Origin: Eisenbergiella porci | GTDB taxonomy: Bacteria > Bacillota > Clostridia > Lachnospirales > Lachnospiraceae | DNA: 36,277 nt | NCBI RefSeq assembly: GCF_009696275.1 | Contig: NZ_VUMI01000056.1 | Coordinates: forward strand, 1-36,277 | Reading direction: 5' to 3' | Part shown: positions 1-36,277 of the stretch, in pieces | Layout of the letters: every line of letters begins with the position of its first letter | Position numbering within the stretch: position 1 is the first letter of the stretch | Program-made: the position numbers and the translations under genes | The notes under the pieces: model-generated | Seen by the model: the letters and a program-made list of their open reading frames with translations, nothing else | Told to the model about the DNA's origin: nothing | The model's database searches: none

Positions 1-127
1 TGAATTACATTTTAAAATCCCATGGCAATGGGTTTATTAAGGTTACCCTTTTTTACATCAGCTGCTTGAAAAAAACTTTGTAAACATTTTTCATTTTACC
101 TATTGACATTTCTTAGCTGGACTTTTT
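1..127. repeat. Left terminal inverted repeat (127 bp)
   Basis: This is the exact reverse complement of 36151-36277; identity stops at base 128 (c here, a in the other copy). It contains a small hairpin (CCCAT 19-23, ATGGG 28-32), is AT-rich and carries no gene. Both copies sit flush with the window ends. The length 127 equals a common largest k-mer in de Bruijn assembly, so the true repeat probably continues outward, for example as an insertion sequence present in two opposite copies. Real ends of an invertible or linear element would look the same. Confidence 0.95.
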
Positions 128-277
128 CTCTGGTATAGTTTTGCTGTAACTGTATTGCTGCCTCACAATTACGTTTTGCCTGCGTATATTTGAAAAAACT
201 TCCCGGCGCTCTGCCGTGGTGGCAGAAATGGCTAAAATCCGCCGCTGAAGTTTGTTAATTAGTATTCCTGTAAATGC

Positions 278-305
278 TTGAAAATATTTAAAAATACGGT
301 ACAAT
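278..305 (+). promoter_or_regulatory. Probable promoter of LacI-type gene
   Basis: TTGAAA (278-283), 16-bp spacer, TACAAT (300-305), about 45 bp before the GTG start. The 128-277 stretch between the terminal repeat and this promoter holds no gene that I can support. AAATTTATAAAT at 319-330 lies just downstream and recurs at 1524-1535, so it may be an operator. Confidence 0.5.
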
Positions 306-348
306 ATTATTATAAATAAAATTTATAAATTTAGTGAGGGGAAGAATC

Positions 349-1401
349 GTGGCAATTAAATCTAAAGAACTGGCCGGAATGCTTGGCGTTTCCACTGCGA
401 CGATGTCACTGGTACTGAATCATAAGCCCGGAATCAGTGATGAACTGCGCAGCTCTCTTCTGGCGAGAATTCAGGAGATGGGATACGGGTATATGATCAA
501 GGAGGAACCGCAGGAGCTGCAGGAAGGAAGCCCGGCTCCTATGAAGAATATCGCTTATCTTGTCATGTCCGATTATCAGGATGAGGGGGATGAGGCGGCT
601 TTTTTCCCTCCCGTTATTGAGGGGGCGGAGAGGGAAGCGAGACATCTGGGCTATCATTTTTCCATTATCCATATGTATGATGAAAAGGGCAGCCGGCTCC
701 GGGACAGCATAAGAAGGGAAGAATATGCGGGAATGCTCGTATATGCCGACGTGATGAGCCAGGAGTTGAAGAAAGAGCTGGATGCCATGGATATTCCCTA
801 TGTGATGCTGGACTGCTATGATCCGTTTGTGAAAGCCAGCTCCGTGACGGTAAACAGCCAGCAGGGCATTTATACCGCCGTACGTTACCTTCAGGAGAAG
901 GGCCACCGGGAAATCGGCTATGTGGCCACCGGAACTGCGCGCAGCTCGCTGCTGGAGAGACGGCGTTATTTTCATTATGCCATGGAGGATCTGGGACTGC
1001 AGCTGAACAGGGAGCATGATATTGTCACAAACTGCCGGGGAGCGAAGGCGCAGGAGTATCTGGAGCTGCTGTGGAAGGGCGGGGTGAAGCCGCCCACAGC
1101 GCTGCTTGTGGAAAATGATGTGCTGGCGATTCCCGTATACCGCGCCCTGAAAAGTGCCGGCTACCGGGTGCCGGAGGATGTGTCGGTCATCGGCTTTGAC
1201 GGGCGGAGCATATGCAGCATCATGGAACCCACGCTTACCACCATGCGGATTCCGCGCAGGCTGCTGGGCAGGAGCCTGATCATGCTGCTTCATAATAAAA
1301 TCGATATGAAGGCCCGTTCCATGGAGGATATTCCCGTCCGTCTGGAAATCAACGCGGAGCTGGTGGAAATGGAAAGCGTGTGTCCGGTGACATGGAAATA
1401 A
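349..1401 (+). CDS. LacI family transcriptional regulator
   Basis: 350-residue DNA-binding repressor of the LacI/GalR family. The N-terminal helix-turn-helix (about residues 3-30, reading ELAGMLGVSTATMSLVLN) is followed by a hinge and a periplasmic-binding-protein-like sensor domain that should bind a sugar or sugar phosphate. Typical family signatures are visible (PTALLVENDVLA, VPEDVSVIGFDG). I chose the GTG at 349 because AGGGGA precedes it at normal distance; a GTG at 334 is in frame but has no ribosome site. No metabolic gene follows it: the next coding sequence in this direction is more than 3 kb away. Its target is therefore not evident, unless it controls the promoter at 1519-1547, which shares an AT-rich motif with its own upstream region. 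Confidence 0.9.
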   Translation: MAIKSKELAGMLGVSTATMSLVLNHKPGISDELRSSLLARIQEMGYGYMIKEEPQELQEGSPAPMKNIAYLVMSDYQDEGDEAAFFPPVIEGAEREARHLGYHFSIIHMYDEKGSRLRDSIRREEYAGMLVYADVMSQELKKELDAMDIPYVMLDCYDPFVKASSVTVNSQQGIYTAVRYLQEKGHREIGYVATGTARSSLLERRRYFHYAMEDLGLQLNREHDIVTNCRGAKAQEYLELLWKGGVKPPTALLVENDVLAIPVYRALKSAGYRVPEDVSVIGFDGRSICSIMEPTLTTMRIPRRLLGRSLIMLLHNKIDMKARSMEDIPVRLEINAELVEMESVCPVTWK

Positions 1402-1518
1402 TGGGAAGGCCTGTGTCCGGTGCGGCGGCAGTTGAAGCATCATAAAGAAATATATGGGTTTAATTTGTAAATTAAATTTAGATAATTTATATTTTATATA
1501 AAAATTTATAAAAAATGT

Positions 1519-1547
1519 TTGACAAATTTATAAATATGTATTATGAT
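1519..1547 (+). promoter_or_regulatory. Near-consensus promoter with no gene downstream
   Basis: TTGACA (1519-1524), 17-bp spacer, TATGAT (1542-1547). The expected start site is near 1554. AAATTTATAAAT (1524-1535) lies in the spacer and also at 319-330 before the LacI gene, so it may be an operator. Downstream there is no convincing coding sequence until a terminator-like hairpin at 1859-1900. Confidence 0.65.
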
Positions 1548-1553
1548 ATACCT

Positions 1554-1901
1554 AAGTTGAAAAGTCATCAACCCACAAAATTCGCTGGTGCGGCTTCGGC
1601 TGCGCCAGCACCCCCCCCTTAAAGATTTATAAGTAAATACCTTCGGTATTCCATGCCGGGTTTTTGATAGCCGCAGTGTCAGGCATATAATCCATGGAAT
1701 TCAGATGAAGACGTTTATACCATTGAGTGGTGTAAGCGCCTTTTTTGCTTTGCGGAAAAGTCCGGCATGATCCTCCTGCGAAAGCTTTTTTTCCTGTCGC
1801 TGTCCATCCATGATGAGAAAATGTGCGGGCGGACAGTAACGTTTTGTGAAATGGGTAAAAAAATGACAGTTACCGTAATCTTTGGTAAGCTGTCATTTTT
1901 A
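1554..1901 (+). ncRNA. Possible structured noncoding transcript
   Basis: Inferred transcript between a strong promoter (1519-1547) and a terminator-like hairpin (1859-1901). It contains an 11-bp stem with a TTCG loop (1584-1609), a small stem AATACC-TTC-GGTATT (1636-1650), and a wider pairing ATTCCATG (1648-1655) with CATGGAAT (1693-1700) that encloses ATGCC/GGCAT. An eight-C run follows the first stem. An ATG-initiated 65-codon frame at 1767-1964 has no ribosome site and extends beyond the terminator, so I do not call it. The region could instead be the scar of a deleted operon. No known RNA family was recognised. Confidence 0.3.
1859..1901. terminator. Bidirectional terminator-like hairpin
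   Basis: AAAAATGACAG (1859-1869) pairs with CTGTCATTTTT (1890-1900), and inside it TTACC pairs with GGTAA. A-run and T-run flanks make it usable on both strands. On minus it lies about 125 bp past the mrp stop and would end that operon. Confidence 0.65.
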
Positions 1902-2026
1902 CAGGCCGCGCAGAGCCTGATTATGTTTACAGGCAGACGGCATTTTGAAATCTTTTATACTTAATAAGCGGGACGGTCAATGGCGTGACAGTCCGGCCGC
2001 AGGCTGAATTGTTACGCCATTGTTAT

Positions 2027-2857
2027 TTAATTACAGATTTTTTCAAGAGAAGCGGAAAGCTCTGCAAGCCAGGGCGCGTCCACCGCTTCGATTTCCCCTT
2101 TGTCACAGGCGGAGGCAATTGCAGGGTCGATGGGCAGCTTGGATACGGAGACAATTCCGTGTCTTGCGGCGATTTCATCGATATGGCTTTCGCCGAAAAT
2201 ACTGTGCCTGCTCTTGCAGTCGGGACATTCAAAATAGGACATGTTTTCCACAATGCCGAGAACGGGGATATTCATCATTTCAGCCATTTTAACAGCCTTT
2301 TCAACGATGACGGAAACAAGCTCCTGAGGGGAGGTCACCACGATGATGCCCTTTAAGGGGAGGGACTGGAATACGGTCAGAGGAACGTCACCGGTTCCGG
2401 GAGGCATGTCCACAAACATATAATCCACATTTTCCCAGATAACGTCGGTCCAGAACTGGCTGACTGCACCCGCAATGATGGGGCCGCGCCACAGCACGGG
2501 ATCCGTATCATTGTCCAGCAGCAGGTTGATGGACATGACATCAATTCCACCGCGGGATTTCACAGGGATAAGCCCCATTTCGTTGGCGTATGCTTTTTCG
2601 TGGATGCCGAAGGCTTTGGGGATGGAGGGGCCTGTGATATCCGCATCAATGACTGCGGAATGGTATCCCTTCTTCTGCATGGAAGAAGCCAGCAGGGAAG
2701 TCACCAGGGATTTTCCCACGCCGCCCTTGCCGCTGACTACGGCGATTACATTTTTGATGCTGGACATTTCGTGAGGGGCCTGAAGCATGCTTTTCGGGTC
2801 CCTGTCCTTGCAGGTTTCCCCGCAGGACGAACAATCGTGATTGCAGTTTTCACTCAT
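2027..2857 (-). CDS. mrp: Mrp/NBP35-type P-loop ATPase (Fe-S carrier)
   Basis: 276-residue Mrp/NBP35 family ATPase, a cytoplasmic carrier that binds and transfers iron-sulfur clusters. The deviant Walker A GKGGVGKS lies at residues 43-50, the switch/Walker B region reads FVDMPPGTGD, and a C-terminal CPDC (about residue 215) is the pair of cysteines that bridges a cluster in a dimer. The N-terminus is cysteine-rich (CNHDCSSCGETC), as in NBP35-like members of anaerobes. GGAATC before the ATG fits a ribosome site. It is the last gene of a minus-strand group with desulfoferrodoxin and DUF134; Mrp next to DUF134 and NifX-like proteins is a recurrent clostridial arrangement. Confidence 0.93.
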   Translation of the reverse strand: MSENCNHDCSSCGETCKDRDPKSMLQAPHEMSSIKNVIAVVSGKGGVGKSLVTSLLASSMQKKGYHSAVIDADITGPSIPKAFGIHEKAYANEMGLIPVKSRGGIDVMSINLLLDNDTDPVLWRGPIIAGAVSQFWTDVIWENVDYMFVDMPPGTGDVPLTVFQSLPLKGIIVVTSPQELVSVIVEKAVKMAEMMNIPVLGIVENMSYFECPDCKSRHSIFGESHIDEIAARHGIVSVSKLPIDPAIASACDKGEIEAVDAPWLAELSASLEKICN

Positions 2858-2939
2858 TTTTAATGATTCCTTTCACATGTACTTGTCTATTTTACCATGA
2901 GCCTGAGCGGCTTACGATATCGGATGGGAAACCACCATA

Positions 2940-2970
2940 AAGCTCACAAAGCATAAAGCGTTGTGAGCTT
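2940..2970. repeat. Inverted repeat between dfx and mrp
   Basis: Perfect 10-bp arms AAGCTCACAA (2940-2949) and TTGTGAGCTT (2961-2970) with an 11-base loop. There is no clear T-run on either strand, so it may be an RNA processing or stabilising stem, or an operator, rather than a strong terminator. Confidence 0.6.
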
Positions 2971-3010
2971 ATGAATAGAAGGCTGATTAAGGTATAAGCT
3001 TAAGGGTATG

Positions 3011-3391
3011 TTATAATTCGGTTTTCCACAGGCCGTGCAGATTGCAGTATGCATATACGGCCACGGGCTTAACGCCGGCGGTATGGAAGACTGCTTCGGG
3101 AGCTTCGCCGGGAGAGAGTGCCTTACGGCTGCCGCCGTTTTCCAGCTCCAGGTAAATCCATTCAATGTGATGTTCTTCCAGCATGGGGTGAACGGCGCTG
3201 CCTACCTGTATTTTTACGGTGTCGCCTTCAACGGTAACGGCAGGAACGTGCTTTTCCAGGCTGGCGTCAACAGTGTTGGCCTTAAGCTCTTCCATGGGTT
3301 CTCCGCAGCAGATAACGGGAACGCCCGCATCATGAATCATTTCCACCTGGTTGCCGCAGTGTCTGCAGATAAAAAATTTTACATTACTCAT
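3011..3391 (-). CDS. dfx: Desulfoferrodoxin (superoxide reductase)
   Basis: 126-residue cytoplasmic superoxide reductase that reduces superoxide to hydrogen peroxide without releasing oxygen, using electrons from rubredoxin. Both iron sites are visible. The N-terminal desulforedoxin site is C9, C12, C28 and C29. The catalytic [Fe(His)4(Cys)] site is H48, H68, H74, C116 and H119. Length and residue spacing match two-iron desulfoferrodoxins. It lies between DUF134 and mrp on the same strand, 109 bp after the former. A candidate electron donor, rubredoxin, is encoded at 24222-24383 in this same window. Confidence 0.96.
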   Translation of the reverse strand: MSNVKFFICRHCGNQVEMIHDAGVPVICCGEPMEELKANTVDASLEKHVPAVTVEGDTVKIQVGSAVHPMLEEHHIEWIYLELENGGSRKALSPGEAPEAVFHTAGVKPVAVYAYCNLHGLWKTEL

Positions 3392-3500
3392 AATTATGTT
3401 CTCCCTGTTTCTCCGTTATACAACGGAATCCTTTGGTTATGCCGGTATCGGGCTGTGTATCGTTCCGGCGCCGGCCGGGCGGGTCAAATGTTTACGGTAT

Positions 3501-3917
3501 TCAGTTGGTTTGCTTACGCGGCGGCATTTGACCGGCACTGGTTACTTGTTTCTGAGAATCTTTATTCGGGGAATTCTGGCTGCAGCCTTTGCGCCTCCGG
3601 CATTCAGCGGCGGGGCAGCAGCCGTTTCCGTCACAGAGCCGGAAGGTGCCTCCTTGGATATGGAGCAGCTTTCCGTTCACGAGGGAATCCGCCATCTTCC
3701 TGCGTGCTTCATTATAAATCATCTGAACGGTGGAGCGGGCGATGGTCATCCGTTCCGCGCATTCCTCCTGGGTACAGCCCTTCAAATCTATCAGGCGGAT
3801 ACATTCATATTCGTCAACAGTCATAAATATGACTTCTGTTTCCGTGCTGTTCAGGGGCCCGAAGGTACATGACTTGGGCAGGCAGCAGACGTTTCGTTCC
3901 TTGATGGGACGCGGCAT
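3501..3917 (-). CDS. DUF134/UPF0251 family DNA-binding protein
   Basis: 138-residue member of the DUF134 family, small proteins with a sigma-70 region-4-like helix-turn-helix. The N-terminus starts MPRPIKERNVCCLP, typical of the family. The middle (about residues 35-75: DEYECIRLIDLKG, then CAERMTIARSTVQMIYNEAR) is the HTH core. The C-terminal part carries a cysteine cluster (CDGNGCCPAAECRRRKGC) that could bind metal or a cluster. The precise function of the family is not established. It heads the minus-strand dfx/mrp group and has a consensus promoter with repeated ACATGTTT motifs, so autoregulation is plausible. Confidence 0.88.
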   Translation of the reverse strand: MPRPIKERNVCCLPKSCTFGPLNSTETEVIFMTVDEYECIRLIDLKGCTQEECAERMTIARSTVQMIYNEARRKMADSLVNGKLLHIQGGTFRLCDGNGCCPAAECRRRKGCSQNSPNKDSQKQVTSAGQMPPRKQTN

Positions 3918-3963
3918 AACTTCACCTCATGTTTCCGGCTTGTGTAATTGGCATATGCTGTTT

Positions 3964-4000
3964 ACATGTTTCATTATACATGTTTTCAGGAAGATGTCAA
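3964..4000 (-). promoter_or_regulatory. Consensus promoter and repeat operator of DUF134-dfx-mrp
   Basis: Read on minus: TTGACA (4000-3995), 16-bp spacer, TATAAT (3978-3973). ACATGTTT occurs at 3964-3971 and 3978-3985, 14 bp apart and flanking the -10 box, so a repressor bound there would block RNA polymerase. ACATGT also occurs at 2875-2880, just upstream of mrp. Confidence 0.6.
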
Positions 4001-4050
4001 TAGGGAAATAATAATTGTTACTATTTCTGGTTTGTACAATGGGGGTGGTT

Positions 4051-4404
4051 GCCTGCCGCTGTGGGTATTGCGCCCGGGGAGGGGCCGGTCCTGTGTTCTG
4101 AGGGGAGGGGGGAGCCACAGGGGTATTCCTGAATCCAGTTTCAAAAACGGGGTGTTTCTAACCGTCCGGGTGCACCGGTATTTTGCCAGCGTGGCTGAAC
4201 TCCTCGATCAGCGACTTCGTCGGCTGCTCTCGTCCAGCGACTTTAGTCGCTTGCGCCACTAAGGGCGGCAGAATACCGCTCCTCCGGGGCGGTAAGAAAT
4301 ATCACCGTTTTTTCGGATGGATTCGGGAATATCCCCTGCGGCTCCCCCTCCCCTCAGAACGCAGGACCGGCCTCTCCCCGGGCGCAATACCCACAGCGGC
4401 AGGC
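4051..4404. repeat. Long imperfect inverted repeat, 137-bp arms
   Basis: Arm 4051-4187 is closely similar to the reverse complement of 4267-4404. Both arms read, on opposite strands, GCCTGCCGCTGTGGGTATTG and onward, with scattered substitutions and small indels. The outer ~70 bp are the most alike. The 79-bp spacer contains AGCGACT-TT-AGTCGCT and other small stems. GC is much higher than in the flanks. The pattern suits two copies of an intergenic repeat inserted head to head, or one large cruciform-forming element. No transposase is present. I see no gene between 3918 and 4560. Confidence 0.88.
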
Positions 4405-4463
4405 GGCGTAGGTTGTGGATAAAAAGAGAAAGGGAAAAATATAAAAAATTAAAAAGTGGGGTA

Positions 4464-4492
4464 TTGAAAGCGGGAGGGGTATCATTTATAGT
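4464..4492 (+). promoter_or_regulatory. Probable promoter of nucleotidyltransferase gene
   Basis: TTGAAA (4464-4469), 17-bp spacer, TATAGT (4487-4492), about 70 bp before the ATG at 4561. Confidence 0.5.
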
Positions 4493-4560
4493 GGGGGTGA
4501 CGGGTATTTTTTTAACCGTATATATGAATAAAATAAGAAGGATTGAGGAGAGGAACGGGT

Positions 4561-5346
4561 ATGTATAAGCATCATGAGGAGTCACTGAAGATACTGGAGG
4601 ATATGTTCCGGGGGAGGGATGAGGTGATTGCGTTGGTTTTCGGCGGTTCTGTGGCTAAGGGGGTGGAACGGGTTGATTCGGATCTGGATGCCATGGTTAT
4701 TGTGACGCCGGAGTATTTTGAGGAGTGTATGAGAAAGAACCGGACGGCGGAGTGTCTTTTTGGGTGTACGTATGAGGGCGGTTATTTCGATATTAAGTAT
4801 ATGACGAAGGAGTATCTGGTGCAGGCGGCGGAGAAGGGCAGTGAGCCTACGAGGAATTCTTTTGTGAAGTCGAGGGTGCTTTTTTCCAGTGATCCGGAGA
4901 TTGAGGGGATTGTGGCAAGGATTCCTGTATTTCAGGAAAGGGAGCGGGAGGAGAAGCTGCTTTCTTTTTACAGTGATCTGCAGCTGAATTATAATTATTT
5001 CTGGAAGTGTTGTAAGCCGGATGGGTATATGAAGATCCGGACGGCGAGTGAGATTGTTTATGCGTTGTATCGGCTGGTGCTGCAGGAGAACAGGGTGTTG
5101 TTCCCGTCTAACCGCAGGCTGGAGGATACGGTGGCGGGTGTGGAGAACAAGCCGGAGGGATTGGTGGAGAACTGCAGGGAGTTCTGTGAGACTATGGATT
5201 CTGAGCTTCTGGACAGGATCGTGGAGAGCTATCATGAGTGGACGGGCTATGATTATCCCAGGGATAATAATATCTGCTGTTCTCAGTATTGTTTGGACTT
5301 TGAAAAATGGTGGCTTTATCCCAGGCCGTTGGTTGGGGAATGGTAA
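4561..5346 (+). CDS. Nucleotidyltransferase-domain protein
   Basis: 261-residue protein with the pol-beta/KNTase-type nucleotidyltransferase signature: GGS at 28-30 followed by D41 and D43 in VDSDLDAMV, which would bind metal and NTP. The rest is helical and resembles the helical partner domain of aminoglycoside-type or uncharacterised gut nucleotidyltransferases (LYRLVLQENRVLFP; YHEWTGYDYP near the end). It may transfer a nucleotide to a small molecule or protein, but the substrate is unknown and resistance should not be assumed. The ATG at 4561 follows GAGGAGAGG; an in-frame TTG at 4543 overlaps that site. It stands alone with its own promoter, downstream of the large inverted repeat. Confidence 0.8.
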   Translation: MYKHHEESLKILEDMFRGRDEVIALVFGGSVAKGVERVDSDLDAMVIVTPEYFEECMRKNRTAECLFGCTYEGGYFDIKYMTKEYLVQAAEKGSEPTRNSFVKSRVLFSSDPEIEGIVARIPVFQEREREEKLLSFYSDLQLNYNYFWKCCKPDGYMKIRTASEIVYALYRLVLQENRVLFPSNRRLEDTVAGVENKPEGLVENCREFCETMDSELLDRIVESYHEWTGYDYPRDNNICCSQYCLDFEKWWLYPRPLVGEW

Positions 5347-5559
5347 GCCGGGGCGGTATGTCCTGCTGTGGTGTAAAAGCTGGGGATAAACTATTATTTT
5401 TGATATGTAAAATGAGGTTTGTGTGATAGGATAAGCTTTTGGTTTGTGGTAATATGGCAGTGTTGTGCCGGCGCCCGGGCTTGAGAAGCGAGAGGCTGAA
5501 GGGGCGGCGGTATTGGAGCAGAGGGCCGGGGAACCGGCGCAAAGAAGGAGGAAGCCAGG

Positions 5560-6846
5560 ATGGAGAAGATGCTGCCTGAAGCATTGCTTAAACTGATTAA
5601 GAGGGTGGAGGAGAATTTCCCGGAGGATCCGAAGATGGTGCAGCTGTTTGTGAACTGTTTTACCAATACGCTGGATACTACGGTGAAGAGGCTGCCTGAC
5701 AAAACTACATATATTATTACGGGGGATATTCCGGCCATGTGGCTGCGTGACAGCGTGGCGCAGATACGGCCTTATCTGATGGCTGCCGGCGAGGAAGGCG
5801 ATATCGCGGATATGCTGGTGGGGCTGGTGAAAAAGCAGTTTTTCTATGTAAATCTGGATCCGTATGCGAATGCGTTTAACCAGGAGGCCAACGGGAACTG
5901 CTGGGAGCATGATGAGACGGATATGGGGCCCTGGATCTGGGAGAGGAAATATGAGCTGGATTCTCTGTGTTATCCCATCCAGCTTTCTTATCTGGTATGG
6001 AAAAATACGGGGCGGACGGATCAGTTTGACGAGACGTTTGTAAAGGGTGTGCGAAGGATCCTCAAGGTGTGGCGTACGGAGCAGCATCATGAGGAAGAAT
6101 CGCCCTACAGGTTTGTGAGGAAGGGCTGTTATTTTACGGACACGCTTTCCAGGAACGGGAAGGGCGCGTTGGTGAAGTCCGGGACTGGGCTGATCTGGTC
6201 GGGTTTCCGTCCCAGCGATGATGCCTGTACATATGGTTATCTGATTCCTTCCAATATGTTTGCATCGGTGGTGCTTGGTTATCTGGCAGAAATTGCCGGG
6301 GAGGTCCTGAAGGATGAGGAGCTGGCGGCAGAGGCTGAGAGCTTCCGGCAGGAGGTCAGGAATGCCATAGAGACGCTCGCCGTGATTAAAAATGAGTATT
6401 ACGGAAGAATTTATGCGTATGAAACGGATGGCTACGGGCAGTATCTGCTGATGGATGATGCCAATGTGCCGAGTCTCCTGGCCATGGAGTATCTGGGCTA
6501 TGAGGGCGACAGGGAAGTGATGGAGAACACGAGGCGTTTTATCCTGAGTGAGGGAAATCCTTATTATTTCAAGGGAAAAGCGGCGGCCGGAATCGGCAGT
6601 CCACATGTGCCTCCTTATTATATCTGGCATATAGGGCTGGCAATCCAGGGGCTGACGGAGGCGTCGAGGGAAGAAAAGCTGCGTCTGCTGCAGCTGATGC
6701 GTGATACGGACGGCGGCAAGGGAATGATGCACGAGGGCTTCCATGTGGATGATCCTTCCAAATATACGAGAGAATGGTTTTCCTGGGCCAATGCGGTATT
6801 CTGCGAGCTTGTGCTGGATTACTGTCAGATCAGGGTGAAAAAATAG
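5560..6846 (+). CDS. GH125 exo-alpha-1,6-mannosidase
   Basis: 428-residue glycoside hydrolase of family 125 (formerly DUF1237), an inverting enzyme that removes non-reducing alpha-1,6-linked mannose, as found in N-glycans and yeast mannan. Family blocks are clear: TGDIPAMWLRDSVAQ near the N-terminus, ETDMGPWIWERKYELDSLC, then SGFRPSDDACTYGY with the likely general acid at D220, and MMHEGF with the likely general base at E392. The length is usual for the family. There is no signal peptide, so it acts in the cytoplasm on imported oligosaccharides. AAGGAGGAAG precedes the ATG. It is followed after 31 bp by the PHP gene, and the two appear to share a transcript ending at the 8158-8208 terminator. 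Confidence 0.95.
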   Translation: MEKMLPEALLKLIKRVEENFPEDPKMVQLFVNCFTNTLDTTVKRLPDKTTYIITGDIPAMWLRDSVAQIRPYLMAAGEEGDIADMLVGLVKKQFFYVNLDPYANAFNQEANGNCWEHDETDMGPWIWERKYELDSLCYPIQLSYLVWKNTGRTDQFDETFVKGVRRILKVWRTEQHHEEESPYRFVRKGCYFTDTLSRNGKGALVKSGTGLIWSGFRPSDDACTYGYLIPSNMFASVVLGYLAEIAGEVLKDEELAAEAESFRQEVRNAIETLAVIKNEYYGRIYAYETDGYGQYLLMDDANVPSLLAMEYLGYEGDREVMENTRRFILSEGNPYYFKGKAAAGIGSPHVPPYYIWHIGLAIQGLTEASREEKLRLLQLMRDTDGGKGMMHEGFHVDDPSKYTREWFSWANAVFCELVLDYCQIRVKK

Positions 6847-6877
6847 CCGGTAAGGGCGGAAAAAAGGAGTGCAGGGC

Positions 6878-7927
6878 ATGGGAACATTTTATTTATTGCC
6901 GGAAAAGGGAAATTTTTACAAAGCGAATCTGCATTGCCATACGGTGGTTTCGGATGGGGCGCTGACGCCGGAGCAGGTGAAGGAGGCGTATCAGAAGGAA
7001 GGGTATTCTATTGTGGCCTTTACGGATCACAGGCAGTACTGTAAGCATGAGGAGCTGGATGATGACAGGTTTTTGAGTATCGCCGCTTTTGAGGCGGATA
7101 TCAATCAGTTCAGCGCCCATGAGAACGCCTGGCCCACGCTTAAGGTGTATCATTTTAATTTTTATGATAAGTACCCGGAGCGGCGGGAGAAGGAAGAAAA
7201 TATTGCGCTTCCTTTAAAACGTTATAGTGATACGGAGTACATCAACGGCTATATTGAGCTGATGAAGGCAGAGGGCTTCCTTTGCTGCTATAATCATCCT
7301 TACTGGTCGCTGCAGACCTATGAGGATTATAAGGATTTACGCGGGCTGTGGGCGATGGAAATCTATAATCACGGCTGTGAGCATGACGGGCTGTATGGCT
7401 TCAACCCTCAGTCCTATGATGAAATGCTGCGCACAGGCCAGCGAATTTATACGGTGGCGACCGATGATAACCATAACAGCTTTCCCTTTGATTCGCCGCT
7501 GTGTGATTCCTTCGGCGGCTTTACTATGGTGAAGGCGGAGAAGCTGGAATACGGCGCGGTGATGGAAGCCCTGGAAAAGGGAGATTTCTATTTTTCCATG
7601 GGGCCGGAGATTAAGGAGGCTTATATCCGTGACAGGAAGCTGGTGGTAAAGACCTCTCCTGTGGAAAAAATCTTCGTTATCCAGGAAGGGCGGAATTGTT
7701 ATAAGAAGCTGGCCGGCAGAGGTGAGACAATTACGGAAGCGGAATTTGAGTTATCCGGAAGGGAAGGCTATATCCGTGTGGAGATCCGTGATGGAAAGGG
7801 TATGTACGCGGGCACGAGCGCTTACTGGATGGACGAAATACCCGCCGGCGCGATGACGGAATCAAAGACCTCGCTGCAAGCAACGAGGTATCAAACTTGC
7901 AACGCTGCAGAGCAGCGGGGTATTTGA
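6878..7927 (+). CDS. PHP-domain metal-dependent phosphoesterase
   Basis: 349-residue protein with an N-terminal PHP domain, a di- or trinuclear metal site that hydrolyses phosphate esters. Visible ligands are NLHCHT (H19, H21), D26, TDH (D50, H51), the acidic AAFEADI (about 70), a later YNHPYW, and ATDDNHN. The C-terminal half (about 235-330) looks like a beta-rich accessory region. I chose the ATG at 6878 because AAGGAG lies at correct distance; the GTG at 6869 abuts it. The last ~20 residues (from ESKTSLQATRY on) are encoded by a structured intergenic repeat, so the original end was probably overwritten. The link with GH125 suggests a phosphorylated mannoside substrate, but that is inference. 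Confidence 0.85.
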   Translation: MGTFYLLPEKGNFYKANLHCHTVVSDGALTPEQVKEAYQKEGYSIVAFTDHRQYCKHEELDDDRFLSIAAFEADINQFSAHENAWPTLKVYHFNFYDKYPERREKEENIALPLKRYSDTEYINGYIELMKAEGFLCCYNHPYWSLQTYEDYKDLRGLWAMEIYNHGCEHDGLYGFNPQSYDEMLRTGQRIYTVATDDNHNSFPFDSPLCDSFGGFTMVKAEKLEYGAVMEALEKGDFYFSMGPEIKEAYIRDRKLVVKTSPVEKIFVIQEGRNCYKKLAGRGETITEAEFELSGREGYIRVEIRDGKGMYAGTSAYWMDEIPAGAMTESKTSLQATRYQTCNAAEQRGI

Positions 7928-7984
7928 CCCTCGCGGCAGTCGCCAAATATCCATGCAAGCATGGATAGCTCGTTGCTCGCGGGA
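7866..7984 (+). repeat. Structured intergenic repeat element
   Basis: GCAACGAG (7880-7887) pairs with CTCGTTGC (7969-7976) and closes the unit. Inside, TCAAA (7891-7895) pairs with TTTGA (7923-7927) around CGCTG-CAGAG-CAGCG (7903-7917), and TATCCATGC (7948-7956) pairs with GCATGGATA (7959-7967). This multibranch pattern looks like a dispersed REP-like element. From memory, similar sequence is scattered in Lachnospiraceae genomes, but I could not verify this. It overlaps the 3' end of the PHP gene. Confidence 0.75.
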
Positions 7985-8157
7985 ATAAACGGGCGGATGC
8001 AGTGCGGCGAACGGCAGCCGCCGGATATAAGCCCGGACAAATATGCAACTGAACTTCAGACAGAAAAAACGACAGCTAAGTAAGGCAGATATAACCGTCC
8101 GGCAGGTATTTGTACCCGCCGGGACGGTATTTAATGTGCGCCGGACGCACAAAAAAA

Positions 8158-8208
8158 GTCTCCGGCCGCTTCCCCTGCTGACGGAGGAAGGGCCGGAGGC
8201 TTTTTTTT
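8158..8208. terminator. Bidirectional rho-independent terminator
   Basis: CTCCGGCC with CTTCC pairs with GGAAG and GGCCGGAG, followed by eight T. On minus it ends in seven T. It closes the GH125-PHP unit on plus and the decayed sulfatase on minus. 7985-8157 holds no gene; CCGTCC at 8095 and GGGACGG near 8128 form a further stem. Confidence 0.85.
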
Positions 8209-8289
8209 ACAACGGAAATGTCCGGGAGCTGCCTGCAAAATGGAGAAGGCGGCAGGCCGGAAGCGTGCCGGCCGGATGGCTGGTTTAGT

Positions 8290-9200
8290 TCAGTGAAAGG
8301 TATCCACCGAGTAATCATGGTAGTGGAAGCCGAACCAGCGTCCAGGCATATCACCGGGGAAGCGGGGCGGCCGGGTGGTATGGAAGCGCAGGGCGGACGG
8401 ATCGCAGCAGGCATTGTCCGCATTTTTTTCCAGAACTTCAGGGGTGGTTTCGGCGGTATGCTTCAACAGGAGCCGCTACAGTTCATTCTTTTTTTCCTGC
8501 CATGCAGGATCTGCGGAGAGGTCGTTGCGCTCCATAGGGTCTGAATTCAGATCGAAGAGCAGGGTATGGTCCCCGCAGGTGGTGTATACCAGCTTGATCC
8601 GGTCCTTCATGACGCAGAAGTTGGTGTGCAGGCTGTCTCCATAAAAAACACGGTCCTTTGGCAGCTTTTCCGGCGCCAGGAGGCTGCGGCCGGTGATGCC
8701 CTCCGGAGGCGTGACGCCCGCCAGCTCAAGGATGGTGGGCTATATATCGGCAATTTCCGTCAGGCTGTCCACAGTCAGGTTGTGGGGGATGCCGTTTCCT
8801 GCGGGCGGGACAATGAGCAGCGGCACATGGGCCGAGCCTTCAAAGAACAGGTTTTTCTGGGACATGTGGTGATCCCCCAGCATTTCCCCATGATCGGAGG
8901 TGAAAATGATCCAGGTGTTCCGGAACAGATCGTTTTCCCGCATGGTGCCGAAAAGGCGGCCCAAGGCATAGTCGATTTGGGTGATGCAGGCATAATAGGC
9001 CCGTCTTGATGCTTCCAGCTGCCTGGGACCGAACAGATGCATGTTCGTATTTTCATAAGCGCCTGCCAGGAAGCCCTGGGGCGTCCCGGCAAGGTCGCGG
9101 GACCAGCCGCCGTAAACAGGCTCGGGCATGGGAATATTTTCATAAAGGCTCCAGAAGTCCCGGCAGGAATCCAAGTGGAGGGGGCAGCAACAAATTCCCG
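8290..9200 (-). pseudogene. Decayed sulfatase, 5' truncated, two in-frame TAG
   Basis: Reading minus from about 9180, one frame encodes the C-terminal half of a type I sulfatase: FWSLYENIPMPEPVYGGW, then IIFTSDHGEMLGDHH (the conserved metal-binding DHG region) and FFEGSAHVPLL. It is stopped by TAG at 8742-8740 inside DI-PTILELAGV, continues in the same frame to a second TAG at 8478-8476, and then to TGA at 8290. No frameshift occurs over these 880 bases. The N-terminal half with the CxPSR active site is missing, and the frame is disturbed near 9185-9215. Other genes here use TAG as a normal stop, so this is a pseudogene rather than recoding. The intact sulfatase at 16051-17532 is a paralogue. 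Confidence 0.85.
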
Positions 9201-9258
9201 GGGAAGGCCGCGTTTCTTATAATCAGTATAGGCGGGCGGGGAGGAGAATGTCTATATC

Positions 9259-9416
9259 AGAAACGTTAGATAGGGTACTAAAAAAGTTACACAAATTAAA
9301 GATAAGGAAAATAGGGGATTATTCTATAATCATTGTGCAATGTGTATAAAAATGTGAAGGCAAATTTTAAATTTGACATATTGTTTTTAGACTGCTATAT
9401 AAGAAATGTTAGATAG
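9259..9416 (+). promoter_or_regulatory. Promoter and direct repeats before ABC importer
   Basis: TTGACA (9373-9378), 17-bp spacer, TATATA (9396-9401). The 15-bp motif AGAAAYGTTAGATAG occurs at 9259-9273 and again at 9402-9416 immediately after the -10 box, with one mismatch. This looks like a two-site operator or activator site, perhaps for the AraC-type regulator encoded at 15215. A leader of about 200 bases follows before the first permease gene, and nothing codes in it. Confidence 0.6.
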
Positions 9417-9617
9417 TAATGGCGAAATGCATAGTTTATAATTAATTCATAAAGCGGCCGGAAGTAAGGAACTTAATAGTTCCCCAGCAGAAGAATGAGG
9501 CGTACGCGTTTCCGGCGGCTGTTTTCCGGCAGGCCGGCTGACGGGAAACGGGAGGACGGCGGACTTTCGGTCAGACCCCTTTGAACGCCGTCAAGCAAAT
9601 AGAAAGGGAGGTTTCAC

Positions 9618-10562
9618 ATGGCTGCAAAGGATGTAACGAAAAAAAAGAAAAGACGCTGGACACGTGATGATACGGAGCTTACTGTACTGGCGCTCCCCAC
9701 GACTATCTGGTATTTCCTGTTCGCATTTATGCCGATGTTCGGTATTATTATTGCATTTAAGGATTACAAGATTAAGGGAGGGTTCCTGCAAAGTATTATT
9801 CAGAGCGACTGGATTGGTTTTCAAAATTTTAAATTCCTGTTTTCCGCAGGAGACATCTGGATTATCCTTCGAAACACAATTCTGTATAATATCGCGTTTA
9901 TCATACTCAATATTGTTGTTCCCGTAACGATGGCACTGCTCATCGGGCAGCTGCATAACAAGAAAATGGCCAAGGTTTATCAGACGGCAATGTTCATGCC
10001 CTATTTCCTTTCCTGGGTTGTTGTAACCGCGCTGATTTGGGCGTTCTTAAGCTTTGACAAGGGACTGCTTAACAGCCTTCTGGAGTCTATGGGCAAGGAT
10101 CCGCATCAGTGGTATATGGAACCGAAGCTGTGGCCGCCGTTTTTGATTTTCATGTATATGTGGAAGAATCTGGGCTACAGCATGGTAGTTTATCTTGCCA
10201 CAATTACGGGGATTGACAAGACCTATTATGAAGCGGCCGGCATAGACGGCGCTACCGTGTGGCAGCAGATGAGATATGTAACGCTTCCGCTGATGAAGAC
10301 AGTTATTATCATGATGTTCATCATGGCGGTGGGACGTATTTTCTACTCCGATTTCGGCCTGTTCTATCAGGTGCCCCGTGATTCCAATTCTCTGTATAAT
10401 GTTTCCTATACATTGGATGTATTCGTATTCAAGCAGCTGAAATCATCTACCACGGGCATGGCCTCCGCAGCCGCGTTTGTGCAGTCGGTGGCGGGCTGTA
10501 TCACCATTCTGGCAGCCAATGCCATTGTGCGTAAGGTTGACCGCGAAAGCGCTATGATTTAA
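9618..10562 (+). CDS. Sugar ABC importer permease, LplB type
   Basis: 314-residue inner-membrane permease of a carbohydrate ABC importer (LplB/YtcP group). The basic N-terminus is followed by about six membrane segments. The first includes LPTTIWYFLFAFMPMFGIIIAFKDY, which is split here only for description as LPTTIWYFLF and MPMFGIIIAF. The cytoplasmic EAA loop YYEAAGIDGATVWQQ contacts the ATPase. GGGAGG precedes the ATG at 9618. It is the first gene of the operon; the second permease starts 11 bp after its stop. No ATPase gene is present, so it probably relies on a shared MsmX-type ATPase encoded elsewhere, which is common in this group. Confidence 0.95.
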   Translation: MAAKDVTKKKKRRWTRDDTELTVLALPTTIWYFLFAFMPMFGIIIAFKDYKIKGGFLQSIIQSDWIGFQNFKFLFSAGDIWIILRNTILYNIAFIILNIVVPVTMALLIGQLHNKKMAKVYQTAMFMPYFLSWVVVTALIWAFLSFDKGLLNSLLESMGKDPHQWYMEPKLWPPFLIFMYMWKNLGYSMVVYLATITGIDKTYYEAAGIDGATVWQQMRYVTLPLMKTVIIMMFIMAVGRIFYSDFGLFYQVPRDSNSLYNVSYTLDVFVFKQLKSSTTGMASAAAFVQSVAGCITILAANAIVRKVDRESAMI

Positions 10563-10573
10563 GGAGGTGCCTC

Positions 10574-11518
10574 ATGGCTGAAACTATCAAAAAGAAAAGA
10601 AAAAATGAGCCGGACGGATTCGACCGCTTCAACAGGGTGTCCAATACGGCCAATGTTCTGCTGAATCTAATGTTCCTCCTGATGGCGCTGGTATGTATTA
10701 TTCCCGTTTTGCTTGTTATTGCCATCTCTCTGTCCGCAGAGGCTTCCATTACGGATTACGGATACCATCTTATTCCGAAGATCGTATCCTTTGAAGGATA
10801 TTCCTATCTGGCAACACAGAGCACGCTGATCATCAGGGCGCTGAGCGTTTCCCTTTTCGTCACCATATTCGGTACGGTGCTGGGAATCCTGCTCACCACG
10901 CTGATGGGATATGTGCTTTCCCGTCCCGGCTATAAGCTGAACGGTTTTCTCACAATGGTGGTGTTTATCCCCATGGTATTCAACGGAGGCCTGGTATCCA
11001 CCTACTTTATCACCTCCCAGCTGCTGGGTCTGAAGGATACGGTGTGGGCGCTGATACTGCCGCTGGCCGTCTCTTCTTTCAATGTAGTTATCTGCAGGAC
11101 CTTTTTCAAAACCACGGTTCCTGAGGAGCTGATTGAATCGGCCAAGATGGACGGGGCAAGGCAGTTTACCATATTTTTCAAAATTGTCCTTCCCATTTCC
11201 CTGCCGGTGCTTGCAACAATCGGGCTGTTCCTCTGCTTTGCATACTGGAATGACTGGTACCAGTCCATGCTGTATATCGATGACCAGCGTCTGTATTCCC
11301 TGCAGGCTCTGCTGAACGCTATCATGACGAATGTGAATATGCTGGCCCAGAATGCGGCAACTCTGGGGGCGAGCATGGCGGATACAGTGGCGAACATGCC
11401 CAAGGAAGCGGCCCGTATGGCTATTGTGGTGGTTATCGTATTGCCCATCGCATGTGCCTACCCGTTCTTCCAGAAGTATTTCATTTCCGGTCTTACGGTC
11501 GGCGCGGTAAAAGGCTGA
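10574..11518 (+). CDS. Sugar ABC importer permease, YtcP/LplC type
   Basis: 314-residue partner permease. The first membrane segment lies at about residues 30-52 (MFLLMALVCIIPVLLVIAIS), and the EAA loop reads LIESAKMDGARQFTIFFKIV. It ends FISGLTVGAVKG, the usual C-terminus of this group. AAGGAGG precedes the ATG. It should form a heterodimeric channel with the preceding permease. After its stop comes a GC-rich hairpin (11544-11563) and then the lipoprotein gene. Confidence 0.95.
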   Translation: MAETIKKKRKNEPDGFDRFNRVSNTANVLLNLMFLLMALVCIIPVLLVIAISLSAEASITDYGYHLIPKIVSFEGYSYLATQSTLIIRALSVSLFVTIFGTVLGILLTTLMGYVLSRPGYKLNGFLTMVVFIPMVFNGGLVSTYFITSQLLGLKDTVWALILPLAVSSFNVVICRTFFKTTVPEELIESAKMDGARQFTIFFKIVLPISLPVLATIGLFLCFAYWNDWYQSMLYIDDQRLYSLQALLNAIMTNVNMLAQNAATLGASMADTVANMPKEAARMAIVVVIVLPIACAYPFFQKYFISGLTVGAVKG

Positions 11519-11543
11519 TCACAGATAATTTTATGTTATCATC

Positions 11544-11563
11544 CCGGCGGCAAGGGCCGCCGG
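11544..11563 (+). promoter_or_regulatory. Intercistronic hairpin before binding-protein gene
   Basis: CCGGCGGC pairs with GCCGCCGG around an AAGG loop, with no T-run. Hairpins at this place in importer operons commonly protect the 3' message and allow the binding protein to be made in excess over the permeases. That role is inferred here. Confidence 0.55.
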
Positions 11564-11594
11564 CTGATATAAATCAAACTTTAAGGAGGTTACT

Positions 11595-13130
11595 ATGAAA
11601 AAGAACACGATTCAGAAACTATTGGCTATCGGTCTTTCCTGTATACTCAGTGTTGGTATGCTGGCAGGCTGCGGTTCCAAAACAGAATCCGGCGCCGGTG
11701 CGGCAACGGGGGAAGCAGGCGGGGCTGAGTCTACACCTGCGGCAGAGAGCACTGCGGATACAAGCGCTTCCACAGATAAAGCAAGCGGCGATATCCCCAC
11801 CCTGATCTGGTGGACGGTGGGCGGCACTACTCCCAGCGACTATCAGGACAGTCTGGTGAAGATTAATGAATATCTGGTGGAAAAGCTGGGGGTTAAAATT
11901 GATATTAAGGTGGCAGGCTGGGGCGATTATGACCAGAAGATGAATACCATTGTCAATTCCGGGGAGTATTTCGACCTGATGTTTACCAATAATACCAACT
12001 ACAGTAAATTCGTTAACCTGGGCGCATTTGAAAACCTGACCGATATGGTGCAGACCGCAGCTCCGGATCTTTACAGCTTTATTCCCGAGGAACTGTGGAA
12101 CGGCGTGAAAATTGGCGGAAACGTATATGGTGTGCCCAGCTACAAGGATTCCTCCATTACCCAGTTTTGGTATTTTGATGACCAGTATGTACAGAAATAC
12201 AACATCGACCTGGATTCCATCAAGACCATGCAGGATCTGGACGCTCCCTTCCGTGCGATGAAGGAAGGCGAAGGAAAGAGCTTCTATCCTTTACAGATGG
12301 CACAGGGCAGTCCGTTCAACGGATTTTTCAATGAATATGACGGACTTACCGCAGGCCTTCAGCCCATCGGCGTTAAAATCGATGATGAAACCCGTACCGT
12401 AGTCTGCACGCTGGAACAGCAGGATATCATGGATAACCTGAAGCTGCTGCATCAGTGGTATATGGATGGAATCGTGAATCCCGATGCAAACGTACTGACA
12501 GAGGTTCCCAAGAAGCTTCCGTTCTCCTCCGCACAGGGCTGGCCGAGCGCGGCAGCTACCTGGCAGACACTCAACGGCGTGGAGAAATATGATGTATTTA
12601 AGGTATTCGGACCTCTGTATTCCACAGAAACCATCCAGGGTTCCATGAACGCTGTTTCCGTGAACTCCAAATACAAGGAAGAATGTCTGAAGGTTCTTGA
12701 ACTGGTGAACAGCGATCCTAAATTCCGCGATATGCTGGCTTACGGCGTGGAAGGCGATACCTTTGAATATGTGAGCGACGGCGTGATTAAGAAACTCAGG
12801 GACGATTGGCCGCTGGCTGCGTACACACAGGGCACCTTCTTTAATATGTCCATTACGGAGGATGCGGATCCTCAGCAGTGGGAGCAGGTAAGAAAGCAGA
12901 ACGAGGAAGCAGCTTCCTCCGTATGTCTTGGTTTTGCACTGGATATCACAAATATCCAGAACGAAGTTTCAAACTGTCAGGCAGTTTGGGACAAATATAA
13001 ATATGATATGCTGACAGGCGCCTCAGATCCGGAAACAACCGTTCCGAAATGTCTGGAAGAATTAAAGAATTCCGGTCTGGACACCATCATCGGAGAAGCA
13101 CAGAAGCAGATTAATGAGTTCTTTAAATAA
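11595..13130 (+). CDS. Extracellular sugar-binding lipoprotein of ABC importer
   Basis: 511-residue solute-binding protein of the large carbohydrate (family 1/LipO-like) type. The signal peptide ends in the lipobox LAGC with the lipidated cysteine at C26, followed by a low-complexity Ser/Ala/Thr/Glu linker (about 27-65) that reaches from the membrane. The folded part begins PTLIWWTVGG and contains YFDLMFTNN and a conserved GVPSYKD hinge region. It delivers its sugar to the two permeases encoded just upstream. By context the ligand may be a host N-glycan or mannoside fragment, but the sequence does not prove it. AAGGAGG lies before the ATG, and a long terminator hairpin follows at 13162-13222. 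Confidence 0.95.
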   Translation: MKKNTIQKLLAIGLSCILSVGMLAGCGSKTESGAGAATGEAGGAESTPAAESTADTSASTDKASGDIPTLIWWTVGGTTPSDYQDSLVKINEYLVEKLGVKIDIKVAGWGDYDQKMNTIVNSGEYFDLMFTNNTNYSKFVNLGAFENLTDMVQTAAPDLYSFIPEELWNGVKIGGNVYGVPSYKDSSITQFWYFDDQYVQKYNIDLDSIKTMQDLDAPFRAMKEGEGKSFYPLQMAQGSPFNGFFNEYDGLTAGLQPIGVKIDDETRTVVCTLEQQDIMDNLKLLHQWYMDGIVNPDANVLTEVPKKLPFSSAQGWPSAAATWQTLNGVEKYDVFKVFGPLYSTETIQGSMNAVSVNSKYKEECLKVLELVNSDPKFRDMLAYGVEGDTFEYVSDGVIKKLRDDWPLAAYTQGTFFNMSITEDADPQQWEQVRKQNEEAASSVCLGFALDITNIQNEVSNCQAVWDKYKYDMLTGASDPETTVPKCLEELKNSGLDTIIGEAQKQINEFFK

Positions 13131-13161
13131 AGTGAAATCGTGCACTTGCGGTGATCTTTAG

Positions 13162-13224
13162 AAACAAGCCTCCCCGGCGTGAAGTTCGGACTCCCAACGT
13201 TCACGGCGGGGAGGTTTGTTTTGA
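13162..13224 (+). terminator. Long terminator hairpin after importer operon
   Basis: 22-base arms 13162-13183 and 13200-13221 pair with two imperfections; the right arm ends in GGTTTGTTTTG. It separates the importer from the sensor kinase gene, which has its own promoter. Confidence 0.75.
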
Positions 13225-13344
13225 TTCAGCCCCGGAGGCGGTGATTTGTTTTCCGCAGATGTTGGGCAAGATGCCGGATTTGCATGCGGGCATTGAAGCC
13301 TGCCGGGGAAAATGTGACAAAACGTTTGAAAGTATAACCTTTTC

Positions 13345-13373
13345 TTGTGGGCGGAAGTTTTTGACAGTATAAT
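13345..13373 (+). promoter_or_regulatory. Probable promoter of sensor kinase gene
   Basis: TTGTGG (13345-13350), 17-bp spacer, TATAAT (13368-13373), about 75 bp before the ATG at 13449. Confidence 0.5.
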
Positions 13374-13448
13374 GGTAGTGGCGGTAAAGAAAAGAACTGT
13401 AAGCGGAAAGAAGCAAATCAGGGAGAGCGGGAAGAAAAGGGAGCCGGG

Positions 13449-15227
13449 ATGAGGAAGCATAGTATTTCTTTTTTAAAGATAAAGGTATACAGGCGGAAAT
13501 TTTTGGGGAATGCGGTGGCGATTCTCGTATTGTGTATGCTGTGTTTCCTGGGCGTTTCGGTTTTTTTCACCACGATTTGGGCGGCGCAGCAGCGGCAGGA
13601 GGCACAGGATACTTTTTCTGTGGTGGAGAAGAAAATCGGCACGGTGAAGGATCAGCTCAATGAATATATTGAGAGCTGCTATGCCAGCCGGAAGATGATG
13701 CAGGATGCGAGGGCTTTGTTTACGGCGGAGACGGAGGCCGGATATGTGCATAAGAGGCTGGGGAACAGTAAGTCCTCTTCCGCGCAGATAGCTTATATGC
13801 CGGGAGATATGAAGAAGCTGTTTGTTAACAGAAGGATTCAGGTGAGAGGCGTTACCTTTGTTTCCGGGGAGGGGACCAAGGCGGTATGGCTGGATCGGGT
13901 TTCCGGGGATATCCATGTTACCTTTGGCCTGAAATCGGAAGAGGAGGCAATGAAAATTCCGGGATTCGGCAATATGATGCTGTCTTCTTTTGAAATACGG
14001 GATCCGGATTCCATCAGCAGGCAGCTGGGTACCATTACCTTCTGGGTGGATCGGGAGGAGCTGCTTCGGGGAGTGAGCCTTTCGGGGGCCTGGGCTGTTA
14101 TGCAGGGGGAAAAGGTGCTTCATGCGGATTACGGGCAGGGAAAGGAGATGAAGTGGCTCAGGGCTGCGGCGAATATGGAGGAAAGCCAGGGCTGGTTCTA
14201 TGGGAACAGGTATGAGCGTATTTTTTATACGGTGTTTCCTTCCAGCCAGTATGATTTTTCCTATATTTCGGTGATTAACAGTAATACGATCTGGGATTTG
14301 AACAGAAGGACCCTGATTGCAACAAGCCTTGTTCTCGTTATCCTGGCGGGGGGCGCCCTGCTGGTTTCCTTCCTTGGCATACGCAATGACGCCCGGTTCC
14401 TTTCCAATATCATGCAGATGCTGGGGGCTATGGAAAATGGTGATTTTTCTGTGGCGAAGAATCTGGATATCCACGAGGAGAATAAAAATGAATACGGAAG
14501 GATCGCGATTGCCCTTAAGGATGTGAGCCAGAAGCTGGAGGGCTATATCAGGACGGAATACATACTGAAGCTGAAGCAGCAGGAGGCGGCCATGCGCGCC
14601 CTGAAGCATCAGATCAACCCGCATTTTTTGTATAATACGCTGGAAAGCATACGCTCCAAGGCGCTGATGTGGGGGGATGAGGAGACTGCGGAGGCGATTA
14701 CCCAGCTGGGGACGCTTTACCGTATGATAGTCCACTGTCCGGATGTGATCAGCATGAAGGAGGAAGTGGAGCTGCTGGAGATGTATCTGCGGATTATGTC
14801 GCTTCGGTTTGCGGGAAATTTCGTTTACCAGCTGGAGGTGGAAAAGGAGGCGGAAGAGGTACGTACGCTGAGCTTCTGGCTGCAGCCTCTGGCGGAGAAT
14901 TTTTTTACCCACGGCTTTGACAGGGACTCGGAATTCAATCTGCTGATCCTGGAGATAAAGCCTGAGGGCGGGGGCGTCAGGGTGCTGATGGCGGACAACG
15001 GCCTGGGAATTGTCCCGGAACGGCTGGAGGCCACAAGGAAAAATATGTATGAGGGAAGCGATGATCCGGATGCGGATATCGGGCTTCGGAACGTATATAT
15101 GAGGCTGAAATATTTTTATGGAGAGAATTTTACTATGGAAATCGGGAATAACCCGGAGGGAGGGGCGCGTATTTCCGTCTTTATTCCGACACAGGCAGGA
15201 AAGGAGGGGAACTGTTGTATACATTAG
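13449..15227 (+). CDS. YesM-type sensor histidine kinase
   Basis: 592-residue membrane sensor. Membrane segment 1 is about residues 18-40 and segment 2 about 286-310, enclosing an extracytoplasmic sensor domain of about 245 residues. A HAMP-like linker follows (about 311-370). The His_kinase block LKHQINPHFLYNTLESIR (about 386-403) contains the phospho-accepting histidine, and the ATPase domain has LQPLAENFFTHG (N-box) and MADNGLGI (G1). It should phosphorylate the regulator encoded by the next gene, whose start overlaps its last 13 bases. The position right after the importer suggests it senses the imported glycan, or the binding protein loaded with it. Confidence 0.94.
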   Translation: MRKHSISFLKIKVYRRKFLGNAVAILVLCMLCFLGVSVFFTTIWAAQQRQEAQDTFSVVEKKIGTVKDQLNEYIESCYASRKMMQDARALFTAETEAGYVHKRLGNSKSSSAQIAYMPGDMKKLFVNRRIQVRGVTFVSGEGTKAVWLDRVSGDIHVTFGLKSEEEAMKIPGFGNMMLSSFEIRDPDSISRQLGTITFWVDREELLRGVSLSGAWAVMQGEKVLHADYGQGKEMKWLRAAANMEESQGWFYGNRYERIFYTVFPSSQYDFSYISVINSNTIWDLNRRTLIATSLVLVILAGGALLVSFLGIRNDARFLSNIMQMLGAMENGDFSVAKNLDIHEENKNEYGRIAIALKDVSQKLEGYIRTEYILKLKQQEAAMRALKHQINPHFLYNTLESIRSKALMWGDEETAEAITQLGTLYRMIVHCPDVISMKEEVELLEMYLRIMSLRFAGNFVYQLEVEKEAEEVRTLSFWLQPLAENFFTHGFDRDSEFNLLILEIKPEGGGVRVLMADNGLGIVPERLEATRKNMYEGSDDPDADIGLRNVYMRLKYFYGENFTMEIGNNPEGGARISVFIPTQAGKEGNCCIH

Positions 15228-15973
15228 TGATTGTGGATGATGAACCGAATATTCTGGAAGGCATCAAGCGTCTTCTGGACTGGAAAAGCCTGGGCTTCGG
15301 CAGGATTGAGACGGCCCGGAGTTCCATGGAGGTGATGTCGCACATCCTTGACTGGAGGCCGGATATCTGCCTGATGGATGTGTGTATCGGAAACGATAAG
15401 GGATATGAGGTGATCAACTGCCTGAATAACCTGGGGGTGCATTCCAATTATGTGATGATGAGCGGCTATGATGAATTCAGCTATGCCTGCGAGGCCATCC
15501 GCTGCGGCGCGCTGGACTACCTGCTCAAGCCGGTGGAAAAAAAGAAGCTTCTTGAGGTTGTGAAAAAAATAATCGTGGAGAGGCTTCACGGAACGCTTCC
15601 GGAAGAGGATGAAAAAAAGAACTGTGATCCGGTGCTGAATATGGACTATGGCGCCATGTCGCCGCTAATCCACAAAATTGTCATGATGGTGAGGGTTGAA
15701 TATGGCGGCCGCATTTCACTGAAAAGCATTGCTGACAAATTCAAGATGAATTCCACCTATCTGGGTCAGATTTTTATTAAGGAAACGGGGATGAAATTTT
15801 CGGAATATCTCATGTGCTACCGCCTCTATGTGGCGAAGGAAAGAATCCTGAATTCCGATGAAAAAATCGCGGTGATTGCGGCGGATGTGGGTTATTCCAA
15901 CATGAATTATTTTTACCAGCATTTTCACAGCTATTATAATACCACGCCCTCGGATATGCGGGCGAAACGGTAG
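15215..15973 (+). CDS. YesN-type response regulator with AraC output
   Basis: 252-residue response regulator. Receiver domain residues 1-120: acidic pair in VIVDDEPN, phospho-acceptor D55 in CLMDVCIG, and lysine in LLKPVEKK. The AraC DNA-binding domain occupies about 150-252, with the two helix-turn-helix units seen in LKSIADKFKMNSTYLGQIF and IAADVGYSNMNYFYQHF. It is on the short side for this group, lacking a long middle region. The start is TTG at 15215: AAGGAGGGGA lies 5 bases before it and no ATG is near. Overlap with the kinase gene implies translational coupling. Targets probably include the importer promoter at 9373 and the sulfatase-GH20-GH2 genes. Confidence 0.93.
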   Translation: MYTLVIVDDEPNILEGIKRLLDWKSLGFGRIETARSSMEVMSHILDWRPDICLMDVCIGNDKGYEVINCLNNLGVHSNYVMMSGYDEFSYACEAIRCGALDYLLKPVEKKKLLEVVKKIIVERLHGTLPEEDEKKNCDPVLNMDYGAMSPLIHKIVMMVRVEYGGRISLKSIADKFKMNSTYLGQIFIKETGMKFSEYLMCYRLYVAKERILNSDEKIAVIAADVGYSNMNYFYQHFHSYYNTTPSDMRAKR

Positions 15974-16050
15974 GCCGTACTGTGAAGGGACAAACAGCTG
16001 GAAATTAACCTGATTATTCGAAGACACAATGAGAAAAGGGAGAAAATGCA

Positions 16051-17532
16051 ATGAGAGTAATAATGTTTGATATTGATACCCTGCGGGCGGATCATATGGG
16101 CTGTTACGGGTACGGCAGGGATACCACGCCGGTGATGGACAGCGTGGCGGAGGAGGGCGTCTGCTTTGACCGCTATTATTGTCCCAACGCGCCCTGCCTG
16201 CCTTCCCGGGCATCGCTGATTTCCGGGCAGTACGGCATCCATAACGGAATCGTGGGACACGGCGGCACAGCGGCGGATATGCGTCTGCAGGGGGAAAGCA
16301 GGGGCTTTACGGATCTGATGTCGGAGAACGGGCTGTTCATGCAGTTTCGGCGGGCAGGCTTTCATACGGCGTCCTTTTCCACCTTTGCGGAGCGCCATTC
16401 GGCCTGGTGGTTCAACGCTGGCTTTCATGAATGCTTCAATGTGGGGAACCGGGGAGGGGAATCCGCGGAAATGGTGACGCCCCATGTGCTGGACTGGCTG
16501 GAAAGAAATGGGGAGGAGGATAACTGGATGCTGCATGTGCATTACTGGGATCCCCATACTCCTTACCGCACGCCTGCGGATTATGAGAGCCATTTCCAGG
16601 GGACGCCGCTGCCGGACGACTGGATTACCGATGATATTTTCAGGGAGCACCTGCTTCATATCGGTCCTCACTGCGCCAATGAAATCAATATGTGGAATGA
16701 CGATACCTTCCCTCAGTGGCCCAAGCATCCGGGCAGGCTGGAGGACAGGGAGGCGGCGAAGCATCTGATTGATCTGTATGACGACGGGGTTCGCTATACG
16801 GACGACAATATCGGAATGGTTCTGGATTTTCTGAAGTCCCATGGGCTTTATGATGAAAATCTGGCAATCATTATCACGGCGGATCACGGAGAGGATCTGG
16901 GCGAGTTCGGCGTATACGGAGAACATGGCATGGCGGACGAGCCGGTATGCCGGATTCCCATGATCATCCGCTGGCCCGGCGTGGAGGGCGGAAAACGGGT
17001 GACGGGCTTCCATGATAATGTGGATCTGCTGCCTACCATACAGGAGCTTCTGGGGACACAGACCTTTGGAAATTACCGTTATGACGGCGTTTCCTTTGCG
17101 GCCGCGCTGCGGGAGGGGAAGGACTGCTCCAGGCCCTGTGAGGTGCTGACCCAGTGCGCCCATGTGTGCCAGAGAAGCGTGCGCTTTGACAACTATATTT
17201 ATATCCGTACGGTGCACGGCGGTTATCATCTGCTTCCGGATGAAATGCTCTTTGATCTTGAGACGGATCCCCATGAGCAGCATAACCTGGCAGAGGAGCG
17301 TCCTGATCTGTGTGCCCGCGGGGCCAGGATGATACTGGACTGGAATGATGAAATGATGAAAACCTCAGCCTATGATGCGGATCCCATGTGGACCGTCATG
17401 CGCGAGGGAGGGCCGGAGCACTGCCGGGGCCATCTGGAGGCTTATCTGGACCGTCTGGCAGGCACGCCGAGGGAATACGGCATTCCTTTGCTGAAAGAAA
17501 AATATAGTTACTGGTCACGGAGTGAACAGTAA
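16051..17532 (+). CDS. Cys-type sulfatase (formylglycine-dependent)
   Basis: 493-residue type I sulfatase that hydrolyses sulfate esters. The N-terminal metal site is MFDIDTLRADHMGCYG, the active-site signature is C49-L-P-S-R followed by ASLISGQYG, and the second metal region is IITADHGEDLGE. The Cys form is converted to formylglycine by an anaerobic radical SAM maturase, which is not in this window. There is no signal peptide, so it is probably a cytoplasmic exo-sulfatase acting on imported oligosaccharides, for instance 6-sulfated GlcNAc or galactose; the specificity is not readable from sequence. GGGAGA lies before the ATG. The following GH20 and GH2 genes are in the same direction. A decayed paralogue lies at 8290-9200. 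Confidence 0.95.
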   Translation: MRVIMFDIDTLRADHMGCYGYGRDTTPVMDSVAEEGVCFDRYYCPNAPCLPSRASLISGQYGIHNGIVGHGGTAADMRLQGESRGFTDLMSENGLFMQFRRAGFHTASFSTFAERHSAWWFNAGFHECFNVGNRGGESAEMVTPHVLDWLERNGEEDNWMLHVHYWDPHTPYRTPADYESHFQGTPLPDDWITDDIFREHLLHIGPHCANEINMWNDDTFPQWPKHPGRLEDREAAKHLIDLYDDGVRYTDDNIGMVLDFLKSHGLYDENLAIIITADHGEDLGEFGVYGEHGMADEPVCRIPMIIRWPGVEGGKRVTGFHDNVDLLPTIQELLGTQTFGNYRYDGVSFAAALREGKDCSRPCEVLTQCAHVCQRSVRFDNYIYIRTVHGGYHLLPDEMLFDLETDPHEQHNLAEERPDLCARGARMILDWNDEMMKTSAYDADPMWTVMREGGPEHCRGHLEAYLDRLAGTPREYGIPLLKEKYSYWSRSEQ

Positions 17533-17626
17533 CAAAATATAAGGAGCTGAGACCCGGCGGTTTGGCCGCGTTTACAAAGCTTTCCGAAAACAATACAAAA
17601 ATCATACGAGCAAAAGGAGAGGGAAC

Positions 17627-19495
17627 ATGTATCTGATACCGCAACCCAAAAACATCGAATTTGGAGAACCGGACAGCCATTTTACGCTGTCCTATGAAAG
17701 CTATGTGGTGCTGGAGCCGTCCTGCGGCGAAAAGCTGACCGCCCAGGCAAAGCTGGCTGTGGAGGCGCTGAAGGAGGAGCTGGGCTTTGCCCCTGCGCTG
17801 ACCAGAGGGACGGGCCGCCCGGGCGATGTGATTCTGTCGCAGTCGGAGGCGATGGCGCCTCAAAGCTACCGGCTCACTGTAGATGAAAAAAATGTGTGTA
17901 TTACAGGCGGGGAGGCCGGCGTATGGTATGGCTGCCAGACCCTGCTGCAGATGGCTGCGCAGTGCGGGGCCGTGCTTCCTGCCATTACCATTGAGGACGA
18001 GCCGGACATCCCCAACAGAGGGTTTTACCATGACATTACCAGAGGACGGGTGCCGAAGATGTCCTTCCTGAAAAAAATGGCCGATAAAATGGCGTATTAT
18101 AAAATGAACCAGCTGCAGCTGTATATTGAGCACACCTTCCTGTTCCGTGATTTCAGTGAAATCTGGCGGGATGATACGCCGCTGACCGCCGCTGAAATCC
18201 TGGAGCTGGATCGGTACTGCGCCGAGAGGGGGATAGAGCTGGTGCCTTCCCTTTCCTGCTTCGGCCATCTGTACAAGGTGCTCAGCTCCCAGGGCTACTC
18301 CTATCTGTGCGAGCTGGAGGATTCGGAGAAAATGCCTTTTTCCCTGCGGGGGAGGATGCACCATCACACCATTAATGTGACGGATCCGGAAAGCCTGGAA
18401 TTTATCAAGGGCAAAATCGCGGAGTTCATGCCTCTTTTTACTTCAAAGCAGTTTAACATCTGTGCGGACGAAACCTTTGATCTGGGAAAAGGAAAGAGCA
18501 GGGAAGCGGCCCGGGAAAAGGGCGTGGATCGGATCTACATTGATTTCGTAAAGGCGCTCTGCGAATTCCTGGTGGAGAACGGCAGGCGTCCCATGTTCTG
18601 GGGCGATGTCATCTGCGGTTTTCCTGAGATGATAAAGGAGCTTCCCGAAGAAACCGTGTGCCTGAACTGGGGCTATGCAAAGTATCAGCGCGAGGAGGAA
18701 ACGAAATGGCTGGCTGATGCGGGAGCGGTGCAGTATTCCTGTCCGGGCGCCTGCGGCTGGAACCAGTTTGTTTATCTGATTGAAAATTCCTATGAAAATA
18801 TTAAGCGGATGTGCACCTATGCCGTAAAATACCATTCCATCGGCTTGCTGAATACGGACTGGGGCGATTTCCTGCATGTGAACCATCCGGAATTCGGCAT
18901 TGTGGGCATGATATACGGCGCGGCTTTTTCCTGGAATACACAGATCCCTGAATTTGAGCAGATCAACCGTCAGATTTCCCTGCTGGAATTCCGTGACCGG
19001 GAAGAAAAATTCGTGGGTATTATCGCGTCGGCCGCAAACCAGAGCGCTTTTGGCTGGGAGACGGCAATCCGTTTCCGGGAGCTGGGTGTGGCTGAATTTG
19101 CAGAGGATCACAAAGCCTATATTGCGCAGCAGCTGGATCTGCTTGACAATGCGGAGGAAAAGAACCGGAACCTGGAGGAAATCAAGGGGGCGGTCTATGA
19201 AAGCATTGCCCGCATGGACAGCCGTACCAAAGGGCTGGTGAAGCCTTATCTGACTGCCATGGACGCCATCCGGCTGTTCAATGAGCTGGGCAGGGTGATA
19301 GCGTCCAGGGCTTATGGCAAAAACTATGACAGCCTTCCCGATGCCTGGAAGCTGGCGGAGGAGCTGGAAAACTGGCTGTATCACTATAAGGAAGTTTACC
19401 GCAGCGTAAGCCGGGAATCCGAGCTGTCCCGCATTCAGGAGATTATCGTCTGGTACGCAGATTATCTGCGCGGAAAGGAGAATCTGGGATGTTAG
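17627..19495 (+). CDS. GH20 beta-N-acetylhexosaminidase
   Basis: 622-residue glycoside hydrolase of family 20, which removes terminal beta-linked GlcNAc or GalNAc through substrate-assisted catalysis. An N-terminal GH20b-like domain (about 1-125) precedes the catalytic barrel, which starts at PNRGFYHDITRGRVPK. The catalytic pair is D281-E282 in NICADETFDLGKGKS, and FWGDVI and LNWGY line the pocket. A helical C-terminal part (about 500-622) follows. There is no signal peptide, so it is cytoplasmic. AAGGAGAGGG precedes the ATG. Its stop overlaps the start of the beta-mannosidase gene by 7 bases, implying coupled translation; together they could dismantle a Man-beta-GlcNAc-GlcNAc core. Confidence 0.93.
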   Translation: MYLIPQPKNIEFGEPDSHFTLSYESYVVLEPSCGEKLTAQAKLAVEALKEELGFAPALTRGTGRPGDVILSQSEAMAPQSYRLTVDEKNVCITGGEAGVWYGCQTLLQMAAQCGAVLPAITIEDEPDIPNRGFYHDITRGRVPKMSFLKKMADKMAYYKMNQLQLYIEHTFLFRDFSEIWRDDTPLTAAEILELDRYCAERGIELVPSLSCFGHLYKVLSSQGYSYLCELEDSEKMPFSLRGRMHHHTINVTDPESLEFIKGKIAEFMPLFTSKQFNICADETFDLGKGKSREAAREKGVDRIYIDFVKALCEFLVENGRRPMFWGDVICGFPEMIKELPEETVCLNWGYAKYQREEETKWLADAGAVQYSCPGACGWNQFVYLIENSYENIKRMCTYAVKYHSIGLLNTDWGDFLHVNHPEFGIVGMIYGAAFSWNTQIPEFEQINRQISLLEFRDREEKFVGIIASAANQSAFGWETAIRFRELGVAEFAEDHKAYIAQQLDLLDNAEEKNRNLEEIKGAVYESIARMDSRTKGLVKPYLTAMDAIRLFNELGRVIASRAYGKNYDSLPDAWKLAEELENWLYHYKEVYRSVSRESELSRIQEIIVWYADYLRGKENLGC

Positions 19496-22038
19496 AACAG
19501 ACGTTACATACAGGCTGGACTATGCGCCGTGCGGGAGAACAGGAATGGCTGCCTGCCTCCGTGCCCGGAAGCGTATATGGGGACCTGCTGGCAAACGGCA
19601 GGATGGAGGATCCGTTCTGGAAGGACAATGAGGACAAGGCCCTTTCCCTGATGGAATATGATTATGAGTATGTCACACAGTTTGACTGCCCGGAAGAAAT
19701 CCGGGAGTCAGACCGGGCGCTTCTGCATTTTGACGGCCTGGACACCATTGCCGATGTATACCTGAACGGGGAACACCTGGGGAATGCGTACAGTATGCAC
19801 CGCATCTGGGAATATGATGTGAAGGGAAAAGTCAGGCCCGCAGATAATGAGCTGAAGGTGGTTCTGCATTCCCCCACAAAATTCATCCGCCAGGCCTTCC
19901 GGGAATGCCGTACTCTGGGAAATGACGATACGCTGGAAGGATTTGTCCATATCAGGAAGGCACATTATATGTTCGGCTGGGACTGGGGCGCACATCTGCC
20001 GGATGCGGGAATTTTCCGGCCTGTCATCCTGCTTGGCTTAGACAGGGGAAGAATTGACAATGTACTGATCCTGCAGGAGCATGAACGCGTGCCGGAAGCG
20101 GACAGCGATGCCGCCATTGCGGCGCTTGGCAACCGTTCCGTCAGCGGGGTGGTCCTGAAGCTTCAGGTGACGGAGGAAACTGCGGGCGTCACTGATGGGG
20201 TACCGAAGCTGATGGATGTGACCGGGGGCCGGTTATTCTGCGGCTGCGGCCAGCATATGAGCTATACGGTGGAAATCACGGCGCCTGACGGGACAAAACG
20301 CGTTATCGAAAATTCGCCCTCCGAAATCCGGATTGAAAATCCGCGTCTGTGGTGGCCGAACGGCTACGGCGCGCAGGATCTGTATACCGTAAAGGTGATC
20401 CTGTATTCCGACGGCCGGGAAATCGACAGCTGGGAAAAACGCATCGGCCTGCGTACCATGGCCATGCGCAGAAAGAAGGACGAATGGGGCGAGTGCTTTG
20501 CCCATGAGGTGAACGGCGTGGCGGTGTTTGCCATGGGAGGCGATTATATCCCGGAGGATAACCTGTTAGGCAGGGTGACGCCGGAAACCACCGCGAAGCT
20601 GCTTAAAAAAGCCCGGTTTGCCAACTACAACGCCATCCGCGTATGGGGAGGCGGCTATTATCCCAGCGACTGGTTCTACGACCTCTGTGATGAAATGGGA
20701 CTGATGGTCTGGCAGGATTTCATGTTCGCCTGCGCCGTATATGAGCTGACGCCCGCCTTTGAGGCCAACATCCGTCAGGAATTTATTGAAAACGTAAAAA
20801 GGATCCGCCATCATGCCTCCCTGGGGCTGTGGTGCGGAAACAATGAAATGGAGCAGTTCGTGTTTGAGAAAAACAGCTGGCTGACCAAGGCCAGCGAGGT
20901 GCGTGACTACTTCCTCATGTTTGAGCGCATTATTCCGGAGATTGTCCATACCTATGATCCCCAGGCCTTTTACTGGCCCGCCAGCCCTTCCTCCGGCGGC
21001 TGCCTGGACGAGCCCAACGATCCGAACAGAGGGGACGTGCATTACTGGGCGGTATGGCACGGCAACCGGCCGTTTTCCGAGTACCGGAAATATTTCTTCC
21101 GTTATGCCTCGGAGTTTGGCTTCCAGGCGTTCCCGTCCCTGAAAACCATCGAAACCTTCACGGACGATCCTGAGGATTACAACGCTTTTTCATACATCTG
21201 TGAAAAACACCAGCGGCAGTATGGGGCCAACGGTAAAATCATGGGCTATATGCAGCAGACCTATAAATATCCTTCGGATTTCGACACCTTTATTTATGCT
21301 TCACAGCTTCTCCAGGCGGATGCCATCCGTTACGGCGTGGAGCATTTCCGCCGTTACCGGGGCCGCTGTATGGGCGCGATTTACTGGCAGCTCAACGACT
21401 GCTGGCCGGTGGTGTCCTGGTCCAGCGTGGACTATACGGGAAGGCTGAAGGCGCTGCATTATTATGCCAGACGCTTTTTCGCCCCCGTCCTCCTTTCCTG
21501 TGAGGAACAGGGCATGATGAGCGCCGAAGCCAACATGAACCGGGAGCATTTTGAGTTTGAGAAATCCATCCGCCTGAACGTGGCCAACGAGACGATGCAG
21601 GAGGCGCAGGTCACGGTAAGGTGGGCTTTGCGTAATCCCAAAGCCGAAATCCTTGAGGGAGGCGAAGAAAACCTTTCGGTGCCTGCCCTTACAAGCGTAT
21701 GGCTGGATAAGGTGCTTTATCCGCAAGCGGAGCTTCGCACCAATTACGTAAGCTATGAAATGGAAATGGACGGACAGATCGTTTCCGACGGCACGGTTAA
21801 TTTCTCATATCCCAAGTATTTTTGCTATGAGAATCCGCAGCTGTCCTGTGCGATAGCAGGGGATGAAATCACCGTTACGGCGCAGGCGTACGCGAAGAGC
21901 GTGGAAATCCGCAATGAAGAGGATAATCTGGTGCTTTCGGACAACTTCTTCGACATGAATGCGGGAACGAAGACCGTGAAGATTCTGGAAGGAAATACGG
22001 AGGGTATCCGGCTGAGAAGTGTATATGACATCAGATAA
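19489..22038 (+). CDS. GH2 beta-mannosidase
   Basis: 849-residue glycoside hydrolase of family 2 in the beta-mannosidase group, which removes terminal beta-linked mannose. Domains in order: sugar-binding jelly roll (1-190, with VPGSVYGDLL and MFGWDWGAHLPDAGIF), Ig-like domain (about 190-320), barrel (about 325-640) with acid/base E453 in WCGNNEME and probable nucleophile E542 in SEFGFQAFPS, then C-terminal beta domains. There is no signal peptide. It starts within the last codons of GH20 (shared ATGTTAG). By context it cleaves the Man-beta-1,4-GlcNAc bond of N-glycan cores, after GH125 and other enzymes remove alpha-mannose, but plant mannan oligosaccharides are also possible. Confidence 0.95.
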   Translation: MLEQTLHTGWTMRRAGEQEWLPASVPGSVYGDLLANGRMEDPFWKDNEDKALSLMEYDYEYVTQFDCPEEIRESDRALLHFDGLDTIADVYLNGEHLGNAYSMHRIWEYDVKGKVRPADNELKVVLHSPTKFIRQAFRECRTLGNDDTLEGFVHIRKAHYMFGWDWGAHLPDAGIFRPVILLGLDRGRIDNVLILQEHERVPEADSDAAIAALGNRSVSGVVLKLQVTEETAGVTDGVPKLMDVTGGRLFCGCGQHMSYTVEITAPDGTKRVIENSPSEIRIENPRLWWPNGYGAQDLYTVKVILYSDGREIDSWEKRIGLRTMAMRRKKDEWGECFAHEVNGVAVFAMGGDYIPEDNLLGRVTPETTAKLLKKARFANYNAIRVWGGGYYPSDWFYDLCDEMGLMVWQDFMFACAVYELTPAFEANIRQEFIENVKRIRHHASLGLWCGNNEMEQFVFEKNSWLTKASEVRDYFLMFERIIPEIVHTYDPQAFYWPASPSSGGCLDEPNDPNRGDVHYWAVWHGNRPFSEYRKYFFRYASEFGFQAFPSLKTIETFTDDPEDYNAFSYICEKHQRQYGANGKIMGYMQQTYKYPSDFDTFIYASQLLQADAIRYGVEHFRRYRGRCMGAIYWQLNDCWPVVSWSSVDYTGRLKALHYYARRFFAPVLLSCEEQGMMSAEANMNREHFEFEKSIRLNVANETMQEAQVTVRWALRNPKAEILEGGEENLSVPALTSVWLDKVLYPQAELRTNYVSYEMEMDGQIVSDGTVNFSYPKYFCYENPQLSCAIAGDEITVTAQAYAKSVEIRNEEDNLVLSDNFFDMNAGTKTVKILEGNTEGIRLRSVYDIR

Positions 22039-22094
22039 AAATGAGAACTGATGCCCGGGGACAATTTTCAGACATGTTCCAGGGGCAAAGAGAG

Positions 22095-22126
22095 GGACGG
22101 ATGCGGCGGCGCGTCCGTCCTTTTCT
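22095..22126 (+). terminator. Terminator after GH2 gene
   Basis: GGACGGA (22095-22101) pairs with TCCGTCC (22114-22120), followed by TTTTCTT. It is about 55 bp past the GH2 stop. Confidence 0.75.
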
Positions 22127-22300
22127 TACTTTGCCGGAATGCAGAGAGCACAGTTCCTATTATGGCCGGACGATGGCGGTGAGCTGTTCGTCCAATGATT
22201 TATAGCAGCCAAAGGGCAGAGGCGGCTCAATGCAAATCAATGCGAATAAATTCAAGAAAAAAATGTTCAGAAAAAATGGGTGAAAAATGAGCAAAAAGAG

Positions 22301-22330
22301 TCCGCGGCGTACTGGCCGCGGGATTTTTTT
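22301..22330 (+). terminator. Second terminator-like hairpin in gene-free stretch
   Basis: CCGCGGC (22302-22308) pairs with GCCGCGG (22315-22321), then GA and seven T. It is a backup terminator, or the end of an unrecognised short transcript. Confidence 0.7.
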
Positions 22331-22381
22331 GCCTTTTTTCTTTTTGCCGGGGGAGTGTACTTTGGTAGAGAGAATAATGAA

Positions 22382-22490
22382 GGAAGGGAGCCGTAGGGAT
22401 GAAATATATCCCTTAAAATGGAAGGGAGCCGCAGGTATGAAAAACACCCTATAAAAAGGGAGGAAGCCAGTACCCTGCTGGTACTGGCTT
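22382..22490. repeat. Tandem 37-bp repeats and 11-bp perfect hairpin
   Basis: GGAAGGGAGCCG begins two adjacent 37-bp units (22382-22418 and 22420-22456, about 30 of 37 bases alike). Then AAGCCAGTACC (22464-22474) pairs perfectly with GGTACTGGCTT (22480-22490). On minus the hairpin is followed by CCTCCCTTTTTA, so it might terminate the repressor gene. Nothing in 22039-22621 codes convincingly. Confidence 0.6.
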
Positions 22491-22621
22491 GAGTTATGAA
22501 AAAGAGTATCTATATTGAAAAAGCGTTATTGGCTTTCCATGGTTATAGGATACCCTATAATTGTGACCTTTTTGTGTTAAACAATTGAAGAAATTGTGAA
22601 GTAAAACGAAATAATTTTGGA

Positions 22622-23290
22622 TCATTTCAGGACGGATGAGGAAATGGATTTCATTCGCGCATATTGTGAGGCATTCAGGGCAACCTTGCCCAGGACCTGA
22701 ATGCGGTCAGGAGAAAACCTTGAAATATGCAGCGTCGGATATTCGGAATTAAATGGATAAAGTTCTACTTTATCGACAAAAAGTTTTATTTTCCTGCATA
22801 CCGTCTCCTCCTGCACCAAAAAAATACCGATTTCCTCAGAAACCAGCTCTGTAAAGGGGATGATATCAATTAATTCGTGCATACGGATAACCGGTTCCAT
22901 ACTGTCGTCATCAGCATACAGCGTATAGGCTACTGATCTGTTGTATACGATATGGAAATCAGGTATGGCAGCTTCTTCATGGGAAATCGGGAAATTTTTA
23001 ACGGAACTGACGACAGGAATGTTACATGGCACTTTTTCCCCGTTTTGAGACGTTTTTTTGTAACGGTAAATTTCCGGATTTTCTGTACGACCCAAAAGAT
23101 AATCAACAGAACAGGATAGGAAATCGGCTATTTTTGCAAGTGTGTCTGCTTTAACCATGGAACCTCGGGAAAGCATGGAGGATATAGTGTTTTTGTTCAG
23201 CCCTGATTCCATAAGCATGTCTTTCTGCTGCAGATTTTTTTCTTTCAAAAGTTTATTAATTCGTTCGGCTACATTGGCGGGTTCGTACAT
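22622..23290 (-). CDS. XRE repressor with S24/LexA-like C-terminal domain
   Basis: 222-residue regulator built like phage CI or LexA-type repressors. The N-terminal XRE helix-turn-helix (about 9-65) includes LQQKDMLMESGLNKNTIS, followed by CSVDYLLGRTE. The C-terminal S24 domain carries a Ser-Lys pair, S130 in DDDSMEP and a lysine at about 167 in VCRKIKL. Such proteins may self-cleave on DNA damage or only use the fold to dimerise; I see no clear Ala-Gly cleavage site. AAAGGAGC precedes the ATG. It is divergent from the small XRE gene at 23430, with a 26-bp palindrome between them. No phage structural genes are near. Confidence 0.88.
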   Translation of the reverse strand: MYEPANVAERINKLLKEKNLQQKDMLMESGLNKNTISSMLSRGSMVKADTLAKIADFLSCSVDYLLGRTENPEIYRYKKTSQNGEKVPCNIPVVSSVKNFPISHEEAAIPDFHIVYNRSVAYTLYADDDSMEPVIRMHELIDIIPFTELVSEEIGIFLVQEETVCRKIKLFVDKVELYPFNSEYPTLHISRFSPDRIQVLGKVALNASQYARMKSISSSVLK

Positions 23291-23375
23291 GAGATGCTCC
23301 TTTAATAGTTTTATTTATCCAACAAATGTAATACCAAATATTTACAATCCACCAATTGTGGGATATACTATTATC

Positions 23376-23401
23376 GTGGTAATATATAAATATATTACCA
23401 C
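23376..23401. promoter_or_regulatory. 26-bp perfect palindrome, divergent operator
   Basis: GTGGTAATATAT, central AA, then ATATATTACCAC, in the 139-bp region between the two divergent regulator genes. A TAATAT box within it could be the -10 of the plus-strand gene, with TTGTGG (23357-23362) as a loose -35. The symmetry and position suit a dimeric repressor, probably one of the two adjacent XRE proteins. A further GTAATACC occurs at 23328-23335. Confidence 0.75.
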
Positions 23402-23429
23402 AGTAATAAAGGGGAAAGAAGGGAAAATT

Positions 23430-23618
23430 ATGTCTGTAGGTGAAAATATCAAGAAAAGGCGGGAGGCAAAGGGACTCAGCCAGGCCGAGCTTGCCGGAGC
23501 AATTGGGGTAGGGCAGTCTTATTTATCCCAGATTGAGAGAGGAACGAAGACAGCGTCAATACAGCTTGGAAAACAGATTGCGGAAATTCTGGAATGTACG
23601 CTGGATGAGCTGGCTTAA
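23430..23618 (+). CDS. Small XRE-family DNA-binding protein
   Basis: 62-residue single-domain helix-turn-helix protein. The fold is clear from IKKRREAKGLSQAELAGAIG, then QSYLSQIERGTKTAS and a final CTLDELA. I chose the ATG at 23430 after GGGGAAAGAAGGG; upstream in-frame codons lie in the operator region and cannot be coding. It is divergent from the S24-type repressor and shares the palindromic operator, an arrangement like a CI/Cro-type switch. Downstream, after 131 bp, begins a set of redox genes it might regulate. Confidence 0.88.
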   Translation: MSVGENIKKRREAKGLSQAELAGAIGVGQSYLSQIERGTKTASIQLGKQIAEILECTLDELA

Positions 23619-23749
23619 GGACAACTCTGATACCCACTGTCACATAAGAAGCGGATGCAAAAACGGCAGACGCAGGCTTGAAAGGAACTTTCAAATTACT
23701 GATTGATACAGTATCACAGGCAAGACTGCGATATGCAGGAGGTATGAGG

Positions 23750-24109
23750 ATGAAAATAGCTGTAGCAAGTACCGGCAGCCATGTAGCCAGGCATTTTGCG
23801 CTATGCGAAAGCTTTCATATTTATATGGTTTACGGCGGAAAGATAATGAAGGAAACGGATATCCCGAATCCCGGCCTGCGTCCTGCCATGCTGCCGGAAT
23901 TTCTTGAAAAGCAGAAGGTGAATGCAGTCATCTGCGGTGGGATGGGCGGCCGGACGGAAGAGCTTTGCCGGGAAAAAGGAATTGCCACACAGGCAGGGGT
24001 TATAGGTGACACACGCACTGCCGCGTTGGATTATTTGAAGAAGCTCCGTAATGACGGGGCGTTAGAAGAGAACATAAATACTGCCTGTATCCAGGATGAG
24101 CTGATTTAA
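23750..24109 (+). CDS. NifX/NifB-type dinitrogenase cofactor-like protein
   Basis: 119-residue protein of the NifX/NafY/NifB C-terminal fold (dinitrogenase iron-molybdenum cofactor biosynthesis family), starting MKIAVASTGSHVARHFALCE. Short stand-alone members in non-fixing anaerobes are thought to hold or carry metal clusters; their role is not settled. Other signatures are AVICGGMGGRTEELC and GVIGDTR. The ATG at 23750 has AGGAGG 7 bases upstream. It precedes rubredoxin and hemerythrin on the same strand. In many clostridia this family accompanies Mrp and DUF134, which here lie 20 kb away. Confidence 0.9.
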   Translation: MKIAVASTGSHVARHFALCESFHIYMVYGGKIMKETDIPNPGLRPAMLPEFLEKQKVNAVICGGMGGRTEELCREKGIATQAGVIGDTRTAALDYLKKLRNDGALEENINTACIQDELI

Positions 24110-24140
24110 AAAAAAAATTGCTGCGTTTGAAACGGACAGA

Positions 24141-24169
24141 TTGTAATATAACCTTCTTTTTGTTATAAT
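24141..24169 (+). promoter_or_regulatory. Promoter of rubredoxin-hemerythrin
   Basis: TTGTAA (24141-24146), 17-bp spacer, TATAAT (24164-24169), about 53 bp before the rubredoxin ATG. Confidence 0.6.
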
Positions 24170-24221
24170 AATTTATATTGTGGTTAAAATATTATAACTA
24201 AGAAAGGAACAGGTGATTAAA

Positions 24222-24383
24222 ATGAAAAAGTATGTTTGTGATGTATGTGGATATATCTATGATCCTGAACTTGGAGATCCGGACAACGGAATCAATCCCG
24301 GCACAGCTTTTGAAGATCTTCCCGAGGATTGGTTATGCCCGCTGTGCAGTGTCGGCAAGGATCAGTTTTCCGTAACCGAGTAA
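24222..24383 (+). CDS. Rubredoxin
   Basis: 53-residue one-iron electron carrier. It begins [19 protein letters not shown] and ends with [11 protein letters not shown], giving the two CxxCG-type/CxxC iron-binding pairs (C6, C9 and C39, C42). The length is typical. GAAAGGAACAGGTG precedes the ATG. It is a likely electron donor to the desulfoferrodoxin encoded at 3011-3391, and it sits 56 bp before the bacteriohemerythrin gene, so the pair forms an oxygen-handling unit in a cytoplasm that should be anaerobic. Confidence 0.96.
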
Positions 24384-24439
24384 TCTGGAGGAGGCCGGGA
24401 GAGGGGAACGTATTGCCCGGAGAATTGGGAGGTAAGGAT

Positions 24440-24844
24440 ATGGCAATTGTTTTTAATGATACGCTGAGAACGGGAAATGACCTGATTGACAGCCAGCACC
24501 AGGAACTGATTGCAAGGGTCAACAAGCTGACCGAAGATTGCAGGGTGGGAACGGAGAAGCTGGTTGCTGTTCAGACTTTGGGATTTTTGATGGATTATAC
24601 CAATGTTCATTTTGCAGATGAGGAAAAGCTTCAGGCAGACAACGAGTATCCGCTGCTGGAAGCGCATAAGGTACAGCATGCTTCCTTTGTAAAGGCCGTG
24701 AACGAGCTGAAGGATATGCTGGACGAGGAGGAAGGCCCCAGCGAAGCTTTTGTAGAGGCTGTAAAGAAGAACATTGTGGAATGGCTGCTGAATCATATCT
24801 GTGTATGGGATAAGCAGGTGGCCCAGTTCATTAAAGAAAAATAA
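24440..24844 (+). CDS. Bacteriohemerythrin
   Basis: 134-residue four-helix bundle with a di-iron oxygen-binding site. Ligands appear in the family order: H20 in DSQHQELI, then NVHFADEE (His and Glu), HKVQHASF, and HICVWDKQ near the end (His and Asp). It binds O2 for sensing, storage or delivery to a reductase. GGGAGGT lies before the ATG at 24440; upstream in-frame codons overlap the rubredoxin gene and have no ribosome site. It is the last gene before a strong two-way terminator. Confidence 0.95.
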   Translation: MAIVFNDTLRTGNDLIDSQHQELIARVNKLTEDCRVGTEKLVAVQTLGFLMDYTNVHFADEEKLQADNEYPLLEAHKVQHASFVKAVNELKDMLDEEEGPSEAFVEAVKKNIVEWLLNHICVWDKQVAQFIKEK

Positions 24845-24877
24845 GAGAATAAGATGCGGCGTCAGCGCCGTGGTAAA

Positions 24878-24922
24878 AAGGCGGTATCCGGTGAATGGTA
24901 TTTCACGGAGGCCGCCTTTTTG
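24878..24922. terminator. Bidirectional terminator, hemerythrin and ParB genes
   Basis: AAAAAGGCGG (24875-24884) pairs with CCGCCTTTTT (24912-24921), with inner pairing TCCG/CGGA and GAA/TTC. It serves the hemerythrin gene on plus and the five-gene cassette on minus. Confidence 0.85.
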
Positions 24923-24951
24923 TCGTGATGCGCTTCTTTGGATAATGCAGG

Positions 24952-25599
24952 CTACTCTTCCTGATAATATTTCTTTTCAAATTCCTCCCAGGACCTGCTG
25001 AATTCATGGTTCATGAAGGCTTCCTTCAGCCCGGTGATCTGTTTTAACCGGATGACCTCATCCAGATTCATGCCCAGCTCCCGGCAGATTCTTTCGTCGG
25101 GCCAGCCGGAGCGGGTGAGAACCATGACAATCGCGCTCATGGGGCGGATGCCGTGGGTCCCGCGGGCGCGGTTATGGCGGATGGTGGCGGCGATACGCTG
25201 GTCGAGGGGCTTGTTCAGGGTGGTGACGGGAAGGTAGCCGTGGACGCGCTGCTGGATGTCGGGATATTCCCGGGCCACCCGGTTGCGGTGGAAGCCGTCC
25301 ACGATTTCACGGCTTCCGTTTCTCATGTCATAGGTTACGATGGGCATGGTGTAGCCGTCCTCCCGGATACTGGTGTGCAGAAGGGTCATTTCGGGAGAAG
25401 CCACGTGGTTGGGGTTGTATTCGTTGGCCTGCACATTTTCCTGCCTGACCCAGAGCACGCAGTCGGTAGGCTCTTCCTGAAAAGGGCTGACCTGGGAGAT
25501 TCCCTTCCTGATTTTGTTGATCGCTTCCACCTTTTCGGAAAAATCATCAATGGAGGTGATGTATTCCTGCAGTTCGTTTATGAGTTGATTCAAATCCAT
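24952..25599 (-). CDS. ParB-like nuclease-fold protein (IbrB/YbdM type)
   Basis: 215-residue protein with a ParB N-terminal fold (about 45-130). The block VQANEYNPNHVA is followed by TSIREDGYTMPIVTY and the conserved IVDGFHRNRVA. The C-terminal region contains a helix-turn-helix-like stretch (SGWPDERICRELGMNLDEV). In E. coli, IbrB/YbdM is encoded next to IbrA/YbdN, a DUF3440 protein, and the same pairing is seen here. The family may bind DNA or hydrolyse NTP or DNA; the activity is not settled. GAGGAAACACAA precedes the ATG. It is the last gene of the cassette, 49 bp after the GNAT gene. Confidence 0.88.
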   Translation of the reverse strand: MDLNQLINELQEYITSIDDFSEKVEAINKIRKGISQVSPFQEEPTDCVLWVRQENVQANEYNPNHVASPEMTLLHTSIREDGYTMPIVTYDMRNGSREIVDGFHRNRVAREYPDIQQRVHGYLPVTTLNKPLDQRIAATIRHNRARGTHGIRPMSAIVMVLTRSGWPDERICRELGMNLDEVIRLKQITGLKEAFMNHEFSRSWEEFEKKYYQEE

Positions 25600-25648
25600 T
25601 TGTGTTTCCTCTTTTGTTTCCTCTGTTGTATGTATGGGTAATCCGGGA

Positions 25649-26041
25649 TCAGTTTTCCATGGTAATATAGCTGCCCCGGCGGGAAAGGCGGTGAAAACCT
25701 CTTTCGTCCAGCATGGCGATGAGCCTGGGGTTGGAGGTGACCATGCGCACGGTGGGGAAGGAGCGGAGCATGTCCTCCAGCATGAAGGGGCAGACGCCAT
25801 ACTGACGGAAGGCAGGAAGCACATATACGCCGGATATGGCCGTGTGCCGTTCCCTTTCCTCATGCGCATAAAAGCCTGCAAGCTTACCGTTTGCGAAAAA
25901 CAGGCACCATTCCTTTTCCTCGGTATTTACCAGATAGGGCATCTCGTCCCGGTATTTTTTTTCGGCAAAGAACTCGCCCATAATGGAATAAAAGGCGGCT
26001 TTGTCATAGTCTTCTTTAAACTCCCTCTTTTGCAAATTCAT
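25649..26041 (-). CDS. GNAT-like acetyltransferase
   Basis: 130-residue protein resembling the GNAT N-acetyltransferase fold: EWCLFFANGKLAGFYA and ISGVYVLPAFRQYGVC, the latter being where the acetyl-CoA loop normally lies, and a final NPRLIAMLDERGFHRL. The start at 26041 follows GGGAGGATTG and lies inside the end of the DUF3440 gene, so the two are coupled. The acetyl-CoA loop is weakly conserved, so activity is uncertain. It sits between the IbrA-like and IbrB-like genes, which is an unusual place for an enzyme of this kind. Confidence 0.75.
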   Translation of the reverse strand: MNLQKREFKEDYDKAAFYSIMGEFFAEKKYRDEMPYLVNTEEKEWCLFFANGKLAGFYAHEERERHTAISGVYVLPAFRQYGVCPFMLEDMLRSFPTVRMVTSNPRLIAMLDERGFHRLSRRGSYITMEN

Positions 26042-27344
26042 CTTCAATCCTCCCGGCAGCCTCCCTGAGCTGCTTATTTGTGGACTGGATATCCCGCCGG
26101 ATGATGCCGGCATATTTCTTTTTCAGCTCAAACAGGCGTTTTACATCACCCTTGGTTTCACTGAAGCTGAGCCCTGACATCCAGAAGTCATTTTTTTCTA
26201 TGGCGCGGGCAACGCGTTTCCAGTAAGGAGCCTGGCGGAAGCCCTGGATATTCCATTTATCGTCGGGCATGGCATCTGCGGTGATGCCGGCTTCCTTTTC
26301 CCACCAGGCCAGGAATTTTTTGATTTTACGGTAGTAGTGATCTCTTACCTCAGGAGCGTAGAGGCCCAGGCTTTCCAGGAGGAATACGGCGTACTGCTCC
26401 CAGGTCATGCCGTCGGGCTTTTCCGATTTAATATTCCCAAGAAGGCTGGTGCGGCAGTAGATGTTGCCAAAATTCACGCCCTCTACCCGGTAGAGCACTT
26501 TTTCCCAGGTATCCGGCTCCAGGGAGCGGAACTGATCCAGTCCCTTGCGCTGGTCGTCGCCGTAAGGTTGGCAGAGCCGCTGCTCGCTGATGGGCACGCC
26601 ATTTTTGTACATCAGTTCATAGATGTAGTTGAATTTCAGGTCAAACCGGGCTACGGCGGTCCAGTCATCGGCGGCGGACCAGTCGTAGAGCGGGTAAAAA
26701 TTATAGCAGTCAATCGGCTTGTCATGGATTTTGACCCGCGTGGTCCAGGGGTAATCCTGGAAACGTTCCTTGGAGGAGCTGATAATAGTACGGAACCGGT
26801 TCAGGCTTTCGTCGGAGCGGATGCCGATGCCGGCGGCTGCAGTGCCTTTGCGGGCGGTGCAGAACCATTGGGCGAAAAAGAGGATGAACTCTTCAAATTC
26901 CATGCCTCTTCGGAACCAGGTCCATTCTTCTGGGTAGCTGTCCTCCGTTACCATAATCACGTCCTCCCTGTCGGGGAGGGAGCGCACCCATTTTTCCTTC
27001 TGTTTCTTATCCCAGCAGATCCATTTGGGGCGGATGGCGGAGGCGGCGTTTCGCAGGGAAAGCGGCATGGCCACCCAGTACCAGGCGTCCACCACATCCG
27101 CCGTACAGCGAATGAGCTCGTCCACATGGTCGATGGTTGCCTGGTACTGGGCCTCCAGATCGATGTAAAGGATTGAGAATTTTTTCCCGGTCCGGCGGGC
27201 GGCGCCGGCGGCAAGCTGCAGCATGATGGAGCTGTCTTTTCCTCCGGAAACGCTGAAATAAATGTGATCGAAATTTTTATAAATGATATCGTACCGCTCC
27301 ATAGCGGCTTCATATACGTTTTTGTCCCGGTATATTTTAGGCAT
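26016..27344 (-). CDS. DUF3440 PAPS-reductase-like protein (IbrA/YbdN type)
   Basis: 442-residue protein of the phosphoadenosine phosphosulfate reductase-like superfamily with a DUF3440 C-terminal region. The PP-loop SGGKDSS lies at residues 33-39, which in this superfamily binds adenylated or ATP substrates. Further blocks are YIDLEAQY, WYWVAMPLSLR, IGIRSDESLNRF, YPLYDWSAADDW and QRLCQPYGDDQRKGL. IbrA in E. coli acts with IbrB as a regulator; other relatives (DndC) work in DNA phosphorothioation. I chose the ATG at 27344 because GGAGGAA precedes it; an upstream ATG in frame lies deeper in the SNF2 gene. It overlaps the SNF2 end by 8 bases and the GNAT start by 26. Confidence 0.92.
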   Translation of the reverse strand: MPKIYRDKNVYEAAMERYDIIYKNFDHIYFSVSGGKDSSIMLQLAAGAARRTGKKFSILYIDLEAQYQATIDHVDELIRCTADVVDAWYWVAMPLSLRNAASAIRPKWICWDKKQKEKWVRSLPDREDVIMVTEDSYPEEWTWFRRGMEFEEFILFFAQWFCTARKGTAAAGIGIRSDESLNRFRTIISSSKERFQDYPWTTRVKIHDKPIDCYNFYPLYDWSAADDWTAVARFDLKFNYIYELMYKNGVPISEQRLCQPYGDDQRKGLDQFRSLEPDTWEKVLYRVEGVNFGNIYCRTSLLGNIKSEKPDGMTWEQYAVFLLESLGLYAPEVRDHYYRKIKKFLAWWEKEAGITADAMPDDKWNIQGFRQAPYWKRVARAIEKNDFWMSGLSFSETKGDVKRLFELKKKYAGIIRRDIQSTNKQLREAAGRIEDEFAKEGV

Positions 27345-28779
27345 GGCGGGGTTCCTCCAAATCATCGCAGTCCATTAGGCTCCGGCTTGGCTGCCGGTAA
27401 AATACCCATTCCGCGATTCCATTTTTGTTTTCCATGTTTTTAATGTCGTTTCTGAAGGCTTCCAGAAGCTTTTCCTTCCTGTACAGGCAGCTGAGGATTC
27501 TTTCGTCCAGGGTGTTATAGGCACAGATATCCCGGATGCGGATGTCCTGATCCTGGCCGATCCGGTGGATACGATCCTCGCTTTGCAGGCGGGTGGCCAG
27601 ATCCCAGCCGTTGGAATAGTAGATGATATTATGGCAGAACTGCAGGTTAAGGCTGTAGCCCGCGCAGTCCCGGTTGGCAATGAGGAAGGTGGCGGATTCC
27701 CTGAATTCCTCCAGGTTACGGAGCCTTTTTTTCATAGGAAGGGAACCGTCAAAGCGCGCCACGTTTTCCGGGCCGTATTTTCTGGAAAGGATTTCACACA
27801 GCACATCGATTTCATAGGTATAGTTGCAGAAAATGATGTATTTGTTCCGGTTGTCAAGTACAGTAAGCAGGCGCTGCAGCCGGGGATTATCCGTAGGCTC
27901 CGCAAAAAAGGGCGAGGTTACGATATGTTCGTAGCCGGAAACTGCGCTTTTGCGGAAGTTCACACGGAAGCCGCTGGTTACGGCCTGCAGACCTGAAAAC
28001 AGCCGGTATATGGTCTCAGGATGCATTTCGTTGAGGTGAAACAGCAGGGTGTCGGCCACGCTGTTGTAATGGGCGTTCTGTTCCGGGGTGAGCGGAAAGT
28101 AGTTAATGGTATATCTTTTATCAGGAAGCACGAGGCAGTCCTTTTTGGTAACCTGCACGGTGTAGGGGGATATTTTTCTGGCAAGATAATCCGTATTCAG
28201 ACAACGGATGATTTTCTGCGGAATTTCCGGATCAAATTCAATGTGGTTGGCGGCGAAGGACCAGTAGGTTTTATAGCCCAGGATCCTCCAGTCAAGCACA
28301 TGGAACTGCGCATACAGGTCGGCCTGGTTTTTGGAAATGGGCATACCGTTGAGAATCAGCTTGTATTCGCACCGTGAGGACAGCCGGTCTATGTTCTGTG
28401 TCCTGTAGGCGTAGGGATTTTTTATAAGAAGGCTTTCATCCACCACGAGGTAGCAGGCTTCCCGTTCGGTGAGCAGCTGGAGATAGCTGTTGGCATGAAG
28501 GCTTCGGGAAAGTGTCTCAATGCCGCATATGGTAATTTTCTCAAGCATTTCCCGGGGGGACTGCTTGATGAGCTCATCCTTCAGGTTCTGCTTGGTGGAA
28601 CAGGGGCAGAGCCACAGGATGTGGGTGACCTTTCCGGCCTCCAGCCGGAGCCGGCAAAGCTCCAGCGCAGTGATGGTTTTGCCTGTGCCCTGTTCCATGA
28701 ACAGGGCGCCCACCTTGACCTTTTTCAATTTTTCTACCGCATTCTCCTGGTAGTCCAGGAGCTTGTTTGTCAAATGCAT
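27337..28779 (-). CDS. SNF2-family DEAD-like ATPase/helicase
   Basis: 480-residue SF2 ATPase of the SNF2 type, expected to move along or remodel double-stranded DNA. Motif I is MEQGTGKT (28-35), motif II is DES at 114-116 rather than DEAH, motif III is LILNGMPISKNQADLY, and the C-terminal half has FCNYTYEIDVL, FLIANRDCAGYSLNLQ (motif V) and QSEDRIHRIGQ (motif VI, about 399-409). It is a compact form with no extra nuclease domain. It begins 2 bases after the stop of the 397-residue protein and overlaps the DUF3440 gene. Such small SNF2 genes occur in phages and mobile elements, and in defence loci. Confidence 0.92.
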   Translation of the reverse strand: MHLTNKLLDYQENAVEKLKKVKVGALFMEQGTGKTITALELCRLRLEAGKVTHILWLCPCSTKQNLKDELIKQSPREMLEKITICGIETLSRSLHANSYLQLLTEREACYLVVDESLLIKNPYAYRTQNIDRLSSRCEYKLILNGMPISKNQADLYAQFHVLDWRILGYKTYWSFAANHIEFDPEIPQKIIRCLNTDYLARKISPYTVQVTKKDCLVLPDKRYTINYFPLTPEQNAHYNSVADTLLFHLNEMHPETIYRLFSGLQAVTSGFRVNFRKSAVSGYEHIVTSPFFAEPTDNPRLQRLLTVLDNRNKYIIFCNYTYEIDVLCEILSRKYGPENVARFDGSLPMKKRLRNLEEFRESATFLIANRDCAGYSLNLQFCHNIIYYSNGWDLATRLQSEDRIHRIGQDQDIRIRDICAYNTLDERILSCLYRKEKLLEAFRNDIKNMENKNGIAEWVFYRQPSRSLMDCDDLEEPRHA

Positions 28780-28781
28780 AA

Positions 28782-29975
28782 TCAGTCACTATCCGCCAGA
28801 TCATCCAGAATGGCTCCGGAGGATTCCAGTATTTTGTGCAGGTTGTTGATATCTTCCGTCGGTTTTGGAGGCGCCGGGGATACGCGGGGCGCGCTGTCCA
28901 GAGTCAATCTGTAGGACTCGAGAAGCTCCCTGGCCTCCGGATCAAAGCGGAATCCGTACATTTCCGCAAAATCCTCCAGTTCCTCATAATGCGACGGCTC
29001 CAGGAAGATGCCGCCGGAGTGGAAGTTGGAGGTGGGTATTTTTTTCAGGTTCACAGAGATTTCCCTGGGCATATTGGGCGATATGGCAATGTAAAAGAAG
29101 CTGCCTTTTTTGCTTTTGCTGATCCAGCGTTTATGTTCAGGAAGAAAATTGCCGGTAATGGCCTGTTCACGGGCTTCGCGGTCCGCAATGGATACGGTGA
29201 AGCCGTTTTTGAGCAGAAGATTGCCAAGTTCGGCGGCACGGTCGCAAAAACGGCCGCGGCAGGCATTCAGCCTGCGGTACCAGCAGCTTCCGTTCCATTC
29301 ATAATCCATATCCCGGATAATTTCCCGGAATCGGTCGTTTTTCTCATAAATGGCCAGGATCTCACTATCATCCCCCCTGATTTCCACGATGCCGGCGTAC
29401 TGCGGAGCATGGGGGGCAATAATGGAATCCTTGGAAATGAAGCCGGGATCGGCGCTGCTTTCCTCCGGGCGGCACCATTTCTTCCATTCCAGATATTCGG
29501 GAAGAAGCTGCTCCAGGTTGCACAGGTCCTTGTTGAAACGGTTGTTAATCCAGTAGACTGCCTTTGTTTTTTCATGAATGAGATATTGGACGATTTCCTG
29601 AAATATCACAGGAAGTTCCCCGGCATTTAATTCCATGGGAGTCAGCGCTTCGTAGGTCATGCGCCTGACGACCAGATCGACATTCCGCGGGTTATCGATA
29701 AAAGCCTGCAGACGGGTCAGCGCTTCCACGCGGAGAGTTTCCGCCCAGGTCACCTGCTTTCGGCTGCCCTCAAGCGGCGGCAGCTCCATGCGGGCTGCGG
29801 CCTTCCTGGCAGCGGCGTTCTGCTTGTTCCGGCTTTGCAGCAGCGCTTCTCTGCAGCATGCCGGGCAGAGGCCGGAAAACTTGTACTCTCTCATTTTTTC
29901 CCTGTTCTTCAGAGGCCCGATAATGTTTATGTAGCCTTCATGCCCACAATAAAAAGTACCGGAATACCATGCCAT
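28782..29975 (-). CDS. Unknown protein, Zn-finger start and HARP-like repeats
   Basis: 397-residue protein that I cannot assign to a named family. The N-terminus has cysteines and histidine suited to zinc (CGHEG at 10-14; CPACC at about 37). The middle (about 205-265) reads NDRFREIIRDMDYEWNGSCWYRRL then LGNLLLKNGFTVSI, written here in parts. This recalls the HARP-type module (short helix, W-x-W strands) found beside SNF2 ATPases such as SMARCAL1. A Pro-rich tail ends at DDLADSD. It is the first gene of the cassette and directly precedes the SNF2 gene, so a DNA-binding partner role is a fair guess. GGGGGAA precedes the ATG. Confidence 0.7.
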   Translation of the reverse strand: MAWYSGTFYCGHEGYINIIGPLKNREKMREYKFSGLCPACCREALLQSRNKQNAAARKAAARMELPPLEGSRKQVTWAETLRVEALTRLQAFIDNPRNVDLVVRRMTYEALTPMELNAGELPVIFQEIVQYLIHEKTKAVYWINNRFNKDLCNLEQLLPEYLEWKKWCRPEESSADPGFISKDSIIAPHAPQYAGIVEIRGDDSEILAIYEKNDRFREIIRDMDYEWNGSCWYRRLNACRGRFCDRAAELGNLLLKNGFTVSIADREAREQAITGNFLPEHKRWISKSKKGSFFYIAISPNMPREISVNLKKIPTSNFHSGGIFLEPSHYEELEDFAEMYGFRFDPEARELLESYRLTLDSAPRVSPAPPKPTEDINNLHKILESSGAILDDLADSD

Positions 29976-30140
29976 ATAGAGTTCCCCCTTTTATCCGTTT
30001 ACCAAAATCCTACTTGTTTTGCGAAGCAAAATGCGGGCTTTCTGCGGGCAGAGGATTTTTCTCCCTGCCCCGGACGGATAATCTTTGCTGTATTACTGGT
30101 TTGCCTACCCTTCCATGCACATAGTTACCAGAGTTTCTAC

Positions 30141-30189
30141 TACCAATTATTGGTAAATCTATTTTAATCCATCCGAAAAATATAGTCAA
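30141..30189 (-). promoter_or_regulatory. Cassette promoter with palindromic operator
   Basis: Read on minus: TTGACT (30189-30184), 17-bp spacer, TAAAAT (30166-30161). Immediately downstream, covering the expected start site, is the palindrome TACCAATTATTGGTA (30141-30155). This suggests the five-gene cassette is repressed. The leader of about 180 bases to 29975 contains TTTTGC-GAA-GCAAAA (30017-30031) and further TTACCA half-sites (30125-30130, 29999-30003 region). Confidence 0.65.
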
Positions 30190-30310
30190 TTGAATTGTAA
30201 AATACTGGAAGAGTTATCCCATCGTTTATTTTTTTGCCGGTTATTGAAAATTTTTACCGATGTTTTACTAAAATTAAATATAAAAATATACGTAATAAAA
30301 TAGAAGATGA

Positions 30311-30366
30311 AATAAAAACAGGGAGCTTCTGTCAGCCGGTTGGTTACGGCCGGCGGAAGCCCCCTG
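30311..30366 (-). terminator. Terminator of AraC-type gene
   Basis: On minus CAGGGGGCTTC pairs with GAAGCTCCCTG and inside it GCCGG with CCGGC, followed by TTTTTATTT. It lies about 100 bp past the regulator's stop. 30190-30310 is AT-rich with no gene. Confidence 0.75.
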
Positions 30367-30459
30367 CAGATGTTCATTTTATGTGATTCAGCCAGGCGGA
30401 AATGAATGGTAAGATTATATTGGAAGGATTACGCACTTGTATATCCGGAACAGCTGGTT

Positions 30460-31263
30460 TCAGCTGATTTGCGGCGGCTCCGCTTTATAGGCCGCCGGAG
30501 CCATTCCCGTATACGCCTTAAAGGCTCTGGAAAAATAAAAGGGATCGGAAAAGCCGCAGGAAAGCGCCGTGTTTTTCACGGAGAAGCCCATCTCCAGAAG
30601 TTTTTTCCCCTGCTCTAGACGGTAATGAGAAATATACCCATTGGGAGACACACCCAGTTTCCCGGAAAAAAGACGGTAAAGCGTGACCCGGTTCACATGC
30701 ATGGCAGTGCAGAGCCGCTCCACGTTAAAGTCCGCCTTATGATAATTACCCTGAATCAGCAGCAGCGCGGTGGACAGCCGATCATCCTCCTTACGGGCGG
30801 GAACCTGCGGCGCCGGAAAAATATCCCCGTAAACACCAAGAATCGCCAGCAAAAGCCCGTTTGCCTCCCCTTTTCCCCGGGAAAGAAAATCCAGCCGCCC
30901 AAGCCTGTCAAACAAAGGAAGAATATCCTCTGCACCAATAACAGGAGCAACCGGCCAGGAAAAAGAGAATCCGGTACGTGATAAAAACCGCCCGATCTCC
31001 TTCCCCGTAAAATCCGCCCACGTATACTCCCAGGGGTCCTCCGGGTCCGGATAATAAAAAAGCTCCGTATAAGGGTACAAAAGGAAGCTCTCCCCCGCCG
31101 CAATCCGAAACCGTTTTCCTCCGCACTCCAGAAACCCTGCGCCCCGGATCACATAATGAATAATATAAAAAGCCCTGACCCCTGGCCCCCAGGAATGAAG
31201 ATCCGAACAATCCTCCCGGCCATACCCCACAAGCCGCACCGTTTCCTCCGAATACCCTTCCAA
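30460..31263 (-). CDS. AraC family regulator with cupin sensor domain
   Basis: 267-residue regulator. The N-terminal AraC-type sugar-binding cupin (about 1-150) includes AFYIIHYVIRGAGFLECGG and FLLYPYTELFYY. The C-terminal AraC DNA-binding domain (about 165-262) has VERLCTAMHVNRVTLYRLF and KNTALSCGFSDPFYFSRAF. I prefer the TTG at 31263 because AGGAAGGGAGGG lies just before it; an in-frame ATG at 31317 has no ribosome site and would add 18 residues. It is divergent from the alpha-galactosidase gene, whose promoter has a good -10 but poor -35 as expected for an activated promoter. It probably responds to an alpha-galactoside or its product. Confidence 0.9.
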   Translation of the reverse strand: MEGYSEETVRLVGYGREDCSDLHSWGPGVRAFYIIHYVIRGAGFLECGGKRFRIAAGESFLLYPYTELFYYPDPEDPWEYTWADFTGKEIGRFLSRTGFSFSWPVAPVIGAEDILPLFDRLGRLDFLSRGKGEANGLLLAILGVYGDIFPAPQVPARKEDDRLSTALLLIQGNYHKADFNVERLCTAMHVNRVTLYRLFSGKLGVSPNGYISHYRLEQGKKLLEMGFSVKNTALSCGFSDPFYFSRAFKAYTGMAPAAYKAEPPQIS

Positions 31264-31338
31264 GGTCAACCCTCCCTTCCTCGTTTTTGAATCTTTCAAA
31301 ATGAACGAAAAGTACATGCTTTTGCAACTAAATTATAT

Positions 31339-31367
31339 GGAAAGGTTCTTAAAATCCATTCTATAAT
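31339..31367 (+). promoter_or_regulatory. Activator-dependent type promoter of GH27
   Basis: TATAAT at 31362-31367 with GGAAAG in the -35 place (31339-31344), a poor match. This fits need for an activator, presumably the divergent AraC-type protein. Confidence 0.45.
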
Positions 31368-31390
31368 AAAAATGTCCGAAGCCTGCGGCG

Positions 31391-31476
31391 ATGCCGTGCC
31401 TTCTGTCTGCGGCAGGGATCGGCGGGGCGGTTTTCCAGCGGCTCCCGATCCCCGCCGCAGACAGAAGGCATGGCAT
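31391..31476 (+). repeat. 32-bp-arm inverted repeat in GH27 leader
   Basis: Arms 31391-31422 and 31445-31476 pair with two mismatches around a 22-base loop; the arms begin ATGCCGTGCCTTCTGTCTGC and end GCATGGCAT. There is no T-run after it, so it is not a simple terminator. It would fold in the 5' untranslated RNA of the alpha-galactosidase, or it is an inserted palindromic repeat. Confidence 0.85.
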
Positions 31477-31534
31477 TTACACAGCCTTCCGCACAGCTAC
31501 ATAATAACCCAACAGGAATTTGGAGGTCAATAGT

Positions 31535-32665
31535 ATGGTTAAATTAACGCCGCCCATGGGCTGGAATTCATGGAATACCTTTGGAGAGAACATCAATGAA
31601 AAACTGATTTTTGAGACAGCGGATGCGATGGTGGAAGCAGGGCTTCCCCGGATGGGCTATGAATATCTGGTCATTGACGACTGCTGGTCCTTGCGTGAGA
31701 GGGATGAAAATGAAAGGCTTGTGCCGGATCCTGTGAAATTCCCCAACGGCATGAAGGCTGTTGCGGATTATGTGCACAGCAAGGGGCTGAAATTCGGCAT
31801 GTATTCCTGTGCCGGAAACCTGACCTGCGCCGGTTATCCGGGAAGCTTTGAACATGAGTTCATTGATGCGGAGACATTCGCGCAGTGGGGCGTGGATTTC
31901 CTGAAATATGATTACTGCTATCACAGCCCTATCATTCATGGGCAGTACCTGTACAGGCGCATGGGGCTTGCCCTGGAAAACTGCGGCCGTGATATCCTGT
32001 TCAGCGCCTGTTCCTGGGGAGCGGATCAGACCCATGAGTGGATCAAGACCTCCGCAGCCTCCATGTGGCGTTCTACCGGGGATATCTTCGATACCTGGGA
32101 GTCCGTAAAGGATCTGGTAAAGCAGCAGGAGAAGCTGCATCCTTATAATGGCGTGGGCTGCTTCAATGATATGGACATGCTGATCGTTGGCATGTACGGC
32201 AATGGAAATGTGGGCCTGAAGGGTTGCAGCGACGTGCAGTACAAGACACATTTTTCCATCTGGTCCCTGCTTGGCTCACCGCTGATGATCGGCTGCGATG
32301 TGCGCAGTATGACGGAGGAAACGAAGAAGATTCTGGGAAATGAAGAGCTGATCCGTATCAACCAGGACAGCGCCTGCCGTCAGGCCTACAAGCTGCAGGG
32401 AATCTGGGCCGGGGACGATATGCTCATTTATGCAAGGCAGCTGGAAAACGGGGATCTTGCGATTGGCCTGTTCAATATGAGTGAGGAAAAGGCGGTTGCC
32501 AGATTTAACCTGGATGAAGTGGGCCTGGGTTTTTCTACAGGGAAAACACTGGAAATGAAGGAAGTGTGGAGCGGCGAGAGCATTAAAGTGAAGAACGCCA
32601 CTGTTTCCAGGGAGCTTGCACCGTTTGACTGCGAGGTATTCCGGGCAAAGGTGGTTGATCTATAA
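31535..32665 (+). CDS. GH27 alpha-galactosidase
   Basis: 376-residue glycoside hydrolase of family 27, retaining, which releases terminal alpha-linked galactose (alpha-N-acetylgalactosaminidase is a close alternative). It opens TPPMGWNSWNTFG, has YLVIDDCW, nucleophile D126 in LKYDYC, and acid/base D183 in MWRSTGDI. A C-terminal beta-sandwich (about 285-376) follows. There is no signal peptide, so it is cytoplasmic. I chose the ATG at 31535 because TTGGAGGT precedes it; an in-frame TTG at 31520 overlaps that site. Its TAA shares one base with the ATG of the zinc-ribbon gene. Control is probably through the divergent AraC-type regulator. Confidence 0.95.
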   Translation: MVKLTPPMGWNSWNTFGENINEKLIFETADAMVEAGLPRMGYEYLVIDDCWSLRERDENERLVPDPVKFPNGMKAVADYVHSKGLKFGMYSCAGNLTCAGYPGSFEHEFIDAETFAQWGVDFLKYDYCYHSPIIHGQYLYRRMGLALENCGRDILFSACSWGADQTHEWIKTSAASMWRSTGDIFDTWESVKDLVKQQEKLHPYNGVGCFNDMDMLIVGMYGNGNVGLKGCSDVQYKTHFSIWSLLGSPLMIGCDVRSMTEETKKILGNEELIRINQDSACRQAYKLQGIWAGDDMLIYARQLENGDLAIGLFNMSEEKAVARFNLDEVGLGFSTGKTLEMKEVWSGESIKVKNATVSRELAPFDCEVFRAKVVDL

Positions 32666-32856
32666 TGTCCGCGTGCTTTCAATGCGGTAAAGAGCTTACT
32701 TACAATGAAATCGGCGCATATAAAAAGTTCGTGAACAGGGGCGCGGCGGAGTTTTTGTGTAAAAGGTGCCTGGCCGGACGGCTGGATGTGCCGGTGGAGC
32801 TGATTGATCAGAAAATAGAGCATTTCAAACAGCAGGGTTGTACACTCTTTATTTAA
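32665..32856 (+). CDS. Small zinc-ribbon protein of unknown function
   Basis: 63-residue protein with two cysteine pairs, CFQC (4-7) and CKRC (about 32-35), that should bind one zinc ion, followed by a helical tail (VPVELIDQKIEHFKQQGC). I do not recognise a named function. It starts in the overlap TAATG with the alpha-galactosidase stop, so it is translated by coupling, and a terminator follows 8 bp after its stop. It may be a general small protein that merely shares the transcript. Confidence 0.75.
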   Translation: MSACFQCGKELTYNEIGAYKKFVNRGAAEFLCKRCLAGRLDVPVELIDQKIEHFKQQGCTLFI

Positions 32857-32863
32857 AATAAAA

Positions 32864-32890
32864 AACGGCAGGTTAGCTGCCGTTTTTTTG
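32864..32890. terminator. Bidirectional terminator
   Basis: ACGGCAG (32865-32871) pairs with CTGCCGT (32877-32883), flanked by A-run and seven T. It ends the GH27 unit on plus and can serve the LacI gene on minus. Confidence 0.88.
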
Positions 32891-32937
32891 TTGCCAGAAA
32901 AACCTGGGAAAACGTCGTTTTTATGCGGCTTTTTTAA

Positions 32938-33960
32938 TTACTCATCTTCTACGTGGCGGGGGACGCCTACGGAAGTGCCGATCTTAAGTGATGCGGAGAG
33001 CGTGATGGAAATAGGAACTTCATCAGGATCTTCCAGTCTGCTGAGAATGCGTCTGGCTGCATAAATACCAAGCTGTTCAAGAGGCTGTGCCACTATGGTT
33101 AAGGGGGGATGCGTCACCCTGGACAGCCCCATATCGTCGAAGCCGATGAAGGACATATCATCCGGAATCCGGATATTCTGTTCTTTAAGGGCAATAAAGG
33201 AGCCCAGTGTCATATCGTAATTCGTGGGAAAGACAGCCGTCATGTTGGGATTGCACTTTAACAGATGACATAAGCTCTCGTATCCGCCCTCAACAGTAAA
33301 ATCACTGTAGGCTATAAGACTGTCGTTTACCGTTATCCCGGAGGAAGCCAATGCCTGCCGATAGCCCTCCAGACGTTCCCGCGAAGTGGAATAGTCAGTG
33401 GGGCCGATGATCAGGCCGATCTGGCGGTGTCCCTGGTCGATAAGGCTCTGGACAGCCCTGCGGGCAATACTGGCATTGTCAATCAGGATATTGTCGATCT
33501 GTCCTTCCAGCCCGGAGATCATCCGGTCCAGAACGAGTACGGGAACTTTCTTCGATAATGCGGGTTTTAAGTGTTCTCCTGTTGCACATACAGGCATATT
33601 GATGATGCCGTCTACCATTCTTCCCAACAGAAAATGGATTAGCTCACGCTCAAGCGCGGCATCTGTATGGCAGTCACAGATCATGATACTGTAATCATGC
33701 TCCCGGAGGAGAGTCTCCATTTGGACAAGAATGTTTGTTATAAAAAGATTATTCAGATCCGGAATGATAACCCCGATAATATGTGACCGGTTCAGCTTAA
33801 ATCCCCGGGCATACTCATTCACAGTATAATCAAGCTTACGTATCGCCTGCTCGATGGCAATGCGGTTCTTCTCGCGGAGTTTTGCGCCGTTCAGATATTT
33901 CGATATGGTGGCGGTGCTCAGGCCGGTTTCTTTTGCAATATCCTTCAGCGTAGCAGGCAT
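32938..33960 (-). CDS. LacI family transcriptional regulator
   Basis: 340-residue LacI/GalR regulator. The N-terminal helix-turn-helix begins MPATLKDIAKETGLSTATIS and continues KYLNGAKLREKNR; the sensor domain follows with IIGVIIPDLNNLF, VLDRMISGLEGQ, FPTNYDMTLG and DDMSFIGFDD. I chose the ATG at 33960 because GAGGAG precedes it; an in-frame ATG 15 bases upstream overlaps that site. It is divergent from the ABC permease genes at 34184, and a likely operator TAAACGATTTA lies 23 bp upstream of its start. It most likely represses the importer and itself until a sugar ligand appears. Confidence 0.93.
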   Translation of the reverse strand: MPATLKDIAKETGLSTATISKYLNGAKLREKNRIAIEQAIRKLDYTVNEYARGFKLNRSHIIGVIIPDLNNLFITNILVQMETLLREHDYSIMICDCHTDAALERELIHFLLGRMVDGIINMPVCATGEHLKPALSKKVPVLVLDRMISGLEGQIDNILIDNASIARRAVQSLIDQGHRQIGLIIGPTDYSTSRERLEGYRQALASSGITVNDSLIAYSDFTVEGGYESLCHLLKCNPNMTAVFPTNYDMTLGSFIALKEQNIRIPDDMSFIGFDDMGLSRVTHPPLTIVAQPLEQLGIYAARRILSRLEDPDEVPISITLSASLKIGTSVGVPRHVEDE

Positions 33961-33982
33961 AGTAATACTCCTCATAAAAAAT

Positions 33983-33993
33983 TAAACGATTTA
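33983..33993. promoter_or_regulatory. Candidate LacI-type operator
   Basis: TAAACGATTTA has TAAA/TTTA arms around a central CG, the usual form of LacI/GalR sites, and sits just upstream of the LacI gene. Confidence 0.5.
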
Positions 33994-34112
33994 CTTTTTG
34001 TTAATAATATCATCCAAAGGTTTTGGTGTCAAGAATAGAAATCTATATTTGATTCTAATAGTTTGAGGACTAAAAATAAAAAATATTAGTGCAGATTGCA
34101 TAAATAAACTAC

Positions 34113-34141
34113 TTGACAAAGCACATGTAGGATGCTAATTA
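34113..34141 (+). promoter_or_regulatory. Probable promoter of right ABC importer
   Basis: TTGACA (34113-34118), 17-bp spacer, TAATTA (34136-34141), a weak -10. It is about 43 bp before the permease ATG. Confidence 0.45.
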
Positions 34142-34183
34142 TATATATAACAATTAACATTTGGTAAGGAGGAGGAAATATAT

Positions 34184-35158
34184 ATGGCGGTGAAAGCTAC
34201 CAGGGTAAAGGGGACGGCTATGTTAAACCAGCCGAATGCCAAGAAAAGTTTGGGGAAAAGAATATCTACGGAGGTAAAAAGGCACTGGCAGTTATATGTG
34301 ATGTTAATTTTGCCTGTTACCTATCTGATTATTTTTGCCTATCTCCCTATGGGCGGAGCAATTATCGCATTTAAGGATTATTCCATCCGGGGCGGAATCT
34401 GGGGGAGCGACTGGGTGGGATTAAAACACTTCAAAAATTTCTTTACCACGCCGGATTTTAAGGTTTTGATGAGAAATACGCTTGCACTCAGTTTGTACAG
34501 CCTTGTAATCAGTTTTCCCATGCCTATCCTCCTTGCGTTGGCAATCAATGAAATGCGGGGGCGGCATTATAAGAAAGTCGTTCAGATGGTTACATATCTC
34601 CCTTATTTCATTTCCACAGTAGTGTTGGTAGGTATCATGCAGAATATTTTTTCGATCAGGACAGGACTGGTCAATAATATAATTACGGCATTGGGAGGGA
34701 CGGCAGTTGATTTCATGGGAAAGCCGGAGCTCTTCAGAAGCCTGTATGTATGGTCGGGTGTCTGGCAGGGAATGGGATACAGCGCTGTTATTTATATTGC
34801 GGCACTTGCGAGTGTGGATACTTCCCAGGTAGAGGCGGCGATTATTGATGGGGCGGGCCGTTTCGCAAGAGTGTGGAATGTAGATATTCCCGCGATTATG
34901 CCAACAATTGTAATTCAGCTGATTCTGGCTGTAGGCAGTATTATGAGCCTGGGATTTGAAAAGGTATATCTGATGCAGAATCCGGTGAATATGCAGTTTT
35001 CCGAGATTATTTCCACTTTTGTTTATAAGCGTGGTCTTATCAATTTCCAGTATTCATATGCGACGGCAGTAGGATTGTTTAATTCCGTATGTAATCTGGT
35101 TCTGATAGTACTTGCAAATATGTTTTCTAAAAAAGTAAACGAGACCAGCTTGTGGTAA
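34184..35158 (+). CDS. Sugar ABC importer permease, LplB type
   Basis: 324-residue inner-membrane permease of the same group as that at 9618. The basic N-terminus is followed by about six membrane segments, starting with MLILPVTYLIIFAYLPMGG. The EAA loop is QVEAAIIDGAGRFARVW. GGAGGAGGAAA lies before the ATG. It is controlled presumably by the divergent LacI protein, and the second permease follows after 10 bp. The ligand is unknown; no glycosidase lies next to it inside the window. Confidence 0.95.
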   Translation: MAVKATRVKGTAMLNQPNAKKSLGKRISTEVKRHWQLYVMLILPVTYLIIFAYLPMGGAIIAFKDYSIRGGIWGSDWVGLKHFKNFFTTPDFKVLMRNTLALSLYSLVISFPMPILLALAINEMRGRHYKKVVQMVTYLPYFISTVVLVGIMQNIFSIRTGLVNNIITALGGTAVDFMGKPELFRSLYVWSGVWQGMGYSAVIYIAALASVDTSQVEAAIIDGAGRFARVWNVDIPAIMPTIVIQLILAVGSIMSLGFEKVYLMQNPVNMQFSEIISTFVYKRGLINFQYSYATAVGLFNSVCNLVLIVLANMFSKKVNETSLW

Positions 35159-35168
35159 GGAGGCGGCT

Positions 35169-36086
35169 ATGGCAAAGACAATAAAAAAGAAAAATATGTC
35201 TGTCCGGTATTATACGAAACCGAAGGATTACATATACATGGTGCTTGTGCATATTTTGTGCGCCGTATCTGTAATCTGCATCTTGATTCCATTGATTTAT
35301 GTTGTGGCGGCCTCTTTTTCGTCGCCGAAGGCACTTCTTTCGGGCAGGGTTTTCCTGCTGCCTGTGGATTTTACATTGCGTGGTTATAAAATGCTTTTAA
35401 AGCATGAACTGCTTGTAACCGGATTTTGCAACTCCCTTTTATATACGGTGGTGGGTACTGTGATTAACCTGGTTATGACAGTGCTGGCGGCTTATCCGCT
35501 GTCACGTAAGGATCTGGCGATCCGTAATCCGGTTATGCTTTTGTTCACTTTTACCATGCTTTTTAACGGCGGTATGATTCCCACCTATATTCTGATTAAA
35601 AACCTGGGAATGCTTGACACCATCTGGGCACTGGTAATACCGACCTCTATTTCGGTCTGGAACCTGATTATTACCCGTACCTATTTCCAGTCCACAATTC
35701 CCGGAGAAGTGCAGGAAAGCGCCAGCGTGGACGGCTGCGATGATTTTACCTTCCTGATTAAAATTGCAATTCCTCTTGCGAAGCCGATTCTGGCTGTGAA
35801 TGTCCTGCTGTATGCGGTAAGCCACTGGAATTCTTATTTCAATGAAATGATGTATCTGAGTACGAATACCAAGTTCCCGCTGCAGCTTGTCCTGCGGGAG
35901 ATCCTGGTTAATATGGGCACGGCAGGCATGACGCTTGATGTTACGAAACAGCTGGAGATGCAGGAAACGAAATACCTGCTGCAGTATTCAAGTATTATTG
36001 TGGGTTCTGTGCCGGTTATGCTGCTTTATCCTTTCGTTCAGAAATATTTTGTAAAAGGAATTATGGTAGGGGCGATTAAGGGGTGA
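35169..36086 (+). CDS. Sugar ABC importer permease, YtcP/LplC type
   Basis: 305-residue partner permease. Membrane segments begin with VHILCAVSVICILIPLIYVV, the EAA loop reads VQESASVDGCDDFTFLIKIA, and the end is FVKGIMVGAIKG as usual. AAGGAGG precedes the ATG. In such operons a binding lipoprotein gene normally follows; here only 64 bp remain before the right terminal repeat, with no start of such a gene, so the importer is incomplete as seen or the binding protein lies outside. Confidence 0.95.
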   Translation: MAKTIKKKNMSVRYYTKPKDYIYMVLVHILCAVSVICILIPLIYVVAASFSSPKALLSGRVFLLPVDFTLRGYKMLLKHELLVTGFCNSLLYTVVGTVINLVMTVLAAYPLSRKDLAIRNPVMLLFTFTMLFNGGMIPTYILIKNLGMLDTIWALVIPTSISVWNLIITRTYFQSTIPGEVQESASVDGCDDFTFLIKIAIPLAKPILAVNVLLYAVSHWNSYFNEMMYLSTNTKFPLQLVLREILVNMGTAGMTLDVTKQLEMQETKYLLQYSSIIVGSVPVMLLYPFVQKYFVKGIMVGAIKG

Positions 36087-36150
36087 GACTTGTTGGGCTG
36101 TGGTCTGAACATTTCATTTACCAGGAAAACAATGGAGTGTCAGAATAAAT

Positions 36151-36277
36151 AAAAAGTCCAGCTAAGAAATGTCAATAGGTAAAATGAAAAATGTTTACAA
36201 AGTTTTTTTCAAGCAGCTGATGTAAAAAAGGGTAACCTTAATAAACCCATTGCCATGGGATTTTAAAATGTAATTCA
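36151..36277. repeat. Right terminal inverted repeat (127 bp)
   Basis: Exact reverse complement of 1-127, ending flush with the window. See the left copy. It begins AAAAAGTCCAGCTAAG on the interior side. Confidence 0.95.

What the first reader, a model, noticed from the sequence alone, without database searches (positions are those of the whole stretch)
24952..29975. Five-gene SNF2 / PAPS-reductase-like / GNAT / ParB cassette
Five genes on minus, overlapping or nearly touching, form one unit: a possible HARP-like zinc protein, a compact SNF2 ATPase, a DUF3440 PP-loop protein, a GNAT-like protein and a ParB-fold protein. The DUF3440/ParB pair is known as IbrA/IbrB (YbdN/YbdM) in E. coli. DndC-type relatives and ParB-fold DndB act in DNA phosphorothioation. 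Joining the pair to a SNF2 translocase and a GNAT enzyme suggests a DNA-modifying, defence or conflict system, or a phage-type regulatory module. The function is not established.
Basis: partly seen in the sequence, partly recalled or inferred. Interest (0 to 1): 0.8.

Follow-up and report, generated by a model that had tools for sequence, protein, structure and literature searches.

The report
Mobile HARP-SNF2-IbrAB gene unit
Five adjacent bacterial genes form a conserved unit that phages carry and some gut bacteria keep: a DNA motor with its partner, plus an ATP-using enzyme pair of unknown job, probably working together on DNA.

Summary
In detail: five intact minus-strand genes at 24952-29975, overlapping or closely spaced. 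All five show purifying selection in related genomes.

They are co-conserved. Of 101 non-redundant DUF3440 loci with enough flank, 98 have a ParB-fold gene nearby and 44 a SNF2 gene; in the window's own clade (60% identity or more), 18 of 19 have SNF2 plus the first gene. Starting from SNF2, 28 of 28 non-redundant close relatives have the first gene and 27 of 28 have DUF3440 and ParB.

Two pairs are visible: HARP-like/SNF2 co-vary most (r=0.87); DUF3440/ParB is IbrA/IbrB. GNAT is optional and fused to DUF3440 in four loci.

Viral loci place the unit near terminase or lysis genes; in this genus it is chromosomal, without a defence-island signal. In 8 of the 28 a compact methyltransferase-like gene joins it, once without IbrAB.

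It is not Dnd by the tests made. A conserved C-terminal tail ([ILV]xDLxD) on the HARP-like protein looks like a docking peptide.

Best reading: a DNA-acting, probably DNA-modifying module (about 0.4). No biochemistry was tested.

The parts
28782..29975 (-). HARP-like / zinc-ribbon protein, 397 aa (P0005), first gene of the unit
   Evidence: ORF; PHROG 16123 7.5e-16, no Pfam match; AlphaFold2 pLDDT 84.8; fold matches: phage 'HepA-related protein' E 4.3e-5; PDB hits not significant (best a TFIIH chain, E 0.06)
28785..28814 (-). C-terminal tail AILDDLADSD of the HARP-like protein, proposed docking peptide
   Evidence: L393 invariant and D392 nearly so in 26 sequences; tail conserved in relatives with synonymous codon variation; low model confidence there
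27337..28779 (-). compact SNF2-type ATPase, 480 aa (P0004)
   Evidence: Helicase_C 8.7e-15, SNF2-rel_dom 4.4e-13; PHROG 62 DNA helicase 1.6e-86; solved Snf2/Rad54 relative 1z63 3e-24; Walker A pattern in 64 of 69 relatives
26016..27365 (-). IbrA-type PP-loop ATP-pyrophosphatase with DUF3440, 449 aa (P0003)
   Evidence: AlphaFold2 81.8; best fold match an ATP sulfurylase subunit, 1zun_A, E 9.7e-6; S40, G42, K43, D44, S45 of the SGGKDS loop invariant in 41 sequences
25649..26041 (-). GNAT-like protein, 130 aa (P0002 begins one codon earlier); start overlaps the DUF3440 gene
   Evidence: Acetyltransf_1 7.6e-6; partial acetyl-CoA loop RQYGVC in the window protein; fused to DUF3440 in four distinct loci
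24952..25599 (-). IbrB-type ParB/Srx-fold protein, 215 aa (P0001 lacks its first Met)
   Evidence: PHROG 2159 1.2e-68; Noc 9.5e-5, SbnI 1.1e-4, ParB 1.3e-4 in PDB; D100, G101, H103, R104 and TIRHNRARGxH invariant in 25 sequences
30161..30189 (-). promoter-like site TTGACT-17-TAAAAT upstream of the first gene
   Evidence: 10 of 12 matches; 7 sites found in the region against 5.3 in shuffles, so weak; sequence

Best explanation
The five genes are one mobile unit made of two pairs. The HARP-like protein and the SNF2 ATPase form a DNA-translocating engine; the HARP-like protein docks on it through a disordered C-terminal peptide. The IbrA-type PP-loop enzyme and the IbrB-type ParB/Srx-fold NTP-binding protein form the chemical part: IbrA activates a substrate with ATP (AMP-type chemistry, as in CysD, FAD synthase and tRNA PP-loop enzymes) and IbrB supplies a second nucleotide-driven or phosphotransfer step. 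GNAT is an optional domain that works on or with IbrA. Together they probably modify DNA, or something on DNA, for the benefit of a phage or its host. Shown: co-occurrence, pairing, fusions, conservation, purifying selection, and sharing of the engine with a methyltransferase-like gene. Inferred: that the target is DNA, the chemistry, and the docking partner.
For: Reverse test from SNF2: 28 of 28 non-redundant relatives at 47% identity or more have the HARP-like gene, 27 of 28 DUF3440 and ParB. Co-variation HARP-SNF2 r=0.87, HARP-DUF3440 0.51, DUF3440-ParB 0.72, 29 loci. Fusions: DUF3440-GNAT in four distinct loci, ParB-DUF3440 in one, L375. In 8 of the 28 a compact 207-235-aa protein also occurs; all 10 ORFs of this kind (duplicates included) have DPPW or DPPY followed by D[LF]CMGxG, a methyltransferase-like motif pair (recalled), with a sub-cut-off N6_N4_Mtase match in two of three scanned. 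In L366 it follows HARP-SNF2 with no IbrAB, so the engine is shared with a probable DNA-modifying enzyme. Phage neighbours: terminase, portal, endolysin, tail and YqaJ exonuclease genes. A Fusobacterium phage has DUF3440-ParB-SNF2 close to a second ParB gene beside a queuine tRNA-ribosyltransferase gene, the type of pair that inserts deazaguanine in DNA in Dpd systems (PMC12839542, passages read).
Against: No substrate, sulfur donor or modified base is shown. Many DUF3440-ParB loci lack SNF2 and the HARP-like gene: 34 of 101 have ParB without SNF2, HARP-like or separate GNAT, and 18 of 101 GNAT and ParB, so IbrAB must work without the engine. HARP-like sequences also occur without SNF2: L200 (no SNF2, DUF3440 or ParB found in 17 kb) and the N-terminal piece in L342. 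E. coli IbrAB is reported as an activator of prophage genes (Sandt 2002, title seen in reference lists; not read). The methyltransferase match is below Pfam's cut-off, and the L366 protein has no Pfam match.
Confidence: 0.4

Rival explanations
1. A regulatory module: IbrAB co-activates (anti-silences) genes, and HARP-SNF2 remodels nucleoprotein or recycles polymerase on the DNA, RapA-like.
For: IbrAB is named after activation of prophage eib genes in E. coli ECOR-9 (Sandt 2002, title in reference lists; restated in PMC6008420, passage read). ybdNM is repressed by the regulator CitR (PMC9068703, passages read). In three phages the genes lie next to Cro-like or antirepressor genes.
Against: An ATP-pyrophosphatase with a conserved catalytic loop is not needed for plain activation; the SNF2 engine also travels with a methyltransferase-like gene.
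Confidence: 0.25
2. A phage replication or recombination aid: HARP-SNF2 acts as a fork-remodelling (annealing-helicase-like) motor and IbrAB is a passenger of the same operon.
For: HARP-type fold hint (PDB hint not significant); a YqaJ exonuclease gene inside the unit in L012 and thymidylate synthase near it in L009.
Against: The unit is kept on chromosomes away from recognised phage structural genes and under purifying selection; IbrAB adjacency is too constant for a passenger (27 of 28).
Confidence: 0.15
3. An anti-phage or superinfection-exclusion system that lysogens and some hosts carry.
For: Patchy distribution (DUF3440 in 33 of 200 family genomes), phage carriage, and SNF2 relatives in DISARM, Zorya, Dpd and BREX.
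Against: No nuclease or other toxic domain recognised in the five proteins; no defence-island signal in 39 flanking proteins. IbrAB (the pair, not the whole unit) also occurs in phage FCL-2, reported without signs of lysogeny (PMC4541368, passages read).
Confidence: 0.12
4. A toxin-antitoxin pair: DUF3440 as toxin and ParB as antitoxin.
For: A Listeria survey lists lmo1310 (DUF3440) as toxin by guilt by association and lmo1309 (ParB) as antitoxin (PMC7020466, passages read).
Against: The label there rests on neighbourhood to an HMM hit; both proteins keep conserved nucleotide-handling motifs, and the fixed SNF2 and HARP-like partners are unexplained.
Confidence: 0.04
5. A sulfur-metabolism auxiliary gene (true PAPS reductase) with unrelated neighbours.
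For: Common database name 'PAPS reductase'; PAPS reductases are among the significant fold matches.
Against: Better fold matches are an ATP sulfurylase subunit and FAD synthase, and the only invariant cysteine is C265 in RLCQPYGDDQR.
Confidence: 0.04

Closest known systems
IbrA/IbrB (YbdN/YbdM) of E. coli and its prophages
   Same: DUF3440 PP-loop protein next to a ParB-fold protein; several phage hits are annotated IbrA/IbrB
   Different: The E. coli phage locus read here has no SNF2, HARP-like or GNAT match within 7.9 kb; the window adds these three
SNF2-PAPS-ParB cassette of Streptococcus, Lactobacillus and Fusobacterium phages
   Same: Same three genes, same order in Streptococcus and Lactobacillus
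   Different: No HARP-like match; other small proteins precede SNF2, some with a similar C-terminal tail; order differs in Fusobacterium
Dnd DNA phosphorothioation (DndA-E, DndB ParB-like)
   Same: PP-loop enzyme plus ParB-like protein
   Different: No DndC match, and no DndD match over cut-off, in the genome; cysteines not conserved
Dpd 7-deazaguanine system (DpdA TGT, DpdB ParB-like ATPase, DpdE SNF2)
   Same: ParB-fold NTPase plus base-modifying enzyme plus SNF2-type protein
   Different: A PP-loop enzyme instead of a transglycosylase; SNF2 only distantly like DpdE (2.3e-19)
Methylase-SNF2 dyads of phages (DarB type)
   Same: SNF2 motor coupled to a DNA-modifying enzyme (PMC5512222, passages read)
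   Different: Separate small proteins; the enzyme pair in the window is IbrAB, the methyltransferase-like gene occurs only in some relatives

Membership tests
IbrA/IbrB family | PAPS_reduct plus DUF3440 domains | tested here: met
   DUF3440 1.4e-29, PAPS_reduct 2.6e-10
IbrA/IbrB family | adjacent ParB-fold partner | tested here: met
   window layout; 98 of 101 loci
IbrA/IbrB family | co-activation of prophage genes | not testable with these tools
   needs expression experiments
Dnd phosphorothioation | DndC family score | tested here: not met
   PADLOC DndC only 3.2e-4 over 62 residues; no TIGR03183 match in the genome at E 0.001
Dnd phosphorothioation | conserved iron-sulfur cysteines of DndC (feature recalled) | tested here: not met
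   one invariant (C265) and one nearly invariant (C117) cysteine in 41 sequences
Dnd phosphorothioation | DndD/DndE/cysteine desulfurase beside it | tested here: inconclusive
   DndD: two weak matches in the genome, none over cut-off and none in the window's contig; no such family among ten flanking proteins in Pfam; DndA and DndE not searched genome-wide
PAPS reductase | conserved catalytic cysteine near the C-terminus (recalled) | tested here: not met
   no invariant cysteine C-terminal of C265 in 41 sequences
Partition ParB (ParABS) | ParA partner and GERR-type box (box recalled) | tested here: not met
   no ParA among the ten flanking proteins scanned with Pfam; DGxHR where the aligned ParB and Noc chains have GERR
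SerK/SbnI-like kinase | ParB/Srx fold with DGxHR motif | tested here: inconclusive
   SbnI 1.1e-4 over 52 residues with DGVHRY aligned to DGFHRY; activity not testable
GNAT acetyltransferase | Pfam GNAT match | tested here: met
   Acetyltransf_1 26.6 bits, cut-off 20.7
GNAT acetyltransferase | R/QxxGxG/A acetyl-CoA loop (recalled) | tested here: not met
   R/QxxG only in the window; by a pattern search over 54 proteins, the window's included, 1 full, 13 partial, 40 none; the full one and several partial ones look like chance matches
HARP domain (SMARCAL1 type) | Pfam HARP match or significant fold match | tested here: inconclusive
   HARP not among the 25 of 45 Pfam families shown for 26 members; phage 'HepA-related protein' E 4.3e-5; PDB none significant
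SNF2 ATPase | SNF2-rel and Helicase_C domains, Walker A | tested here: met
   GTGKT in P0004
Known anti-phage defence system | complete PADLOC gene set | tested here: not met
   matches of SNF2 to parts of larger defence helicases (25 of 37 families shown) and weak DndC/BrxP matches of DUF3440 only; flanks

The most novel reading that the evidence does not exclude
A so far undescribed kind of DNA modification: an AMP-activating PP-loop enzyme and a ParB/Srx-fold NTP-using partner write a mark on DNA, driven by a HARP-SNF2 engine that takes interchangeable enzymes (IbrAB or a compact methyltransferase) and interchangeable adaptor proteins through one C-terminal docking peptide.
Probability: 0.3. 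Interest if true: 0.88.

Novelty: new variant of a known kind. Interest (0 to 1): 0.6.

Why it matters
IbrAB-type pairs are widespread in phages and bacteria and are often labelled PAPS reductase or partition protein, but what they do is unknown. Showing that a large branch is tied to a dedicated DNA motor, that the same motor also travels with a methyltransferase-like gene, and that its partner carries a conserved docking tail turns a vague annotation into testable predictions. If the pair marks DNA, a common phage strategy has been overlooked.

Tried and rejected
Rejected: sulfur-metabolism gene; Dnd member; partition ParB; defence island; prophage around the window copy (the ten flanking proteins scanned are glycosidase, AraC, LacI, hemerythrin, NifX-like, transporter and two repressor-type proteins; no structural phage family among the 16 PHROG families matched at 1e-10 by 39 flanking proteins; but see the repressor genes noted in passing).

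Tail control: I asked whether the HARP-like tail is only the ribosome-binding site or start of SNF2. Distances from the upstream gene to the SNF2 open frame vary (-44 to +59 nt, one at +316) and the tail leucine, HARP-like and small proteins together, uses all six codons, so protein-level selection is likelier. In many loci the tail does overlap the SNF2 start. The comparison with small upstream proteins (29 proteins, 355 control ORFs, Mann-Whitney P 2e-5) treats relatives as independent; some upstream ORFs are probably mis-picked; 11 of 29 exceed the controls' 95th percentile and 18 do not. It is suggestive only.

Counting limits: a scan keeps at most 80 loci (searches hit that cap). In one search, loci L163-L170 (own, genus and family duplicates) were left out, 318 loci were reduced to 198 at 90% identity, and 97 without enough flank were dropped. 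The HARP-like count of 26 includes L013, a remnant in which the start of the HARP-like gene runs into the end of SNF2 in one open frame, and L012, whose SNF2 lies behind an inserted gene and was missed by the distance rule. L101 holds only an N-terminal HARP-like piece. GNAT fusions are not in the GNAT count. In one search one 'MTase' hit (L367) is a different, longer protein and I do not count it: 8, not 9, of 28. L375, counted there as lacking PAPS, holds a ParB-DUF3440 fusion. A reverse scan with the HARP-like protein of L017 gave only two loci, both with the full unit.

Led nowhere: literature on a SNF2-IbrAB unit. Searches showed no description of it; the library is open-licence only, and searches listed only the top of longer results. 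The 2013 Iyer paper and Sandt 2002 are not held.


Full report
OBSERVATION. The five genes are intact and lie on the minus strand at 24952-29975 as described. Transcription order is HARP-like, SNF2, DUF3440, GNAT, ParB-fold, with gaps or overlaps of +2, -29, -26 and +49 nt. Domain calls hold for four of the five. The first protein has no Pfam match and only a phage family of unknown function (phrog_16123).

CO-CONSERVATION, STARTING FROM DUF3440. I fetched 80 viral and 80 genome loci with the window protein, two further viral sets with a Streptococcus-phage and a Fusobacterium-phage homologue, and some phage records and genomes of the family. After dereplication at 90% identity and a flank requirement, 101 loci remain, the window included. 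ParB is near DUF3440 in 98 of 101, SNF2 in 44, the HARP-like gene in 26 (one of them, L013, a deletion remnant), a separate GNAT in 33. Among the 19 at 60% identity or more, 18 have SNF2 and the HARP-like gene. Flanks of the 32 HARP-bearing loci of the first set mostly differ; five neighbour clusters recur in three or more loci, the commonest (c0) in 8. So the unit moves as a block.

REVERSE TEST, STARTING FROM SNF2. 47 viral loci were fetched with the SNF2 protein of L007. At 47% identity or more there are 32 (7 of them contigs already seen), 28 non-redundant: HARP-like gene 28 of 28, DUF3440 27, ParB 27. Below 40% there are 15, 10 non-redundant, and only L375 has the partners (ParB is fused to DUF3440 there). 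Within the order, a HARP-like match was found in 3 of 392 genomes: the window's own, one with SNF2, DUF3440 and ParB beside it (L341), and one N-terminal piece with no partner (L342).

TWO PAIRS. Distance matrices of 29 loci correlate best for HARP-like and SNF2 (r=0.87), then DUF3440 and ParB (0.72); HARP-like with DUF3440 gives 0.51. None of these correlations was reached in 1000 permutations, which says little more than shared descent; the ranking is the point. L222 shows the pairs recombined: a divergent DUF3440 with a close HARP-SNF2 pair.

GNAT. It is optional. It is fused to the C-terminus of DUF3440 in L005, L006, L092 and L093, so it probably acts on or with that protein. By a pattern search, 40 of 54 lack even an RxxG loop; the window copy keeps a partial one. 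A DUF3440-GNAT-ParB triad without SNF2 is common in Clostridia contigs, often near an HU-like gene and housekeeping genes (the gene names are my reading of the sequences).

PHAGE SETTING. Neighbours in viral loci include terminase (L005, L007, L009), portal (L005), endolysin/amidase (L010), a tail protein (L003), a YqaJ exonuclease inside the unit (L012) and thymidylate synthase (L009). Annotated phages of Streptococcus, Lactobacillus and Fusobacterium carry SNF2 with DUF3440 and ParB. Mycobacterium phage Nebkiss has a gene annotated DNA helicase before the pair, but my SNF2 profile did not match it.

CHROMOSOMAL SETTING OF THE WINDOW. Flanks are glycosidase, regulator, hemerythrin and transporter genes. 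3 of 13 genomes of the genus hold the DUF3440 gene. Two (window, G012) share order and orientation with a mannosidase-type gene on one side and an alpha-galactosidase gene on the other; in the third (G005) the same mannosidase-type gene lies 17 kb away in the same relative orientation (DNA comparison; by coordinates L081 is the G005 locus and L082 the G012 locus). This fits one old acquisition kept since. All five genes are intact in the three; dN/dS between L081 and L082 is 0.04-0.08 for four genes and 0.18 for GNAT, whose frames there include the overlap with DUF3440 (comparisons with the window have high, near-saturated dS).

PARTS AND MECHANISM. DUF3440: five of the six SGGKDS positions are invariant; the best fold matches are an ATP sulfurylase subunit and FAD synthase, then TtuA-type and PAPS reductase structures (model). 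ParB: the nucleotide motif reads DGxHR and aligns with SbnI, unlike GERR of the aligned partition proteins. The ParB fold binds CTP, ATP or GTP, and a ParB-acetyltransferase fusion bound GTP (PMC12704722, abstract and passages read; IbrB and PAPS are not mentioned in its main text). SNF2: Walker A pattern in 64 of 69 and motif VI in 54 of 69.

HARP-LIKE PROTEIN. The model is good. Viral fold library: seven matches at E below 0.001, one named HepA-related protein; HARP stands for that name (recalled). PDB hits to a TFIIH chain (XPB-type subunit by recall) and MutS are not significant. A stretch at its profile positions 56-96 resembles AcrIF23 in sequence (1.9e-4).

DOCKING TAIL. The protein ends in [ILV]xDLxD. 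L393 is one of five invariant positions in 26 sequences. The tail was found in 27 of 29 HARP-like ORFs; both misses are in L375. In one phage record a HARP-like gene without SNF2 in 17 kb (L200) also lacks the tail, a single case. In phages lacking the HARP-like gene, unrelated small proteins precede SNF2 and some end similarly. The codon and distance control speaks against a purely ribosome-binding-site cause. I infer a docking peptide, probably for SNF2.

METHYLTRANSFERASE-LIKE PARTNER. In 8 of the 28 reverse-test loci the operon also carries a 207-235-aa protein; all 10 ORFs of this kind, duplicates included, have DPPW (DPPY in L374) followed by D[LF]CMGxG, with a sub-cut-off N6_N4_Mtase match in two of three scanned. 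In 7 of the 8 a 291-302-aa protein precedes DUF3440; the two scanned had no family match. In L366 the methyltransferase-like gene follows HARP-SNF2 with no IbrAB found on 13 kb. This is the best reason to read the engine as serving DNA modification. Methylase-SNF2 dyads are known in phages (PMC5512222, passages read).

NOT A KNOWN DEFENCE SYSTEM. PADLOC gives matches of SNF2 to parts of larger defence helicases and weak DndC and BrxP matches. 39 flanking proteins from five chromosomal loci matched five PADLOC families at 1e-10, generic helicase, regulator or galactosidase-type models.

VERDICT. The unit is real, selected and mobile, and the IbrAB core is a known pair of unknown function. The two-pair structure, the conserved tail and the sharing of the engine with a methyltransferase-like gene I did not find described (searches, in an open-licence library). 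The DNA-modification mechanism is inferred, at about 0.4.

Noticed in passing
window 22622-23618: Overlapping, divergent open frames for an S24-peptidase/Cro-C1 repressor (minus) and an HTH_3 protein (plus) lie about 1.3 kb past the end of the unit; a possible phage or element remnant, not covered by the DNA match with L082.
   Followed up: partly
L005:10403-10921, L362:10562-11089: A sixth gene (phrog_12389, unknown function) lies near the unit in many phage loci; 27 ORFs in the fetched loci match, duplicates included.
   Followed up: partly
L353:7373-8248 and relatives: A 291-302-aa protein sits between SNF2 and DUF3440 in nine loci of the methyltransferase variant, duplicates included; the two scanned had no Pfam or PHROG match.
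   Followed up: partly
L197:9754-11039: Fusobacterium phage phiFN37 has a second ParB gene next to a queuine tRNA-ribosyltransferase gene close to its DUF3440-ParB-SNF2 genes.
   Followed up: no
L104-L160: DUF3440-GNAT-ParB triad without SNF2 in many Clostridia contigs, often by an HU-like gene.
   Followed up: partly
L225-L280: Many of these phage contigs have DUF3440 with two ParB-like genes, plus a short DUF3440-like fragment gene.
   Followed up: no
L375:8931-10679: A ParB-DUF3440 fusion (582 aa) in a contig that also has HARP-like, SNF2 and GNAT matches.
   Followed up: no
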